Shown here: positions 1 through 64,000 of the stretch, piece by piece
How positions within the stretch are numbered: position 1 is the stretch's first letter
Layout of the letters: each line of letters begins with the position of its first letter
Origin: Halococcus qingdaonensis
GTDB taxonomy: Archaea > Halobacteriota > Halobacteria > Halobacteriales > Halococcaceae
Length of the DNA: 64,000 nt
Direction: 5' to 3'
Assembly (NCBI RefSeq): GCF_024508235.1
Contig: NZ_CP101943.1
Coordinates: 930,001-994,000, forward strand
Translations under genes and position numbers: made by a program
The notes under the pieces: generated by a model
Databases searched by the model: none
The model's input: the letters and a program-made list of their open reading frames with translations, nothing else
Told to the model about the DNA's origin: nothing

Positions 1-180
1 CCGATCGAGCCGGTTTGGAAGAGTCTGCGCTGGGAAGCCTCGCCACTGATCGTCGAGAGCGCGGAGGAATTCCGCGCTCTCGTCACCGATCTGTTCGACC
101 GCCTCACTGATCGGCTGAGTTTCGCCGTTTCATGGATCGAGAAATTCCTCGCTCCGTATCTTCAGAAGTTATCTAAATGA
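1..180 (+). CDS. IS630-type transposase, C-terminal fragment (cut by window edge)
   Basis: Frame 1 is open from the window edge to a TGA at 178-180 and encodes 59 residues beginning PIEPVWKSLRWEASP and ending APYLQKLSK. The PIEPVW segment matches the region around the last catalytic acidic residue of IS630/Tc1-mariner-like DDE transposases, where N/H-P-x-E-x-x-W is typical. The rest lies outside the window, so I cannot tell whether the element is intact. A dispersed repeat starts almost directly after its stop codon. Codon use is a little more AT-rich than in the next genes, as expected for a mobile element. Confidence 0.7.
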   Translation, partial: PIEPVWKSLRWEASPLIVESAEEFRALVTDLFDRLTDRLSFAVSWIEKFLAPYLQKLSK

Positions 181-189
181 CTATCGCGC

Positions 190-415
190 CTTTCGTGATG
201 ACGAGAAAGCGAAGCTCTCTCGAACCACGAGGAGCCGAGGGCTTCTGCGGTGCGGAGCGGGTGTGGAGAGCGGTAGCATCCGCGCGAGCGGAGTGAGCGC
301 GGTTCACCGCGAGTGAGTGAAACGAACGAGTGGGTGTTTTTGGTCCAGATTTTTGCGAACCCCCTTGCGAGCGAGCGGAGTGAGCGAGCAACGGGGGTGA
401 AGTAAAAAGGTGGTC
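190..415 (+). repeat. Dispersed structured repeat, copy B (3' of the transposase fragment)
   Basis: About 225 nt rich in short inverted repeats (for example GAGCGAGCGGAGTGAGCGAG, 369-388) and containing GAGGGCTTCTGC. Its reverse complement aligns over most of its length with 16170-16440: a CACTTTTTTACT-like edge, a CGCAAAAA.CTGGAC core, GTGAACCGCGCTC.CTCCGC and GCAGAAGCCCTC. Relative to the gene before it, the repeat has the same orientation as copies A and C: GAGGGCTTCTG reads downstream from the stop codon. No coding potential is credible here. Confidence 0.65.
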
Positions 416-416
416 T

Positions 417-1559
417 CTAGATACCAAACGTCGCCCGGAGCATGTCGCGTGTGCCGGGCCCGAGCCCGACAACGAGCACCGCGAGCATCAGCAGGTAGGA
501 GTAGCGCGGGCTCTCCTCGAAGATCGTCTCGTCGAACAGCCAGATGACGCCGGTCGCGAGGACGAGTTTCACGAGCAGGAACGGCCAGGAGTCGCCGATG
601 ACGTCGATGATCGACGGCGGAAAGACCGTGGTGGTAGCGCCGACGATGATGGCGTTGATCGGATGTTTCGCGCTGTACTGGAAGGGGAGCCCGATGGCCT
701 GCGCCCAGTCCGAAGCCAGCACGTTCGCCACGCCGTCGACCGCCTGCGCCCAGAGGATCGCCAGCCCGATGAGGCCCGTGCCGGCGTTCAGGGCGGGTGC
801 GAGCCGGTCGATGGCGTAGTAGATGCCGACGGCGAGCGCCGAGGCGATGCCGAGCGTGAGCACGAGCATCTGCGGGTAGAAGGCGACGAACTCGGTCGAG
901 TAGGAGAGGAAGGCGAGGTAGGCGAGCGTCACGACGAGCGCGACCGTGCCCATCCCGGCGAGCGCCGGCTCGAACTCGGATATGACGTCGCGACGGGCGA
1001 GCCGGAGGCTGAGGAGGATAGCCGCGAGCGTGACGACGAAGACGGTGAGATAGATGACGGGGCTGATGATGAGCGCGTTCGCGGGATAGGAGATGGCGGC
1101 AGTCGCGTCGGCAGGGACGGCGTCGTTGGCGTCCTCGACCACCCGGAGCGCGCCGCCGAAGAGGGTGAACGGGATCAGTGCGAAGAAGAGCCGCCTGTCG
1201 GTGCCGATGCCGAGTCGGCGCACCAGGAGGAGCACGCCGGCGAGCATGAACAGCAGGACGACGGCGTACCCGGCCTCGGAGACGAGCGTGTAGCCCGGCT
1301 CGGCGACGGTGAGCCCCTGCGCCGCGGCCGCACGGCAGGTCTCGCTTTCGCCGAAGCGGCGGACCACTCCATCGGCCCGGACCGCACAGAGGGCGTTGTG
1401 GGCGTCGGCGTCGATCGGCCCCCAGAAGTATTTCCAGAGAAAGTTCGTATAGATTGCCCGCGGGAAGGCGAGCGCCCCGGCGGCGATGGCGAGGACGCCC
1501 GCGACGGCCGCCGCGAGCCACGCCCGCACGGGGTCGACCCGGTCCGCTATCGAAGCCAT
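417..1559 (-). CDS. DUF63 family integral membrane protein
   Basis: Encodes 380 residues from the ATG of MASIADRVDPVRAW. A longer reading would add an unlikely basic, Cys-containing N-terminus. Almost the whole protein is hydrophobic, with about nine to ten predicted membrane helices. An FPRAIYTNFLWKYFWGPIDADAHN segment near residues 33-56 is typical of the archaeal DUF63 family, whose members are about 300-400 residues and have no known function. It ends 1 nt after repeat copy B and is transcribed towards it. Family assignment is by pattern; no catalytic residues are evident. Confidence 0.8.
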   Translation of the reverse strand: MASIADRVDPVRAWLAAAVAGVLAIAAGALAFPRAIYTNFLWKYFWGPIDADAHNALCAVRADGVVRRFGESETCRAAAAQGLTVAEPGYTLVSEAGYAVVLLFMLAGVLLLVRRLGIGTDRRLFFALIPFTLFGGALRVVEDANDAVPADATAAISYPANALIISPVIYLTVFVVTLAAILLSLRLARRDVISEFEPALAGMGTVALVVTLAYLAFLSYSTEFVAFYPQMLVLTLGIASALAVGIYYAIDRLAPALNAGTGLIGLAILWAQAVDGVANVLASDWAQAIGLPFQYSAKHPINAIIVGATTTVFPPSIIDVIGDSWPFLLVKLVLATGVIWLFDETIFEESPRYSYLLMLAVLVVGLGPGTRDMLRATFGI

Positions 1560-1623
1560 GTTCTGGTGGGTACACGCCCGCCGTTTGACGGTTCCGATTG
1601 GACGCGTCGCTCCCGGCAATGGA

Positions 1624-1634
1624 TGGCTTTACGG
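1624..1634 (+). promoter_or_regulatory. TATA-like box of the 89-residue protein gene
   Basis: An AT-richer GGCTTTACGG stretch lies about 27-30 nt before the ATG at 1658, the spacing expected for leaderless haloarchaeal transcripts. It sits in the divergent gap between this gene and the DUF63 gene. Confidence 0.35.
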
Positions 1635-1657
1635 CCACGCCCCGCCTCCCTCCGACG

Positions 1658-1927
1658 ATGAACACACTCGCGAAGCGGATCCACAACATCGCACCCGATC
1701 CCGTCCACGTGACTTTCGCCGACGACTCGACGGCGACTTTCGAGATGCAGAGCGCCGAGTTCTTCCAAGAAGAGTTCCAGGGGGTCGCCACGCCGATCGA
1801 CGGGGATCGCGAACACCGCATCGTCGCCGGCGGCGCAAACACCGACCAGGTCGTCGTCGGTCGTGAGCGCGACGACGGCGGCTTCGAGGAAGTCGGTGCA
1901 ATCGTCGCAGTCGAACCTGCCGAGTGA
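1658..1927 (+). CDS. Small conserved haloarchaeal protein, function unknown
   Basis: Encodes 89 residues, starting MNTLAKRIHNIAPDPVHVTF and ending IVAVEPAE. It is acidic and soluble, with alternating beta-like segments (VHVTFADDSTATFEM, VVVGRERDDGGFEEVGAIVAV) that suggest a small beta-barrel or Sm-like fold, but I recognise no catalytic motif. I chose this ATG over one 60 nt upstream because the product then begins directly with the beta-rich core and a TATA-like box is correctly spaced. It is divergent from the DUF63 gene and followed by a strong stem-loop. Confidence 0.6.
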   Translation: MNTLAKRIHNIAPDPVHVTFADDSTATFEMQSAEFFQEEFQGVATPIDGDREHRIVAGGANTDQVVVGRERDDGGFEEVGAIVAVEPAE

Positions 1928-1947
1928 TTCTTAGACAGTAGTTGCGA

Positions 1948-1970
1948 GGGCAAGACGCTCCATCTTGCCC
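1948..1970 (+). terminator. Stem-loop after the 89-residue gene
   Basis: GGGCAAG (1948-1954) pairs perfectly with CTTGCCC (1964-1970) around a 9-nt loop, followed by CACTTTTCG. A second hairpin, GTGCCG/CGGCAC, spans 1980-1998. The pair sits between the convergent small gene and tRNA-Leu and may end both transcripts. The terminator role is inferred from position and shape. Confidence 0.45.
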
Positions 1971-2002
1971 GCACTTTTCGTGCCGCACGATACGGCACGC
2001 AG

Positions 2003-2086
2003 TGCGAGGGACAGGATTTGAACCCGTGGACCTCTACAGGAGCGGAGCTTGAATCCGCCGCCGTTTCCAGACTTGGCTACCCTCGC
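2003..2086 (-). tRNA. tRNA-Leu, anticodon CAA
   Basis: Read on the minus strand the sequence begins GCGAGGG and ends CCCTCGC plus discriminator A, a perfect 7-bp acceptor stem. The anticodon arm is GCGGA-TTCAAGC-TCCGC, giving anticodon CAA (codon UUG). A long variable arm (TCCTGTAGAGGTCC region) marks it as a class II tRNA, and the T-loop is GGTTCAAATCC. The 3' CCA is not encoded. A TTTACC box lies about 30 nt upstream on the minus strand. The IS5-type element is inserted about 110 nt upstream. Confidence 0.93.
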
Positions 2087-2188
2087 ACGCAGTCTTCCTT
2101 GGCTGTGGCGAGCGGTAAAGCGTTGCGGACGGCGGTGACCACGACGATAGCACCGGATATTGATAAGAATCGACACGAGTACGAATGG

Positions 2189-2196
2189 CCTCCAAC
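2189..2196. repeat. Target-site duplication, left copy (CCTCCAAC)
   Basis: The octamer CCTCCAAC lies directly outside the left terminal inverted repeat of the IS5-type element. It is repeated exactly at 3140-3147 outside the right end, so it marks the insertion target. Confidence 0.9.
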
Positions 2197-3139
2197 GGCC
2201 GTGTTTAATCGCATGACGGAAGTGGAATTTCCTGTTTTGCGGCCTGCTTGATGTTGTACACCGCACACATCAACGCGATCTCACGAAATTCTCGATACCA
2301 TGTCCGCGCTCGCAGGGCGACGCCCAGCGAGCGCTTGACCGAGGAGAAGACGGTTTCTGACATGGAGCGCTGGTGGTAGAGATCGTCGTCAATTCGGGCG
2401 TTGTGGGCGTGATCGTAGGGCTTGTTGATGCAGTGCTTGATCAACGGTCGGAGGTCAAGATCCTCACGGAGGTACTCACGCAGCCACGTGCAGTCGTAGC
2501 CTTTGTCAGCAGTGAGGATCTGCAACTCGTCCGCCTGCCGGCGGGCGAGTTGCATGCAGATGTCGGCGTCACTTCCTTCTCTGGTGGTCGTACAGTGCAA
2601 ATCGAGGATGACGTTTGTTTCTGCATCGACAAGTTTCGTGGCTTTGAGGCCCTGTACCTCGTATTTCGTCTTGTTGCAGTACGAGCGGCTCGCAGGCGAG
2701 CGCTCGAAGAACGTAGCGTCGATCGCTCCGATCGGCCCAGTGTTATGAAACTGCGCAGACTGCTGGAGAAGTGTTCGACAGACCGCCATCTCAATTCTAT
2801 CGAAAGCGAGACATAACGTCGATGGATGCGGGAGATCGGCCGGCTCAAGGCCGATCTCCCGCGATATTCGTGGCATTTCCGTCAACACATCGATCGTCAT
2901 CCGGTAGGTTGTATCGAGATAAATCCGGAGACAGTGGATGGATATCATCGCTGCATCGGTGAACCCGCCGCCACCTTCCGGGGCGGCGGGTTCGTCCCAA
3001 TCATCGGCAACCCTTTTGACGGCGAAGACAACACGTTCGGTGAAGCGGAAGATTTGCGTTGACATACTTCGCCGTCTTCCGCTTCAACTCCGTCACTCTG
3101 GCGACCTGATCCGACGTTGTCTAGCGATTAAACACGGCC
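2197..3139 (-). mobile_element. Complete IS5-family (ISH1-like) insertion sequence
   Basis: A 943-bp element bounded by perfect 16-bp terminal inverted repeats GGCCGTGTTTAATCGC (2197-2212, and its reverse complement at 3124-3139) and by identical 8-bp direct repeats CCTCCAAC. It holds one transposase gene on the minus strand. The perfect ends and intact target duplication indicate a recent, complete insertion. It lies between tRNA-Leu and the TATA-like box of the gene at 3193. ISH1-group elements of IS5 are known to give 8-bp duplications, which agrees. Confidence 0.93.
2205..3065 (-). CDS. IS5-family transposase
   Basis: Encodes 286 residues, full length for a compact ISH1-type transposase. 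The DDE residues can be placed: Asp in IDATFFERSP (about residue 116), Asp in TADKGYD (about 187) and Glu in SETVFSSVKRS (about 238), followed by the YREF segment typical of the IS4/IS5 superfamily. It catalyses cut-and-paste movement of the surrounding element. The TAA stop lies inside the left terminal inverted repeat. There is no frameshift, so it is probably active. Confidence 0.92.
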   Translation of the reverse strand: MSTQIFRFTERVVFAVKRVADDWDEPAAPEGGGGFTDAAMISIHCLRIYLDTTYRMTIDVLTEMPRISREIGLEPADLPHPSTLCLAFDRIEMAVCRTLLQQSAQFHNTGPIGAIDATFFERSPASRSYCNKTKYEVQGLKATKLVDAETNVILDLHCTTTREGSDADICMQLARRQADELQILTADKGYDCTWLREYLREDLDLRPLIKHCINKPYDHAHNARIDDDLYHQRSMSETVFSSVKRSLGVALRARTWYREFREIALMCAVYNIKQAAKQEIPLPSCD

Positions 3140-3147
3140 CCTCCAAC
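3140..3147. repeat. Target-site duplication, right copy (CCTCCAAC)
   Basis: Exact copy of 2189-2196, directly outside the right terminal inverted repeat. It lies about 10 nt before the TATA-like box of the next gene. Confidence 0.9.
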
Positions 3148-3156
3148 CGATCGCCG

Positions 3157-3167
3157 CTACGATTAAG
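3157..3167 (+). promoter_or_regulatory. TATA-like box of the small membrane protein gene
   Basis: ACGATTAAGTC is centred about 30 nt before the ATG at 3193. The insertion sequence ends only 18 nt upstream, so the core promoter survived but everything upstream of it was replaced by IS DNA. Confidence 0.4.
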
Positions 3168-3192
3168 TCCACTCGGTGCCCAGTCGCGCCGA

Positions 3193-3474
3193 ATGGAACC
3201 GCCACGGGGTATCTTCGGGATCCCACACGGGTTGCTCTCCTCGCCGGACGAGTGGGCCGCCCTCGGAATCGGCCTTCTCGCGCTCGCAGCGGCGACCTTG
3301 TACGACGGTGACCTCGACCTCGAACCCGTCTCGGGTGCGGCCATCGTTGGCATCGTCGTCGCGCTTCTCGTCTCATTCATTGCTCCCTCAGTCGTCACAA
3401 ACGAGTGGCACGTCCCCGTCATCGTGGTCCTCGCTGTCATCGCCGGGGTGATAATCGTCCACCAGCGTGGCTGA
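3193..3474 (+). CDS. Small membrane protein, function unknown
   Basis: Encodes 93 residues from MEPPRGIFGIPHGLLSS. Three hydrophobic stretches (about residues 21-34, 47-64 and 73-89) suggest a three-helix membrane protein ending in a short basic HQRG tail. I recognise no family. The start is the first ATG after the IS5-type element and has a TATA-like box at the right distance. Because the IS sits immediately upstream, expression may depend on the IS sequence. Confidence 0.6.
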   Translation: MEPPRGIFGIPHGLLSSPDEWAALGIGLLALAAATLYDGDLDLEPVSGAAIVGIVVALLVSFIAPSVVTNEWHVPVIVVLAVIAGVIIVHQRG

Positions 3475-3540
3475 TTCGAGGTATCGGAGACACCGGGTGA
3501 GCGCCGACGAAGTTACCCATCGTGACCCCTGCGTTCCGGT

Positions 3541-4068
3541 ATGGACGAACACACTCGTGACCCATCCGTGGAGCCACCCGACGGAAATCCGACGGGCTGG
3601 CGAGCGGACAGGGCGACTACTGCCGCCGACGGCGAGCGGACTGGAGGATCCGCGAGCGGCCAGTGGGAACATGCCACCCTCCGGCGAGCGCTCGATCACG
3701 GCGTGCGCCTCTACAATGCGGGCGAGTTCCACGACTCGCACGATTGTTTCGAGGCGGAGTGGTATAACTACGGCCGCGGCAACACGGAATCGAAGTTCCT
3801 CCACGGGATGGTCCAGGTCGCGGCGGGCGCGCACAAGCATTTCGACTTCGAGGATAACGCGGGGATGCGTTCGCTCTTCGAGACGGCGCTCGACTACTTC
3901 GTCGGCGTGCCGAACGACTTCTACGGGGTCGATCTACTCGACGTTCGCATGACCCTGATGAACGCCTTGGAGGAACCGAGCGTGCTGGCGGGCTGGATGA
4001 TCCGTCTCGACGGCGAGTCGCCCACGGCACGCCCGGTCGATTTCGCGTACGTGACGGCGCTCGACTGA
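3541..4068 (+). CDS. DUF309 domain protein
   Basis: Encodes 175 residues. After a low-complexity acidic N-terminus of about 40 residues comes the DUF309 core: [24 protein letters not shown] (about residues 51-74). The conserved H-D-x-x-E-x-x-W pattern appears here as HDCFEAEW, followed by [19 protein letters not shown]309 proteins are small helical proteins with possible metal-binding His/Asp/Glu residues and no established function. It is separated from the preceding gene by about 65 nt. Confidence 0.8.
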
Positions 4069-4122
4069 CCGCCCATCTGAGTACCGCGGCACTCAAAAAG
4101 GGTGGGTGAGTAGTGTGGATAG

Positions 4123-4953
4123 ATGCGAATCGAGCAGTTGGGCGACGGCGAACCGGAGATCGCCGTCGTCGGTGGCATTCACGGCGACGAGCCGTGTGGC
4201 GTGCGCGCGGTCGAACAGCTCATCGAGCGGGATCCCGACGTCGAGCGACCCGTCAAATGTATCGTCGCCAACGAGGAGGCGCTCGACCGTGACGTGCGCT
4301 ACACCGACGCCGATCTCAATCGGGTGTTCCCGGGCGATCCCGACGCCGACACCCACGAGGAGCGGCTTGCGGCGGCCCTGCTGGCGGAGCTCAAGGGCTG
4401 TACGACCCTCTCGATGCACTCGACCCAGTCCTATACTGGTACTTTCGCCGTTCTCGCCGACGAGACTCTGGCGCTCGCCCAGTCGATCTGTCCCTATCTC
4501 ACTCTCGACGCGGCCGTCGACACGAGCGCGTTCACGGAGGGGCGACTGATCGAGTACGCGCCCGTCGTCGAGGTCGAATGTGGCTATCAGGGCTCTGCGG
4601 AGGCCACCGAGCACGCCAGCACGATCGCCGAGGAGTTCCTCGCGGCGCTCGGCGCGCTCCCCGGTGGCGAGCCACACGACGAGGGCGTGCCGCTGTACCG
4701 ACTCACCCATCTCATCCCGAAGGGCGCGGCCGACGCCTACGACGTCCCGGCGACGAACTTCGAGCGCGTCGCCGCCGGCGAGACCTACGCGACGATCGAC
4801 GGCGAGGAACTCGTCGCCAACGAACCGTTCTATCCCGTGTTGATGTCGCCCTATGGCTACGAAAACGAATTCGGCTACGCCGCGGAGCTCGACGGACGGC
4901 TGGGTGGGTCGGCCGCCGGCGACGAGCGCGACCGGCCGGAAACGCCGCGGTAG
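4123..4953 (+). CDS. Succinylglutamate desuccinylase/aspartoacylase family zinc hydrolase
   Basis: Encodes 276 residues. Zinc ligands appear in VVGGIHGDEPCG (His and Glu, about residues 20-23) and SMHST (about residue 106). DADLNRVFPG (about residues 65-74) is the substrate-binding Asn-Arg segment of the AstE/AspA family (M14-related carboxypeptidase fold). The likely reaction is hydrolysis of an N-acyl amino acid or similar amide; the substrate cannot be read from sequence. It ends directly against the convergent UPF0179 gene with no spacer (4953/4954). Confidence 0.85.
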   Translation: MRIEQLGDGEPEIAVVGGIHGDEPCGVRAVEQLIERDPDVERPVKCIVANEEALDRDVRYTDADLNRVFPGDPDADTHEERLAAALLAELKGCTTLSMHSTQSYTGTFAVLADETLALAQSICPYLTLDAAVDTSAFTEGRLIEYAPVVEVECGYQGSAEATEHASTIAEEFLAALGALPGGEPHDEGVPLYRLTHLIPKGAADAYDVPATNFERVAAGETYATIDGEELVANEPFYPVLMSPYGYENEFGYAAELDGRLGGSAAGDERDRPETPR

Positions 4954-5403
4954 CTACTCCTCGGCGGGTGCGAACTCGACGAGCGAGAGCTCGCGATCGA
5001 GATGGCAGTAGTCGTGTGGCGGGTCGCCGATGACCTCCTGAATGCGGTACTCGGTGTCGAACGCCGCGCCAGCCGGCTCGCAGTACTCGTGGCTCGGACA
5101 GCCGGTGTGGGGACAGGGGCCGTCGAGTTTCGCCTTGCTGCCCGCGTAGGCGCTTTTCGGCGAGACGTTCGCCATCACGGGCGCAGGTTTGACTTCGACG
5201 GCGCGCACCCCTGTATCGTGGACGCCACATTCGAGCGTCTGGGTGTTCTCGCGAACGCTCGTGACGCGGTATTTCGTTCCCTCAGAAAGGTTGAGACACT
5301 GCTCGCGGTAGGGACAGCCCTCACAGGCGCTGGCCTCACCCTGATAGACAAACTCGGTGCCGACATCGGCGAGGCGCGTGCCGACGAGCGTGACCTGTGA
5401 CAT
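4954..5403 (-). CDS. UPF0179 family protein
   Basis: Encodes 149 residues from MSQVTLVGTRLADVGTEF; an upstream ATG 36 nt earlier would add an atypical basic stretch. It carries two cysteine clusters, C-x2-C-x5-C (CEGCPYREQC, about residues 27-36) and a second set around GPCPHTGCPSHEYC (about residues 96-109). These could bind zinc or an Fe-S cluster. UPF0179 is an archaeal family of this length without assigned function. It may be co-transcribed with the upstream 128-residue gene, 48 nt away on the same strand. Confidence 0.85.
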   Translation of the reverse strand: MSQVTLVGTRLADVGTEFVYQGEASACEGCPYREQCLNLSEGTKYRVTSVRENTQTLECGVHDTGVRAVEVKPAPVMANVSPKSAYAGSKAKLDGPCPHTGCPSHEYCEPAGAAFDTEYRIQEVIGDPPHDYCHLDRELSLVEFAPAEE

Positions 5404-5451
5404 GGTCCGCGCTACGCTGCGAACGTGAATAAGAAACACGTCTCGGCAGCA

Positions 5452-5838
5452 TCACTCCCCCGTGAGTTCGTCGAGTTTTTCGAAGTACTCCTCGCGAGGC
5501 ACCTGATAGAGTTCCCGATAGTCGATCTCGCCGTCGGCGAACCGTTCGGCGAGCCCGATAGTCCCGTCGACGGCGTCCGTCCTGGCATCGTAGTGGTCGG
5601 CATCGCGGTTGACCTCCGGTTCCAGAAACAGCGTGACGATCCACGGATCGGTCGGGTCGGGATCGAGTTCGCTGCCGGGGCGGCGCGAGCGCTGGCCGTG
5701 GGTCAGATAGAGCGTCGGCAGGCAGGGTGCGGGGAACTCGTGGCTGTCGAAGATGTCGGGGCGGAAGACGAGGATGCACTGGTCGGCGCTCTCGTTCCAG
5801 ATCGTCCACGAGTAGGGCAGCGCGTCGAACTCGCTCAT
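5452..5838 (-). CDS. Conserved haloarchaeal protein (DUF5820-like)
   Basis: Encodes 128 residues starting MSEFDALPYSWTIWNESADQC. It is acidic and soluble, with LFLEPEVNRDADHYDARTDAVDGTIGLAERFADGEIDYRELYQVPREEYFEKLDELTGE in its C-terminal half, a pattern I associate with the haloarchaeal DUF5820 family. No catalytic motif is seen. The ATG chosen removes a 19-residue Arg/Cys-rich extension. It is divergent from the PrkA operon, which begins 265 nt away. Confidence 0.6.
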   Translation of the reverse strand: MSEFDALPYSWTIWNESADQCILVFRPDIFDSHEFPAPCLPTLYLTHGQRSRRPGSELDPDPTDPWIVTLFLEPEVNRDADHYDARTDAVDGTIGLAERFADGEIDYRELYQVPREEYFEKLDELTGE

Positions 5839-5933
5839 GGGCGCTCTCGGTGGCGAGCGCCCAAATCCTCGGCGGTCGGTGCGGGCGTCGCACACGGAGG
5901 CTTCGGGAGGAATATGGCATAAGTAGGGGCAAC

Positions 5934-5945
5934 AGTTATATGTGT
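5934..5945 (+). promoter_or_regulatory. Candidate promoter of the prkA operon
   Basis: AGTTATATGTGT is the clearest TATA-like box in the gap between the divergent 128-residue gene and the first kinase. It would give a 5' leader of about 140 nt before the ATG at 6104, long for a haloarchaeal mRNA. The leader contains one of the window's rare CTAG tetramers (5963-5966). Confidence 0.45.
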
Positions 5946-6103
5946 TAATCCTTTTTCTCCTACTAGTATTGGTGGGTCATGCTACCGCGGTACGCTGCCG
6001 CGAACCTCCGGTACGGCTCGCCGATCTCGACGCGCCGCCCACGACCGACACGGACGACTACCGCGGTGAGTCCGCGCGTGGCTCCCGCGAGAGAGATACA
6101 ACA

Positions 6104-8179
6104 ATGTCAGGCGACACCAACACGCTCGAAGCGCTCAGCGAGGAGTACCGTGCATCGATCCCGACCGACCTCCGCACGGCGCGCACGTTCCAGTGGTATC
6201 TGGACGAACTCCGCGAGGAGCCAGCGATCGCCCGCAACGCCCACCAACGCGTCGCGGACATGTTCGACTTCTACGGCAGCGACTACGACGAGGAGACGGG
6301 CGTCGTCGAGTACCATCTCGCCTCCGAGGACCCGCTCGGCGAGGGCGAGAACACCTTCTACGGCCGCGAGATCCACGAGGCCATTCACGAGTTCGTCAAC
6401 AAGGCCAAATCCGGCGCACGCGGGCTCGGGCCGGAACGCCGCATCAAACTGCTCCTGGGGCCGGTCGGCTCGGGGAAGTCGGATTTCGACCGGCAGGTCA
6501 GGCGCTACTTCGAGGACTACACGATGCGCGAGGACGGCCGGATGTACACCTTCCGCTGGACGAACCTGGCCGACGTGATCGCCGACCAGGATCCCGCCGA
6601 CGACGTCGTTCGATCGCCGATGAATCAGGATCCGCTGGTGCTCCTCCCGCTCGATCAGCGCAAACGCGTCGTCGAAGAACTGAACGAGCGCCTCGATGCG
6701 CCCTACACGATCCAGAACGAGCAGTCGCTCGACCCCGCGAGCGAGTTCTACATGGACTCCCTGCTTGGCTACTACGACGACGACCTCCAGCAGGTGCTCG
6801 AAAACCACGTCGAGGTGATGCGGCTCACCGCCGACGAGAACAAGCGTCAGGCGATCGAGACCTTTGAGCCGAAGGACAAGAAAAATCAGGACGAGACCGA
6901 GCTGACGGGCGACGTCAACTACTCGAAGATCGCGGTCTACGGAGAGAGCGACCCGCGAGCCTTCGACTACTCGGGTGCGTTCTGTAACGCCAATCGGGGT
7001 ATCTTCTCCGGCGAGGAGCTCCTCAAACTCCAGCGGGAGTTCCTCTACGACTTCCTCCACGCCACCCAGGAGATGACCATCAAACCGAAGAGCAACCCGC
7101 GGATGGACATCGATCAGGTGATCGTCGGGCGGACGAACATGCCCGAGTACAAGGAGAAGAAGGGCGACGAGAAGATGGAGGCGTTCAACGACCGAACGAA
7201 GCGGATCGACTTCCCTTACGTGCTCCAGTACGACGAGGAGGCGAACATCTACCGGAAGATGCTCGCGAACGCCGACGTGCCCGATATCCACGTCGAGCCC
7301 CACACCCTGGAGATGGCCGGTCTGTTCGGCGTGCTCACCCGGATCGAAGAACCCGACTCCGGGACTGTTGATCTCCTCCAGAAGGCCAAAGCCTACAACG
7401 GTGAGATCGACGAGGCCGAGGACATCGACGTCAAGAAATTGCGCGAGGAGGCGACCGACACCGCCGAGATCGGCGAGGGGATGGAGGGGGTGAGCCCGCG
7501 GTTCATCGGCGACGAGATATCCGAGGCGATCATGGACTCGATGCACCGTGAGAGGGGGTTCCTCTCGCCGTTGACGACGTTCAACCACCTGGAGGGCAAC
7601 CTCGAAAACCACGGCTCGATCGCCGAGGACCTCTTCGACACCTACTACCGCTACCTCGAACTCGTCCGCGAGGAATATCGCGAGCGCGCCATCGAGGACG
7701 TCCGACACGCGCTGGCGTACGATCTCGACGAGATCCAGCGCCAGGGCGAGAAGTATATGGACCACGTGATGGCCTACATCGACGACGACACCGTCGAGGA
7801 CGAGCTCACCGGGCGCGAACAGGGGCCCGACGAGACGTTCCTCCGTTCTGTGGAGGAGAAACTCGACGTGCCCGAAGACCGGAAGGACGACTTCCGTCAG
7901 GAGGTGTCGAACTGGGTGTCGCGTCGCGCTCGCGAGGGCGATACGTTCAACCCACAGGACAACGACCGTCTGCGGCGGGCCCTGGAGCGCAAGCTCTGGG
8001 AGGATAAGAAACACAACATCAACTTCTCGGCGCTGGTGTCGTCGGGGGAGATGGACGACGAGGAGCGCAGCGCGTGGATCGACGCGCTGATCGAACAGGG
8101 CTACACCCGTGGTGGGGCCAAGGAGGTGCTCGAATTCGCCGGTGCCGAAGTCGCCAAAACCGAACTGGAAGACGAGTGA
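6104..8179 (+). CDS. prkA: PrkA family serine protein kinase, paralog 1
   Basis: Encodes 691 residues from MSGDTNTLEALSEEYRAS. The PrkA AAA-like domain carries a Walker A motif GPVGSGKS (residues 119-126), a later GRTNMPEYK segment, and the PrkA C-terminal kinase-like domain with helical EEKLDVPEDRKDDF stretches. PrkA/YeaG proteins are stress-linked Ser/Thr kinases; a Lon-like protease activity has also been proposed for Bacillus PrkA. In Escherichia coli YeaG works with YeaH, as here. It overlaps the next kinase by one base (TGATG). An in-frame upstream GTG at 5942 would add a hydrophobic leader and is not preferred. Confidence 0.92.
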   Translation: MSGDTNTLEALSEEYRASIPTDLRTARTFQWYLDELREEPAIARNAHQRVADMFDFYGSDYDEETGVVEYHLASEDPLGEGENTFYGREIHEAIHEFVNKAKSGARGLGPERRIKLLLGPVGSGKSDFDRQVRRYFEDYTMREDGRMYTFRWTNLADVIADQDPADDVVRSPMNQDPLVLLPLDQRKRVVEELNERLDAPYTIQNEQSLDPASEFYMDSLLGYYDDDLQQVLENHVEVMRLTADENKRQAIETFEPKDKKNQDETELTGDVNYSKIAVYGESDPRAFDYSGAFCNANRGIFSGEELLKLQREFLYDFLHATQEMTIKPKSNPRMDIDQVIVGRTNMPEYKEKKGDEKMEAFNDRTKRIDFPYVLQYDEEANIYRKMLANADVPDIHVEPHTLEMAGLFGVLTRIEEPDSGTVDLLQKAKAYNGEIDEAEDIDVKKLREEATDTAEIGEGMEGVSPRFIGDEISEAIMDSMHRERGFLSPLTTFNHLEGNLENHGSIAEDLFDTYYRYLELVREEYRERAIEDVRHALAYDLDEIQRQGEKYMDHVMAYIDDDTVEDELTGREQGPDETFLRSVEEKLDVPEDRKDDFRQEVSNWVSRRAREGDTFNPQDNDRLRRALERKLWEDKKHNINFSALVSSGEMDDEERSAWIDALIEQGYTRGGAKEVLEFAGAEVAKTELEDE

Positions 8180-10467
8180 TGACTGACCGAGAGAGCGGCG
8201 AGAGCTACGTCACCGCGGCCGACCGCGCGCTCCAGGAGACCTACGAGGAGCCGATGAGCCTCGCCGAATACGTCGATGCGGCGCTCTCCCAGCCCCGGAT
8301 CGCCGCCCACGCCGCGAAGTATCTCGTCGCCGCCATCGAGGCCGCCGGGACCAGAACCGTGATCGAGGAGGGCGAGGAGACCGAGCGCTACCGGTTCTTC
8401 GACGACCCACACAACGACGGTGAGCACGCGATCCTCGGCAACACCGCGGTGCTCAACGCGTTCGTCGACGATCTGCGCTCGATCGCCGCCGGCCGGGGGA
8501 AAGACGAGAAGATCATCTGGCTCGCCGGCCCCACGGCGACGGGCAAGTCCGAACTGAAGCGTTGTCTCATCAACGGGCTGCGCGAGTTCTCGAAGACCGA
8601 CGCCGGTCGGCGCTACACCGTCGAGTGGAACGTCGCGGGCCTCGGCGAGTCGGCCGGGCTGACCTACGGCGGCGAGTACCGCGACGACGAGGACGACTGG
8701 TACGAGAGCCCCGTCCAATCACATCCGCTGACCGTCTTCCCGCCGGAGGTGCGTACGGAGATCGTCGAGGCACTCAACGAGCGCAGCGACGATCACGTCC
8801 CGATCACCGTCGAGGGACGTCTCGATCCGTTCTGCCGTGAAGCCTACGACTACCTCGAGGAGCGGTACCGCCGCGACGGGGTGCGGGACCTGTTCTCAGC
8901 CGTGACGGACAGGCGTCACCTCCGGGTAAAGAACTATGTCGTCGATGTCGGGCAGGGTATCGGCGTGCTCCATTCGGAGGACGACGGCTCGCCGAAGGAA
9001 CGGCTCGTCGGCTCGTGGATGGCAGGAATGGTGCGCGAACTCGATTCGCGAGGCCGAAAGAACCCGCAGGCGTTCTCCTACGACGGCGTGCTCTCGCAGG
9101 GCAACGGACTGTTGACGATCGTCGAGGACGCCGCCCAGCACGCGGATCTCCTCCGCAAGCTGCTCAACGTGCCCGACGAGGGATCCGTGAAGCTCGACAA
9201 GGGAATCGGGATGGACGTCGACACGCAGATGATCATCATCTCGAACCCCGACTTAGAGGCGCAGTTGAACCAGCACGCCGAGCGCAACGCCGACGACCCG
9301 TTGAAGGCGCTCAAGCGCCGCCTCGACAGGCGCGAGTTCGACTATCTCACGAACGTCTCGCTCGAAGCCGAGCTCATCCGGCGCGAACTCGCGAACGAGA
9401 CCGGGATCTGGCGTGCCGAGAGCTACGAGGCGCTCGAACGGACGATCGCCGAGCCGGTCACGGTGTCGGTCGGCGGTGACGACGATATCTCCGAGATCGA
9501 GCTCGCCCCACACGCGGTCGGGGCGGCTGCGCTCTACAGCGTCGTCACGCGGCTCGACGACGATGACCTCCCGGCGGGGATGGAGCTCGTCGACAAGGCG
9601 CTGCTGTTCGATCGCGGCTATCTCCAGCATGGAGACGAGCGCACCGAGCGTGAAGCGTTCGATTTCGACGAGGACAGCGCCGACGGCGAGAGCGGGATCC
9701 CCGTCACCTACACGCGCGACGTCATCGCCGATCTGCTGTACGCCGAGCGCGAGCGCCACCATGTCGATCTCCCCGTCGAGGACGTCGTCATGCCACAGGA
9801 CGTCCTGGACGCGATGGCGGCCGAACTGGCCGAGGCACCGGTGTTCTCGACGACCGAGCGCGGCGAGTTCGAGAGCCGCGTCGTCCAAGTGAAAAACCAG
9901 GTGTTCGAGCGCCAGCGCGAGGACGTGCTCGAAGCGCTGCTGCACGACAAGCGCGTCGACGAGGCAACCGTCGCCGAGTACGTCGAACACGTCTACGCGT
10001 GGGCGGCGGACGAACAGGTCGAGAACGACCGTGGCGAGCGCGAGGAGCCCGACCCGCTCGTGATGAAGGTCTTCGAGACCGAGCATCTCGGGCGGTTCGG
10101 CTCCGAGAGCTACGACGGAAGTCAACCCTCGCCGGCGGTCAGGGAGTTCCGCATGGAGAAGATCATCACCGCGCTCAACCGCCACGCGTGGCACAGCCGC
10201 GACGACGAGTTCCGGGCGAGCGACGTCGCACTCACCGAGATCCCGGTGATCGACACCGTGCTCGGGAGCCACGACTGGGACGACGTCCGGCGGGCCTACG
10301 AGGACTTCGACCCGCGTCAGTGGGAGGACCCGCCCAGTGGAACCGAGACGGCGCGGCTGAAGGAACAGACGATCGAGAAGATGGTCGAGCTGTTCGACTA
10401 CAGCGCAGCGAGCGCCGAGCTGACCAGCCGGCACGTCATGGGACAGGTGAGCTACAGATGGGACTGA
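8179..10467 (+). CDS. PrkA family serine protein kinase, paralog 2
   Basis: Encodes 762 residues, clearly diverged from the first kinase. It has its own Walker A GPTATGKS (residues 117-124), then [47 protein letters not shown] and a long C-terminal kinase region. It is longer than paralog 1, with an insertion before the P-loop and a different N-terminus. Start and stop overlap both neighbours, which indicates translational coupling. The role is inferred: a second kinase that may phosphorylate, or form a complex with, the first. Confidence 0.9.
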
Positions 10468-11768
10468 GGGAGGACCTCGAACGCTACCGTGAGGTCGGCG
10501 AGGAGCGCCGCGAGGATCTCGCGGAGTTCATTCAGTACGGCGATCTCGGCGGCAGCGGCCCGGATTCGGTGCGAGTCCCGGTGAAGATCATCGACCTGCC
10601 GGGCTTCGAGTACGACAAGCGCGACCAGGGCGGCGTCGGACAGGGCGACGGCGACACGCCCCAGCCGGGCCAGCCGGTCGGCCAGCCACAGCCGGGCGAC
10701 GAGGAGGGCGATCCCGGCGAGGAGGGCGGCGAGCACGAGTACTACGAGATGGACCCCGAGGAGTTCGCCCAGGAGCTCGACGAGCGACTGGGGCTCGATC
10801 TCGAACCGAAGGGCAAGCGCGTCGTCGAGGAGACCGAGGGCGATTACACCGACGTCAGTCGGACGGGACCGAACAGCACGCTCGATTTCGAGCGGATGTT
10901 CAAACAGGGGCTGAAGCGCAAGCTCGCGACGGATTTCGATCACGAGTACGTCCGCGAGGCGCTCAGGGTCGACGGGATGGGCCCCGAGAGCGTCTTCGAG
11001 TGGGCGCGCGGCAAGCACCTGCCCGTCTCGCGGGCGTGGCTCGACGACGAGTACGCGAAACTCGCGGCCAGCGAGCGCACGCGCTGGCCGTCGATCGAGA
11101 CGATGGAGCGCAACGTCGAGGCCGAGGACACCGCTACCCGCATCCGCAAGGAGGGGGTCGATCACGTGCCCTTCCGTCGCGAGGACGAGCGCTACCGCTA
11201 CCCCGAGATCGTCGAGGAGTACGAGAAGAACGTCGTCGTCGTGAACATCCGCGACGTCTCCGGATCGATGCGCGAGCAGAAGCGCGAGCTCGTCGAGCGG
11301 ACGTTCACGCCGCTCGACTGGTATCTCACGGGCAAGTACGACCGCGCCGAGTTCGTCTACATCGCCCACGACGCCGAGGCGTGGCGCGTCGAGCGCGAGG
11401 AGTTCTTCGGCATCCGCTCTGGAGGAGGAACCAAAATTTCGAGCGCGTACGAGCTCGCGGCAGCGATCCTCGACGAGGAGTATCCGTGGAACGACTGGAA
11501 CAGATACGTATTCGCAGCGGGCGACTCCGAGAACTCCTCGAACGACACCGAGGAGTACGTCATCCCGCAGATGGAGGCGATCCCCGCGAACCTCCATGCC
11601 TACGTCGAGACGCAGCCGTCGGGCAACGCGATCAACGCGACCCACGCCGAGGAGGTCGAACGCCACTTCCACGACAGCGACAACGTCGCCGTCGCGTACG
11701 TCAACGGCCCGGGGGACGTCGTCGACGCGATCGAAACCATCCTGAACACCGAGGACGACAATGACTGA
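10458..11768 (+). CDS. YeaH/DUF444 family von Willebrand A protein
   Basis: Encodes 436 residues; its ATG lies inside the end of the upstream kinase (10-nt overlap). An N-terminal charged region is followed by a Gly/Pro/Gln/Glu-rich linker (about residues 58-95) and a C-terminal von Willebrand A-like domain with a MIDAS-type motif RDVSGSM (about residues 264-270). DUF444 proteins such as YeaH are partners of PrkA/YeaG kinases in bacteria. The metal site implies a protein-interaction role rather than catalysis. Confidence 0.92.
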
Positions 11769-13752
11769 CCGCATCAGCGCACAGCGAGCGGCCGACAGCC
11801 TCGAAGAGCCGGTGAGCGAGGCCGCGAACCTCGCTCACAAACTGGGGCTCGACCCCTACCGCGTGAACTACTGGATCGTCGACTACGACGAGATGAACGA
11901 ACTCATCGCCTACGACGGGTTCCAGACCAGATATCCGCACTGGCGCTGGGGGATGAAATACGACCGCCAGCAGAAACAGAACCAGTTCCTCGGCGGGAAG
12001 GCCTTCGAGATCGTCAACAACGACGACCCCGCGCACGCGTTCCTCCAGGAATCGAACAGTCTCGCCGACCAGAAGGCGGTCATCACCCACGTCGAGGCGC
12101 ACGCGGATTTCTTCGCGCACAACCAGTGGTTCGGCCTGTTCACCGGCGGCGGGACGCCGGACGCGGCGGCGATGCTCGCGCGACACGCCGACGCGATCGC
12201 CGCGTTCATGCGCGATCCCGATATCGAGCGCGAGGCCGTCGAGAGCTGGATCGACACGATCCAGTGTCTGGAGACGAACATCGACCGGCATCGGGCGTTC
12301 GAGAGCGCGAGCGCGGAGGAGGCTCCCGGGATCGAGGACGACGACATCGCCGATCGACTCGACGAGCTCGATCTCGGGGCCGACGTCGTCAGCGAGGTGT
12401 TCGACGACGACTGGCTCGAAGCCCAGCGCGAGGAGGAGCCGTCGGGGGCGATCCCGCCCGAACCCGAGCCCGATCTGCTCGCCTTCCTCTTCCGTCACGG
12501 GATGGCCTACGACGAGGAGCGCGAGAAGGCCGTCGAGATGGAGGAGTGGCAGCGCACAGTTTTGGAACTGCTCCGCCGGGAGGCATACTACTTCGCCGCC
12601 CAGCGGATGACGAAGGTGATGAACGAGGGCTGGGCGGCCTACTGGGAGTCGATGATGATGGGCGAGGAGAACTTCGCCGGCACCGATGAATTCCTGAGCT
12701 ACGCCGACCATCAGGCGCGCGTGCTCGCCTCACCGGGGCTCAATCCGTACAAACTCGGCAAGGAGCTCTGGGAGTACATCGAGAACTCGGTCAACCGCCG
12801 CGAGGTCTGCGAGCGCCTGCTCCGCGTCGAGGGAATCACGTGGCGCAACTTCCACGACGTGGTCGATTTCGAGACTGTCGCGGCGGCGCTCGCGCCCGAT
12901 CCCGTCATCGATCGGATCGCGGGCGATGGGCTCGCGGCGTTCGATCCCGACGACCCGCGGGTAGATGGCGAGGCGCTCGCGACCGCGAAGAACGGCGAGA
13001 TCGACGTCGATCGTTATCCCTGGAAACTCCTCACCTACGAGGGAATGGCCGAGCGCCACTACTCGCTTGCCAAACCCCAGAACAGCGGCTTCCTCCAGCG
13101 GACGAGCCGCGAGGAGCTCGAACGGATCTCGCGATACCTGTTCGACGATTCGCGGTACAGCGACGTCGACGAGGCGCTCGCCGACGTGGAATACACGGCG
13201 GGCTGGAACCGCCTCTTCGAGATCCGCGAGAGCCACAACGACGTGACCTTCCTCGACGAGTTCCTCTCCCAGGAGTTCGTCGACGACAACGACTACTTCA
13301 CCTACGAGTACACGCAGGCCACAGGTGATTATCGGGCGACCTCGACGGACTACGAGGACGTGAAGAAGAAACTCCTGCTCCAGTTCACCAACTTCGGCAA
13401 GCCCACCATCACCGTGCAGGACGGCAACTACAACAACCGCAACGAGCTGCTGCTCGCCCACCACTACAACGGCGTGATGCTCGACGTCGAACAGGCACGA
13501 CAGACTCTCGAACGCGTGTTCGACCTCTGGGGACGGCCGGTGAACCTCAAGACGATCGTCAAGGAGCTCGACGAGCACGACCTCGAAGTCGCGAAACGCC
13601 GCGAGCGCGAGCCCGATCCCGACGAGCGCGGCAAGCTCATCCGCTACGACGGCGAATCGTTCACCGTCGAGGATCTCTCGTGGAGCGAGGTCGAGGGGAT
13701 CGCCGCGACGGACGTCGATTACGACACGAAACCCGACGAGTGGCTCGCGTGA
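11761..13752 (+). CDS. SpoVR family protein
   Basis: Encodes 663 residues; the ATG overlaps the end of the yeaH-like gene by 8 nt. It has the SpoVR signatures: an N-terminal [36 protein letters not shown] region (about residues 33-67), HNQWF, an [21 protein letters not shown] segment (about residues 273-293) and a C-terminal [13 protein letters not shown] region. It is longer than bacterial YcgB/SpoVR (about 470-510) through an acidic insertion near residues 180-245. Together with PrkA and YeaH it forms the known YeaG-YeaH-YcgB association. Biochemical function is unknown. Confidence 0.92.
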
Positions 13753-13834
13753 ACCCCCGACCGACGACGATACTGTCACATCCGAAAGGGCTATCGTTCG
13801 GACCGGTATCAGTACGCACGATGGGGCGAGCGCC

Positions 13835-14482
13835 ATGAGGTATTTCGAGTTCACGATCAAACCCGACGACGGGGCGATCCATCCCGTCGATAGCGTCATC
13901 ATCGAGACACCCGGCGTCACGCGCGAGGCGCTCGTCCACGTCAACGCGCTCGCCAACGGGACGGGCGTGATGCTCTATCGGCTCCGTGGCGATCCCGAGA
14001 AGCTCCAAGCGCGCCTCGACGGCCATCCGGAGCTGCTCTCGTGTTCGTCGATCGCCGTCGAGGGCGAGACGTTCCATTTCTACGTTCACGTCAAACCGGG
14101 CCAGCCCGCTGGCCGGCTGATGTCCGTCGCCCAGAAGTACGCACTGATGATCGTCCCGCCGCTGGCGTTCGTCGAGGGTGGGCTCCGGATCACCGTCGTC
14201 GGTACCCACGAGATGCTCCAGCAGGCGCTGGAGGAACTACCCGAAGAGACACGGATCACCGTCGAACAGGTCGGCGAGTATTCGCCCGACGAGCGAAACG
14301 TGCTCTCGCTGCTGACCGACCGTCAGCTCGAAGTGTTCGAGACCGCCGTCGAGAACGGCTACTACGAGGTGCCGCGGCAGGCGACCCACGAGGACATCGC
14401 CGGCACGCTCGACTGCGCGCCGAGCACGGTTGACGAACACCTCCGGAAGGCCGAATCGCGAATCCTCACGTCGCTCGTCTGA
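13835..14482 (+). CDS. bat-type HTH-10 transcriptional regulator
   Basis: Encodes 215 residues. The N-terminal 150 residues form a ligand/sensor-like region (MRYFEFTIKPDDGAIHP...). The C-terminal region has the bacterio-opsin-activator HTH pattern: LTDRQLEVFETAVENGYYEVPRQATHEDIAGTLDCAPSTVDEHLRKAE (about residues 164-211). It begins 82 nt after spoVR on the same strand, so it may be the last gene of the stress operon or have its own promoter. A role in regulating the operon is inferred from position only. Confidence 0.85.
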   Translation: MRYFEFTIKPDDGAIHPVDSVIIETPGVTREALVHVNALANGTGVMLYRLRGDPEKLQARLDGHPELLSCSSIAVEGETFHFYVHVKPGQPAGRLMSVAQKYALMIVPPLAFVEGGLRITVVGTHEMLQQALEELPEETRITVEQVGEYSPDERNVLSLLTDRQLEVFETAVENGYYEVPRQATHEDIAGTLDCAPSTVDEHLRKAESRILTSLV

Positions 14483-14512
14483 AACCCGGGAACCGGCTCG
14501 GCCTCGCCCGAT

Positions 14513-16111
14513 TCAGCCCTGCCCGACCAGGCGCTCCTCGTCCTCCCAGTAGTCCTCGCGGAGTTCGTATTTCTGAACCTTGCCGGTCGCGGTCTCGGGC
14601 AGGTCGTCGACGAACTCGACGGTCTTCGGGATCTTGTACCGTGCAAGATGCTCGCCGGCGAACTCGCGGACGGCCTCGCCCGTGAGGTCGGTATCGGGCT
14701 TCGCTACGACCAGCGCCGTCACCGCCTCGCCCCACTCGTCGCTCGGAGTCGGGATCACGGCCGCCTTGGCGATGTCGGGGTGGTCGTAGAGGGTGTCCTC
14801 GACGGCGATAGAGGAGACGTTCTCGCCGCCGGAGATGATGATGTCCTTTTCCCTGTCCTGGATGGCAACCATCCCGTCCTCGTCCATCGTGGCGAGGTCC
14901 TCGGTGTGGAAGTAACCGGGGAGCTTGGCGTTGAACGCCTCCTCGGTGATATCGGGCTTGTTGAGATATCGGTCCATTACCTGGTTGCCCTTGACGACGA
15001 TCTCGCCGAGCGTCGCGCCGTCGCGCGGCACGTCGTTGCCGTCGTCGTCCACAACCCGGACATCGGTCGCGAGCACCTCGCTGCCCTGCTTCACCTTGAG
15101 GTCGCGCCCACGTTCGGCGAGTCGCCGCGGCGAGTTCGAGGAGGTGATCAGCGGCGCGGTCTCGGTCAGCCCGTAGAGGTGGATGACCCGCCAGCCGATG
15201 TCGTCCTCGATACTGGAGAGGGTGGCGGTCGCGGGCGCGCTGCCGGCGGTGGCGATGCGCACGTCGCGCTCGCCGGTCGTCACGATGTCGGGGTTCTCGT
15301 CGTAGTGGGCGATGAGCCGGTTCAGCACCGTCGGCGCGCCACACAGGTAGGAAACGTCGTGCTCGCGCACCCGTTCGAGAGTCCCCTCCGGCTCGAACGT
15401 GCGCTGGCAGACGTGGGTCGCGCCCGTCCCGGTGATGGCGTAGGTGTGGCCCCAGCCGTTGCAGTGGAACATCGGCAGCGTCCAGAGATAGGTATCGTCG
15501 TCGCGGATCTCCTTGTGGTGGTTGAGAACGAGCGCGTGCCAGTGCTCGGTCCGATGGGTCCGGACGACGCCCTTCGGATCGCCGGTCGTCCCCGACGTGT
15601 AGTTGATCGAGGCGTCATCGTCCTCCGCGATCTCTGGTCGGTCGGGTCGGTCAGTCGGCTGAGCCGCGAGCCACTCCTCGTAGTCCACCCAGTCGCCGTC
15701 GATGGCGTCGGCCTCGTAGCCGACGAACGACTCGGCGGGCACCGACTCGCGCACCGCCTCGACGTTCTCGGCGTAGTCGTAGTCGGCGATGACGACGTCG
15801 GCATCGCAGTCGTTCAGGATGTAGTCGAAGTCGTCGGGCACCAGCAGGTAGTTCATCGGGACGAACACGGCTCCGAGCTGGTTCACGCCGTAGAGCGTTT
15901 CGAGGAAGTAGTGCGTGTTCGGCGAGAGCAACGCCACCCGATCACCCTGCTCGACACCCATCTCCAGGAGAGCGTGTGAAACCTGATTCACCCGCTCGGC
16001 GAACTCGTCGTACGTGTATTCGGTCCCGTCGTGGGCGATCACACCGACGACGTCCGAATAGAGATCGACCGCCCGATCCAGGAAGTCGGTCGTTAGCATT
16101 TCTACCTTCAT
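14513..16111 (-). CDS. Acyl-CoA synthetase (AMP-forming; fatty-acid CoA ligase type)
   Basis: Encodes 532 residues, the usual length. The AMP-binding P-loop YTSGTTGDPKGV lies at about residues 170-181. Other adenylate-forming motifs are LYGLTETAP (about 317) and YFHTEDLATMDEDGMVAIQDREKDIIISGGENVSS (about 390-425). The catalytic Lys region near the C-terminus is present as ETATGKVQKYELR. It activates a carboxylic acid to acyl-CoA; the chain length is not deducible. The upstream gap carries repeat copy A. Confidence 0.88.
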   Translation of the reverse strand: MKVEMLTTDFLDRAVDLYSDVVGVIAHDGTEYTYDEFAERVNQVSHALLEMGVEQGDRVALLSPNTHYFLETLYGVNQLGAVFVPMNYLLVPDDFDYILNDCDADVVIADYDYAENVEAVRESVPAESFVGYEADAIDGDWVDYEEWLAAQPTDRPDRPEIAEDDDASINYTSGTTGDPKGVVRTHRTEHWHALVLNHHKEIRDDDTYLWTLPMFHCNGWGHTYAITGTGATHVCQRTFEPEGTLERVREHDVSYLCGAPTVLNRLIAHYDENPDIVTTGERDVRIATAGSAPATATLSSIEDDIGWRVIHLYGLTETAPLITSSNSPRRLAERGRDLKVKQGSEVLATDVRVVDDDGNDVPRDGATLGEIVVKGNQVMDRYLNKPDITEEAFNAKLPGYFHTEDLATMDEDGMVAIQDREKDIIISGGENVSSIAVEDTLYDHPDIAKAAVIPTPSDEWGEAVTALVVAKPDTDLTGEAVREFAGEHLARYKIPKTVEFVDDLPETATGKVQKYELREDYWEDEERLVGQG

Positions 16112-16169
16112 GAACTATCCAACACCTTCGCGGGCGGCGACTAATGCCTTTCGGCACCCACTTTTTTAC

Positions 16170-16440
16170 TCCTCGGGTGGCCTCCCTATGGTCGGCCATC
16201 ACTCTCTGCTCACGGGCGCGAAGCGCCCGTTCGCACGGCGCGAGGGACCGAAGGTCCCTCGCTGGTCGCAAAAACCTGGACTAAAAATACCTGCTCGCTC
16301 CCTATGGTCGCTCGCAGTGAACCGCGCTCGCTCCGCTCGCGCGGACGTCCATCAGCACAGCAGCGCAGAAGCCCTCGCTCCCTCACTTCGTTCGGTCGCC
16401 CGCCCTTCATCCACCAGGAGAGTTTGCTCTCCTGAGCCTC
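16170..16440 (+). repeat. Dispersed structured repeat, copy A (fills the 400-nt gap between valS and the acyl-CoA ligase)
   Basis: The gap at 16112-16515 has no credible gene. It contains two adjacent 8-bp stem-loops, both with GAA loops (16212-16230 and 16242-16260). It then has GCAAAAACCTGGACTAAA, a CGCGCTCGCTCCGCTCGCGCG palindrome and GCAGAAGCCCTCGCTC, ending CGCCCTTCATCCACCAGGA. The first part is homologous to copy B (reverse complement of 190-415) and the last part to copy C (20642-20735). Seen from valS (minus strand), it lies just after the stop codon. Confidence 0.7.
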
Positions 16441-16515
16441 GGCTCGCGTCGCTCGCCGAGATGCCAGGCACCGCAACCGCCGGCAGGCGGGGCCGCATCG
16501 GCGGCACCCACCAAG

Positions 16516-19137
16516 TCAGGGGAAGACGAGCACTGTCGCACCGTCGGCATCGAGCACTTCGACGGTTTCGCCCGCCGCGCGCTGCTCGTGACGGATTTCG
16601 ACCGCGTCGCCGTCGAGCACCACGACCTCACCGTTGGCGTCGAGTTCGATCTCACCCTGTTCGCGCTTCTGTGCCGCGATGGCCTCCGGATCGGCTGCTT
16701 CGAGCGCGCCGACGACCGCACCAGCTCGATCGCGGAACTTCGGCCCGATCGTGCTGTGATCCGGGTCGACTTCGACGGGCACCATCTCGATGTCCGGCTC
16801 GCCCGCCTCGACCTCGATCGGGGCGTTGACCGTCGCGCGCAGGTCGCCGATGTCGAACTCGTCGACACCGTCGTCAGGATAGATCTCGACGCGATCGAGA
16901 TCGGCGTTGAGCGCCATCCCGGCCTCCGATTTCCACGCCCGGACCGTGCTCGCCACCGCCGCGATGCGCTCGCCACGGGCCTCCACGCTCTCGTCTTCGG
17001 CGTCGAGTTCGGGCCACCCGGCCGCGTGAACGCTGCCCGACGTTCCGGGGAGATGACGGTAGGTCTCCTCGGCGAGGAACGGCGAGAACGGTGCGAGCAT
17101 GCGGATCGACGCCGACAAAACTATGGAGAGCGTTCGCCGAGCGGCAGCTTGCTCCTCGGGACTCCCCTCGTAGAGCCGCCCCTTGATCAGTTCGAGGTAG
17201 TCGTCGGCGAGGTCGTGCCAGAGGAACTCCCGGACCGTCCGGAGCGCGCGATCGAACCGATGCTCGTCCATGTCGGCGGCCACGTCGTCGGCGATGCGCG
17301 CGCACTTCGAGTGAATCCATCGGTCGGCGTCGGTGTATGCTGGCTTCGCTTCGTCGGCATCGTCGAGGTGATCGCTCGCGAAGCGCGTGATGTTCCAGAG
17401 CTTCGTCAGGAATCGCGAGGCGCTCGTCACCTCCTTGTGCTGGAACTGGATGTCCGAGCCGGGCTGGCCGCCGAGTGCGATCGCTTGTCGGAAGGCGTCG
17501 GCCGACTGCTCCTCGACGACGTCGATCGGTGCGACCGAGTTGTCCTTCGACTTGCTCATCTTGTTGCCATCGGTCCCCAGGACCATCCCGTTGATCACCG
17601 CCTCCTCCCACGGCTTCTCGTCTTCGAGCGCCGCCGTCCGGAGGATCGTGTAGAACGCCCACGTGCGGATGATGTCGTGGCCCTGCTCGCGGAGCTGGAC
17701 CGGTTCGAAGGGTTCGTCGGGCCAGCCAGCTGCATGAAGCGCCGAGATCGACGAGTCCATCCAGGTGTCCATCACGTCGGTCTCGCCGGTCCACTCGCTC
17801 GCGCCACACTCGGGACACTCGGCGGCGGGGTCGTCCTCGGTCGGCTTCGCGGGCAGATCGTCGGTGCTGGCGACGTGCCAGTGGCCGCAGTCATCGCACG
17901 ACCACGCCGGGATCGGGGTGGCGAACACGCGCTGGCGCGAGATCACCCAGTCCCAGTCCATCCCTTCGGTCCACTCCTCCAGGCGACCGTACATGTGCTC
18001 GGGGATCCAGTCGATCTCGCGGGCCTTCGAGAGGATCTCGTCCTGGTCGACGCGGACGAACCACTGCTCCTTCGAGAGGATCTCGATCGGCGTATCGCAC
18101 CGCCAGCACGCACCCACGGACTGCTCGATCGGCTCCTCGTCTTCGAGATAGCCCTCCTTCTGGAGTGCGGTGGTGATCTCCGCCTTCGCCTCGTCGAGAT
18201 CGAGCCCGCCGAACTCCGGGACGCTCTCGTCGAGACGGCCGTCCTCGGTGACGACAGGTCGGAGATCGAGATCGTACTCGGCCCACCAGTCGACGTCCTG
18301 CTTGTCGCCGAAGGTGCAGATCATCACCGCGCCCGTGCCGAACTCGCCGTCGACGGCCTCGTCGGCGATCAGTTCGACTTCTTGTCCAAAGAGTGGCACC
18401 TCGAAACTGTCGCCGATACGGTCGGCGTAGCGCTCGTCGTCGGGATCGACCGCCATGCCGACACAGGCCGCGAGCAACTCGGGCCGCGTGGTGGCGATGT
18501 CTATGTTGTCGTTGTCGATGCCCGAAAACCGGACGGTCGCGAGCGTCCCCTGGCTGTCGACGTTCTCGACTTCGGCGTCGGCGATGGCCGTCTCACAACG
18601 TGGACACCAGTTGACGGGATGTTCGTCACGATGGACGTAGCCATTGTCGGCCATCTCGACGAACGAGCGCTGGGTCTTCGCCCAGTAGTCGGGATCCATC
18701 GTGCGGAACTCCTGTTCCCAGTCCTGGGAGAAGCCCAATCGCTGCATCGTCTCCTTCATCGCGTCGATCTGGCCCTCGGTGTGCTCGATGCAGAGCTCCC
18801 GGAACTCCTCGCGCGAGACATCCGTCCGTCGAATTCCTTGGTTCTCCTCGACCTTCACCTCGGTGGGCAGACCGTGACAGTCCCAGCCCTGGGGGAAGGA
18901 GACGTTCTCGCCCTGCAGGCGGTGATACCGGGCAGCGAAGTCCATGTAACACCAGCCGAGTGCGTTTCCGATGTGGAAGTCCCCTGTGGGATACGGCGGC
19001 GGCGTGTCGATGACGTACTGTGTGTCAGTATCGGTGGTTTCGTCGTCATCGTAGCGATACAGCTCGGAATCGGCCCACTCCTCGCGCCACTTGGCTTCGA
19101 GGGTGGATGGGTCGTAGCTCTCCGATAGCTCTGTCAT
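16516..19137 (-). CDS. valS: Valyl-tRNA synthetase
   Basis: Encodes 873 residues, class I synthetase. The HIGH-type motif is in [15 protein letters not shown] (HIGN at 55-58) and the KMSKS motif is in [10 protein letters not shown] (about residue 525). Between them lies the CP1 editing domain with [19 protein letters not shown], and two Cys pairs (CDDC and CPEC, about residues 418 and 440) likely hold zinc. It charges tRNA-Val with valine in the cytoplasm. The upstream region to 19336 contains no other gene that I can support. Confidence 0.95.
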
Positions 19138-19336
19138 GGTGAGAATGCCTGCGGCCGGTCAAGTAACGGTGTCGAAACGGCGGTTCGGTCAGCGACGTAC
19201 TACCGCTGCCATCGCGTCCATAGCCCACCCACGCGAGTCGGTCGGATAAACGTTCGCGTTCTGCAGGTCACGAGCATACCCACGACCATCTCGCCGGAGC
19301 CGTCAGCGACTTGTTCGTGAAACGCTATCAATAGAC

Positions 19337-19621
19337 ATGAATTTGCTCCTTCGCGTGCTCGTCGGCGCGTTCGTCTGTGTCGCGCCGTCGCTGTTGTTCC
19401 TCGGACTCTGGCACGGCCTCCAGCGCATGCAGGACGGCGAGTTCGTCGAGCAGGTCGCCGGCAACCACGGAACGACTGTCGAGGACCTGTTGCCGACCAC
19501 CTCCAGCGAGCACGATCTCGACTCGACCGAACGCCGCCGGTTGCGACGCATGGCCGTCGAGGGCGACGGAACGTCTGGGTTCGACGACTCGATCACAACG
19601 GACGAGGAGCCACCCGGATAG
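19337..19621 (+). CDS. Small single-pass membrane protein, function unknown
   Basis: Encodes 94 residues. One hydrophobic helix (LLLRVLVGAFVCVAPSLLFLGLW, residues 3-25) is followed by an acidic soluble tail. LWHGLQRMQDGEFVEQVAG after the helix is a recurrent haloarchaeal pattern, but I know of no function. It precedes the 6-phosphogluconate dehydrogenase gene by 42 nt on the same strand, so the two may share a transcript. Confidence 0.6.
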   Translation: MNLLLRVLVGAFVCVAPSLLFLGLWHGLQRMQDGEFVEQVAGNHGTTVEDLLPTTSSEHDLDSTERRRLRRMAVEGDGTSGFDDSITTDEEPPG

Positions 19622-19663
19622 CGGAACCACAACCCCTACCTGCGCGCCCGCGGAGGGAGGGGT

Positions 19664-20560
19664 ATGCAACTGGGCGTCGTCGGACTCGGGCGGATGGGAC
19701 GGATCGTCGCCGGGCGTGCACTCGATGGCGGCCATAGCGTGGTCGCCTTCGACACGGACGAACAGGCGGTCGCGGCCGCCGCCGAGGTCGGTGCCGAACC
19801 GGCCGACTCCGTCCCAGACCTCGCCGAGACGCTCGGTGACGAGAAACGAATCTGGCTGATGGTGCCCGCCGGCGACGCCATCGACGCCGTGCTCGCCGAC
19901 CTCGAACCCCATCTCGACGGCAACGATATCGTGGTCGACGGCGGCAACTCTCACTTCGAGGCGTCGGTCCGCCGGGCCGAATCGACCCCGGCGGCGTATC
20001 TCGACTGCGGAACCTCGGGCGGACCGGCGGGCGCGGAGGTCGGCTTCTCGCTGATGATCGGCGGGCCCGTGTGGGCCTACGAGGAGCTCTCGTCCGTGTT
20101 CGACGCCGTGGCCACCGGTACGGAGGGCCACGACAGAATGGGGCCGGCGGGTTCGGGCCACTACGTGAAGATGATCCACAACGGCGTCGAGTACGCGTTG
20201 ATGGAGGCCTACGGCGAGGGGTTCGAACTGCTCCACGACGGCCGATACGACCTCGACCTCGAATCGGTCGCGCGCACGTGGAACAACGGTTCGGTGATCC
20301 GCTCGTGGCTGCTCGAACTCTGCGAGGAGGCGTTCGCCGAGGAAGGCACCGATCTCGATACCGTCGCTGATCACGTCGCCGGCGGCTCAACGGGCACCTG
20401 GACCGTCCAGGAAGCGCTCTCCCAGGAGATCCCCGTCCCACTCATCTACACCGCGCTCGCCGAACGGTTCGGCTCGCGCTCGGACGGCCGGTTCGCCCGC
20501 CAGCTCGCCAATCGCCTGCGGTACGGCTTCGGCCGTCACGATGTCGCTCGGAACGAATGA
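19664..20560 (+). CDS. gnd: 6-phosphogluconate dehydrogenase (short, decarboxylating type)
   Basis: Encodes 298 residues, the length of the short form of this enzyme. The N-terminal Rossmann fingerprint is GVVGLGRMGRIVAGR (residues 4-18). Substrate and catalytic regions appear as DGGNSHF, DCGTSGGPAGAEVG (about residues 121-134) and GSGHYVKMIHNGVEYALMEAYGEG (about residues 163-186; Lys and Asn of the active site). It oxidises 6-phosphogluconate to ribulose 5-phosphate with CO2 release, the haloarchaeal route to pentoses. Confidence 0.88.
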   Translation: MQLGVVGLGRMGRIVAGRALDGGHSVVAFDTDEQAVAAAAEVGAEPADSVPDLAETLGDEKRIWLMVPAGDAIDAVLADLEPHLDGNDIVVDGGNSHFEASVRRAESTPAAYLDCGTSGGPAGAEVGFSLMIGGPVWAYEELSSVFDAVATGTEGHDRMGPAGSGHYVKMIHNGVEYALMEAYGEGFELLHDGRYDLDLESVARTWNNGSVIRSWLLELCEEAFAEEGTDLDTVADHVAGGSTGTWTVQEALSQEIPVPLIYTALAERFGSRSDGRFARQLANRLRYGFGRHDVARNE

Positions 20561-20641
20561 TCGAGCGAGAGCGACAGTAGCCGAACGGGGAGCACCACGA
20601 CCCGTGAGGACAGAGATCGCTCGCGAGGAATAATCCAGCCC

Positions 20642-20735
20642 ATCAGCGCCGCCGACGCTGACCGCACAGCACCACAGAAGCCCTCACTCGCTCACTGGCG
20701 TTCGCTCGTTCGCCCTTCATCCACCAGGAATCCGC
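20642..20735 (+). repeat. Dispersed structured repeat, copy C (partial)
   Basis: Shares CAGAAGCCCTC, alternating CTCGCTCACTGGCGTTCGCTCG and the end CGCCCTTCATCCACCAGGA with copy A. Only the distal part of the repeat is present. It lies 25 nt from the stop codon of the minus-strand oxidoreductase, in the same 3' orientation as the other copies. The rest of the 20561-20760 gap shows nothing else. Confidence 0.65.
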
Positions 20736-20760
20736 AACTGCACCGCGACCGCAGCCGGGT

Positions 20761-22128
20761 TCAGTCGTGCCGGCCGCCGTCGCCGACGGCCGTGGCCGTC
20801 CGTCGCTGTTCGAGATCGTCTTTTTCGGCGATGCGGTCAGCACAGGCGAAGCCCGCCCGGATCCCGCCGTTCAGACTTCGTTCGGGATACTGGGCGCGAC
20901 TCGCCATCCCGGCGTAGTAAACGCCATCGGCGACCTCGCTAGCGAGATCGTAGGGGATCACCATGTCGAGATAGCCGCGCTCATAGACCGGCGCGGTGCG
21001 GGGATTTCTGGCCGTCTCAATCCAGTTGACGCTGCTGCGATCGAAGTCGGGGAAGAGCTCTTCGATGCCAGAAAGCCACGTCGCCTCGACGGCGTCGTCG
21101 CTCATCCGCCAGAGTTCTTCTTCGGAATTCTGGACGTAGCTCACCGCGTAGAGCAGGTGTTCGCCGCCGTAGCGCGCTGCGGGCACGAAGTTCGTGTGTT
21201 CGATGAGCGCGCCGAAGGGGGCCTCGTCGGCGATGTTGAGCCAGTAGGTGTCCATCAGTGATTCGGAGAGTGAAATCACCGAACAGACCGTTCCCTGGAA
21301 GTCGATCTCGCAGGTGTAGCCCGTAAGATCCTCCAAAACGTTGGGCATCGCCGCGACGACGACCTCGTCGACCGCGTGGGTCTCGGTCTCGCCATCGCTC
21401 GCGACCGTGAGCGATTCGACCCCGCCACCGGCCGTGTCGAGATCCGTGACGCGCGTGCCGGTTTCGATGTTCTCACGGCCGACCGCGGCCACGAGCGCGT
21501 CGAGCAGTCGGTGAAAGCCGCCGTCGAAGTAGCCCAGGATCTCCCCCCGAAGGAGGTCGCGTTCGCCGCGGAACTTGACGCGCCCGAGCAGCCACGCGGC
21601 GCTCACGTCGTCCTTGCGCGAGCCGAACTTCGCTTCGAGCAGCGGTTCGAAGAAGTTCTCGTAGACGCCGCGCGTGGTGTGCTCCAGAACGAACTCCTTG
21701 ATCGGGACGTCCTCGTAGTCTTGGAGATTCTCGTAGCTATCGAACTTCGGTACGCCGCCGCGCACGTCGACGTCGAGCGTGAGCATCCCGAGACGGAACG
21801 TATCGTAGAGGCTCAGATGCGGGTAGGCGAGGATCTGCCACGGCGTGTCCATCGGGTGGAGGGTTCCATCGACGTAGTAGCCGTTCTCCCCGACGCGCCA
21901 TTCGAGCGCGTCGCCGAGACCGAGTTCCTCGGCGAGCTCCACGATCGTCTCCTCGGATTTCGAGAGATGGTGATAGAACTTCTCGATGCGATCGCCGCGG
22001 GTCTCGTAGGTCGCCGCGAGCCCGCCGACGTCCTCGCTCGCCTCGAAGATCCTGACCTCGTGGCCCTCCTGCTGGAGGCGGTAGGCCGCCGCGAGCCCCG
22101 CGATGCCACCGCCGACGATGCCGATCAT
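20761..22128 (-). CDS. NAD(P)/FAD-dependent oxidoreductase (protoporphyrinogen oxidase/amine oxidase-like)
   Basis: Encodes 455 residues starting at MIGIVGGGIAGLAAAYRLQQEG, an FAD-binding GxGxxG fingerprint (residues 6-11) followed by GHEVRIFEASEDVGG. The C-terminus has GVYYAGMASRAQYPERSLNGGIRAG, the second dinucleotide-binding segment of the amine oxidase/phytoene desaturase superfamily. VKFRGERDLLRGEILGYFDGGFHRLLDALV resembles UDP-galactopyranose mutase-like and protoporphyrinogen oxidase-like proteins linked to polysaccharide genes. The substrate is undetermined. Confidence 0.8.
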   Translation of the reverse strand: MIGIVGGGIAGLAAAYRLQQEGHEVRIFEASEDVGGLAATYETRGDRIEKFYHHLSKSEETIVELAEELGLGDALEWRVGENGYYVDGTLHPMDTPWQILAYPHLSLYDTFRLGMLTLDVDVRGGVPKFDSYENLQDYEDVPIKEFVLEHTTRGVYENFFEPLLEAKFGSRKDDVSAAWLLGRVKFRGERDLLRGEILGYFDGGFHRLLDALVAAVGRENIETGTRVTDLDTAGGGVESLTVASDGETETHAVDEVVVAAMPNVLEDLTGYTCEIDFQGTVCSVISLSESLMDTYWLNIADEAPFGALIEHTNFVPAARYGGEHLLYAVSYVQNSEEELWRMSDDAVEATWLSGIEELFPDFDRSSVNWIETARNPRTAPVYERGYLDMVIPYDLASEVADGVYYAGMASRAQYPERSLNGGIRAGFACADRIAEKDDLEQRRTATAVGDGGRHD

Positions 22129-22212
22129 GGCGCGAGTTTCCGGCCGACGCGAATGTAGCTTGTGTTCGCCGGCGGCCCACAGCGTTAGGTGGATGGCCCG
22201 CGTCGTGCTCCC

Positions 22213-22527
22213 ATGACCGTCGTTGCACTGCTCAGCGTCGCTCCCGTCATCGAGGACAGCATGGCCGGCGAGGTCGCCAAAGCGGTCGCTGCGCTCGACG
22301 AATTCGACGTGGATTACGAGACGAACCCGATGGGCACGGTGATCGAGGCCGACGAACCGGGTGAACTGTTCGCAGCCGCGCAGGCCGCACACGAGGCCGT
22401 CGACGGCGACCGCGTGAGCACCGTCCTGAAGATCGACGACAAACGCACGAGCGACGATTCGGCCGACGACAAGGTCGATGCCGTCGAACGCGAACTCGGC
22501 CGGGAGGCACACGGCGACCGTGAATAA
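22213..22527 (+). CDS. MTH1187/UPF0045 family thiamine-binding protein
   Basis: Encodes 104 residues. TVVALLSVAPVIEDSMAGEVAKAVAALDEFDVDYETNPMGTVIEADEPGELFAAAQAAHEAV is the complete MTH1187/YkoF-like fold (ferredoxin-like, about 100 residues), a family annotated as thiamine-binding. It starts at the first ATG after a divergent 84-nt gap. It lies 40 nt before mch on the same strand and may be co-transcribed. Confidence 0.82.
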   Translation: MTVVALLSVAPVIEDSMAGEVAKAVAALDEFDVDYETNPMGTVIEADEPGELFAAAQAAHEAVDGDRVSTVLKIDDKRTSDDSADDKVDAVERELGREAHGDRE

Positions 22528-22567
22528 CGAACCGACGAACGGTTCACCGCCGGGACGAACCACGGGC

Positions 22568-23500
22568 ATGGACAGTCTCAATCGGATGGCGCTCGAACTC
22601 GTCGAGGAGGCGATCGACTTCACGGACGAGCTCGGCATCGAGGTGCGGGAGCTCGACAACGAGGCCACATTGCTCGATTTCGGCCATCACGTGCCGGGCG
22701 GCATCGAGGCGGGCCTGCTGCTCGCCGAGATCCAGACCGCCGGGCTCGCGACCGTTCAGACGCGAATGGACACGGTCGCCGGTGCGCCGCTCCCCCACGT
22801 AGAGCTCACGACCGACCGCCCATCGCTCGCGCTGCTTTGCTCGCAGACGGCCGACTGGGAGCTCAGTGGCCACGAATTCGAGGGGCTCGGCAGCGGTCCG
22901 GCGCGGGCGCTGGCCGCCGAAGCGGAGATCTTTACCCGAGTGGGCTACGCCGACGAGTTCGACTTCGGCGTGCTCGCCGTCGAGTCCGGAGAGCCGCCCA
23001 CCCCGGCGATCGCCGCCGACATCGCCGAGCGGGCAGGCATCGAACCGAGCTCGCTTTTCCTGGCGACGGTGCCGACCGCGAGCCTCGCGGGTAGTCTCAC
23101 CGTCGCCGCGCGGGCGGCCGAACTCGCGACCGTGCGGCTGACCGATCTGGGCTACGATCCGCTCGACGTTCGATCAGTGAGCGCGAGCGCGCCGCTCGCC
23201 CCGGTGAGCGAGAGCGAGGCGAGCGCGATGGGACAGACGAACGACGCGCTCGCCTACGGCGGCCAGGTTCATCTGACGGTCGCCGAGGAGTTCGACCGAT
23301 TCGACGAGCTGCCGTCGACCGCGGCCGACGAGTACGGAACACCCTTCGAGTCGATCTTCGCAAGCGTCGACTGGTCGGTCGCCGACCTGCCCGCCGAACT
23401 CTTCGCGCCGGCTCAGCTCACCGTCGACGTCGTGGGCGGGTCGACGCACGTCCTCGGCGAGACGAACGACGAACTGCTCGCCGACTCGTTCGACCTGTGA
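22568..23500 (+). CDS. mch: Methenyltetrahydromethanopterin cyclohydrolase
   Basis: Encodes 310 residues, the family's length. It starts MDSLNRMALELVEEAIDF and contains the Mch segments LLDFGHHVPGGIEAGLLLAEIQTAGLATV (about residues 36-65), GSGPARALA (about residues 110-118) and MGQTNDALAYGGQVHLTV (about residues 221-238). It interconverts methenyl- and formyl-tetrahydropterin in C1 metabolism; in haloarchaea the carrier may be tetrahydrofolate. It overlaps the following gene by four bases (GTGA). Confidence 0.92.
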   Translation: MDSLNRMALELVEEAIDFTDELGIEVRELDNEATLLDFGHHVPGGIEAGLLLAEIQTAGLATVQTRMDTVAGAPLPHVELTTDRPSLALLCSQTADWELSGHEFEGLGSGPARALAAEAEIFTRVGYADEFDFGVLAVESGEPPTPAIAADIAERAGIEPSSLFLATVPTASLAGSLTVAARAAELATVRLTDLGYDPLDVRSVSASAPLAPVSESEASAMGQTNDALAYGGQVHLTVAEEFDRFDELPSTAADEYGTPFESIFASVDWSVADLPAELFAPAQLTVDVVGGSTHVLGETNDELLADSFDL

Positions 23501-23973
23501 AGCTCAAAGTCGCGCCCGAACCCAGTGGGATGGCGTTCCTGAGCGATGCACAGGAGGCGCTTCCGCTGGTTCCCGGCAGCGAGAGCGACTGCTGTGCGCG
23601 CCTGCTCGACCGGACGGAGCTCACCGCGCGCGACGACGCCCGCGAGTGGATCACGTTCCTCCGGGCGCTCGGTCTCGCCGAGGAGACGAGTTCGGGCTAT
23701 CGGCGACTGCGGCGCGATCCCGGTCGCGAAGAGCTCGCAACGGCGTTTCGCGAGGGGGTCTTCGGTGTCGAAGCACTGCTCGACGCACTCGACGACGAAC
23801 CGCTCGACGAGGACGAACTGTTCGACCGATTTCGATCGCACGTGCCGAACTGGGAACGCCATCGACGGCCCGACTGGGAAGAGCACTGGCGTGGGCGGGT
23901 CCGGCGGTTGCTCGGCTGGGCAGTCGTGTTCGATCTCGCCGAGCGGGTCGGCGACGAACATCGTGCCGTCTGA
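23497..23973 (+). CDS. Conserved haloarchaeal protein of unknown function, GTG start
   Basis: Encodes 158 residues and starts with GTG inside the mch stop region (GTGA overlap), so it is translationally coupled to mch. It is a mostly helical acidic protein: GMAFLSDAQEALPLVPGSESDCCARLLDRTELTARDDAREWITFLRALGLAEET, then HVPNWERHRRPDWEEHWRGRVRRLLGWAVVFDLAE. It resembles a winged-helix-like arrangement without a clear DNA-binding signature. Function is unknown; coupling to mch hints at C1 metabolism. Confidence 0.75.
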   Translation: MKLKVAPEPSGMAFLSDAQEALPLVPGSESDCCARLLDRTELTARDDAREWITFLRALGLAEETSSGYRRLRRDPGREELATAFREGVFGVEALLDALDDEPLDEDELFDRFRSHVPNWERHRRPDWEEHWRGRVRRLLGWAVVFDLAERVGDEHRAV

Positions 23974-24003
23974 TTTTTGCTTCCGTAGCCCCTGGGTTCG
24001 GTA

Positions 24004-24678
24004 ATGACAGCATCGGTCGACACTGTGTTGTTCGACATCGACGACACGCTCTGTGAGTACCGCCGTTCGGGCGACGAACTGCTCGCGCTCGCGTTCGAGG
24101 CGTGCGAGGTGGAGCCGTTCTTCACCGTCGAGGACTACTATGCCCGCTATGCGACGTTCGCCGACCGCACGGACACGATCACCGAGCTCCGCGAGGAGTG
24201 CTTCGCCGCCATCGCCGCCGACAACGACTACGACCCGGCGCTCGGATACGACCTCGCCGACGCCTACACCGACGAGCGCGACCACCACAACGTCCGCGCG
24301 CTCCCCGGCGCGCGCGAGGCGGTCGCGACCCTCTCGAACGATCACCGAGTCGGCGTCGTCACGAACGGCCCACCGGAGATGCAGTCGGACAAACTCGCCG
24401 CGCTCGGCCTCGACGACGCCTTCGAGACGGTGGTCCACGCGGGCTACGACGCGCCCGCCAAACCCGATCCCGAACCGTTCCATCGGGCGCTCTCCGCGCT
24501 CGACGGCGAACCGGAATCGGCCGTCCACATCGGTAACTCGCTGTCTTCTGACGTCGCCGGCGCGCAGGCGGCCGGTCTCCAAAGCGTCTGGCTCGACGAC
24601 GGCTCGACGCCCGATCCGGTGCCCGACCACACGCTCGCCTCGATGGAAGAGCTCGCGAACCCGCCGTGGCGAAGCTAA
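24004..24678 (+). CDS. HAD superfamily hydrolase
   Basis: Encodes 224 residues. Motif I is LFDIDDTLCEY (DxD at about residues 11-13), motif II is VVTNGPPEMQSDKL, motif III is the Lys of AKPDPEPFHRAL, and motif IV is HIGNSLSSDVAGAQAAG. This is a complete phosphatase-type HAD of subfamily I with a helical cap. The substrate is unknown. It is the last ordinary high-GC gene before an AT-rich island. Confidence 0.85.
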   Translation: MTASVDTVLFDIDDTLCEYRRSGDELLALAFEACEVEPFFTVEDYYARYATFADRTDTITELREECFAAIAADNDYDPALGYDLADAYTDERDHHNVRALPGAREAVATLSNDHRVGVVTNGPPEMQSDKLAALGLDDAFETVVHAGYDAPAKPDPEPFHRALSALDGEPESAVHIGNSLSSDVAGAQAAGLQSVWLDDGSTPDPVPDHTLASMEELANPPWRS

Positions 24679-24811
24679 GGGTAGCAGAGAAGCATTATAT
24701 TTGTCTGTGTTCTCCTCAGCGGCTGCCAGAAACGACTTGCAAGATACAGAGCACGTATTCAGCATCAGGGGTATTTAGATACCTTTGTGCGAACTGGCAG
24801 TAAGTTTCATG

Positions 24812-24826
24812 TGTGTCTATGACACA
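24812..24826. promoter_or_regulatory. Palindrome TGTGTC-TAT-GACACA before the island gene
   Basis: A perfect 6-bp inverted repeat with a 3-nt spacer ends 8 nt before the ATG at 24835. At this position it would overlap the start of a leaderless or short-leader transcript and could act as an operator or block initiation. The candidate TATA signal further upstream (GTATTTAGATAC, 24770-24781) is itself AT-rich and nearly palindromic. Confidence 0.4.
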
Positions 24827-24834
24827 TCGCAAAT

Positions 24835-25821
24835 ATGGTCGAGGCAGGTAATGCTGACAGTAGTGCTCCCCCGTATGTCTCCGATTTCGTCTATTTGGAT
24901 ATGGATGAAGTAAAATCCATCTCGGCGCGAATGGGAGGCGGATTTATCAAAGAGATGGTGGAAGGGGACGAGGAGGTGAACGAGGTCTCGAAAAGCGTGA
25001 CTGCACGACTCATGGCGTCTGTGTTCGGAATCGGAAAGGCAGGAATCGAAGGTAACGTCTTAGAAACAAGTGGTGATGCCTCGTACGAAGAGTCGGTTAA
25101 GGGCCTTCATCACTACCATTTTACCCTATTGCAAAACCGACTTGAAGATGCTGAAGGAAAATGGTTTCACGACTTGGGCGATATCCGACCGAGCACCAGT
25201 ATGTCCGGAGATGGATTTCGCGAAGGAACCCGGTCAGATGGACCGTGGGATGATATTTCGGAGGGCCACATCATCCGGGTGGACGGTAATTTAGAGGTTT
25301 CAGATATGTCTACGAGCCTTGACCTTCTCTTGGGGATTTTGTCAGTAATGTCTGATTCTGAAAAATTGGAGGCACTGGGTCTCAACTCGGTAGATATGGA
25401 TGAGACGTTCGATGAAGACTCCCCGTTGGCAGACATGGACGATGATGAACGGAAAGAAAGGATGCTCGACTTTTTCGATACTTTTTCAGCTTTTATACCA
25501 GCGGAATATGAAGAGATGATATTCGCTGAATTGTTTCCGATCCAAAATAATAGAGAGCAATCGATACGGCTAACGATAGACGAGAGCAAATTGGAAGACA
25601 CGCCGATTGAATTGATGACGAACTACGAAAGTAACCGAATTCCGAACTGCACACTCGTCGGGCGGGTGAAGACAATCACTCGAAACAAGTCAATAGAACT
25701 AAAAGATGGTTTGAATAATATTGGGATGATGCATCATCTGACGGACGAACTTGCGACAGAGATGGGACTCAAAGTCTCTTATCCATCTATTTCTGTGAAA
25801 CCAATCGCAATATATCGGTAG
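24835..25821 (+). CDS. Unrecognised accessory protein (DUF6414-like), AT-rich gene
   Basis: Encodes 328 residues with base and codon use unlike its neighbours. SDFVYLDMDEVKSISARMGGGFIKEMVEGDEEVNEVSKSVTARL near the N-terminus (residues 15-58) resembles the opening of DUF6414 proteins, where a Y-L-D-x-x-x-V start precedes an SxxA/G segment. The central region is helical (about residues 160-240) and the C-terminus is beta-rich (NRIPNCTLVGRVKTITRNK). It has no membrane segments or signal peptide. It stands alone with a palindrome at its start and an IS element 28 nt after its stop. Transfer is likely; a defence or stress role is only a guess. Confidence 0.65.
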   Translation: MVEAGNADSSAPPYVSDFVYLDMDEVKSISARMGGGFIKEMVEGDEEVNEVSKSVTARLMASVFGIGKAGIEGNVLETSGDASYEESVKGLHHYHFTLLQNRLEDAEGKWFHDLGDIRPSTSMSGDGFREGTRSDGPWDDISEGHIIRVDGNLEVSDMSTSLDLLLGILSVMSDSEKLEALGLNSVDMDETFDEDSPLADMDDDERKERMLDFFDTFSAFIPAEYEEMIFAELFPIQNNREQSIRLTIDESKLEDTPIELMTNYESNRIPNCTLVGRVKTITRNKSIELKDGLNNIGMMHHLTDELATEMGLKVSYPSISVKPIAIYR

Positions 25822-25870
25822 TCTCAACAAGAATATCTTGAAAACCACTGTGTACACCTGTTGCGTTTCG

Positions 25871-25881
25871 ACTATTTAAAA
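25871..25881 (+). promoter_or_regulatory. TATA box of the IS4-type transposase
   Basis: ACTATTTAAAA lies about 30 nt before the ATG at 25909 and directly inside the left inverted repeat. A small hairpin ACCGGC/GCCGGT follows it, within the expected start-site region. Confidence 0.55.
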
Positions 25882-25908
25882 CCGGCGTGAGCCGGTAGTG
25901 ACGGCCTG

Positions 25909-27114
25909 ATGTCTGTGACCTCTAAGTCGGCAGATAGGCCGTCACCGGATGCAACGGACGCCAACAACTTCAACTCTGCCGAAACTGTCGCCGATGAGTT
26001 GTACTCGCTGCTCGCCGCAGGCGACAGCGAGTCCATTGCTCAGGAGTTCGATATCGGCATCCACACCGACAAACACGACTTCGACAACCACCTCAAAGTA
26101 GCCATTCGTGAAGGACTTGATCCATCTAGTTCGCTCGCCGAACTCGCCGATAAGACCGCTGTTGATGACTCTCTTGACAAAATGCCCGAGTCACGGTTCT
26201 CCGAACTCACGAACGACCGCGACTACCGCGCGGTCGTTCGCATGCTGTTCGCGTTGCTCCACACGCCACAGCTGTATCATCAGCGTGCTGTCCAGCGAAA
26301 ACGCCTGAAGTGGCTTACACGAGGGGTAATTGCTGTCGACGCGACGAATCTCGAACTCACCCGCTCAGTTGTCGTCTCCGACGAATTTGTCGGAGACGAC
26401 GAGCACGTCTATGAAATCGACACAGACGGCGGTGGACTCGAACTTCATTGCGCCGCACGCGTAGACGGTGAACACAAGCATCCGCTTGGAACAACCGTGA
26501 CAGAGGGTGAAACCCACGAAAGTCCCCAGTTCAACCATCTCAGCGATGACGTCGAGGTCTTCGCAGACCTCGACTCGGTTATTTGGGTCTTTGACCGCGG
26601 ATACACGCGCTATCGTCGCTTTTGTGAGATCAAGTACAGCGACGATGACTTCGTCACCCTACTCCAGTCAAACGCCCGTCTCGACGTTCTGGACACGCTC
26701 CAGAACGTCGAGGTCACTAATGAGGACGGAACGAGACAGATTCGTGACGAGCAAATTGAACTGGCCGAGACCGGTGAACAGTTTCGTCGTGTCGTTTTGG
26801 AAACGCCGGATGGAGAAGAGCTTCAGTACCTGACGACGCTGGCGTCGTCAGCGTACGATCCCATCGACGTGATCAGTATCTACACCCTCCGGACAATGAT
26901 CGAGATTCTGTTTCGTGAATTCAAACAATATCTGAACGTTGAGAATTTCCACTCGAAATCACTGAACGGCGTGTTGTTTGAGTTGTTCTGTGCGTTGATT
27001 GGATACGTGCTTGTGGAGTGGCTGCGCCAACGCCACCCGGTCAAGGGTGGCGTGGCGCGTGCGATCCAGAAAGTCCGGACGCACTGGAACGAGACGCTGA
27101 CTTCGTTCGGCTAA
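25909..27114 (+). CDS. IS4-family transposase (ISH8 group)
   Basis: Encodes 401 residues, full length. DDE candidates are Asp in IAVDATNLEL (about residue 145), Asp in WVFDRGYTRYRRF (about 228), and Glu in the Y-(2)-R-(3)-E-(6)-K signature YTLRTMIEILFREFKQYL (about residues 325-342), which is diagnostic for IS4. The C-terminal LFELFCALIGYVLVEWLRQR matches ISH8 transposases. There is no internal stop, so it is probably functional. Confidence 0.9.
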   Translation: MSVTSKSADRPSPDATDANNFNSAETVADELYSLLAAGDSESIAQEFDIGIHTDKHDFDNHLKVAIREGLDPSSSLAELADKTAVDDSLDKMPESRFSELTNDRDYRAVVRMLFALLHTPQLYHQRAVQRKRLKWLTRGVIAVDATNLELTRSVVVSDEFVGDDEHVYEIDTDGGGLELHCAARVDGEHKHPLGTTVTEGETHESPQFNHLSDDVEVFADLDSVIWVFDRGYTRYRRFCEIKYSDDDFVTLLQSNARLDVLDTLQNVEVTNEDGTRQIRDEQIELAETGEQFRRVVLETPDGEELQYLTTLASSAYDPIDVISIYTLRTMIEILFREFKQYLNVENFHSKSLNGVLFELFCALIGYVLVEWLRQRHPVKGGVARAIQKVRTHWNETLTSFG

Positions 27115-27132
27115 TCTCATCACACGAGGCCA

Positions 27133-27166
27133 GCGACAGCCGTCGGCGGCCAGCGACGGCTGTCGC
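27133..27166 (+). terminator. Long perfect hairpin after the IS4-type transposase
   Basis: GCGACAGCCGTCG (27133-27145) and CGACGGCTGTCGC (27154-27166) form a 13-bp perfect stem around an 8-nt loop, 18 nt after the transposase stop. T-rich tracts follow (GGTTTTCTTCGCCTTTT). It may terminate transposase transcription or protect the element end. Confidence 0.5.
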
Positions 27167-27458
27167 CAAAATCGCGGTTTTCTTCGCCTTTTAGGCTTGA
27201 GACGACGCATTTCTCGATTCTGCTTCCATTTTCTCGCATCAGGCTGAACTTGCGCAGCCCACACACCCCGGTCTGGTGCCTCTCACAAAGGTCTCGCTCG
27301 CCGTGGCTTTATCAACTCAGAACGCAACAGGTGTACACCGACGATGTTCATTGAAAAGGATGTGGTTGCTGAATACATCCTCTGTATGCAGCATGCCATT
27401 TTTAATAGCTCGAAGGTTTGTGACGCTGGAACGATAACGGCCCCGCCAATTTCTGTAG

Positions 27459-29054
27459 CTACTTTGAGGAGACGTTCGTGACGGTACCCACACCTTTCGA
27501 GCGGCCCTCACGGAAGACGAACCGCTGGCCCTCCTCGACGAGATAGGGCCGGAACTTGAATCGCACTCGCGTGTGTCCGGTGTCGCCCGGCAGGAGCTGA
27601 CCACCCTCCGGGTGGAAGGCGGCGGCCTCGCTCACCGTTTCGAGGTGGACGACCGGCTCGTAGCCGTCGTCGATCCTGGTGGGGTGGTTGAGCACCATCA
27701 CGTCGGCCTCGAACTCCCGGACTGCTGTGGGGTCCGCATCGCGCGGCAGGAGGACCATCCCGCGTTCGAGATCCGCCTCCCGGACACCCTTTAACGCGAT
27801 CCCCACGATCCGGCCGGCCTTCGCGCGGTCGACGCGGTGGTAGTGCATCTCGATCGAGCGCGCTTCGACCTCGTGGAAGGTGCCGTCGCGGAACGGACCG
27901 AGGAGGAGTTCGTCGCCCGCTTCGACGGTTCCTGACCGAATCGTGCCGGAGGCGACCGCGCCGACGCCGGTCACTTTGTAGCTGCGATCGATGTACATCG
28001 AGAACTCGCCCTTCTCGGTGCCGGTCTTCGGCAGTCGCTCGAACAGTTCGTCAAGCGCGTCGAGCCCGTCCATCGTGACCGCGCTCGTGCGCAGAATGGG
28101 GACGACGGTGTCGCCGATCTCCTCGATGGCCGCGTCGACGCCGTGGCGATCGACGCGCAGTGGAGTCTTGCCCACGTCCCTGAGGAGGCGCTCGACCTCG
28201 CGCTCGACCTCGATGGCACGCTCTTCGTCGACCATGTCGGTTTTCGTGATGGCGACCACCGTCGGCAGCTCCGTCGCGAGCAACACGCCGAGATGTTCGC
28301 GCGTCGTCTTCGTCGGGCCGTCGTCGGCGGCCACGGTGAGGAGTCCGTAGTCGAGCTTCTGGCCGACCAACCCTCGAATCGTCGTCCGCAACCACGGCTC
28401 GTGGCCGACGGTGTCGACGAACGAGACCAGCTTGTCCGCCTCCTCGACGACCTCGGCGCGGTCGGCCTTTCGGTTCGGGTTCCGCGTGTGGACCGGTTCG
28501 CCGCCGTCGAAGCCGTAGACGGCGTACGAGAGATCCGCCGAGAGCCCGCGCTCGATCTCGTGGGGCTGGACGTCGAGGAAGCTCCGCGTGTCGCCGTTGC
28601 CGTCGTCCGGTTGGCCCGTGACGAGCGAGCCAACCAGGGTGCTCTTGCCGTGATCGACGTGGCCGGCGGTGCCGACGACGATGTGGCCGTCGTCTTCCAA
28701 CATTGCGCCCTCGGCGATGGTGGCGACGCCGACGAGCCCGTCGTCGATCCCCCACGTGTCGACCGCCTCGATGTGTGCGTTGGCCTCCTCGGCGAGCAGT
28801 GAGAGCACGTCCATCGACTCGGAGAACACGTCGGGCGAGATGCCTGCGAGTCCGCCGTCGTCGGTGACGCCGACGACGTAGGTGGCCTCGCCGTCGCCCG
28901 AGAGCACCCGGTGGCGCAGTTGTGCCGCGAGGCTCTCCAGCTTGCCGTCGGCGAGATGGAGGTCTTCGGTGAGCCGTTCTTTGAACTCGACGCTACCGCC
29001 CTCGCGCTCGCCCGCCGCGAGCGCCCGGTCGAGGACGGCCCGGTCAGCGACCAT
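27459..29054 (-). CDS. GTPBP1-like translational GTPase
   Basis: Encodes 531 residues. An N-terminal domain (about residues 1-120) precedes an EF-Tu-like G domain: GTAGHVDHGKST (G1, about residues 128-139), DTVGHEPW (G3), ITKTDM (G4), then beta-barrel domains with SYKVTGVGAVASGTIRSGTV and a C-terminal RFKFRPYLVEEGQRFVFREGRSKGVGTV. This architecture matches archaeal GTPBP1/2 family proteins, which are related to EF-1A/SelB and linked to ribosome or mRNA quality control. The precise role is not established. Confidence 0.85.
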   Translation of the reverse strand: MVADRAVLDRALAAGEREGGSVEFKERLTEDLHLADGKLESLAAQLRHRVLSGDGEATYVVGVTDDGGLAGISPDVFSESMDVLSLLAEEANAHIEAVDTWGIDDGLVGVATIAEGAMLEDDGHIVVGTAGHVDHGKSTLVGSLVTGQPDDGNGDTRSFLDVQPHEIERGLSADLSYAVYGFDGGEPVHTRNPNRKADRAEVVEEADKLVSFVDTVGHEPWLRTTIRGLVGQKLDYGLLTVAADDGPTKTTREHLGVLLATELPTVVAITKTDMVDEERAIEVEREVERLLRDVGKTPLRVDRHGVDAAIEEIGDTVVPILRTSAVTMDGLDALDELFERLPKTGTEKGEFSMYIDRSYKVTGVGAVASGTIRSGTVEAGDELLLGPFRDGTFHEVEARSIEMHYHRVDRAKAGRIVGIALKGVREADLERGMVLLPRDADPTAVREFEADVMVLNHPTRIDDGYEPVVHLETVSEAAAFHPEGGQLLPGDTGHTRVRFKFRPYLVEEGQRFVFREGRSKGVGTVTNVSSK

Positions 29055-29157
29055 GTCGAACAGTAGCGTGTCGAGCGCAAAAACCTTCCTGCCGCGGCAT
29101 ACAGCCTCGTTACAACGGACATCTCCGTCGTGTGCGAGACGACCAGTCCACGATCGT

Positions 29158-29661
29158 TCACTCGGAGAGTCGCTCGTAGGCCTCGTTGACGCGCTTGAAC
29201 CGACGTTCGGAGCCGTCCTCGGTGTCCGGATGGGTCTCCTTCACCTTCTCGCGATAGGCCCGCTTGATCGCCGACTCGTCGGCATCGGGGTCGAGTCCCA
29301 GTGTCCGGTAGGCGTCGCGCATCGACTGGCCGGTCGATCGTCGTGTGGCACGGCGCTGTCGTGTATCCCCGAACCGACCACCGCCACCGCCTCGCGGACC
29401 GGTCCAGTCCTCGCGCGGGCCCGCACCGAACCCGCCGCGCTCGGTCGTCGTTCGCCGTCCGGCGCGGGCGTTGCGTCGGGCGCGCTCACGGAGTCGTCCG
29501 CTCGCGTGATACCAGAGCGCGTAGGTCGTCGCACCGAAGGGGAGCGCGACGACGAGTGCCACCGGACTGTAGGCGAAGCCGAGCACGGCGAGCACGACTG
29601 TCAGCCCGGCGAACACCGACATGAGCGCGAGCACGAGCTGCGACCGGGGCACGGCGGTCAT
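29158..29661 (-). CDS. Membrane-anchored J-domain protein
   Basis: Encodes 167 residues. Two N-terminal hydrophobic helices (about residues 8-28 and 31-48) are followed by a basic, Gly/Arg-rich linker and a C-terminal J domain. The J domain begins DAYRTLGLDPDADESAIKRAYREKVKETHPDTEDG and has the HPD tripeptide at about residues 142-144. It probably recruits DnaK to the membrane. The J domain is C-terminal and lacks the Gly/Phe and zinc domains of DnaJ. Confidence 0.85.
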   Translation of the reverse strand: MTAVPRSQLVLALMSVFAGLTVVLAVLGFAYSPVALVVALPFGATTYALWYHASGRLRERARRNARAGRRTTTERGGFGAGPREDWTGPRGGGGGRFGDTRQRRATRRSTGQSMRDAYRTLGLDPDADESAIKRAYREKVKETHPDTEDGSERRFKRVNEAYERLSE

Positions 29662-29724
29662 TGGGTGTCGAGCGGCCTAAACCCCTCGCCACAGCTTGAA
29701 GTTCCTGCACGGCGAACGGCCGCC

Positions 29725-29925
29725 ATGAGCGTCTCCGAACTGTGTCAGATCTGCGAGAGCCGTCCGGCCGATCACACCTGCGAGCGCTGCGGCCGAACGG
29801 TTTGTTCACAGCACTACGACGACTCGCACAGCCTCTGTCTGGACTGTTCGGACGGCTCCGGTTCCGATTCCGACGAACCGACGGATCCCGGTCGGGAGGA
29901 TACGGGCGAGAACGTCCGGTTTTAA
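29725..29925 (+). CDS. HIT-type small zinc-finger protein
   Basis: Encodes 66 residues: ELCQICESRPADHTCERCGRTVCSQHYDDSHSLCLDC provides C-x2-C, C-x2-C, C-x2-H and C-x2-C pairs (residues 7-41), enough for two interleaved zinc sites as in HIT or B-box fingers. It is followed by an acidic tail. It starts 63 nt from the divergent J-domain gene and ends one base before the convergent pyrF gene. Function is unknown; protein binding is likely. Confidence 0.8.
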   Translation: MSVSELCQICESRPADHTCERCGRTVCSQHYDDSHSLCLDCSDGSGSDSDEPTDPGREDTGENVRF

Positions 29926-29926
29926 C

Positions 29927-30715
29927 TCATCGATACTCGTTCAGCCGTCGTTTCAGTCGCTTCGCCGCTTCACCGGCCGCCCCGGCGAACGACTCGCCCT
30001 CGCCGGCGAAGATAATGCCCCGTGAGGAGTTGACGAGCCCGACGCCGCTCGCGAGCCCATGTTCGATGGCGGCCTCCGCGTCGCCGCCCTGTGCACCCAC
30101 TCCGGGTACGAGAAACGGGAGATCAGGAGCGCGCTCGCGCACCCGCTCCAACTCCTCGGGAACCGTGGCCCCGACGACGAGTCCGACGTTGCCGCGCTTG
30201 TTCCACTCGCCGGCGCGATCGGCGACGCGCTCGTAGACCGTCTCACCCGATTCGAGTTCGGCGTCCTGGAGATCCGCTCCTCCGGGGTTCGAGGTACGAC
30301 AGAGGACGAACACGCCCTTCTCCTCCCGCGAGAGGAACGGTTCGAGCGCGTCGCGGCCGAGATAGGGGTTGATGGTGATGGCATCTGCCGTGTCGAGGAG
30401 GCTCGCGTACTGGCGCGCGGTGTTGCCGATGTCGGCACGTTTGGCGTCGAGCAGCACAGGGACGTCCTTGCCGTGGGCGTAGGCGATGGTCTCTTCGAGC
30501 GCGCGCCAGCCGTCCGCATCCTCGTAGAAGGCGGCGTTCGGCTTGTAGCAGGCGGCGTGGTCGTGAGTGGCGTCGATGATGCGCCGGTTGAACGCCCAGC
30601 GCGGCAGGTCGTGCCCGTGGAGGTGATCGGGCAGTCGATCGGGGTCGGGATCGAGACCAACTGAGAGCACGCTGTCGGCGGTGGCGATACGGTCGGCGAG
30701 GCGCTCGAAGAACAT
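29927..30715 (-). CDS. pyrF: Orotidine 5'-phosphate decarboxylase
   Basis: Encodes 262 residues from MFFERLADRIATADSVLSVGLDPDPDRLP, the opening of long-form (type 2) OMP decarboxylases. The catalytic segment is DAKRADIGNTARQYA (about residues 87-101, with the Asp-Lys-Asp network). Further matches are NPYLGRDALEPF and VPGVGAQGGDAEAA near the phosphate site. It makes UMP from OMP, the last step of de novo pyrimidine synthesis. An ATG 24 nt upstream was not used because it adds non-conserved residues. Confidence 0.92.
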   Translation of the reverse strand: MFFERLADRIATADSVLSVGLDPDPDRLPDHLHGHDLPRWAFNRRIIDATHDHAACYKPNAAFYEDADGWRALEETIAYAHGKDVPVLLDAKRADIGNTARQYASLLDTADAITINPYLGRDALEPFLSREEKGVFVLCRTSNPGGADLQDAELESGETVYERVADRAGEWNKRGNVGLVVGATVPEELERVRERAPDLPFLVPGVGAQGGDAEAAIEHGLASGVGLVNSSRGIIFAGEGESFAGAAGEAAKRLKRRLNEYR

Positions 30716-30795
30716 GCCCCAGCCTGTCGACGGTCGCAAAAGGGCGTTCGGGTTCGTCTCGCCACACTCATATCGGAGGAATGGTTATCGCTACC

Positions 30796-31440
30796 ATGCC
30801 CGTCTCGGCGATCGCCTTCGATCTCGACTACACTCTCGCGGTGCCCGAACGCGACCGCCAGACACTGCTCGACGAGGCGACTGCAGCAGTCGGCGCACCT
30901 CACCTCTCGCGCGAGACCTATCTCGACGCCCATCGTCGAAACCTCACGAGCGAGACGCGCGAAGCCATCTTCGCGGAGCTACTCGACGACGACGGCCCAT
31001 CGCCCGCGGCGCTCGCCGACGCCTACCGCGAGGCCATCGGCGACGCGCTCGTGCCGGTCGACGGTGTCGAGACGCTCGTCGCCGATCTCCAGGAGAGCTA
31101 TCGAGTGGGGTTGCTCACCGACGGCCCGGTACGCGCCCAGCGATCGAAACTCGACGCGCTCGGCTGGACGGAGCTGTTCGACGTGGTCGTCGTGACCGGT
31201 TCGCTCGACGCTGGCAAACCCGACGAGCGTGCGTTCCGGACCGTCACCGACGAGCTATCGACGCGCGCTGACGAGACGGTCTACGTCGGCGATCACGCGG
31301 ACATCGACATCGTGGGTGCACACGACGCCGGGCTCCGGACCGTGCAGATCACCGACGACGAGCCGGTCGCGGAGGCCGATGCGGCGCTCGAACGGGATGC
31401 GCTCGCGGCACAGCTCCCGGGGACCGTCGACTCCCTCTAA
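30796..31440 (+). CDS. HAD superfamily hydrolase
   Basis: Encodes 214 residues from MPVSAIAFDLDYTLAVPERD. Motif I is FDLDYTL (residues 8-14), motif II is LLTDGPVRAQRSKLDALG, motif III is the Lys in AGKPDERAF, and motif IV is YVGDHADIDIVGAHDAG. It is a phosphatase of unknown substrate. An ATG 15 nt upstream is also in frame; the second was chosen because it starts directly at the conserved core. Confidence 0.82.
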   Translation: MPVSAIAFDLDYTLAVPERDRQTLLDEATAAVGAPHLSRETYLDAHRRNLTSETREAIFAELLDDDGPSPAALADAYREAIGDALVPVDGVETLVADLQESYRVGLLTDGPVRAQRSKLDALGWTELFDVVVVTGSLDAGKPDERAFRTVTDELSTRADETVYVGDHADIDIVGAHDAGLRTVQITDDEPVAEADAALERDALAAQLPGTVDSL

Positions 31441-31451
31441 TCGCCAGCCCG

Positions 31452-31898
31452 TCAATCGCCGAGTTCCGCGAGCGCGCGGTCGGCGGCCTCGCTCACGTCG
31501 ATGTCCCGCCGTCTGGCGTAGAGCACCGCGGCGGCCTCGATGGTGACCGCGAGGGTTTGCTGGAGTTCGTTGATCTCGGCGACCGCTTCGCGCTTGTCGA
31601 TGCCGTCGGCGACGAGCGCGTCGAGGACCTGCTCGAACGCCGAGCGCCGGCGCAGCAGCTCTTCGTCGGGGACGAACCCCTCTGGGATCGTCGTGTCCGC
31701 GGGATCGAACGTGGGAACGAGCGCCTCGTCGGTGCGTTCGAGCAGCCCCTCGCCGACGGCGATGTCGGCCAGCCGGGTCGCCTGCTCGGGCGAGAACCAG
31801 TCACGATCGAGCGAGAGCGCGACGACGAACTCGCTTTCGGCCAGTTCGTCCTCACCACGACCCTTGAACGGTGCGGCGACGGCGCTGCGAAGGCTCAC
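31452..31898 (-). CDS. DUF2240 family protein
   Basis: Encodes 148 residues beginning MSLRSAVAAPFKGRGEDELAESEFVVALSLDRDWFSPEQATRLADIAVGEGLLE. This wHTH-like opening and the C-terminal AVTIEAAAVLYARRRDIDVSEAADRALAELGD match DUF2240, an archaeal family of this size. DNA or RNA binding is plausible but unproven. It converges with the HAD gene across an 11-nt gap and is divergent from S8e. Confidence 0.82.
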   Translation of the reverse strand: MSLRSAVAAPFKGRGEDELAESEFVVALSLDRDWFSPEQATRLADIAVGEGLLERTDEALVPTFDPADTTIPEGFVPDEELLRRRSAFEQVLDALVADGIDKREAVAEINELQQTLAVTIEAAAVLYARRRDIDVSEAADRALAELGD

Positions 31899-31979
31899 GA
31901 CGGATGAGCGGGCGGCGGCGTGCTAAATCCGTCGATGGGCTATCGAGCGATTCAAGTGTGCGCTCACCCGCTTTCGGAT

Positions 31980-32351
31980 ATGAAAGACCAGGGACGCGCA
32001 CTCAAAAAGCGGACCGGCGGACGACGGCGACGAACGACGAAGAAGCGCAAACACCAGCTCGGCCGCGAGCCGACCGAGACCCGCGTCGGCGACACGGTGC
32101 TGAAGACCGTCGACACGCGCGGCAACACGCGGACCGTCCGTGCGATCTCGATCGACCACGCAAGCGTCGCGGTCGACGACGAGACGCGAAGTGCGGACAT
32201 CGAGGGCGTCGCCGAAAATCCCGCGAACCCGAACTACGTCCGCCGGAACATCATCACCAAGGGCGCGCTCATCGAGACCAGCGAGGGCACCGCGAGAGTG
32301 ACCTCCCGACCCGGCCAGGACGGCCAGGTCAACGCCGTTCTCGAAGAGTAG
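31980..32351 (+). CDS. rps8e: Ribosomal protein S8e
   Basis: Encodes 123 residues, the archaeal length. The basic N-terminus KDQGRALKKRTGGRRRRTTKKRKHQLGREPTET and the NPANPNYVRRNIITKGALIET segment are diagnostic. It is a small-subunit protein that binds 16S rRNA. It stands alone, with a GC-rich 38-nt gap before the convergent alcohol dehydrogenase gene. Confidence 0.95.
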   Translation: MKDQGRALKKRTGGRRRRTTKKRKHQLGREPTETRVGDTVLKTVDTRGNTRTVRAISIDHASVAVDDETRSADIEGVAENPANPNYVRRNIITKGALIETSEGTARVTSRPGQDGQVNAVLEE

Positions 32352-32389
32352 CGGCCACAGAACGCCAACGAAACGTTTCTGCGGTCGGT

Positions 32390-33451
32390 TCAGAAACTGT
32401 CGATGACCGGGATCCCCATCGTCTCGAAATCGTCCATCGCCGCTAATTTTTCCGAGACGTCGTCGAGCGGGACGGTCTCGGAGACCACCGCGCTCGGGTC
32501 GAGTGTGCCGTCGGCGACCATCCGGAAGATCTCGTCGTAGTTGGTTGGGGCCATCCCGAGCGAGCCGATGAACTCGATCTCGCCCATCACCATCGCGTCC
32601 GTCGGCAGCGAGACCATCCCGCGTTCGTCCTGCGTCGAGAGGCCCACCTGGACGTGCTGGCCGCGAGTGCCGAGGCTCAGCACGGAGTTCCGACAGGTGG
32701 TTTCGATACCGAGTGCGTCCATCGAGACCGCCGCGCCGCCGTCCGCGATGGCCTTCACCTCGCTGGCCGGATTCTCGACGTCGCTCGCGTTGACCGTCGC
32801 GCTCGCGCCGAGTTCTTTCGCCTTTTCGAGTTTTTCGTCCTGTAAGTCGACCGCAATGACGTTGCCGCCGAGCGCGCTGGCGATGTGTACAGCGGAAAGT
32901 CCGACGCCGCCACAGCCGTGGACCGCCACCCAGTCGCCACCACCGACGTCGGCGCGGTGGGCGAGCGCGTGAAACGAGGTCATGAACCGGCAGCCGAGCC
33001 CGGCCATGTCGACCGACGAGACGCCGTCCGGTAGCGGAACGGCGTTGTGATCGGCCGCCGGGACGTGGAGCTGTTCGGCGAACGCACCGGGCACCGATTC
33101 GACGAAGCCGAGCGGGCGGATGTTCTCGCAGGTGTTGCCGTGGCCGGTGCGACACTGTTTGCAGGTCCCGTCGCCGAGGTTGAACGGCACCGTGACCTGC
33201 TGGCCCTCTTCCAGGTTCTCGACGTCGTCGCCGACCGCGACGACCGTGCCTGCCGGCTCGTGGCCGAGGATCTGGCCCTCCTGGGGCTGGATACCGAGCC
33301 AGTCCCAGTCACCCTGCCAACCGTGCCAGTCGCTCCGGCAGATGCCACAGGCCTCCATTTCGATCACCGCACCCGTCGGCTCCGGATCGGGCGCGTCCAC
33401 GTCCTGGATGTCGAGCGGTTCGCCGTGTTCTTCGAGGACTGCTGCTCGCAT
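32390..33451 (-). CDS. Zinc-dependent alcohol dehydrogenase family protein
   Basis: Encodes 353 residues from MRAAVLEEHGEPLDIQDVDAP. The catalytic zinc Cys is in EACGICRSDWHGW (about residues 35-47) and the GHE motif is in LGHEPAGTVV. A cysteine cluster CKQCRTGHGNTC (about residues 96-107) occupies the structural-zinc loop. The Rossmann signature is VHGCGGVGLSAVHIA (about residues 177-191). It oxidises or reduces an alcohol/aldehyde pair with NAD(P). It is divergent from the acyl-CoA dehydrogenase at 33589. Confidence 0.87.
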   Translation of the reverse strand: MRAAVLEEHGEPLDIQDVDAPDPEPTGAVIEMEACGICRSDWHGWQGDWDWLGIQPQEGQILGHEPAGTVVAVGDDVENLEEGQQVTVPFNLGDGTCKQCRTGHGNTCENIRPLGFVESVPGAFAEQLHVPAADHNAVPLPDGVSSVDMAGLGCRFMTSFHALAHRADVGGGDWVAVHGCGGVGLSAVHIASALGGNVIAVDLQDEKLEKAKELGASATVNASDVENPASEVKAIADGGAAVSMDALGIETTCRNSVLSLGTRGQHVQVGLSTQDERGMVSLPTDAMVMGEIEFIGSLGMAPTNYDEIFRMVADGTLDPSAVVSETVPLDDVSEKLAAMDDFETMGIPVIDSF

Positions 33452-33556
33452 AGCTCGTATGCTATCGATGCCCATCGTAATAGGTGTACCGTGTGAACAC
33501 ACTGCTTGCTTTTGAACCGCCCGCCCACCACTTTCCGTCGTTCACGGATGGCAGGA

Positions 33557-33566
33557 AGATATTTTT
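33557..33566 (+). promoter_or_regulatory. TATA box of the acyl-CoA dehydrogenase/hydrolase/regulator operon
   Basis: AGATATTTTT is centred about 27 nt before the ATG at 33589, typical of a leaderless haloarchaeal promoter. Confidence 0.55.
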
Positions 33567-33588
33567 CGCTGGAAACCCACGACTACGC

Positions 33589-34725
33589 ATGGCGTTCCAG
33601 CTATCGGGAGAACACGAGGCCATCCGATCGGCCGTCCGCGAGTTCGCCGAGGAGGAGATCGTGCCCGTCGCGCGCGAGCACGACGAGTCGGGTGACTATC
33701 CGGAAGAACTCAGACGAGAGGCCGCGAAGTACGACTTCGTCGCGCCAAACATCCCCGAGGCCTACGGGGGTGCGGGGATGGACGCGCTCGCGGGATCGAT
33801 CGTGACCGAGGAGCTCTGGCGCGCCGACCCGGGCATCGGCAGCGCGGTCGGTTCGGCGGGCTTCGGCAGCGACATGCTCATCGAGTATGGCGACGAGTGG
33901 ATGAAGGAAGAATGGCTGCCGGAGATCGCCGCTGGCGAAGCGGTCTCGGCGAGCGCCATCTCCGAACCCGCCCACGGCTCGAACGTCGCGGGCATCGAGA
34001 CCCGCGCGGAGCAGGACGGCGACGACTACGTCATCAACGGGAACAAGACCTGGATCACCAACGGCTCGGTCGCGGACGTCGCCATCGTGATGACCAAGAC
34101 CGACCCCGGCGCTGGCCATCAGGGGATCACGGCCTTTCTCGTGCCGACCGACACGGATGGGTTCTCGGCGGAGAAGATCGACAACAAGCTCGGGATCCGG
34201 GCATCCGACCTCGCGGAACTGCGCTTCGACGACGTCAGAGTCCCGGAAGAGAACGTCGTCGGCGAGGTGAACGAGGGGTTCTACCAGCTGATGGAGTTCT
34301 TCGCGTCGGGGCGAACGAGCGTCGCCGCCCAGGCCGTGGGGGCCGCACAGGGCGCGCTCGACGCCGCTCGTGAGTACGCGACCGAGCGCGAGCAGTTCGA
34401 CCAGCCCATTGCCGAGTTCCAGGCCATCCGGCACAAGCTCGCCGAGATGGCGACCGACGTGGATGCCGCGCGGTCGCTCGCCTACCGGGCCGCGAGCGCG
34501 GTCGAGAGCGACGCCGACGACGCGGTACGGCTGGCGAGCATGGCGAAACTGTTCGCCAGCGAGCACGCCGTCGACGTGGCCGACGAGGCGATCCAGGTGT
34601 TCGGTGGTGCGGGTTACGTCACCGACCATCCCGCCGAGCGCTACTACCGCGACGCGCGCATCACGAAGATCTACGAGGGCACGAGCGAGATCCAGAAGAA
34701 CATCATCGCCGACCGGTTGCTATGA
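33589..34725 (+). CDS. Acyl-CoA dehydrogenase (canonical, catalytic Glu present)
   Basis: Encodes 378 residues, standard length. It has the FAD-contact segment SASAISEPAHGSNVAGIETRAEQDGDDYVINGNKTWITNG (about residues 119-158). The catalytic-base motif KIYEGTSEIQKNII is at the C-terminus, with Glu in YEG. It introduces an alpha-beta double bond in acyl-CoA, passing electrons to ETF. It overlaps the following hydrolase by four bases (ATGA). The start has a TATA box at leaderless distance. Confidence 0.92.
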   Translation: MAFQLSGEHEAIRSAVREFAEEEIVPVAREHDESGDYPEELRREAAKYDFVAPNIPEAYGGAGMDALAGSIVTEELWRADPGIGSAVGSAGFGSDMLIEYGDEWMKEEWLPEIAAGEAVSASAISEPAHGSNVAGIETRAEQDGDDYVINGNKTWITNGSVADVAIVMTKTDPGAGHQGITAFLVPTDTDGFSAEKIDNKLGIRASDLAELRFDDVRVPEENVVGEVNEGFYQLMEFFASGRTSVAAQAVGAAQGALDAAREYATEREQFDQPIAEFQAIRHKLAEMATDVDAARSLAYRAASAVESDADDAVRLASMAKLFASEHAVDVADEAIQVFGGAGYVTDHPAERYYRDARITKIYEGTSEIQKNIIADRLL

Positions 34726-35567
34726 ACCACGAGGAGTGGGCCGCCGAACAGGAGAGTACGACCGTCACCGTCGACGGGCACGAACTCTCGGTGGCCTACC
34801 GCGACGATGGTGGCGGGGCTGATGGGGGCGACCCGCCGGTGGTCTTCCTGCACGGGATCCCGACGTGGTCGTTCCTCTGGCGCGATATCGTCCCGCCGAT
34901 CGCCGAGGATCGCCGAACCATCGCGCCCGACCTGCTCGGCTACGGCAACTCGGCGATGACGGACGACTTCGATCGATCCATTCGGGCACAGGAGGCGATG
35001 CTCGACGACCTCTTCGCGCAGTTGGGCATCGAGCGCGTCACGCTCGTGAGCCACGACATCGGCGGCGGGGTCGCGCTGCGCTACGCCGCCCATAACCCCG
35101 ATAGGGTGGCGGAACTCGTCTGCTCGAACGCGGTCTGTTACGACTCGTGGCCCGTCGAATTCATCACCGATTTCGGACTGCCCGAGACGACCGAGACACC
35201 CATCGGCGAGTTGGAGGAGCAGGTGAGTTCGGCGTTTCGGGACGGTGCCTACGGCGACCCAGATGATGAGTTCGTCGAGGGGTTGACCGCACCGTGGCTC
35301 ACGGAGGAGGGTCGGACCTCGCTCGCACGCTGTGCGGTGGCAACCAACACGAACCACACGACCGAGATCGATTACGGGGCGATCGAGGCCGACGTGTACT
35401 GTCTGTGGGGCTCCGAGGATTCCTTCCAGCCGATCGAGTACGGCGAGCGCCTCGCCGAGGAGACCGGCGGCGAGCTGATCGCGCTCGACGAGGCCTACCA
35501 CTGGGTGATGGCCGACCGCACCGATCGGTATATCGAGGAGCTTAGGAGCCTCCTCGCAGAGGGGTGA
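34722..35567 (+). CDS. Alpha/beta hydrolase with Asp nucleophile (haloalkane dehalogenase/epoxide hydrolase-like)
   Basis: Encodes 281 residues. The oxyanion region is VVFLHGIPTWSFLWR (about residues 40-54). The nucleophile elbow is LVSHDIGGGVAL, with Asp rather than Ser at the nucleophile position (about residue 110), as in haloalkane dehalogenases and epoxide hydrolases. The acid region is LWGSEDSFQP and the catalytic His is in AYHWVMADRTD (about residue 264). It overlaps the acyl-CoA dehydrogenase gene and precedes a regulator by 3 nt, so all three form an operon. Confidence 0.85.
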   Translation: MNHEEWAAEQESTTVTVDGHELSVAYRDDGGGADGGDPPVVFLHGIPTWSFLWRDIVPPIAEDRRTIAPDLLGYGNSAMTDDFDRSIRAQEAMLDDLFAQLGIERVTLVSHDIGGGVALRYAAHNPDRVAELVCSNAVCYDSWPVEFITDFGLPETTETPIGELEEQVSSAFRDGAYGDPDDEFVEGLTAPWLTEEGRTSLARCAVATNTNHTTEIDYGAIEADVYCLWGSEDSFQPIEYGERLAEETGGELIALDEAYHWVMADRTDRYIEELRSLLAEG

Positions 35568-35570
35568 GCC

Positions 35571-36095
35571 ATGAGTGACACACCGGAATGGGAGTTCACC
35601 GAGCGCGATGTGGTAATCCTGCGCGAGCTCGCGGGCGATCCGCAGGTCTCCTCGCGCCAGCTCACCGAGATCCTCGACGAGAAGTACGACATCGACGTCT
35701 CGCACGTCACGGTCAGCGAGTCGATCCGACGGATGCGCGAGGAGGGCGTCTTCCGCGAGGCGATCATCCCGAACGAGGACTTTTTCATCTTCGGCCTGTT
35801 CGAGTTCAAGTTCAACGCCGAACACTTCGCCGACGAGTGGCGCGCGGCGATGGAGTACATCCGCGATTCGCCGAACACGCTGTTCTATTTCCTCTCCGAT
35901 GGCGAATACCAGTGGAAGACGGTGATGATGTTCCCGACGCGCGAGGCCGAATCGCGCTGGATCCACGAGTTCTACAAGGAACACGGCAGCGTGGTCTCGA
36001 ACATCCGCAACTCCGTCGTGACGAACGTGCTCAAGTTCGGCACCGATCCCGAACTGCTCGAAAGCCTGAACAACGGGCCGCGTACGCGGGAATAG
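35571..36095 (+). CDS. Winged helix-turn-helix regulator
   Basis: Encodes 174 residues. The N-terminal wHTH runs WEFTERDVVILRELAGDPQVSSRQLTEILDEKYDIDVSHVTVSESIRRMREEGVFREAI (about residues 5-64) and is followed by an Lrp-like sensor region. It begins 3 nt after the hydrolase gene, so it probably regulates this acyl-CoA operon or nearby catabolic genes. The ligand is unknown. Confidence 0.8.
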   Translation: MSDTPEWEFTERDVVILRELAGDPQVSSRQLTEILDEKYDIDVSHVTVSESIRRMREEGVFREAIIPNEDFFIFGLFEFKFNAEHFADEWRAAMEYIRDSPNTLFYFLSDGEYQWKTVMMFPTREAESRWIHEFYKEHGSVVSNIRNSVVTNVLKFGTDPELLESLNNGPRTRE

Positions 36096-36101
36096 CCGAA
36101 A

Positions 36102-36524
36102 TCAGCCGATGATCGTCACCGGGATCGAGACCTTGCGCGCGACCTCCTCGGCGACGCTGCCGAGCAGGAGGCGTCTGGTGCCCGAGCGGCCGTGGCTCCC
36201 GATGACGATCTGGTCGATCTCGTTGTCGTCGGCGTACTGGACGATGACGTCGCTCGGCACGCCACTTTCGGCAGCCGTCGTGAGCTCGACACCGTACTCG
36301 TCGGCCACCATTCGGGCCTTGGACTGGATCTCGTCGCTCTCCTCGCGCGCTTCCTGCTTCCAGTGCTCGCCGAGGGTGTTGCCCGGTGCGCCGTAGCCCC
36401 ACTCGGCGGGGTCGACGGCGTGGATGGCTGTGAGCTCGTCCCTGGCGTGCTCGTCGAGGGCGTATTCGAGCGCCTCGTGTGCCTGTTCCGAGTCGTCGAA
36501 CGGAACCAGAACCCGCTTGCCCAT
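36102..36524 (-). CDS. Universal stress protein (UspA family)
   Basis: Encodes 140 residues, single-domain. MGKRVLVPFDDSEQAHEALEYAL opens the fold, and the ATP-binding-type G-x2-G-x9-G(S/T) signature appears as GSHGRSGTRRLLLGSVAE (about residues 112-129). It is likely nucleotide-binding. It converges with the wHTH gene, ending 6 nt from it. Confidence 0.92.
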   Translation of the reverse strand: MGKRVLVPFDDSEQAHEALEYALDEHARDELTAIHAVDPAEWGYGAPGNTLGEHWKQEAREESDEIQSKARMVADEYGVELTTAAESGVPSDVIVQYADDNEIDQIVIGSHGRSGTRRLLLGSVAEEVARKVSIPVTIIG

Positions 36525-36567
36525 ACTGACCCTACCACGAGGCGACAAAAGAAGCTACCGTCGATCG

Positions 36568-37008
36568 TCAGCGCACCAGCGAGAGTAGCTCACAGGAGAG
36601 CACGGTCTCGCCGTTCTGATCGAGTACCGCCACGCCGTATCTGATGGTCCCGTTCGCCCGTGGATGGTCGCGCTCCGCCTTTTCGAGCACCTCGGTCTCG
36701 ACGTGGATCGTGTCGCCGATATAGGTCGGTGCGGCGAACCGAAGCGTATCGACCCCGTAGAACGCGATGACGTCGTCGCGCTGCTCGGGCGTCCGGGACT
36801 GCCAGAGCAGGCCCGTCATCGCCGAGAAGACGAACGCGCCGTGGACGATCCGCTCGCCATACTCCGTACTCGCCATCCGCTCCGCATCGGTATGGTGATG
36901 GTTGAAATCGCCGCTCACGCCTGCGAAATTCGTCACGTCGGCTTCGGTCACCGTCCGCCGGGCGGTCGTGGCCGTCTCGCCCTCGGCGATCGATTCGAAG
37001 GTAGTCAT
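36568..37008 (-). CDS. MaoC family (R)-specific enoyl-CoA hydratase-like protein
   Basis: Encodes 146 residues with a hotdog fold. Hydratase motif: FAGVSGDFNHHHTDAERMASTEYGERIVHGAF (about residues 28-59), carrying the catalytic Asp and His. It hydrates trans-enoyl-CoA to 3-hydroxyacyl-CoA. It is the last gene of an operon with a thioesterase and a 3-hydroxyacyl-CoA dehydrogenase; its ATG overlaps the thioesterase stop by four bases. Confidence 0.87.
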   Translation of the reverse strand: MTTFESIAEGETATTARRTVTEADVTNFAGVSGDFNHHHTDAERMASTEYGERIVHGAFVFSAMTGLLWQSRTPEQRDDVIAFYGVDTLRFAAPTYIGDTIHVETEVLEKAERDHPRANGTIRYGVAVLDQNGETVLSCELLSLVR

Positions 37009-37457
37009 CGTCCCTCCCGGAAGAGCCGGTAGCTCGTGCGCCCGACCGCGACGTCCTTCTCCTCGCCGTTCGGCGCGATGCTCGATACGGTTGCATCCGT
37101 CACGCCCATCGATCCACCCGCGCGGACGACCTCGGCCTCGACGGTCAGATCGTCGGTCGCAGGGCGGAGATAGGAGACGTTCAGATCCGTGGTCGTGAGC
37201 GCCGCGCCCTGGGGGTCCTCGAACGTCGACCGAAGCGCGAACCCGCTCGCGGTGTCGACGAGCGTGGCCGCCACGCCACCGTGGACGTTCGCCTCGCCGC
37301 CGGGCACGAGATTGGTGAACTTCTCGTCGTAGGGCACGCGGAGCACGACGCGGCCGTGCTCGATCGTCTCGATCTCGATGCCGAGCCAGGAGAAGAAGCC
37401 GTGCTCGCCGACGATGGCTTCGAGCTGGCTCCGCTCGGCCGGCGAGAGGTCGCTCAT
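37005..37457 (-). CDS. PaaI family thioesterase
   Basis: Encodes 150 residues with a hotdog fold. GEANVHGGVAATLVDTASGFALRST (about residues 54-78) carries the HGG turn and the catalytic Asp region of PaaI-type acyl-CoA thioesterases. It overlaps genes on both sides (ATGA). In this operon it probably clears stalled acyl-CoA intermediates. Confidence 0.87.
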   Translation of the reverse strand: MSDLSPAERSQLEAIVGEHGFFSWLGIEIETIEHGRVVLRVPYDEKFTNLVPGGEANVHGGVAATLVDTASGFALRSTFEDPQGAALTTTDLNVSYLRPATDDLTVEAEVVRAGGSMGVTDATVSSIAPNGEEKDVAVGRTSYRLFREGR

Positions 37458-38647
37458 CGACCCCCGGAGACCGGCTCGCCGTCCTCGTACTCGTAGAACC
37501 CGCGCCCGTTCTCCTGTCCCGTGTTCCCGTTCTCGACCAGCTCGACGAGATAGTCGGCCGGCTCGAAGCGCTCCTCGCCGGTCGCCTCGTGGAGCGATTC
37601 GAGTTTGTCCAGGATCGTGTCGAGACCCGCCCGGTCGGCGCGCCGGCACGGCCCCTCGGAGAAGCCAGCACCGAGTCGCATGCCGGTGTCGATGGCGTCG
37701 GGGGTCGCCACGTCCATCCCGACGAGCTTCGCGGCCTCGTTGACCATTCGGGCCTCCACCCGGAGAGTGTCGAACCCCTCGCCGTCGCCCGCTTCGTAGT
37801 CCGCACCGTCACCATTCTCGTAGTCGTAGTAGCCCTTTCCCGTCTTGCGGCCCAGCTCCTCGGCTGCGACCCGCTCCTCGATCATCGGCGGGTTGGTGAT
37901 GCCGGCCTCCTCACGGACCGAGTAGCCGATGTCGATCCCCGTCAGATCGGCGAGCTCGAACGGCCCCATCGGGTAGCCACGCTGGTGGACCATCGCGGCG
38001 TCGGCCTCCCGGATGCTGGCCTCGTCGTTGGAGACCATCCAGGCGGGTTCGACCATGAACGGTCCGAGAACGCTGTTCACGACGAACCCCTGGACGTCCT
38101 TGCGGACGTAGATCGGCGTCTTGCCGAGCGATTCGACGAAATCGTGGGCTGTCTCGGCGGTCGCGTCGGACGTTTGCTCGCCGTAGATCACCTCGACGAG
38201 ATCCATCTTGACCGGCGGGTTGAAGTAGTGGGTGCCGACCACCTGTGCCGCCCTGTCGGTGGCGCTCGCGATCTCGGTGATCGACAGCGAGGAGGTGTTC
38301 GAGGCGAGGATCGCCCCGTCGGGCGCGAGCTCGTCAAGTTCGGCGTAGATCTCCTTTTTGAGCGCCATCCGTTCGGGGGCGGCCTCGACCACCAGATCGG
38401 CGTCGCTAACCGCTTCGGCGAGATCGGTCGTCGTGTCGATGCGCGCGAGCACGTCATCTGGATCGTCGATCGCCCCGTTCTCGGCGAGTTTGCCGACGCT
38501 CCACTCGATGTTCTCGTAACCCGACTCGATCAAGTCAGCCTCGATGTCGCGCATCGTCATGTCGTAGCCGCCGAGCGCGACGACCTCGGTGATGCCGTGA
38601 CCCATGTTGCCCGCGCCGAGCACCGCCACCCGTTCGATGTCCGTCAT
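37454..38647 (-). CDS. 3-hydroxyacyl-CoA dehydrogenase (extended, duplicated C-terminal domain)
   Basis: Encodes 397 residues, longer than the about 280-residue core because of a second C-terminal HBD domain (from about residue 295). The NAD-binding motif is AVLGAGNMGHGI (residues 8-19). SNTSSLSITEIA, GTHYFNPPVKMDLVEVI (catalytic His) and GYPMGPFELADLTGID (catalytic Glu) are present. It oxidises 3-hydroxyacyl-CoA to 3-ketoacyl-CoA. It is the first gene of the operon with thioesterase and MaoC, so the set covers hydration and oxidation of enoyl-CoA. Confidence 0.92.
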   Translation of the reverse strand: MTDIERVAVLGAGNMGHGITEVVALGGYDMTMRDIEADLIESGYENIEWSVGKLAENGAIDDPDDVLARIDTTTDLAEAVSDADLVVEAAPERMALKKEIYAELDELAPDGAILASNTSSLSITEIASATDRAAQVVGTHYFNPPVKMDLVEVIYGEQTSDATAETAHDFVESLGKTPIYVRKDVQGFVVNSVLGPFMVEPAWMVSNDEASIREADAAMVHQRGYPMGPFELADLTGIDIGYSVREEAGITNPPMIEERVAAEELGRKTGKGYYDYENGDGADYEAGDGEGFDTLRVEARMVNEAAKLVGMDVATPDAIDTGMRLGAGFSEGPCRRADRAGLDTILDKLESLHEATGEERFEPADYLVELVENGNTGQENGRGFYEYEDGEPVSGGR

Positions 38648-38699
38648 GGTCGTTCGAGCGATCGGCAGCGGCTTAACTCCCCCGTCGCCAGCGAACCGC

Positions 38700-39767
38700 T
38701 CATAGCGGCTCCTCCCCCTCGATGATGCGCACCGCGCGATCGGCGAGTTCGGGCACGCCAGTCTCCATCTTCGGGTAGAGCGGGTCGTCGGCGTTGCCCT
38801 CCAGATAGCGCCGGAAGAACATCTCGCCGAGGCCGGCGAGCTTGTAGACCGCGAGCGCGCGATAGAACCGGTCGTTCTCGTACTCGATCCCCGTCCGTTG
38901 CTCGTAGCGCTCGACCAGTTCCTGCCGACTGGGATAGCCCTCACTGGTCATGAACGTCGCGGTGAGCGAGTCGGTCGCCGCCGGGGGTTCGGGATCGCCC
39001 TCGTCCCACCAGTACGACAGCAGCCAGCCGAGATCGACGAGCGGATTTCCAAGTGTGCTCAGCTCCCAGTCGAACACCGCGACGATCTCGGGTGGCGTTC
39101 CCGGCCCGAACATCACGTTGTCGAGTTTGTAGTCGCCCTGGACGAGCGTGTGCGTCGGCGCGTCGGGCACGTTCTCGGTCAGCCACTCCATCACGTCGTA
39201 GAGCGCGGGCACCTCGCGCTCCTCGCTTGTCACGTCGAATGCCCAGGTCAACTGTTCCGACCAGCGGCTCACCTGCCGCTCGGTGAACCCCTCTGGATGG
39301 CCGAACTCGCCGAGGCCCGCGTCCTCGTAGTCGACCGCGTGGATCTCGGCGAGCCCGTCGACGAGTTCCTCGCCGATCCGCTGTCGGTGATCGGGCGTGG
39401 CGAAACGCTCGGGCTCGCCCTCGCGCAGCACGTCGCCCGCGACGCGCTCCATCACGTAGAAATCACAGCCCAAGACTGAATGATCCTCACAGGCCAACAC
39501 GGTGGGCGGCACTCTGACGTCCGTCTCCTGAAGCGCGTCCATCACACGGTACTCCCGTAGTACGTCGTGGGCGGTGTCGGCGACCTCGCCAGGTGGCGGT
39601 CGACGGACCACGAGGTCGCGATCACCCCACTCGACGAACAGCGTCTCGTTCGAGTGGCCCTCCTGATGGTGGCGAACGTCGAACGCCTCAACTGCCCCGA
39701 GTTCGCGCTCGAAGTAGTCGGCGAGCGACTCCCGATCGACGATGCGCGCGAAATACTCGTCGCTCAT
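38700..39767 (-). CDS. APH-type phosphotransferase; candidate hydroxyacyl-CoA kinase (LvaA/ACAD10-11 kinase-like)
   Basis: Encodes 355 residues from MSDEYFARIVDRESLADYFERELG. The kinase fold has VVRRPPPGE (ATP site, about residues 53-61), the Brenner-type catalytic loop LVQGDYKLDNVMF (about residues 206-218) and the metal-binding segment VFDWELSTLGNPLVDLGW (about residues 229-246). DWELSTLG-(D/N)-PL is characteristic of the phosphotransferase domain of ACAD10/ACAD11 and of LvaA, which phosphorylates 4-hydroxyacyl-CoA. It is divergent from a matching acyl-CoA dehydrogenase. The substrate here is inferred. Confidence 0.85.
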   Translation of the reverse strand: MSDEYFARIVDRESLADYFERELGAVEAFDVRHHQEGHSNETLFVEWGDRDLVVRRPPPGEVADTAHDVLREYRVMDALQETDVRVPPTVLACEDHSVLGCDFYVMERVAGDVLREGEPERFATPDHRQRIGEELVDGLAEIHAVDYEDAGLGEFGHPEGFTERQVSRWSEQLTWAFDVTSEEREVPALYDVMEWLTENVPDAPTHTLVQGDYKLDNVMFGPGTPPEIVAVFDWELSTLGNPLVDLGWLLSYWWDEGDPEPPAATDSLTATFMTSEGYPSRQELVERYEQRTGIEYENDRFYRALAVYKLAGLGEMFFRRYLEGNADDPLYPKMETGVPELADRAVRIIEGEEPL

Positions 39768-39802
39768 CGGCTCCCCCGGTTCGGCCACGGTGGTGATCTC
39801 AT

Positions 39803-39813
39803 TACCATTGGTA
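39803..39813. promoter_or_regulatory. Palindrome TACC-ATT-GGTA in the kinase/dehydrogenase promoter region
   Basis: Perfect 4-bp arms with a 3-nt spacer, 36 nt before the kinase start on the minus strand and inside the 244-nt divergent gap. The same design (TTACC-GGT-GGTAA) occurs at 47269-47281 before the SDR gene. The rest of the gap (39768-40011) holds AT-rich TATA-like stretches (TATATTGATACC at 39862-39873; GTTTTACAAT at 39981-39990) and no gene. Confidence 0.4.
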
Positions 39814-39980
39814 GATCGGTTGTGCGTCCGGGTACGAATATCTACTGGACACATCATTCTATATTGATACCTTTGCGGAGGATTCACGGTGCTTGTGGCT
39901 TCACGTAGTCGATAGCTTCGTTCGCCGAGAACCAGTCACATCCATATACAGTATGCGAATTCGTCAGTATCCGGCCTATC

Positions 39981-39990
39981 GTTTTACAAT
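39981..39990 (+). promoter_or_regulatory. TATA box of the acyl-CoA dehydrogenase at 40012
   Basis: GTTTTACAAT is centred about 26 nt before the ATG, typical of leaderless transcription. Confidence 0.5.
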
Positions 39991-40011
39991 GTAGTGCCGA
40001 GAAGGGGTCGT

Positions 40012-41223
40012 ATGGACTACGACGACTCGGCGACCGCCCAGGAACTGCGCGATCGAGCCCGCGAATTCATGGACGAAGTCGTGCTGCCGAAGGAGCGCGC
40101 CAACGCCGCCGGCAGCGTCTCCCAGGGGACGATCGACGAACTACGCGAGCAGGCCCGCGAGTACGACGTCTACGCACCCCAGATTCCCGAAGAACACGGC
40201 GGCATGGGAATCGCGCTCCGGGACGTACTGCCGCTGTTCGAGGAAGCGGGTCGAAGCCTGCTCGGCGCGCCCGCGATGCGCGTCGACGCGCCCGACGAGG
40301 GGAACATGCACACGCTCGAACTCGTCGGCACCGAGGCACAGAAAGAGGAGTGGCTCGACCCGCTGGTGGCCGGCGAGGTTCGTTCGGGCTTCGCGATGAC
40401 CGAACCCGCTCCTGGAGGCGGATCAGACCCGAAGATGCTCCGTACCACCGCGGAAAAGAAAGGGGACGAATGGGTCATCGACGGCCACAAATGGTGGACC
40501 ACCCAGGGCAGCGCGGCCGACGTGCTCCTGGTGATGGCCCGGACCGACGAGGAGGCTCACCCCTACGCCGGCTGCTCGATCATTCTCGTGCCGACCGACG
40601 CGGCGGGCGTCGAGATCGTCCGCGACATTCCCCATCTCGGCCAGGATCTCGTGCCCGAGAGCCACGCCGAGATCCGCTTCGACGGGGTGCGCGTGCCCGA
40701 GGAGAACCTCCTCGGCGAGGAAAACGAGGGGTTCACCGTCGCCCAGCAGCGCCTCGGGCCCGCACGACTGACCCACTGCATGCGCTTTTCCGGAATGGCC
40801 GATCGCGCGCTCGACGTGGCAAAGGCCTACATGAGCGAGCGCGAAGCGTTCGGCTCGTCGCTCGCCGACAAACAGGCCCAGCGGTTCGCGATCGCCGAGG
40901 CAGAAACCCGGCTGCACGCCGCGCGGACGATGGTCAGGGACGCCGCGGCGAAACTCGACGCCGGCGAGGAGGCCAGAGTCGAGGTCTCGATGAGCAAGGT
41001 CTTCGCCGCCAACGTCGCCCAGGAGACGATCGATCTCGCCATCCAGTGCTGTGGCGGGGCCGGCATCAGTCGCGATCTGCCGCTCGCCGACTTCTACGAC
41101 GCGGTACGTGCCTTCCGTATCGTCGACGGAGCCGACGAGGTCCACAAGCGAACGATCGCGCGTGCGGCCTTCGACGACACTGATCCGACGGAGATCGAGG
41201 CGGTCCCCCGCTTCGACGGCTGA
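40012..41223 (+). CDS. ACAD10/ACAD11-like acyl-CoA dehydrogenase (catalytic Glu replaced by Asp)
   Basis: Encodes 403 residues. FAD segments are FAMTEPAPGGGSDPKMLRTTAEKKGDEWVIDGHKWWTTQG (about residues 128-167). GPARLTHCMRFSGMADRALDVAKAYMSEREAFGSSLADKQ (about residues 249-288) and the C-terminal AFRIVDGADEVHKRTIA closely follow ACAD10/11 (GPARIHHCMR, ADGPDEVH). Where ordinary members have YEGT with catalytic Glu, this one has VDGA with Asp. In the ACAD11/LvaC pathway such enzymes act on the phosphorylated acyl-CoA made by the partner kinase, here encoded divergently next door. Confidence 0.88.
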   Translation: MDYDDSATAQELRDRAREFMDEVVLPKERANAAGSVSQGTIDELREQAREYDVYAPQIPEEHGGMGIALRDVLPLFEEAGRSLLGAPAMRVDAPDEGNMHTLELVGTEAQKEEWLDPLVAGEVRSGFAMTEPAPGGGSDPKMLRTTAEKKGDEWVIDGHKWWTTQGSAADVLLVMARTDEEAHPYAGCSIILVPTDAAGVEIVRDIPHLGQDLVPESHAEIRFDGVRVPEENLLGEENEGFTVAQQRLGPARLTHCMRFSGMADRALDVAKAYMSEREAFGSSLADKQAQRFAIAEAETRLHAARTMVRDAAAKLDAGEEARVEVSMSKVFAANVAQETIDLAIQCCGGAGISRDLPLADFYDAVRAFRIVDGADEVHKRTIARAAFDDTDPTEIEAVPRFDG

Positions 41224-41282
41224 TCGCCCGGTCCGGGCAGGGCCGGGCACAACCTTTTGCACCGGCCTGCCCTCGACGGTCC

Positions 41283-41681
41283 ATGGACCACGGAATCGTT
41301 CACACGGACGACGTGCGCGTCACCGACCTCTCCGACGTCGAGGAGCTCCCGCCGGATCTCGACATCCGCTCGATCGACGACGCGCTCGGCACCGACGAGA
41401 CGAACGTCAAGCTCTGGTATTTCGACCCCGGTGAGGAGATCCAGTACCACGCTCACTCCGAACAGGAGGAGCTCTACTACGTCGTCGAGGGCGAGTTCTC
41501 GGTCAAACTCGGCCGCTCTGGCGAGGAGGAAATCCACGAGGTCGGCCCGGGCACGTTCTACGCCGCCGGCCCCGAGATCGGTCACGGCCACCGCTACATG
41601 GGCGACGACCAGGGGATCGTTCTCGCCATCGGCGCGCCGGCCGTCGAGGATCCGGGGCTCGACCCGCACGACCTCGACTGA
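41283..41681 (+). CDS. Cupin domain protein
   Basis: Encodes 132 residues. Cupin motif 1 appears as YHAHSEQEELYYVVEGEFSVKLG (about residues 59-81, with His/Glu metal ligands) and motif 2 as PGTFYAAGPEIGHGHRYMG (about residues 95-113). It is a single-domain metal-binding beta-barrel. The reaction is unknown. CCTTTTGC about 30 nt upstream of the ATG could be its TATA element. Confidence 0.85.
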   Translation: MDHGIVHTDDVRVTDLSDVEELPPDLDIRSIDDALGTDETNVKLWYFDPGEEIQYHAHSEQEELYYVVEGEFSVKLGRSGEEEIHEVGPGTFYAAGPEIGHGHRYMGDDQGIVLAIGAPAVEDPGLDPHDLD

Positions 41682-41714
41682 GCGCCATCGCCCCGACACC
41701 CACTTTCGGTCGTC

Positions 41715-42206
41715 CTACTCGGAGACAACGGTGGCGTCGGGGGCGTTCTTCATCACGCTTCGCATCCCTTTGAGCGCGTTCTGCTTGCTCGTATAGCCCT
41801 CACCGCTCGTGGCGATGATGTTCCCGTTCCGGTGGACGAGCCGCCAGCGCCACTCGCTCGCTCTGTCCTGAAAGACCTCGAAACGACCGAGGCTGTGGGC
41901 GGGTTCGGCCGTGGATTTGCCATCACTCTCTACAGGCTCGCTCTCGGCGGCTGCCGAAACGTCCTCGCCCTCCTCGTCGCGCTCGTCCCATTCGAGTTCC
42001 AGTTCCAAACTCCGTCTCTCGGAGTCGCGTTCGACCTCGATCTCGAACAGCGGCTGCTCCGGTGGTTCGATCCGCACTGACCGCTCGCCGTCTTCGAGCG
42101 TCACCGGCCCATCGTTTTCGAGCGCCGTCGCCAGCGATCTGAGTACGTCGGCGATATCGGCGCGACTCCGCTGACGCTCGCTTTCGAACAGTGTTTCGTC
42201 GGCCAT
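41715..42206 (-). CDS. Amphi-Trp domain fused to a UPF0339/DUF1508 domain
   Basis: Encodes 163 residues. The N-terminal half (ETLFESERQRSRADIADVLRSLATALENDGPVTLEDG...LELEWDE) is the haloarchaeal amphi-Trp domain. After an acidic linker (about residues 77-103) the C-terminus GRFEVFQDRASEWRWRLVHRNGNIIATSGEGYTSKQNALKGMRSVMKNAPDA (about residues 106-157) is a YegP-like DUF1508 unit. The two usually occur separately, so this is a fusion. Function is unknown. Confidence 0.8.
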   Translation of the reverse strand: MADETLFESERQRSRADIADVLRSLATALENDGPVTLEDGERSVRIEPPEQPLFEIEVERDSERRSLELELEWDERDEEGEDVSAAAESEPVESDGKSTAEPAHSLGRFEVFQDRASEWRWRLVHRNGNIIATSGEGYTSKQNALKGMRSVMKNAPDATVVSE

Positions 42207-42249
42207 ACAGTCGTTCCGGACGGCGTGAGGATAAAAAGAAGGTGTCCGA

Positions 42250-42495
42250 TCAGGCCGCGGCGTACGAACGATCGAGATGTTCGACGATGCGGTCGGACTC
42301 GCTCATCGTGATGCCGCGCTCGTCGTCGACGAGCACCGGGACGTCGCGCTGGCCGGAGACGCGCTTCACCTCGTCGCGTTTGGAGTGCAGCGCCTCGACC
42401 CAGATGCTGTCGAAGTCGATATTCAGATCGTCGAGACGGTCGACGACGGCTTCGCAGTGCGGGCAGCCTTCGAGACGGTAGAGCGTGATGGCCAT
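42250..42495 (-). CDS. Glutaredoxin-like thiol protein
   Basis: Encodes 81 residues: MAITLYRLEGCPHCEAVVDRLDDL carries a CPHC active site at residues 11-14, followed by the cis-Pro segment RDVPVLVDDERG (about residues 50-61). It is a compact thioredoxin-fold thiol-disulfide protein of the glutaredoxin/GST-N type. It starts 73 nt from the divergent redoxin gene. Confidence 0.87.
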   Translation of the reverse strand: MAITLYRLEGCPHCEAVVDRLDDLNIDFDSIWVEALHSKRDEVKRVSGQRDVPVLVDDERGITMSESDRIVEHLDRSYAAA

Positions 42496-42568
42496 GTCCA
42501 CCGTCCGGCGGCCACGGACAAAAACCTCCCGCCGACGGCGTTTTGTGCCCGTCCGTCCAGCATGAGAC

Positions 42569-43045
42569 ATGCCACCATCCGAGGGCGAACGTGCACCCGA
42601 TTTCACGGCGCTGCTCTGTGACGGCGAGACCTTCCAGACGGCCAACCTCTCGACCGTCCTTGACGGCGGCTGCGTGGTCGTCTTCTACGGCTTCTCGTTC
42701 AGTGCCATCGCCGAGAACTGGTGGAAACGCTACGAGCGCGCCGGCTGGGACGAATTCGAGGTTCCCGTCGTGGGCCTGAGTCGTGAAGGCCCTTACGCAC
42801 AGAACGCCTTCATCCGCTATCTGGACAGTCCGTTTCGACTGTTCAGCGACGGTGAGGGGGCAGCCGCCGAGACGTACGATCTGCTCACTCGGCGTTCGGG
42901 CATGGGCGAGACACGAACCGCGCGCCGCGCCGTCTTCGTCCTCGACGACGAGCAGCGCGTCGTCCACCGCTGGCTCGGCGAGGACTGGATCTCACCCGTC
43001 CCACGCACGGAGATCGAGGCGGCCGTCGCCGAACTCGTCGGATAG
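42569..43045 (+). CDS. Redoxin (AhpC/TSA-like) lacking the peroxidatic Cys
   Basis: Encodes 158 residues with the peroxiredoxin-like order GERAPDFTALLCDGETFQTANLSTVLDGGCVVVFYGFSFSAIAENWWKRYE. At the position where peroxiredoxins have the peroxidatic Cys, the sequence reads FSAIA, with Ala instead. The thioredoxin fold continues (VPVVGLSREGPYAQNAFIRYLDSPFRLFSD). It is therefore unlikely to be a classical peroxidase. It is divergently transcribed from the glutaredoxin-like gene. Confidence 0.8.
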   Translation: MPPSEGERAPDFTALLCDGETFQTANLSTVLDGGCVVVFYGFSFSAIAENWWKRYERAGWDEFEVPVVGLSREGPYAQNAFIRYLDSPFRLFSDGEGAAAETYDLLTRRSGMGETRTARRAVFVLDDEQRVVHRWLGEDWISPVPRTEIEAAVAELVG

Positions 43046-43088
43046 GCAGCGCCGACACGGCTATGGCGCGGACGCGCGAGGCAACGGT

Positions 43089-44078
43089 ATGTCGATCGCC
43101 GACTACCCACACCGGTCGGGCGCACACTGCGGGTCGGCCTCGCTGCGCAACCTGGCGGCGCACTACGGCTGGGGGCTCGACGAGCCGCTCTGTTTCGGTC
43201 TCGGGGCCGGTATCGGCTTCGGCTACTACGAGGCGGGACCCGCCAGCCGCACCATCATGGGCCGAAGCTCGTGGCTCGAATCGGGCTTCTTCGAGACCCT
43301 CGCGATCCCGTTCGAAGAGGGCGACGGTGAGAACTGGGAGATAGCCTGGGAAGCCGTCAGCGCGCGGCTCGCCGACGGAACACCCGTCGTGCTGTTCGCC
43401 GATCTCTACTACCTCGACTACTACGGGACGGACACCCACTTCGGCCCGCACACGCTCGTCTGTCTCGGCACCGAGGGAGACGACGTGCTGCTCTCGGACA
43501 GCGAGTTCGAGAGTGTCCAGCGGCTACCGATCGACCGCCTCCGGCAACAAGCATGGGGTTCGGAACACGGCTTCGTCGGGCCGCTATCGAACCGTTGGCT
43601 CGCTATCGATGGCGAGCGACCGTCTCCTGACACGTCGATCGAGAGCGCGGCACGGGTGGCGATCGCGCGGGCAACGAAGGGCATGCTCACCGACGGCGAA
43701 TCCGGCGCGTGGGGCACGCAGGGTCTGGAAGGGATTCGCCGGTTCGCACGCGAGCTTCCGGAATGGACGGGACTGGATGACGCGTCCTGGAGTGCACGGT
43801 TTGCCTACCAGAACATCGAGCGTCGTGGCACCGGCGGCGGCGCGTTCCGCCGACTGTACGCCGATTTCCTCGCCCAGCTCGATTTCCTCGACGACTCGTT
43901 CGCCGATCGGACCCGCGCGATCGCCGACGACTGGAGGGCACTCGGCGAGACGCTTCGCGCGGCGAGCGAGACGCCGACCACGGAGACCTTCGAGCGCGCG
44001 GGCGAGCAGGCTGCAACCATCGCCGACCACGAAGAGGAACTGTTCGTTGATCTCCGCGAGGGGCTGGAAAACGATTGA
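43089..44078 (+). CDS. BtrH N-terminal domain protein (papain-like Cys, DUF4872)
   Basis: Encodes 329 residues. PHRSGAHCGSASLRNLAAHYG near the N-terminus places a candidate nucleophile Cys (residue 14), followed by PLCFGLGAGIGFGYYE and a later FGPHTLVCLGTEGDDVLLSDSEF with a candidate His. This is the BtrH-N (butirosin acyltransferase-like) plus DUF4872 arrangement. In bacteria BtrH transfers an acyl chain onto an aminoglycoside. The archaeal substrate is unknown. The gene begins 43 nt after the redoxin. Confidence 0.8.
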   Translation: MSIADYPHRSGAHCGSASLRNLAAHYGWGLDEPLCFGLGAGIGFGYYEAGPASRTIMGRSSWLESGFFETLAIPFEEGDGENWEIAWEAVSARLADGTPVVLFADLYYLDYYGTDTHFGPHTLVCLGTEGDDVLLSDSEFESVQRLPIDRLRQQAWGSEHGFVGPLSNRWLAIDGERPSPDTSIESAARVAIARATKGMLTDGESGAWGTQGLEGIRRFARELPEWTGLDDASWSARFAYQNIERRGTGGGAFRRLYADFLAQLDFLDDSFADRTRAIADDWRALGETLRAASETPTTETFERAGEQAATIADHEEELFVDLREGLEND

Positions 44079-44115
44079 CGCGAAGGATTATCACCCGGCC
44101 GCCGGAGCATTGGGT

Positions 44116-45288
44116 ATGCGACTCGATGGCGTCCGCGTGCTCGATCTGACGCGTCACCTGCCAGGTCCGTACGCCACCCAACTGCTCGCCGACGCCGGGG
44201 CGGAGGTCGTCAAGATCGAGGATACCGCCACCGGTGATCCGACCCGCTGGATGAGCTTCGAGAGCGAAGGGAGCGACGGAACGCTGTTCGGGGCGGTCAA
44301 TCGGGGCAAGCGAAGCGTCGCACTCGACCTCAAAACCGACGCGGGGCGCGAGGCGTTCTTCGAGCTCGCGAGCGACGCCGACGTGCTGATCGAGGGATTC
44401 CGCCCGGGCGTCACCGAACGCCTCGGGATCGACGACGATTCAGTTCGTGAGCACAACCCCGAGATCGTCTACTGCTCGCTGTCGGGCTACGGCCAGACCG
44501 GGCCGTACCGCACCCGTGCGGGCCACGACCTGAACTACGCCGCCTTTTCGGGTCTGCTCGACATGACCCGTGCCGACGAGAGCGCGAAACCACAGATGCC
44601 GGGCGTTCCGGTGGGTGACATGGCCGGCGGGCTCTTCGCCGCGTTCTCGATCGTCGGCGCGCTCTGTTCGCGCGCGCTCGGCAACACCGGCGGCGAGTAT
44701 CTCGACGTCGCCATGACCGACGTGTTGCTCTCCTTTTCACAAGCGCTCGCGCCCGACGCGCTCGCGGGCGAGACGCCGCGCCCCGGGGAAACGGCTCTCA
44801 CGGGGGAGTTGCCCTGGTACGGGATCTACGAGACCAGTGATGGAAAGTTCGTCTCGATCGCGGCGCTCGAACCGCCGTTCTGGAACGCATTTTGTGAGAC
44901 CGTCGGCCGTGAGGATCTCATCGAGACACACATGACGGACGACGAGGCGACACGTGCGGCGCTGCGCGAGGAGTTGACCGAGCTATTCGCCGCGAAGACC
45001 CGCGACGAGTGGGCCGAGACGTTCGCGGACAGCGACGCGACCGTCGAACCCGTTCGCACTCTCCCCGAGGCGCTCGATCATCCACAGACCGACTCGCGAG
45101 GGATCGTCGAACGGACACAGTGGCCACAGCGGATCGGCTTTCCGGCGCGGTCGTCCGATCACGCCGACCCCGCGACAGGCGTTCCAGGACACGGTGCACA
45201 GACCGAAGCGGTCCTCCGCGAGGCGGACTACACCGACGACGATATCGCGGAGCTACGCGAGTCGGGAGCCGCGGTTTTCGGCGAGTGA
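44116..45288 (+). CDS. Family III CoA transferase (CaiB/BaiF type)
   Basis: Encodes 390 residues. It opens MRLDGVRVLDLTRHLPGPYATQLLADAGAEVVKIED, the family III signature. NRGKRSVALDLKT and a catalytic Asp in GVPVGDMAGGLFAA (about residues 161-174) follow. It transfers CoA between acyl-CoA and a free acid. It abuts the convergent FMN oxidase gene with no spacer (45288/45289), within the acyl-CoA catabolic region. Confidence 0.88.
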   Translation: MRLDGVRVLDLTRHLPGPYATQLLADAGAEVVKIEDTATGDPTRWMSFESEGSDGTLFGAVNRGKRSVALDLKTDAGREAFFELASDADVLIEGFRPGVTERLGIDDDSVREHNPEIVYCSLSGYGQTGPYRTRAGHDLNYAAFSGLLDMTRADESAKPQMPGVPVGDMAGGLFAAFSIVGALCSRALGNTGGEYLDVAMTDVLLSFSQALAPDALAGETPRPGETALTGELPWYGIYETSDGKFVSIAALEPPFWNAFCETVGREDLIETHMTDDEATRAALREELTELFAAKTRDEWAETFADSDATVEPVRTLPEALDHPQTDSRGIVERTQWPQRIGFPARSSDHADPATGVPGHGAQTEAVLREADYTDDDIAELRESGAAVFGE

Positions 45289-46491
45289 TCAGGGACCGTC
45301 CACGCCCGATGGCCGCCGATCGAGCAGTACCGTCCTGTCGAGTTCGTCGAAGCTCGTGTGGCCCGCGAGCGCGAGCGTCAGATCGAGATCGGCGCGGAAG
45401 TTCTCGAGGACGCTTCCAACGCCGGCCTCGCCATCGAGCGCCAGCCCGTAGGCGTAGGGTCGTCCGAGCAAGACGGCGTCGGCCCCGAGCGCGATCGCCT
45501 TCACCGCGTCCGCACCGCCGCGGATGCCGCTATCGAACAGGACGGGGACGTCACCGACGGCATCGACCACGCCCGGGAGGGCGGTGAGTGCACCGACCGC
45601 ACCGTCGACCTGTCGACCGCCGTGGTTCGAGACGATTACGCCGTCGGCACCGCACTCGACGGCCCGTGCGGCGTCGTCCGGGTGGAGCACACCTTTGACT
45701 ATCAGCGGGAGGTCGGTCTCCGCGCGGAGGTTCGCCAGATCGTCCCAGGTGAGCGAGGGATCGCCGAAGATGTCGACGAACTCCATGAGCGCCGTGCCCT
45801 CGTTCTCCTCGGGCGGGACGTCGAGGCGATCGCGGAAGGCCGGATCGGAGACGTAGTTCGCCACGCCCTCGCCGTCGAGGAAGGGGAGGTAGCCCTGCTC
45901 GATGTCGCGCTCGCGCCAGCCGAGCAGGGGTGTGTCGAGCGTGACGACGATCGCGTCGTAACCGGCGTTCTCGGCGCGCTCGACGAAGCTGTTCGCGATG
46001 TCGGGGTCGGCCGACCAGTAGAGCTGGAACCACTTCGGGGTCTCTCCCAGTTCCTCGGCGACCTCCTCCATCGTGTACGACGACGCCGAACTGAGCACCA
46101 TCGGGACGTCGTGATCGGCTGCGGCTCGCGCGACCGCGAGCTCCCCCGCCTCGTGGACGATCGAGAGCACGCCAAGCGGGGCGAGCAGGACCGGGAGATC
46201 GAGTTCGGTCCCGAAGAGATCGACGCGGAGGTCGCGCTCGGCGACGTCACGGAGCACGCGCGGGACGATCCGCCAGTCGGCGAACGCGCGGCGGTTCTCG
46301 GTGATCGTGTCCTCGGTGCCGGCCCCGCCAGCCACGTAGGCCGCAGCCTCCTCGCTCATCGCGGCCATCGCCCGCCGCTCGAGCTCTTCGTACCGAACCG
46401 GATGCTCGGGCGGGTCGTCGGCGAGCATCCCCGACGCGTAGACGTCGCGCTGGCGGCGTTCGCCGTAGGGCTCCGAGGAGTCGTCGCTCAT
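45289..46491 (-). CDS. FMN-dependent alpha-hydroxy-acid oxidase/dehydrogenase
   Basis: Encodes 400 residues from MSDDSSEPYGERRQRDVYASG. FMN and catalytic segments: APLGVLSIVHEAGELAVARAAAD, KWFQLYW, VTLDTPLLGWRERD, LIVKGVLHPDDA and VSNHGGRQVDGA (about residues 285-296, catalytic His and Arg). The length and N-terminus are closest to lactate 2-monooxygenase-like members. It oxidises a 2-hydroxy acid to the 2-oxo acid. Confidence 0.87.
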   Translation of the reverse strand: MSDDSSEPYGERRQRDVYASGMLADDPPEHPVRYEELERRAMAAMSEEAAAYVAGGAGTEDTITENRRAFADWRIVPRVLRDVAERDLRVDLFGTELDLPVLLAPLGVLSIVHEAGELAVARAAADHDVPMVLSSASSYTMEEVAEELGETPKWFQLYWSADPDIANSFVERAENAGYDAIVVTLDTPLLGWRERDIEQGYLPFLDGEGVANYVSDPAFRDRLDVPPEENEGTALMEFVDIFGDPSLTWDDLANLRAETDLPLIVKGVLHPDDAARAVECGADGVIVSNHGGRQVDGAVGALTALPGVVDAVGDVPVLFDSGIRGGADAVKAIALGADAVLLGRPYAYGLALDGEAGVGSVLENFRADLDLTLALAGHTSFDELDRTVLLDRRPSGVDGP

Positions 46492-46523
46492 GTGAATTCC
46501 TGGCACGGCCGACACAAGTAGTT

Positions 46524-47219
46524 TCACCCGTCGTCGATACCGACCAGATCGACGATATCGAGCGGGTCATCGACGCGATACGTGACGGCCGGATCGTCGG
46601 GGGCCGCCTCGCTCGCGCTGCCCCCGAACGCGACGGTGTCGATACCCGCTCGCGCCGCGCCCTGCATGTCGTTCTCGTAGCGATCGCCGACCATCAGCGC
46701 CGCGGCGGGTTCGACGCCCGCCTTCGCGAGCGCGGTCTCGAACATCGCCGGGTCGGGTTTCGTCCGGCCGACCTCCTCGGAGGTCGTCACCGCGTCGAGT
46801 CGGTCAGCGACGCCGAACTGCGAGAGCAGCGCCTCGCCCTCCCACGTGTCGATGTCGCTGACGACACCCTGATGAACGTGGCTTTCGAGCCGGCGGATCG
46901 CAGTGACGGTTTCCGCGATTGGTTCGAGGTTCTCACGGGTCGCGCGCTCAAAGGTCGGCAGCCACTCCTCCTCGGGCAGTTCGTGCCCGACCATCGCCGC
47001 GACCGCGCGCCCGTAACCGACCCGCGCGCTGCGGAACTCGGTGCCCTCGCGCGTACTGAAATGCGATCCCAGTTCGTCGCGCCACGTGGCGAGCGCTTCC
47101 TCCCTGTCGAGATCGTGCTCGTCGGCGAGCGCCCCGACGAACGCCCGATGGCCCGCCCGGACCGAGCCGAGATCCAGGATCACGCCGCCGATGTCCCAGA
47201 AGACTGCCTCGTAGTTCAT
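46524..47219 (-). CDS. HAD superfamily hydrolase
   Basis: Encodes 231 residues from MNYEAVFWDIGGVILDLGSV. Motif I is FWDIGGVI (Asp at residue 9, Gly replacing the usual second Asp, as in many haloacid dehalogenase-type members). Motif II is VVSDIDTWEG, motif III is the Lys in RTKPDPAMF, and motif IV is MVGDRYENDMQGAARAG. The Gly at the second Asp position means its acid/base residue differs from phosphatase-type members. The substrate is unknown. Confidence 0.83.
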   Translation of the reverse strand: MNYEAVFWDIGGVILDLGSVRAGHRAFVGALADEHDLDREEALATWRDELGSHFSTREGTEFRSARVGYGRAVAAMVGHELPEEEWLPTFERATRENLEPIAETVTAIRRLESHVHQGVVSDIDTWEGEALLSQFGVADRLDAVTTSEEVGRTKPDPAMFETALAKAGVEPAAALMVGDRYENDMQGAARAGIDTVAFGGSASEAAPDDPAVTYRVDDPLDIVDLVGIDDG

Positions 47220-47268
47220 GCCAATGTCACTCGGCGGCGCGACGAGTGTCTTCCGACGACGGATCGGA

Positions 47269-47281
47269 TTACCGGTGGTAA
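47269..47281. promoter_or_regulatory. Palindrome TTACC-GGT-GGTAA upstream of the SDR gene
   Basis: Perfect 5-bp arms with a 3-nt spacer. It is followed by a TATA-like GTATTTATTA (47318-47327) and a second, imperfect site TGCC-ATC-GGTA (47331-47341), so the core promoter is flanked by both. The spacing and half-sites match the site at 39803-39813. Confidence 0.45.
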
Positions 47282-47317
47282 CCGATCGATACGCACTGAC
47301 AATCGATGGTGGCACCA

Positions 47318-47327
47318 GTATTTATTA
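47318..47327 (+). promoter_or_regulatory. TATA box of the SDR-LLM operon
   Basis: GTATTTATTA is the most AT-rich segment of the divergent gap. The predicted start would be near 47345-47350, leaving a short leader that contains a Shine-Dalgarno-like GGAGG at 47370-47374, 6 nt before the ATG at 47380. Confidence 0.55.
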
Positions 47328-47379
47328 GTATGCCATCGGTAACGGTCGATGTGATGGAAACCACCACGCGGAGGCGGCG

Positions 47380-48150
47380 ATGACCACGGAACAGTTCAGC
47401 GTCGACGGCGACACGGCGCTCGTGACGGGCGCGTCGAGCGGTATCGGGCGCGCGATCGCCGAGCGGTTCGCGGCCGATGGGGCGGAGGTCGTGATCTGTT
47501 CGCGCGAGCAGGGGAACGTCGATCCCGTGGCCGAGGGGATCCAGGAGGCCGGCGGATCGGCGCTCGCCGTCGAGTGTGACGTGCGCGAGCGCGACTCCGT
47601 TGAGGCGCTCGTCGAGGCCACCGTCGCGGAGTTCGGCGGGCTCGACACGCTCGTCAACAACGCGGGCGCGAGCTTCATGGCGAACTTCGAGGGCATCTCC
47701 GAGAACGGCTGGAAGACGATCGTCGACATCAACCTCCACGGGACCTACCACTGCACGCAGGCCGCCGGCGAGGTGATGCGCGAGGGCGATGGGGGGACGA
47801 TCATCAACTTCGCGAGCGTCGCCGGACAGGAGGGCGCGCCGTTCATGAGCCACTACGCCGCCGCCAAGGCGGGCGTGGCGAACCTCACCTCGACGCTCGC
47901 CTACGAGTGGGCCGACGACGGGGTGCGGGTGAACTGCATCGCGCCGGGGTTCGTCGCCACACCCGGCGTGGCGAGCCAGATGGGCGTCACCGCCGACGAG
48001 ATCGACCGAGAGGAGGTGGATCGCAAGATCGGCACGAGTGAGGAGATCGCCGACGTCGCCCAATTCCTCGCGAGCTCCGCCGCGTCGTATCTCACCGGCG
48101 AGACGATCACCGCACGGGGCGTGCCGGACATCATGGAATCGCCAGAATGA
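47380..48150 (+). CDS. Short-chain dehydrogenase/reductase (FabG-like)
   Basis: Encodes 256 residues. Cofactor motif ALVTGASSGIGRAIAERF (residues 13-30), NNAGA (about residues 90-94), and the catalytic Ser...Tyr-x3-Lys as NFASVAGQEGAPFMSHYAAAKAG (Tyr at about 159, Lys 163). It has a leadered start with GGAGG at proper spacing, unusual for this window. It overlaps the LLM gene by four bases. The likely substrate is a 3-oxoacyl or hydroxyacyl intermediate. Confidence 0.9.
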   Translation: MTTEQFSVDGDTALVTGASSGIGRAIAERFAADGAEVVICSREQGNVDPVAEGIQEAGGSALAVECDVRERDSVEALVEATVAEFGGLDTLVNNAGASFMANFEGISENGWKTIVDINLHGTYHCTQAAGEVMREGDGGTIINFASVAGQEGAPFMSHYAAAKAGVANLTSTLAYEWADDGVRVNCIAPGFVATPGVASQMGVTADEIDREEVDRKIGTSEEIADVAQFLASSAASYLTGETITARGVPDIMESPE

Positions 48151-49157
48151 GCGACTCCGCCGCCGATCGCGACGTATTCCTCCCGGTGGGCGCACAGCCG
48201 AGCATCGACGCGCTCTGCGAGCAGGCCGAACGCGCCGAGGAACTCGGCTACGATCGGGTCTGGCTACCCGAGACGTGGGGTCGTGACGCAGTGACGGTGC
48301 TCACTTCGATCGCTCATCGAACCAACGAAATCGGCATCGGCACGTCGATCGTCCCCATCTACTCGCGCTCGCCCGCACTGCTCGGCCAGACCGCCGCCAC
48401 GCTCCAGGAAGTCTCTGACGGGCGCTTTCGGCTGGGCCTCGGCCCCTCCGGACCGATCGTCGTCGAGAACTGGCACGGCGTCGACTACGGAAACCCGCTT
48501 CGCCGGACGCGCGAGACCGTCGAGATCGTCAAGGCGGTGCTCACGGGCGAGGAAGTCGACTACGACGGCGACGACTTCGACCTCTCGGGCTTTCGGCTGC
48601 GCTGCGAGCCACCGGAGCCCGCGCCGGCGGTCGACGCGGCCGGGATGGGACCCAAGAGTGTCGAACTCGCCGGGCGCTTCGCCGACGGCTGGCACGCGCT
48701 CATGCTCACCCGCGAGGGGCTCCGCGAGCGTCTCGACGACCTCCGTCGTGGGGCGGCGCTCGCGGACCGCAACCTCGACGACGTGCGCGTGACGCTCTCG
48801 CTGACCTGTGCGGCGCTCGACGACGGCGAACGCGCCCGCGAATCCGTCCGCCAACATCTCGCCTTCTACGTTGGCGGGATGGGGACGTTCTACCGGGACA
48901 GCCTCGCGCGGATCGGCCACGAGGACACCGCCGAGGCGATCTACGAACACTGGCAGGCCGGCGATCGCGAGGCAGCGATGGCGGCCGTCGACGACGAACT
49001 CCTCGATTCGATCGCGGTCGCCGGCACGCCCGAAGAGGCGCGCGAGCGGTTCGCGCGCTTCGCCGCCATCGACGGCGTCGATCACGTCTCGGTGTCGTTC
49101 CCGCGCGACGCGACGCTCGACGAGATCGGGGCGACGACCGCGGCACTCGCTCCCTAA
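48147..49157 (+). CDS. LLM-class F420-dependent oxidoreductase
   Basis: Encodes 336 residues. VFLPVGAQPSIDALCEQAERAEELGYDRVWLPETWGRDAVTVLTSIAHRTNEIGIGTSIVPIYSRSPALLGQTAATL and GRFRLGLGPSGPIVVENWHG are typical of the bacterial luciferase-like F420 family (TIM barrel). GMGPKSVELAGRFADGWHALMLT is the conserved C-terminal strand. It probably uses coenzyme F420. It is co-translated with the SDR through ATGA. Confidence 0.87.
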   Translation: MSDSAADRDVFLPVGAQPSIDALCEQAERAEELGYDRVWLPETWGRDAVTVLTSIAHRTNEIGIGTSIVPIYSRSPALLGQTAATLQEVSDGRFRLGLGPSGPIVVENWHGVDYGNPLRRTRETVEIVKAVLTGEEVDYDGDDFDLSGFRLRCEPPEPAPAVDAAGMGPKSVELAGRFADGWHALMLTREGLRERLDDLRRGAALADRNLDDVRVTLSLTCAALDDGERARESVRQHLAFYVGGMGTFYRDSLARIGHEDTAEAIYEHWQAGDREAAMAAVDDELLDSIAVAGTPEEARERFARFAAIDGVDHVSVSFPRDATLDEIGATTAALAP

Positions 49158-49328
49158 GCCTCCGGTCATCGGTGGGTTTACCCGTCGGACTACGCTTAGA
49201 GGGCCACTGTCCGTGATCCGTACGTTTGCCGCCCGCGAGCCGCAGCCAGTACGTCGTGTCGTCATCGATATCTCCAACGATCGCCATCGAGCCGGTGGGA
49301 CGGCTGTGCTGAGAGGACCCACGGCTCG

Positions 49329-50957
49329 ATGAGGATCAAGCACACATTCGGTCTCGACGACGCCGACTGGGGCGAGATCGGACTGTTCGTCATTACCATC
49401 GCCGCGCTGGTGGGGCTGGTCGTCGTCGGCATCGTGAACCCGCCGTTGCTGACGAGCACGCTCAACGGGGCCTACGACTGGGTGTTACACACCTTCGGCT
49501 GGTGGTTCATGCTGCTCGGCGGCGTCATGATCGTCTTCGGACTGTTCATGACGCTCTCGCGCTACGGGAAGATCCGTATCGGCGGCGAGGACGCCGAACC
49601 GGAGTTCGGCCTCTACTCCTGGATCGCGATGGTCTTCACCGTCGGCTTCGGCAGTTCGATCATCGTCTGGGGCGTTGGCGAGCCGGTACAGATCGTCAAC
49701 AGTCCGCCGCCCGATCCACTGCCAGTCGGCGGAGCCGCACTCAAACCGCTCGCGCTCGCGTTCATGTTCGTCCACGAGTCGTTCCCGGGGATGGCGATGT
49801 GGTACATCCCGGTGACGCTCTCCTTTGCGCTGATGATCTACACGCAGTCGGTCTCGGAGTACAAGCTCAGCTCGATGCTCGACGTCGTGCTCGACCGGGA
49901 ACGACACGGCTGGCTCTACTGGCTTGTCGATCTCTCGGCGCTGATCGCGATGGTCGGTGGGATCGCGACCTCGCTCGGCTTCACCGCCCAACAGCTCGCG
50001 ACGATCCTCGACGCCGTCTACGGGCTGGACGCGACCGTACTCACCTACGGATTGTTCGCGCTCATCGGGCTGGTCTTCCTCGGTGACGTCTGGCTCGGGC
50101 TACGCAGCGGCATCCAGAACGCCGCCCGGCTGACGATGGTCGTCATGGCGCTCGCCGCCGGCATGCTGCTGGTCGTCGGGCCGACGCTCTACACGCTCAA
50201 CCTCACGCTCGACGCGACGGGCATCTGGCTCAACAACCTCCCACGGCTGATGTTCTACGCCGCGCCGACCAGTGGCGGCAGCTGGCCACAGGGCTGGACG
50301 AGCTTTTGGTGGGCGTGGTGGGTCGCGTGGGGGCTGTTCGTCGGCAGTTTCGTCGCTCGCGTCTCGAAGGGGCGCACCATCCGCGAGACGTTCGTCGCGC
50401 TGGTGGTCATCCCGTCGGGGCTGGTCTGGGCCCAGCACGCCATCATCGGCGGCTGGGTGCTCTCGCCGGGGAACTTCGGCCCGATCAGCGACGCGCTCGC
50501 CGCCAGGGACATCCCGGCGGCCGTCGCCAAAGCGATCGAGCTCACGCCGTTCGGCGAGGTCCTCGGCGTCCTGCTCGTGCTCGTGATGGTCGGCTATATC
50601 CTCACGACGCTCGACTCGGCGGTGTTCATGCTGTCGGCGATCACCCTCGGCGACGAGAACCCGAACGCGCGCAACCGGGCGTGGTGGGGCGTGCTGCTGG
50701 CGTTCCTCGGCGTCATGACGCTCAACCTGCCGGCGTTCGACGCGCTACAGTCGTTCTCGCCGGTGATGGCGCTGCCGTTCACGCTGTATTTCGTCGTCCT
50801 GATCTACGCAAGCTACGTCGTCGCCCGCGACTACTACTGGGAACACATCGCCGACGAGGACGAGGAGTCCTTCTTTACCTTCAGCGAGCGCGACGAGTCC
50901 GTGACCGACGGAACGACCGCCGCCGACGAACACGCGGGAGCCGGCTCGGACGACTGA
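49329..50957 (+). CDS. BCCT family transporter (betaine/choline/carnitine type)
   Basis: Encodes 542 residues with about 12 membrane helices. The family signature in helix 8 reads FWWAWWVAWGLFVGSFVARVSKGRTIRE (about residues 316-343). The Gly/Trp-rich FGSSIIVWGVGEPVQ (about residues 107-121) is helix 3. It imports a quaternary ammonium compatible solute, probably coupled to Na+. It has a soluble acidic C-terminal tail of about 40 residues. The 171-nt upstream gap has no other gene. Confidence 0.92.
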   Translation: MRIKHTFGLDDADWGEIGLFVITIAALVGLVVVGIVNPPLLTSTLNGAYDWVLHTFGWWFMLLGGVMIVFGLFMTLSRYGKIRIGGEDAEPEFGLYSWIAMVFTVGFGSSIIVWGVGEPVQIVNSPPPDPLPVGGAALKPLALAFMFVHESFPGMAMWYIPVTLSFALMIYTQSVSEYKLSSMLDVVLDRERHGWLYWLVDLSALIAMVGGIATSLGFTAQQLATILDAVYGLDATVLTYGLFALIGLVFLGDVWLGLRSGIQNAARLTMVVMALAAGMLLVVGPTLYTLNLTLDATGIWLNNLPRLMFYAAPTSGGSWPQGWTSFWWAWWVAWGLFVGSFVARVSKGRTIRETFVALVVIPSGLVWAQHAIIGGWVLSPGNFGPISDALAARDIPAAVAKAIELTPFGEVLGVLLVLVMVGYILTTLDSAVFMLSAITLGDENPNARNRAWWGVLLAFLGVMTLNLPAFDALQSFSPVMALPFTLYFVVLIYASYVVARDYYWEHIADEDEESFFTFSERDESVTDGTTAADEHAGAGSDD

Positions 50958-51007
50958 GTCATGCCACCTGCCGCCCCGTCGATACTGACCCATCGAACGA
51001 CGTCGCC

Positions 51008-52045
51008 TCAGTCGGTGTCGATCGGTTCGTGGACGGCGCGGTAGCCGTCGTCGGTCGCGGTCAGGGTCTCGATCGCGTAGAGCCGCAACGAGCGCTCCTG
51101 TTTCGTCGTGACCGGGAACTCGTAGTGCTCGGCCTCGTAGGCGAACTCGTCGACGCCGTGCTCGTCGACGAACGCGCGGTGATCGTCGAGGCGCGTTCTC
51201 GCGACGGCCCGGGAGAGCGCGAGTGCGTCCTCGACGCGATCGCCGAACGCCTCCGCGAACCCCGCCTCGCGCTCGGAACCGATCGAGTCGCGCGCGGCGG
51301 CCATCGCGGCGAGGCTCGTCGTGCCCGTCCCCCAGAACGGATCGAGAACCGTGTCCCCGACGACGCTGTACATGTTGACGAGGCGATACGGGATCGCGAA
51401 CGGGTAGGCCGCCGAGCGATCCCGGCGGTCGTCGCCGTCGAGCGCCTGGTGTTCGCCGGTGACGTCCGTCCAGAGGTCCGAAAACCAGCGATTGCGCTCC
51501 TCCCAGAAGTAGGCCGACTCGTAGCGACGATCGGCGTTCGGTTCGAACTGTCGCGTCCCGCCGTTGCGAAAGATCAGTATATACTCGTGTTCGAGCGTGA
51601 CGTAGGCGTTCGGCGGAACCATGCCGCTGCCCATGAACTTCGCGCCGGAGTTGGTCGGCTTCCGCCAGAGGATCTCGGGGAGGGGCTCGAACCCGCGCGC
51701 CTCGAACGCATCGACGATTCGGGAGTGATTCCCCCAGACGCGAAAGCTTCCGTCGACCTTCCGCGTCGCGTCGCCGACGTTGACGCAGGCGATGCCGCCG
51801 TCGACGAGCACGCGTGCGAGTTCGTCCCAGACTGCGCCGAGCTGGTCGTGCATCAGCTCGAATGCCCCTCGTCCGTCGCCCGCGTCGAGTCGCTCGCCGA
51901 TCGCGGGATCGAGTTCGGTGAAGAGCTCGTCCCACATCTCGATCATCGGATACGGCGGCGAGGTGACGACGAGTTCGACGCTGTCGTCGGCGACCCCGTC
52001 GAGCCGTCGGGAATCGCCGACGACGACGCGATGGCTGGTCTCCAT
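51008..52045 (-). CDS. Orphan DNA methyltransferase, N4-cytosine/N6-adenine amino type; candidate CTAG methylase (Zim-like)
   Basis: Encodes 345 residues. Motif IV is TSPPYPM (about residues 29-35, SPPY as in N4-cytosine enzymes) and motif I follows late as LDPFWGTGTTSLAA (about residues 233-246), the beta-class order. No restriction endonuclease gene is next to it. Haloarchaea carry an orphan CTAG methylase (Zim in Haloferax volcanii) of similar size and type, and CTAG is rare in this window. The recognition site is inferred, not shown. Confidence 0.82.
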   Translation of the reverse strand: METSHRVVVGDSRRLDGVADDSVELVVTSPPYPMIEMWDELFTELDPAIGERLDAGDGRGAFELMHDQLGAVWDELARVLVDGGIACVNVGDATRKVDGSFRVWGNHSRIVDAFEARGFEPLPEILWRKPTNSGAKFMGSGMVPPNAYVTLEHEYILIFRNGGTRQFEPNADRRYESAYFWEERNRWFSDLWTDVTGEHQALDGDDRRDRSAAYPFAIPYRLVNMYSVVGDTVLDPFWGTGTTSLAAMAAARDSIGSEREAGFAEAFGDRVEDALALSRAVARTRLDDHRAFVDEHGVDEFAYEAEHYEFPVTTKQERSLRLYAIETLTATDDGYRAVHEPIDTD

Positions 52046-52101
52046 TGGCGATAGCCACCACGCCGTCGGTGAAAACGTCCGCGGAGATCGAATTTAACGA
52101 C

Positions 52102-52644
52102 TCAGGCCGCGAGCTTCTCGGCGAACTTCTCCCGCACCTTCTCGATCTTCGGCTGGGCGTGGATGGAGCAGTAGGCGTCGTCGGGGTTTTTCTCGTAGTA
52201 GTTCTGGTGCTCCTCACTCGCCTCGTAGAACGTGTCGAGCGGCTCGACCTCGGTGACGACGTCGTCATCGTAGCCACCCTCCGCGTCGAGCGCGTCGACG
52301 TAGGCCGCGGCCTTCTCCTGCTGGTCGTCGCTATGGGTGAAGATCGCCGAGCGGTACTGGCTGCCGATGTCGGGGCCCTGTCGGTTCAGCTGGGTCGGAT
52401 CGTGGACGGTGAAGAACACGTCCAGGAGGTCCTCGTAGGCGATGTGCTCGGGATCGTATTCGATCTGGACGACCTCCGCATGGCCGGTGGTGCCCGAACA
52501 GACTTCTCGGTAGGTCGGATTCTCGGTGTGGCCGCCCGCGTAGCCCGAGGTCACGTCGAGCACGCCGTCGAGCTCCTCCACGGGGGCCTCGATACACCAG
52601 AAACAGCCGCCGGCGAGCGTCGCGCGTTCGGTTTCGGTTGCCAT
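52102..52644 (-). CDS. msrA: Peptide-methionine (S)-S-oxide reductase
   Basis: Encodes 180 residues. The active-site motif GGCFWCIEA (residues 12-20) with GYAGGHTENPTYREVCSGTTGHAEVV (about residues 34-59) is diagnostic of MsrA. It reduces methionine-S-sulfoxide in proteins using thiols. It is a single-domain enzyme, not fused to MsrB. A 56-nt gap separates it from the methyltransferase gene. Confidence 0.95.
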   Translation of the reverse strand: MATETERATLAGGCFWCIEAPVEELDGVLDVTSGYAGGHTENPTYREVCSGTTGHAEVVQIEYDPEHIAYEDLLDVFFTVHDPTQLNRQGPDIGSQYRSAIFTHSDDQQEKAAAYVDALDAEGGYDDDVVTEVEPLDTFYEASEEHQNYYEKNPDDAYCSIHAQPKIEKVREKFAEKLAA

Positions 52645-52724
52645 ACGCGCGATTGGGCGTGCTCGGGGGAAAACCCATCGGCCCGGTCGGAGTGAGGTAT
52701 TTCACCACGGGCCACGATGGACCG

Positions 52725-54413
52725 ATGATGAGCGACTACACCGGCGCGGAGCTGTTCGTCGACGCGCTCGCCGACTACGGCGTCACGCACGTCTTCGGCA
52801 ATCCCGGAACCACCGAACTCCCAGTCGTGCACGCCCTCGCCGATAGCGAGATCGAGTACGTGCTGGGGCTCCACGAGGACATCGCGGTCGGAATGGCGGG
52901 CGGCTACGCCCAGACGCGCCGGTATCACGCCGACCACGACGATTCCGTCATGCCCCTCGGCGTGGCGAACCTCCACCTCGCACCGGGGCTCGCCCACGGT
53001 CTCGGCAATCTCTACGCCGCGAAGGTCGCCGGCGCGCCGCTGCTGGTGACGGCCGGCAACCACAGTTCTGATTTCCGTCACGAGGAGCCGATCCTCTCGG
53101 GCGATCTCCTCCGGATGACCCGCCAGTTCTGTAAGGACAGCCAGGAGATCCTCGACGTCGAGGCGATTCCGACGATGGTCCGCCGGGCAGTGCGGACGGC
53201 GCTCACGCCGCCGACGGGCCCCGTCTTTCTGGGACTCCCGTTGGACACGATGCTCGCCGAAACCGACGCCAGCCCCGAGCGACTCGGGCCGATCCCCACC
53301 GGCGGACGCGGCGACGCGGCGAGTATCAAGCGCGCGGCCGATCTCCTGGCCGAGGCCGATGCGCCGGTGCTGGTCGTCGGCGATCACGTGGCGCGGGCGG
53401 GCGCGGACGCGGTCGCGGCGGCTGTCGAACTAGCCGAGGCGAGCGGCGCGCGCGTCCACGGCGAGATCCTCCTCTCGGAGGTCGACTTCCCGATGGATCA
53501 CGAGCAGTGGGTCTCGCCGATCCCGCCCGACGAGGAGCTTGCACGAACGCTGTTGAGCGCCGACACTGTCGTTTTCGCCGGCTGTTCGACAAACACCACG
53601 CTGACGCGCCACGAGGGCGACCTCGTCGCCGACGACACGACCTGCATCCATCTGAGCGACGCGGTTCACGAGATCGGGAAGAACCAGCCCGCCGACGCGG
53701 CCGTCGTCGGCGATCCTGGCGACGTGATGGACGACCTCGCCGCCCGACTGCGCGAGCGCCTCGACGACGAGCAGCGGGACGAACGACTCGACACGGTGCG
53801 CTCGGTGAAGGAGATGGTCGAGGGACAGCTGGCCACGATGGGTGAGGGCGACGAGGACGATCCACGCGCTTCGAAGGCCGAACTCGTCGATGCGCTCGAA
53901 GCGGCCGCACCGGACGCCTACATCGTCGACGAAGGGATCACCGCGAAGTACGCGATGCTGACGCGCTGGCCGCTTCAGCCTGAGCAGTACATCTCGAACA
54001 AAGGTGGCGGGCTAGGCTATGGACTTCCCGCGTCGGTGGGCGCGGCGCTCGCCGAGGGCCAGCGCGAGAGCCCACGGGACGTCGTGGGGTTCGTCGGCGA
54101 CGGCTCGTATCTCTACTACCCCCATTCGCTCTACACCGCCGCGCGATACGACCTCGACCTCACCGTCGTGATCCCCGACAACAGAAATTATCGGATTCTG
54201 AAGGACAACACGCTCGACGTGATGGGTGGCGAGGAAGACGAATACGACTGGCAGGACATGGAGTTCGATCCGCCCGTCGACATCCCGACGAATGTCGAGA
54301 GCCACGGTGCGCGGGGGGAGTTGATCGAACCGCCCGCAGAGATCGCACCCGCCGTCCAGGACGCGCTCGACAGGGATGGCCCGGACGTGCTCGACGTGCT
54401 GGTGCACGACTGA
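52725..54413 (+). CDS. Thiamine-diphosphate-dependent enzyme (acetolactate synthase/benzoylformate decarboxylase family)
   Basis: Encodes 562 residues with the three-domain ThDP fold. The catalytic Glu is in LGLHEDIAVGMAGGYAQ (about residue 47). The ThDP-magnesium motif is GFVGDGSYLYYPHSLYTAARYDLDLTVVIPDNRNYRIL (about residues 455-490, GDG...N). It lacks the strict acetolactate-synthase pattern, so decarboxylase or lyase activity on a 2-oxo acid is more likely. Two adjacent ATGs (52725 and 52728) are possible starts. Confidence 0.85.
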   Translation: MMSDYTGAELFVDALADYGVTHVFGNPGTTELPVVHALADSEIEYVLGLHEDIAVGMAGGYAQTRRYHADHDDSVMPLGVANLHLAPGLAHGLGNLYAAKVAGAPLLVTAGNHSSDFRHEEPILSGDLLRMTRQFCKDSQEILDVEAIPTMVRRAVRTALTPPTGPVFLGLPLDTMLAETDASPERLGPIPTGGRGDAASIKRAADLLAEADAPVLVVGDHVARAGADAVAAAVELAEASGARVHGEILLSEVDFPMDHEQWVSPIPPDEELARTLLSADTVVFAGCSTNTTLTRHEGDLVADDTTCIHLSDAVHEIGKNQPADAAVVGDPGDVMDDLAARLRERLDDEQRDERLDTVRSVKEMVEGQLATMGEGDEDDPRASKAELVDALEAAAPDAYIVDEGITAKYAMLTRWPLQPEQYISNKGGGLGYGLPASVGAALAEGQRESPRDVVGFVGDGSYLYYPHSLYTAARYDLDLTVVIPDNRNYRILKDNTLDVMGGEEDEYDWQDMEFDPPVDIPTNVESHGARGELIEPPAEIAPAVQDALDRDGPDVLDVLVHD

Positions 54414-54455
54414 CCCGACGGAAAGCATTTGCCGGGCGTCGACCCATTGCTAACA

Positions 54456-55322
54456 ATGCGGAAGGCGATTCTCGGCGGACTGTTCGCGGCGGCGGTCGTC
54501 CTCGCCGGCTGCAACGGGGTCGCACTCGGCGGTGACGAAACCCCGTCCCGGACGGTGACGCCAGCGGCCGTCCCCACCGACGAGCCGACGCCGACGGCCG
54601 TGCCGCGGCTCGCACCGGGCCTCACCGAAGGGGGTGTGACCGATGCGTTCGCGCTCGGTGAAGCCCACGCGTCCGCTCTCGACAACACTTCCTACACCCT
54701 GCACGAGAGCTACGCCATCGAGTACGCGAACGGGACCGCCTACAACCGGGGTTCGGCCGACGCGCGACTCGCGGCCAACGACAGCCGATACTACGTCCGG
54801 CGAAACGCCTCGGGACTCCTCTTCGGCGGCGGCGCGTTCGCCAGAGCGATCTGGTCGAACGGCGAGCGCGTTCTCGTGACCGACACGACGAACGAGAGCA
54901 CGTCGTACGACTCCCCGCGGAACGTCGAGGGTGAGTCGATGCCGCCCCGCGAGGCACTCACGATCGATCCGACGAAGCGCCAACAGCTGTACGCCTATCT
55001 CGGCTCGGTCGAGACCCGCGTGACCGGGACCGAGACGCGAAACGGAACGACGCTCCACCGCGCCGAGTCGACGAGCGTGACGAACCCGGCCGCCTTCGAG
55101 ATCCAGTGGACTGACCCACGGAACCTCTCGCTCGTCGTGTTCGTCGATTCACGCGGGCTCGTCCACGAGTATCGACTTGATTACACGGCATCACTCGACG
55201 GCACTCCCGTCGACGTTCGTCGGCACGTGCGCTACACGAATCTCGGAAACACTACCATCGAGCGCCCCTCCTGGTACGACGCGGCCATCGCAAACGTCTC
55301 GACCGCCACGACCGCGGACTGA
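54456..55322 (+). CDS. Secreted lipoprotein, function unknown
   Basis: Encodes 288 residues. The signal peptide MRKAILGGLFAAAVVLAGC ends in a lipobox LAGC with the Cys at residue 19. A Thr/Pro/Ala-rich linker (about residues 28-50), typical of haloarchaeal surface anchors, follows. The rest is beta-rich with several N-x-S/T sequons (NDSR, NASG, NGTT, NLSL, NTTIE). It is probably N-glycosylated and attached to the outer membrane face. It is similar in layout to other haloarchaeal DUF7537-type lipoproteins. Confidence 0.78.
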   Translation: MRKAILGGLFAAAVVLAGCNGVALGGDETPSRTVTPAAVPTDEPTPTAVPRLAPGLTEGGVTDAFALGEAHASALDNTSYTLHESYAIEYANGTAYNRGSADARLAANDSRYYVRRNASGLLFGGGAFARAIWSNGERVLVTDTTNESTSYDSPRNVEGESMPPREALTIDPTKRQQLYAYLGSVETRVTGTETRNGTTLHRAESTSVTNPAAFEIQWTDPRNLSLVVFVDSRGLVHEYRLDYTASLDGTPVDVRRHVRYTNLGNTTIERPSWYDAAIANVSTATTAD

Positions 55323-55325
55323 GGT

Positions 55326-56735
55326 TCAGTCGACTCGCAGACGCTCGCCGTCGGCGGTTTCGGGAAAGATCTTGCCGGGGTTGAGCGTGTCCTTCGGATC
55401 GAGTGCGCGTTTGATGGCACGCATCGTCTCGACGCTGCCCTCGCCGTGTTCTGCGACCATGTACTCTCGTTTTCCCTGCCCGACGCCGTGTTCGCCGGTC
55501 GCGGTGCCACCGAGTTCGATGGTTCGCTGGACGACGGCATCGGAGATCTCCCGGCCGGCCGCGAGTTCGTCTTCGTCGTTCGGATCGACCAGCACGTTGT
55601 AGTGGACGTTGCCGTCGCCGGCGTGGCCGAACGTCGTCACGTCGAGGCCGTACTCGTCGCCGCGCGCCTTCGCGTAGCGGACGATCTCGGGGAAGTGGCT
55701 GATCGGCACGGTGATGTCGCCGGGTTTGGCCGGGCGACGCGGCGGATCGTAGGCGATCATGGCGTTCGCGAGGTTTCGTCTGGCGTCCCAGAGTTCGTCC
55801 ATCTCGTCGCCGGCGGCCATCTCGAAGCGGTCGGCATCGTAATTTTCGAAGATCTCGCGGCAGGCTTCGATCTCGGCCTCGACGTGGTGGTTCGCGTGGA
55901 ATTCCAGGAAGACGGTCGGAACGTTCGGCAGGTCGGTCCCGGAGTAGGCGTTGGCGATCTTCGTGCTCAGCGGGTCGATGAGTTCGATGGTGGCCACGTC
56001 GACGCCGGCCTGCATCGTCGCGGCGATCGCCGCGGCGGCCGTGTCGAGATCGTCGAAGGTCGCCCGCCCGCCGCGGATCTGTTTCGGTCGGCGGGCGAGT
56101 TCGAACGTTACGCGCGTGACGACCGCGAGCGTCCCCTCACTGCCGATCAGGAGATCGGTCAGGTTGTAACCACTCGACGTTTTGACCGCCCGGCTCCCGG
56201 TCTCGATCACCGTGCCGTCGGCCAGGACGGCTTCGAGACCGAGCACCCAGTCACTTACTTCGCCATACTTGACTGTTTTCGCGCCGCTGGCGTCGTTCGC
56301 GACCATCCCGCCAACGGTCGAGATGTCGCCCGACTGTGGCAGCGGGGGCAAGAACAGTTCTTCGTCGGCGACCGCGTCGTTCACCCCCGATCCGAGGACG
56401 CCGGGTTCGACGTCGATCTGGAAGTCCGCCGGTCGAGCGTCGAGGACACGATCCATCCGCGTGCAGTCCATGCTGATGCCCTGAAAGGCCGGCAGTACGT
56501 TCCCTTCCAACCCCGTGCCCGCCGCGTACGGCGTCACCGGCACCTCGCGCTCGTTGGCCGCGGCGAGCACCGCGCTCACCTCCGCCGTGGATTCGGGCCA
56601 ACAGACCGCATCGGGTCGCACGCGCTCGCCGTCCGGTGTTCCCCAGTCGCCTGCGTGGCCGTCGCGGTCGTCGTCGCCGAACGAGAACTGCTCGTCGGCG
56701 AGGTGATCGGCGAGAAACGAACAGTCGTATGCCAT
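55326..56735 (-). CDS. FAD-binding oxidoreductase, GlcD/D-lactate dehydrogenase type
   Basis: Encodes 469 residues from MAYDCSFLADHLADEQF. FAD-binding PCMH segments: RPDAVCWPESTAEVSAVLAAANEREVPVTPYAAGTGLEGNVLPA (about residues 40-83), LPQSGDISTVGGMVANDASGAKTVKYG and ENGD-like TFGHAGDGNVHYNVLVDP (about residues 371-388). The C-terminus has TGEHGVGQGKREYM and LDPKDTLNPGKIF. It oxidises glycolate, D-lactate or a 2-hydroxy acid. An upstream ATG at 56909 would add a basic, non-conserved leader and was rejected. Confidence 0.9.
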   Translation of the reverse strand: MAYDCSFLADHLADEQFSFGDDDRDGHAGDWGTPDGERVRPDAVCWPESTAEVSAVLAAANEREVPVTPYAAGTGLEGNVLPAFQGISMDCTRMDRVLDARPADFQIDVEPGVLGSGVNDAVADEELFLPPLPQSGDISTVGGMVANDASGAKTVKYGEVSDWVLGLEAVLADGTVIETGSRAVKTSSGYNLTDLLIGSEGTLAVVTRVTFELARRPKQIRGGRATFDDLDTAAAAIAATMQAGVDVATIELIDPLSTKIANAYSGTDLPNVPTVFLEFHANHHVEAEIEACREIFENYDADRFEMAAGDEMDELWDARRNLANAMIAYDPPRRPAKPGDITVPISHFPEIVRYAKARGDEYGLDVTTFGHAGDGNVHYNVLVDPNDEDELAAGREISDAVVQRTIELGGTATGEHGVGQGKREYMVAEHGEGSVETMRAIKRALDPKDTLNPGKIFPETADGERLRVD

Positions 56736-57042
56736 ATGTTGACTGCACGTGTGCCGGCGATAAAACTCCGGCGTCGGTGCGAGGCGTTTGGCCGATGGTT
56801 CGTACGGCCACTCGACAACAGCTCGACGCCACGCCCAGCGGACACGAGAACGACGAACGGGAACGTCGCACCGCTGCCCGACAGTTATTCGGTTAATAGT
56901 AGATCTCATGCTATTATTTATCTCTTAAACGTCGCGAATAAAAGATGAAACAATGGATACATTTATGCATCTAATGTGTGAAGTGGCATCCCCTGACACC
57001 CCACACGTCACGGATGACGATGTGCGTGAGGTCAGGAAAATC
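56736..57042. other. Promoter-rich gap before the MscS-like gene
   Basis: The last 150 nt before 57043 are AT-rich: CTATTATTTATCTC (56912-56925) and ACATTTATGCATC (56962-56974) resemble TATA boxes. No convincing gene lies in the divergent gap. An in-frame ATG at 56953 could extend the next protein by 30 residues. Confidence 0.5.
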
Positions 57043-58149
57043 ATGACAGAAACGTACACAATCGGCGACAGTATCGTCCTCCAGACAGTCCCCGACTCCG
57101 TGCAGCCACTGATAGAGGGATTCCTCTCGGCCATCCCGTCAATAATTGCTGCGATCGTCATCCTCATCATCGGCTGGATCGTCGGCATCGTTCTCGGCAA
57201 TGCGGTCAAACGCGTCATCAGAAGTATCAGTCCCTCACAGTACGTTTCGGGGACGCCGCTCGAACCCGAGGGCGACGCCGACGAGTCCCTTGCGGGCGGA
57301 CTCGGTAAGCTCGTCAAGTACATTATCATCATCTTCGCACTCCTCCTCGCGCTCCAACAGCTCCAGCTCCCGATCCCTGGCGATATACTGTCGAGTATCG
57401 TCTCGGCCGTGCTGAAAATCGTCGTGGCGGCCATCATCCTCGGCGTCGGGTTCGCCATCGGTCGGTTCGTCGGTGACATCATCGGCAGCGTCCTCGGTGG
57501 ATTCAATCTTAACCGCTATCTGGAAGGGACGCCGCTCGTGCGCATCACGGACGCGGTCGGCGGGGTCGGTAACGCCCTCGGAACGGTCGTCGAATACGTC
57601 ATCTACTACTTCGCGCTGGTTCAGGCGGTGGATGCGCTCCAGTTCGGCGTGCTCACCCAGATGTTCACCGGCCTGACGGCGTACCTCCCGGTGCTCATCG
57701 GCGCGCTCATCTTCCTCCTCATCGGCATCTACGTGGCCGACCTGCTCGGTGACGTCGTGGCGGATATCAACACGAGCCAGGTGACCGACTACGCCGGTCT
57801 CGGTGTGAAGGTGTTCGCCTACTACTACGTCATCACGACGGTGTTGAGCAGGCTCGGTCTCGGCGTCGATATCCTCGAAACCCTCTTCAACACGGTTGTC
57901 GTGTCGTTCTTCGGTGCGCTCGGTGTCGGGCTTGCCCTCGCCATCGCCATCGGTCTCGGCTGGGGCAGCAAGGACTACGTCGCCGAGAACATCGACAGCT
58001 GGATGTCGAGCGCACGCAGCAGCGCCGACGATCTCACTGAAGGAGGTGGAACTACCGGACACACCCAGAGCACCGACGACGAGGACATGTTCGACGACGA
58101 CACGCGGGGTGGCTCCGGGCCGAGCGGCACGGGCGATCCCGACGTCTGA
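57043..58149 (+). CDS. MscS-type TM-helix repeat membrane protein
   Basis: Encodes 368 residues from MTETYTIGDSIVLQTVPDSVQPLIEGF; an in-frame ATG at 56953 would give 398. Repeated units of a hydrophobic helix plus a basic or Asn-rich amphipathic segment (IPSIIAAIVILIIGWIVGIVLGNAVKRVI, LGVGFAIGRFVGDIIGSVLGGFNLNRYLEGTPL) match the conserved TM-helix domain of archaeal mechanosensitive channel relatives (PF05552), here without the MscS beta domain. The C-terminal about 45 residues are disordered and acidic. Confidence 0.8.
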   Translation: MTETYTIGDSIVLQTVPDSVQPLIEGFLSAIPSIIAAIVILIIGWIVGIVLGNAVKRVIRSISPSQYVSGTPLEPEGDADESLAGGLGKLVKYIIIIFALLLALQQLQLPIPGDILSSIVSAVLKIVVAAIILGVGFAIGRFVGDIIGSVLGGFNLNRYLEGTPLVRITDAVGGVGNALGTVVEYVIYYFALVQAVDALQFGVLTQMFTGLTAYLPVLIGALIFLLIGIYVADLLGDVVADINTSQVTDYAGLGVKVFAYYYVITTVLSRLGLGVDILETLFNTVVVSFFGALGVGLALAIAIGLGWGSKDYVAENIDSWMSSARSSADDLTEGGGTTGHTQSTDDEDMFDDDTRGGSGPSGTGDPDV

Positions 58150-58166
58150 GCCCGTTCGCACAACGA

Positions 58167-58175
58167 CTTTTTACC
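58167..58175 (+). promoter_or_regulatory. TATA box of the AI-2E-type transporter gene
   Basis: CTTTTTACC is centred about 27 nt before the ATG at 58197, typical of leaderless transcription. Confidence 0.5.
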
Positions 58176-58196
58176 CGTTCCGGCTCTGTTCGCGGC

Positions 58197-59462
58197 ATGG
58201 CTAGCCTGCTCGGCGACTACGACCGCTCGCGGATCCCGGTCTGGCTCATGGCGGTCGTCTTCGGCCTCGCGCTCTCGTTCGTCGTCTGGCGGTATATCGG
58301 TACGTTCGTCCTCGGACTGTTCGTCTACTACATCACGCGCCCGATCCACCGCCGGCTCGGCGATCACGTGCCGACGTCGAGCCTCGCGGCGGCGGTCTCG
58401 CTGACGACAGTCGCGCTGCCGGTGATCCTGCTCATCGGCTACACGCTCTACGTCGGCACGTTCCAGCTCGCCGATATCGCCGAGAGTGCGAACCTCCAGC
58501 CCGTGCTCGACGCGCTCGAACCGTACGTCGAGAACGCTGGCGTCGGCACCGAGCCACAGGCCGTCATCAGCTCGGCGATCGAGAACCCCCAGCAGTTCCT
58601 GAGCGGCGGCGTGATCGACACGATCACCGAGGCCGCGACGCCGCTGTTCGCGTATCTCGGCGCGTTCGGCAACGCGCTCATCCACCTGTTCGTCGTGCTC
58701 GCGCTCGCTTTTTACCTCCTGCGCGACGACCACAAGCTCGCAGCGTGGTTTCGCAGCCAGCTCGCCGGCGACGGGACGCCAATGTACGCCTACCTGGACG
58801 CGGTCGATCGCAATCTAAAGACCATCTACTTCGGCAACATCCTGAACGCCTTCTCGACGGCGATCCTCGCGGCGATATCCTACAACCTGCTCAACGCCGT
58901 CAGCCCGGCCGGCGTCGCCGTGCCCTCGCCCACGCTGCTGGGACTGCTCACCGGCGTCGGCAGTCTCGTGCCCGTCATCGGCATGAAGATCGTCTACGTC
59001 CCGGTCGCGCTGTTGCTCGGCATCGAGGCCGTTCTCGTCAGTCCCGCGCTGCTCTGGTTCCCGCTCGTCTTCGCGGTCGTCTCGCTGGTCATCGTCGATA
59101 CGATCCCCGACCTCGTGCTCCGACCCTACGTCTCCGGCCGGGATCTCCACACCGGCTCGGTGATGATCGCCTACATCATCGGCCCGCTGCTGTTCGGCTG
59201 GTACGGACTCTTCCTCGGCCCGCTGCTGCTCGTACTGTTCGTCCACTTCGCCCGCATCCTCCTGCCCGAGCTCGTCCGTGGCGAACCGCTCACCGCGCGG
59301 GCGACGGCGGGCAACCCGCTCCATCCCTCCAACGAGCTCTCCGTTCCCGAACCGGAACCGGTCGACACAACCGATGAGTCGAACGCCGAGACCGATGGCG
59401 CAGGGCCTGCAGACGACGAGTCGTCACGATCGCCCGATGGCGGAACCGAGCATAGCGAATAA
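58197..59462 (+). CDS. AI-2E family membrane transporter
   Basis: Encodes 421 residues with about seven to eight membrane helices. RSRIPVWLMAVVFGLALSFVVWRYIGTFVLGLFVYYITRPIHRRLG opens the family. FYLLRDD, LLGLLTGVGSLVPVIGM (about residues 248-264) and DTIPDLVLRPYVSGRDLHTGSVMIAYIIGPLLFGWYGLFLGPLLLVLFVHF (about residues 303-353) are the conserved C-terminal signature. Members export small molecules or act as Na+(Li+)/H+ antiporters. It ends in an acidic disordered tail. Confidence 0.87.
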   Translation: MASLLGDYDRSRIPVWLMAVVFGLALSFVVWRYIGTFVLGLFVYYITRPIHRRLGDHVPTSSLAAAVSLTTVALPVILLIGYTLYVGTFQLADIAESANLQPVLDALEPYVENAGVGTEPQAVISSAIENPQQFLSGGVIDTITEAATPLFAYLGAFGNALIHLFVVLALAFYLLRDDHKLAAWFRSQLAGDGTPMYAYLDAVDRNLKTIYFGNILNAFSTAILAAISYNLLNAVSPAGVAVPSPTLLGLLTGVGSLVPVIGMKIVYVPVALLLGIEAVLVSPALLWFPLVFAVVSLVIVDTIPDLVLRPYVSGRDLHTGSVMIAYIIGPLLFGWYGLFLGPLLLVLFVHFARILLPELVRGEPLTARATAGNPLHPSNELSVPEPEPVDTTDESNAETDGAGPADDESSRSPDGGTEHSE

Positions 59463-59476
59463 ACCACGCCCGGATG

Positions 59477-59484
59477 GTTTATCC
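59477..59484 (+). promoter_or_regulatory. TATA box of the quinone oxidoreductase gene
   Basis: GTTTATCC lies about 27 nt before the ATG at 59508, embedded in CCGGATGGTTTATCCGG, which is itself an inverted repeat (CCGGAT/ATCCGG, 59470-59486). Confidence 0.5.
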
Positions 59485-59507
59485 GGACAGACCTCTAACC
59501 ATCGGTG

Positions 59508-60476
59508 ATGCAAGCCGTAGAAATCACCGAATTCGGCGACAGCGACGTCATCGAAACGACCGAGCGCGACAGACCGGAGCCCGGTGACGGCGAGGTGCGC
59601 GTCGCCGTCGAGGCAGCGGGGATCAACTTCGCGGACATCATGCAGCGCCGCGGCCACTACGTCGGCGGGCCGGAGCCGCCCTACGTGCCGGGCATGGAAG
59701 CTGCTGGCACCATCGATGCGGTCGGTGACGGCGTCGATCGCGAGGTCGGCGAGCGCGTGGTCGCCATGACCGACGAGGGCTACGCCGAGTACACCACCGC
59801 CGACGCCGCCGGACTGTTCGACATTCCGGAGTCGATGAGTTTTCCCGAAGCGGCTGGCTTTCCCGTCCAGTTCCTGACCGCCCACAACACCCTGTTCGAG
59901 TGGGGTGGGCTGGAAGAGGGCGAGCGCGTATTGGTCCACGCGGCCGCTGGCGGCGTCGGCACTGCCGCGACACAGCTCGCGAGCGAGGCCGGCGCGGAGG
60001 TCTTCGGCACCGCGAGCACACAGGACAAGCTCGATCTCGCCGAGCGCCTCGGGCTCGATCACCCGATCAACTACACCGAGACCGAGTTCGCCGAGACGGT
60101 GAACGACGCTACCGACGGCGAGGGCGTCGATCTCGTTCTCGACGGAATCGGCGGCGATACCACGACCGAGAGCCTCGACTGTCTCACCCACTTCGGTCGG
60201 ATGGTGTCGTACGGTGCGGCGAGCGGCGAGCCCGGCTATCCCGACACGAGCACGCTGCTGTTCAACAACTTCACCATTCAGGGCTACCACCTCGGCCAGT
60301 CGATGCAGCGCGCCCCCGAGCGCGTGCTCGATGCCGTCCCGCATCTGACCGAACTGCTCACCAGCGGTGAACTTGAAGTAATCGTCGGTGAGACGTTCCC
60401 GCTGGCCGAGGCCGCCGATGCTCACGAGTATATCGAAAACCGCGAGTCGAGCGGGAAGGTCGTTCTCGAACCCTAA
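59508..60476 (+). CDS. Quinone oxidoreductase/zinc-free MDR family protein
   Basis: Encodes 322 residues. GVxxxD is absent and the Rossmann motif is VHAAAGGVGTAATQLA (about residues 144-159), the quinone-reductase type. GINFADIMQRRGHY and PPYVPGMEAAGTIDAVGDGV (about residues 38-75) are the family substrate-domain segments; no structural zinc Cys loop is present. It reduces quinones or enones with NADPH. A GTG three bases upstream is an alternative start. Confidence 0.88.
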   Translation: MQAVEITEFGDSDVIETTERDRPEPGDGEVRVAVEAAGINFADIMQRRGHYVGGPEPPYVPGMEAAGTIDAVGDGVDREVGERVVAMTDEGYAEYTTADAAGLFDIPESMSFPEAAGFPVQFLTAHNTLFEWGGLEEGERVLVHAAAGGVGTAATQLASEAGAEVFGTASTQDKLDLAERLGLDHPINYTETEFAETVNDATDGEGVDLVLDGIGGDTTTESLDCLTHFGRMVSYGAASGEPGYPDTSTLLFNNFTIQGYHLGQSMQRAPERVLDAVPHLTELLTSGELEVIVGETFPLAEAADAHEYIENRESSGKVVLEP

Positions 60477-61165
60477 TCGACCGGCAGCACACTCGTATCG
60501 ATCCCGTCGCGCCGCCCGTCGAGAACCGAAAACCGCTCGCCACGTCGGCGTTCGAGCCAGTAGAGCAGGCGTTCGGCCCAGACGAGTTTCCGTTTCTTCA
60601 TCGCGTCCACCGATCCGTCGTCGAAATTCCAGCCGACGAACGTCAGACGACTCGCCCCGCAGTGATCGGCCAGAAAGGCCGCGCGATCCCCGTCGGTGAA
60701 CCCACCGAGGTTCACCACCGGGTCGGCGGGCGCGGCTTGAGTCGTGCCGAGCACGTGCTCGACGTCGAGGGTCGGCACCACCTCCTCGACCAGCGGCTCG
60801 TTGTCGCCGTGGGCGTGGATCGCGACCGGCGTACCCGCTTCCGTGAGCGCCCGCACCGTCTCCGGGTTCTTGTCGAGGTCGGTCACCATGCAGTCGACGG
60901 CGATACCGGCCTCTTGAAGACGGTCGACGGCGGTCGAGGCGGCGAACACGCTACCGTCCGTCGTGTCCACCCCGTCGAGGTCGGTTTCGAGTGACGGGCC
61001 GGCCCCGGCGATCACGACCGTCTCGCCAGTCACGTCGAGTCGATCGAGATCGAACGGATCGACGAGATCGGCGAGACGGTCCCGGACATGTTCGTCGCTC
61101 GCGCGATCGAAGCCGAAATCGGCGAGAATCGCCTCGTAGACCGGTTCCCACGCGGCGAAGTTCAT
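60473..61165 (-). CDS. mptE: 6-hydroxymethylpterin diphosphokinase, MptE-like (DUF115)
   Basis: Encodes 230 residues: AAWEPVYEAILADFGFDRASDEHVRDRLADLV, then TVVIAGAGPSLETDLDGV (about residues 49-66), VDCMVTDLDKNPETVRALTEAGTPVAIHAHGDN (about residues 89-121) and FVGWNFDDGSVDAMKKRKLVWAERLLYWLE near the C-terminus. These are hallmark segments of archaeal MptE, which makes 6-hydroxymethyl-7,8-dihydropterin diphosphate. It overlaps folP by four bases and the oxidoreductase stop region by four. Confidence 0.9.
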   Translation of the reverse strand: MNFAAWEPVYEAILADFGFDRASDEHVRDRLADLVDPFDLDRLDVTGETVVIAGAGPSLETDLDGVDTTDGSVFAASTAVDRLQEAGIAVDCMVTDLDKNPETVRALTEAGTPVAIHAHGDNEPLVEEVVPTLDVEHVLGTTQAAPADPVVNLGGFTDGDRAAFLADHCGASRLTFVGWNFDDGSVDAMKKRKLVWAERLLYWLERRRGERFSVLDGRRDGIDTSVLPVD

Positions 61166-61980
61166 CGCAGCGCGGCTCTGTCGCCGAGCGCGTCGCCGAT
61201 GCGAGCCGCATCGCGGGTCTCGGCGACATCGTGGGTGCGGATCACGTCCGCACCGCGCTCGACGGCCAGGGCCGTCGCAGCGAGGCTCGCGGGCAGTCGG
61301 TCGTCGGTCTCGCGGCCGACGATCTCGCCGAGGAAGTTCTTCCGGTTGATCGAGACCAGCATCGGGCGGTCGATGGCACCGAACTCCGCGAGGCGGCGGA
61401 ACGTCTCGCGGTCGTCGTCGAGGGTTTTGTCCTCGCTCCAGCCGCCGAACGCGGGATCGATGATCGTCTTGTCGGTGAGGCCCTCGGCGAGTGCGTCGTA
61501 GATGTCGTCGACGTCCGCGAGCGCCCCGGGTCGTTCGAGATCCGGGGGGCTGGCCATCTTCACGACCGCCGCGTCGCGCGCCTCGCAGACGCGGGGCAGT
61601 TCGGGATCGGCGAAGCCACAGACGTCGTTCACCATGTCGAAATTCGCGTCGAGCGCCGCCGCAGCGACCTCGTGATATCTGGTCTCGATCGAGAATACTG
61701 CCTCCCCCGTGACGCGATCGATCGTCTCGATCGCCGTGTCGAGTCGCTCGCGCTCCTCGGCGGCCGAGAGCACCTCGAAGCGCTTGTTCGCCGATTCGAC
61801 CCCCACGTCGACGATCTCCGCGCCCTCGTCGATGAGGTCGTCGACGTAGGCGGCGGCGTTGGCGGGATCGGCGAACACGCTCGGCTCGTAGGGCGACTGG
61901 TCGCTGACGTTGAGCACACCCATGATCCGCGCTGGGTGTCCGTCGCCGATCGGGAGACCGGCGGCCTCGACGGTCTGCAT
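61162..61980 (-). CDS. folP: Dihydropteroate synthase-like protein (folP)
   Basis: Encodes 272 residues from MQTVEAAGLPIGDGHPARIMGVLNVSDQSPYEPSV. The DHPS TIM barrel is recognisable: IMGVLNVS, DEGAEIVDVGVESANKR, FSIETRYHEVA, DMVNDVCGF, KTIIDPAFGGWSEDKT and DVIRTHDVAETRDA. The usual STRPG loop is replaced by SANKR, so it is a divergent member. It condenses the pterin diphosphate from MptE with pABA or a related acceptor. The pair is translationally coupled. Confidence 0.82.
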   Translation of the reverse strand: MQTVEAAGLPIGDGHPARIMGVLNVSDQSPYEPSVFADPANAAAYVDDLIDEGAEIVDVGVESANKRFEVLSAAEERERLDTAIETIDRVTGEAVFSIETRYHEVAAAALDANFDMVNDVCGFADPELPRVCEARDAAVVKMASPPDLERPGALADVDDIYDALAEGLTDKTIIDPAFGGWSEDKTLDDDRETFRRLAEFGAIDRPMLVSINRKNFLGEIVGRETDDRLPASLAATALAVERGADVIRTHDVAETRDAARIGDALGDRAALR

Positions 61981-62030
61981 GGTCGAACGTTGGCGAGCGT
62001 GGGCAAAAGCGACCCGTTCGAGGGACGCGC

Positions 62031-62040
62031 GACTTTTAGG
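62031..62040 (+). promoter_or_regulatory. TATA box of the 62062 gene
   Basis: GACTTTTAGG is centred about 27 nt before the ATG at 62062, the leaderless spacing seen elsewhere in the window. Confidence 0.5.
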
Positions 62041-62061
62041 CGCAACCGTCGTAGCCGGGGT

Positions 62062-62556
62062 ATGGGAAAGGTCAATATCGCGCTGCGCGGCTGGCGATTC
62101 GACGAGTCGGCGGTGTTCACCGACGACGGTGATATCAAACCGATCGACGAGATGGAGCCGACGACCAGGGAACGGATCGTCAGGCTCCGCCAGCTCATCG
62201 ATTCGCCGTGTCACGCCTGCTGGCTCGTCCACGGTGACAGCGAGCTCGACGCCTGCAACGACGCGGCAGCCGTCTACGGCGAACCCCTGAGCGAGGTCGT
62301 CCTCTGCGAGGAGCACGAACCCGACTTCCGCTACTGGTACCGTGAGCAGGGCGGGGCGGACTACCGCGGCGAGCCGGAACTCCAGGACGCCTTCCACGAG
62401 TGGTTCGCCGACGGCGGGCGCGCACCCGAGGACTACGAACCGGTCGAGCACGTCGATACCGATCCGACGGCGGTCCCGTCGGTGTCGGGCACGGGTTCGG
62501 CGGCCGATGCCGAACAGGAGGCTCAGAGCGTGGATCTCGACAGCCTCGACATCTGA
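62062..62556 (+). CDS. Conserved haloarchaeal Cys-containing protein, function unknown
   Basis: Encodes 164 residues from MGKVNIALRGWRFDESAVF. DSPCHACWLVHGDSELDACNDAAAVYGEPLSEVVLCEEHEPDFRYWYREQGG (about residues 49-99) has C-x2-C followed by a later C and C-E-E-H, enough for a zinc site. The C-terminal third is acidic and low-complexity. The stop overlaps the methyltransferase start (TGATG), so the two are made together; a role in tRNA modification is only inferred. Confidence 0.7.
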   Translation: MGKVNIALRGWRFDESAVFTDDGDIKPIDEMEPTTRERIVRLRQLIDSPCHACWLVHGDSELDACNDAAAVYGEPLSEVVLCEEHEPDFRYWYREQGGADYRGEPELQDAFHEWFADGGRAPEDYEPVEHVDTDPTAVPSVSGTGSAADAEQEAQSVDLDSLDI

Positions 62557-63287
62557 TGGGGGTCGCCGTCGCCGTCGTCGATGCCGAGACGCCGGGCAAC
62601 GTCGGGACGATCGCGCGGGCGATGAAGAACTTCGGGTTCGATAGTTTGCAACTCGTCGATCCACCCGACCTCGATCCCGACGGCGAGGCCTACGGCTTCG
62701 CCGGTCACGCCCGCGAGGACGTCCTGCCGAACCACGACGTGCTCACGTTCGACGAACTGGTTTCGGAGTTCTACACGGTGGGGTTCACCGCCATGACCGG
62801 CCGTGACGAGGGACGACACGTCCGCTATCCGTTCAAAACGCCGGCCGAACTCGCGGACCATCTCGCCGACGTCGAGAGCGACGTCGCGCTCGTCTTCGGG
62901 CGCGAGGGCACGGGACTCTCGAACGAGGAGTTCGCCCGCATCGACGAGGTCTGTTCGATCCCGGCCAGCCCCGATTACCCGGTTCTCAATCTCGGCCAGG
63001 CGGCCACGGTCGCGCTCTACGAGCTTCGGAATCTCACGCTCGACGAGGTACATCACCCGGATCGCCGTGATCGTGCCGACGAGCGCGCGCTCGAAGGACT
63101 CTACGACCAGTTCCAGTCGTTTCTGGGTGCCATCGACCGTCCGGACGAGAAACGTGCGAAAGCCGAGCGCATGCTCCGGCGTGTGCTCGGACGCGCCCAC
63201 CCGACAGGGCGCGAAGTCACGACGCTACGGGGACTGTTCCGTCGGGCGGAGATGCAGATCGATCGCGCGCGAGACGAAGAGCCGTAG
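62556..63287 (+). CDS. trmJ: TrmJ-like SPOUT tRNA 2'-O-methyltransferase
   Basis: Encodes 243 residues. SpoU motifs: DAETPGNVGTIARAMKNFGFDSLQLVDPP (motif 1, about residues 9-37), VFGREGTGLSNEE (motif 2, about residues 112-124) and PVLNLGQAATVALYELRN (motif 3, about residues 143-160), forming the trefoil knot that binds SAM. The C-terminal helical extension fits TrmJ, which methylates the 2'-OH of nucleotide 32 in tRNA. The exact target is inferred. Confidence 0.85.
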   Translation: MGVAVAVVDAETPGNVGTIARAMKNFGFDSLQLVDPPDLDPDGEAYGFAGHAREDVLPNHDVLTFDELVSEFYTVGFTAMTGRDEGRHVRYPFKTPAELADHLADVESDVALVFGREGTGLSNEEFARIDEVCSIPASPDYPVLNLGQAATVALYELRNLTLDEVHHPDRRDRADERALEGLYDQFQSFLGAIDRPDEKRAKAERMLRRVLGRAHPTGREVTTLRGLFRRAEMQIDRARDEEP

Positions 63288-63301
63288 CCGACCACCGCCG
63301 A

Positions 63302-63982
63302 CTACAGGTTCGGTGTCAGCTGTTGTTCGGTATCTCCTTCGTCGATAATCAGCGTGTTTTCGACGAGGTTGCCGTGTGCGCGCCGGAACCGCTCCGAGAG
63401 CGCCTGATGGGAGATATCGAGCTCGTCGGCGAGATCGGCGACCGAGAGATCGCGTGGCACCTCGTAGTAGCCGTGCTCGAACGCCGCGTCCAGGGCTTCG
63501 GCCTGCTCCTCGGTGAGGCCGAAACGGGCGTGGCGTTCGTTTTCCATCGCGTAGATCGCCTCGACGTCGATCTCGATGTCGTGTTCCCGACAGAAATCGT
63601 ACGTTCGTGACAGCGAATCGCGGTCGGGAAAGAGCAGTCTGAGCTGCCAGCGCCGGTTCTCGCTTTCGGCGTTCAACACGGTCGCCTGCTCTTCGAGCAG
63701 CGCGTGGACGACGAACTGGACGCGAGCGACCCACTCCATCCGGTAGAGCCACTCGCCGTCGAGATCGGAGAGCAGTTCGACGTTGTCGACGCTCGGGTCC
63801 GACTCGAAGGCGTCTTCGAGCGCCTCACGGTCGGGCGCGCTTGCCCAGACGAACGGCATGACGCGGTCGGCGTCGTGGGCGACGACCCGCTCGACGTCGA
63901 AGGTGACCCCGGGCACTCGTTCGATGGTCTCGCCGAGCGCGAACGTCTCTGCGGCGACCGATAGTTCGCCGATGGTGCTCAT
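63302..63982 (-). CDS. bat-type HTH-10 transcriptional regulator
   Basis: Encodes 226 residues. The N-terminal about 150 residues form the bacterio-opsin-activator sensor-like domain. The C-terminus ARFGLTEEQAEALDAAFEHGYYEVPRDLSVADLADELDISHQALSERFRRAHGNLVENTL (about residues 152-212) is the HTH-10 DNA-binding domain. The HGYYEVPR turn is diagnostic. It converges with trmJ across a 14-nt gap. Target genes are unknown. Confidence 0.87.
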   Translation of the reverse strand: MSTIGELSVAAETFALGETIERVPGVTFDVERVVAHDADRVMPFVWASAPDREALEDAFESDPSVDNVELLSDLDGEWLYRMEWVARVQFVVHALLEEQATVLNAESENRRWQLRLLFPDRDSLSRTYDFCREHDIEIDVEAIYAMENERHARFGLTEEQAEALDAAFEHGYYEVPRDLSVADLADELDISHQALSERFRRAHGNLVENTLIIDEGDTEQQLTPNL

Positions 63983-64000
63983 TTGCCCAGTGGTGGGCTC

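Follow-up and report, generated by a model that had tools for sequence, protein, structure and literature searches.

Divergent kinase and acyl-CoA dehydrogenase genes of Halobacteria as a probable split counterpart of ACAD10/ACAD11 and LvaA/LvaC

Two divergent genes of Halococcus qingdaonensis, one for an APH-fold kinase and one for an acyl-CoA dehydrogenase, raise the question of whether haloarchaea use the phosphorylation and elimination chemistry by which 4-hydroxy fatty acids are broken down elsewhere. Knowledge of this breakdown is recent and comes from mammals and a single bacterial operon, and archaea go unmentioned in the two accounts consulted (PMC12440821; PMC11342911). We analysed a 64,000-nt stretch of a 2.7-Mb contig around the genes (the window), together with related loci, and sequence comparison makes it probable that the two genes encode, in split form, a haloarchaeal counterpart of the module known from ACAD10/ACAD11 and LvaA/LvaC. 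The type of pathway is already known; what appears to be new is a conserved archaeal module and its strict association with a HAD-family protein, as no archaeal report of the kinase-dehydrogenase pathway or of that association was found in the literature searched.

Both reading frames lie where the first-pass annotation had placed them, as divergent neighbours (kinase on the minus strand, dehydrogenase on the plus strand) with approximately 220 bp between their starts. The probable starts are internal to the open reading frames, giving 40012-41223 for the dehydrogenase and 38700-39788, or 39767, for the kinase (Table 1). That they are not chance open reading frames is confirmed by their lengths of about 400 amino acids each and by the presence, in 144 haloarchaeal genomes, of orthologues that are 60-95% identical to them.

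Table 1. Positions in the window of the kinase-dehydrogenase pair and of the neighbouring genes discussed in the text
Gene product	Position	Strand	Remarks
ACAD11/LvaA-like kinase (APH fold), proposed 4-hydroxyacyl-CoA kinase	38700..39788	-	Pfam APH 2.3e-45
ACAD11/LvaC-like acyl-CoA dehydrogenase, proposed to eliminate phosphate from 4-phosphoacyl-CoA	40012..41223	+	Asp at catalytic-base position
3-hydroxyacyl-CoA dehydrogenase	37454..38647	-	3HCDH_N 7e-62; 52 bp downstream of kinase
Hotdog-fold thioesterase	37005..37457	-	4HBT 8.5e-14, TIGR00369; 4-bp overlap with 3-hydroxyacyl-CoA dehydrogenase
MaoC-type enoyl-CoA hydratase	36568..37008	-	MaoC_dehydratas 9.9e-24; 4-bp overlap with thioesterase
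Winged-helix-like putative regulator	35571..36095	+	Recurrent neighbour
Canonical acyl-CoA dehydrogenase (YEGT)	33589..34725	+	Recurrent neighbour
Family III CoA-transferase	44116..45288	+	CoA_transf_3 1.6e-105
HAD-family protein, motif I WDIGG	46524..47219	-	Strict co-occurrence partner of pair
Short-chain dehydrogenase (SDR), candidate 4-oxo/4-hydroxyacyl-CoA or 3-hydroxyacyl-CoA oxidoreductase	47380..48150	+	
TIGR04024 LLM-class F420-dependent oxidoreductase	48147..49157	+	TIGR04024 559 bits

Searched by sequence against solved structures, the kinase matched 9o56 (E 4e-64), 3dxp (5e-53) and the kinase domain of mouse ACAD11 (2e-50), the last in structure 8v3v, which we read as the D753N form of ACAD11 from the Asn aligned at that position. 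In the ACAD11 study Asp220 and Asn225 were assigned to catalysis and Arg86 and Arg176 to CoA binding (PMC12440821). By alignment all four are present in the window kinase and invariant in 63 haloarchaeal kinases, with Arg86 adjoining the alpha-C Glu, and the predicted segment DWELSTLGNPL is there as claimed. The catalytic loop reads QGDYKLDN, with Gln in place of the His of HGD and with Asp220 and Asn225 intact; the substitution is shared by the window kinase and all 8 genomes sampled from its genus, and 61 of the 63 haloarchaeal copies have His. This His is a common feature of the catalytic loop, with no published requirement for it in the ACAD10/11-LvaA kinases.

The dehydrogenase contains three Pfam Acyl-CoA_dh domains and its closest solved relatives by sequence are 4hr3 (Mycobacterium abscessus) and ACAD11. 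A fold search with its predicted model (pLDDT 86.6) gave 4hr3, 8v3u and 2wbi in ranks 1-4, with ACAD11 among the closest folds. Arg626, His634, Arg637 and Asp753 of ACAD11 have been assigned to binding of the 4-phosphate and to catalysis, and the first three are described as missing from conventional ACADs (PMC12440821). In the haloarchaeal enzyme the equivalents of R626, R631, the HCMR motif (H634 and R637) and D753 are all present and are invariant in 56 haloarchaeal copies, and it is the sole one of the approximately 16 acyl-CoA dehydrogenases of its genome with an in-frame R....R..HCMR (a match to the signature in another locus, L006, was discarded as a wrong-frame chance match). The motifs GPARLTHCMR and VDGADEVH were correctly read by the first-pass annotation, as was the YEGTSEI of the canonical enzyme in the window, and its proposal that Asp occupies the catalytic position is borne out by mouse ACAD11, which has Asp753 at the same site.

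The two genes are inherited together without exception: of 292 Halobacteria genomes, 144 have both kinase and dehydrogenase and 148 have neither, the dehydrogenase orthologue occurring in exactly the genomes that hold the kinase, so that the gene pair is indeed co-conserved. Two sets of kinase matches were distinguished, a strong one (E <= 1.4e-78, 144 genomes) and a weak one (18 genomes, best 1e-50), the cut between them being fixed after the gap was seen, and the weak set was treated as paralogues. These 18 genomes (E 1e-32 to 1e-50, for example G012, G045 and G253) are without an ACAD11-like gene. Shared ancestry inflates the Fisher value of the co-occurrence; at least 12 genera, however, contain both pair-positive and pair-negative genomes, and therefore the pair has been gained or lost jointly and repeatedly. 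By tblastn the dehydrogenase lies within about 9 kb of the kinase in 40 of 62 kinase loci, and is divergent from it within 500 bp in 33; in the remaining loci it is unlinked yet still in the genome. A perfectly co-inherited split module is thus present in half of the haloarchaeal genomes sampled. Outside Halobacteria, no match at E <= 1e-70 from the same phylum was seen among the matches listed.

The same two catalytic domains occur in mammalian ACAD11 and ACAD10, to which the haloarchaeal proteins are about 35-38% identical and with which they share all of the functional residues, HCMR and the catalytic Asp among them; ACAD11 is a single fused polypeptide, whereas the haloarchaeal proteins are encoded by separate divergent genes. 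In this they are more like LvaA and LvaC of the Pseudomonas putida lva operon, which we liken by description: kinase and dehydrogenase genes are separate, many genomes have SDR and acyl-CoA-activating genes close to them and the reactions are proposed to run in the same order, but the haloarchaeal genes are divergently transcribed and on their own haloarchaeal branch. LvaC is reported to be 56-62% identical to ACAD10/11 (PMC11342911). Bacterial pairs from Streptomyces, Marinobacter, Deinococcus, Thermus and Acidobacteriota show the same pairing and signatures at 36-45% identity, those on Deinococcus and Thermus plasmids by annotation, and a dehydrogenase with the HxMR motif was found within 10 kb in 48 of 71 further kinase loci (70 bacterial and one from a Halobacteriales bin). 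A Pseudomonas locus (L235) considered as the lva operon was rejected, as the ACAD11-like gene is missing within 10 kb. In the dehydrogenase tree, from which one row (own_L005) was disregarded as a wrong-frame translation, the haloarchaeal copies form one branch (support 96/99) beside a branch of bacterial proteins and ACAD11 (100/98); the kinase tree, which contained no antibiotic kinase, likewise sets a haloarchaeal branch apart, at modest support, from the bacterial/ACAD11 group. The roots are arbitrary and no direction of transfer was read from either tree. Because the haloarchaeal proteins are only approximately 33-45% identical to ACAD11 and the bacterial relatives and branch beside them, their substrate may differ. 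Two Streptomycetaceae HxMR dehydrogenases (L199 and L222) sit on a separate long branch and may form a further subgroup that acts on a different substrate.

Genes that could serve the steps on either side of the pair are found around it. The 3-hydroxyacyl-CoA dehydrogenase, thioesterase and MaoC hydratase that the first-pass annotation had noted are present, but its placing of them in the next operon does not hold, as they follow the kinase on the same strand after 52 bp and overlap one another by 4 bp, and are most simply the kinase's own operon. A 3-hydroxyacyl-CoA dehydrogenase is near the kinase in 18 of the 62 haloarchaeal loci. The SDR gene is present in 131 of the 144 pair genomes compared to 29 of the 148 others, and in 31 of the 62 kinase loci; the TIGR04024 oxidoreductase gene, which recurs next to the SDR/HAD unit, is in 16 of these loci. 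No acyl-CoA ligase gene lies beside the pair in the window; the CoA-transferase, which is also near the kinase in Halococcus dombrowskii, is a possible activating enzyme, and fused HBD-hydratase and acyl-CoA ligase genes recur near the pair in haloarchaeal loci. The putative regulator gene occurs in 116 of the 144 pair genomes, and a strict tie to the pair was rejected since 34 of the 148 other genomes carry it too.

The HAD-family protein is more strictly associated. A class-wide search found it in 99 genomes, all within the 144 with the pair and none without. Its gene recurs near the kinase, nearly always on the kinase strand, at 88-261 bp in eight sampled loci and at 6.7 kb in the window. 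Motif I, read in 21 of 24 haloarchaeal HADs, is D-I/V/L-G-G, and with D-I-G-G the protein lacks the second aspartate of DxD. A motif I with the first aspartate alone is likewise reported for the HAD domain of ACAD10, which is said to restrain the kinase (PMC11342911). The two share this feature but differ in that the haloarchaeal protein scores best with the TIGR02253 subfamily model, and it therefore need not be an orthologue of the ACAD10 domain. Most likely it would restrain the kinase or clear surplus phosphoacyl-CoA, as proposed for that domain, and its strict association gives a separate way to approach the HAD domain of ACAD10, which is poorly understood.

Other phosphatase-type partners recur at related loci. 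A ComB-like gene of the 2-phosphosulfolactate phosphatase family abuts the kinase in Halocatena (L241:10038-10739), in Halorientalis pallida (L164:11066-11713) and at L157:7110-7790, in each case with no HAD gene seen nearby, and in several bacteria (L240:10151-10864; L174:10954-11646; L187:11023-11685), Deinococcus and Marinobacter among them, the immediate neighbour of the kinase gene encodes a histidine phosphatase, where haloarchaea have the HAD or ComB-like protein. We tentatively suggest, as an idea somewhat more doubtful than not, that such a partner arose more than once; control or clearance of phosphoacyl-CoA would then be a general need, and the haloarchaeal module would be dedicated to a particular hydroxy-lipid.

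The order of reactions that we infer would begin with a CoA ligase or CoA-transferase making a gamma-hydroxylated acyl-CoA, with the SDR perhaps interconverting the 4-oxo and 4-hydroxy forms. The kinase would then phosphorylate the 4-hydroxyl group with ATP; in the dehydrogenase the Arg-Arg-His residues would hold the phosphate while Asp abstracts the alpha proton, and FAD would be used internally, in a redox-neutral manner, with phosphate expelled to leave 2-enoyl-CoA. MaoC or another enoyl-CoA hydratase and the 3-hydroxyacyl-CoA dehydrogenase could take the product through beta-oxidation, and the thioesterase may clear stalled CoA esters. The first-pass annotation had proposed a split kinase and phosphate-eliminating dehydrogenase in a dedicated 4-hydroxy-acid pathway, for example for gamma-lactones. 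The pair passed all of the sequence tests available and the interpretation as a whole is partly supported: judged from sequence, the reaction class of a split ACAD11/LvaAC-type module can be assigned with high confidence, and the substrate with low confidence only, gamma-lactones being one guess.

Haloferax mediterranei carries the pair (WP_004060557.1 / WP_004060558.1) on pHME132, where genes for the SDR, HAD, dehydrogenase, kinase, HBD and regulator (annotated as a winged helix-turn-helix gene next to the pair) stand side by side, with a canonical dehydrogenase, an acyl-CoA ligase, an SCP2 lipid-binding gene and alcohol and aldehyde dehydrogenases in the same cluster. This species builds 4-hydroxybutyrate into polyester from gamma-butyrolactone (PMC3880725) and therefore presumably forms 4-hydroxybutyryl-CoA; degradation of this intermediate by the pHME132 cluster does not follow from the polymer. 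As the pair is plasmid-borne in a species that can be cultivated and has already been fed gamma-butyrolactone, the pathway can be tested in a third domain of life.

Three other explanations of the pair were weighed. The most serious, though improbable, is that the same kinase-then-eliminate chemistry acts on a different lipid with a hydroxyl group, for example a sterol-like alcohol or a hydroxy acid of branched or isoprenoid type. In its favour are the depth of the haloarchaeal branch, the SCP2 gene of the Haloferax mediterranei island and a fold search with the predicted kinase model (pLDDT 91.7), in which the 25-hydroxy steroid kinase of Sterolibacterium (9fsg) was the second best match after 3dxp, followed by Rv3168; the mouse ACAD11 kinase chain was absent among the 50 fold matches listed, despite its strong match by sequence. 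The steroid kinase, an enzyme of the anaerobic breakdown of cholesterol, is also an APH-fold enzyme phosphorylating a lipid hydroxyl before elimination, as part of an ATP-dependent dehydration of a tertiary alcohol (PMC8449060), but its substrate is a free sterol alcohol with no CoA ester and its sequence similarity to the window kinase is weak (1.5e-13), far below that of ACAD11. The invariant CoA-binding arginines of the kinase, and a partner that is an acyl-CoA dehydrogenase with 4-phosphate-binding residues, also argue against such a substrate.

It is very unlikely that the dehydrogenase carries out ordinary alpha,beta-dehydrogenation with Asp as its base and lies by chance beside an unrelated small-molecule kinase. 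Both proteins do come from large families and they are not adjacent in part of the loci, but they co-occur perfectly whether linked or unlinked, the Arg and His residues for phosphate binding are invariant, and the same pairing is found in bacteria. A role of the kinase as a true phosphotransferase for aminoglycosides or other antibiotics can practically be dismissed. The fold is that of the APH family and public records often label these kinases "aminoglycoside phosphotransferase", but the kinase scored 31.6 bits with the APH(3') equivalog model, failing its cut-off of 205, and in the fold search antibiotic kinases, at 12-18% identity, ranked below 3dxp, the steroid kinase and Rv3168, which agrees with the first-pass annotation in keeping this protein apart from the aminoglycoside phosphotransferases and leaves the split ACAD10/ACAD11-like module as the preferred reading.

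Elsewhere in the window, positions 24001-28000 have a GC content of 0.54-0.58 compared to 0.65 and are possibly acquired DNA.
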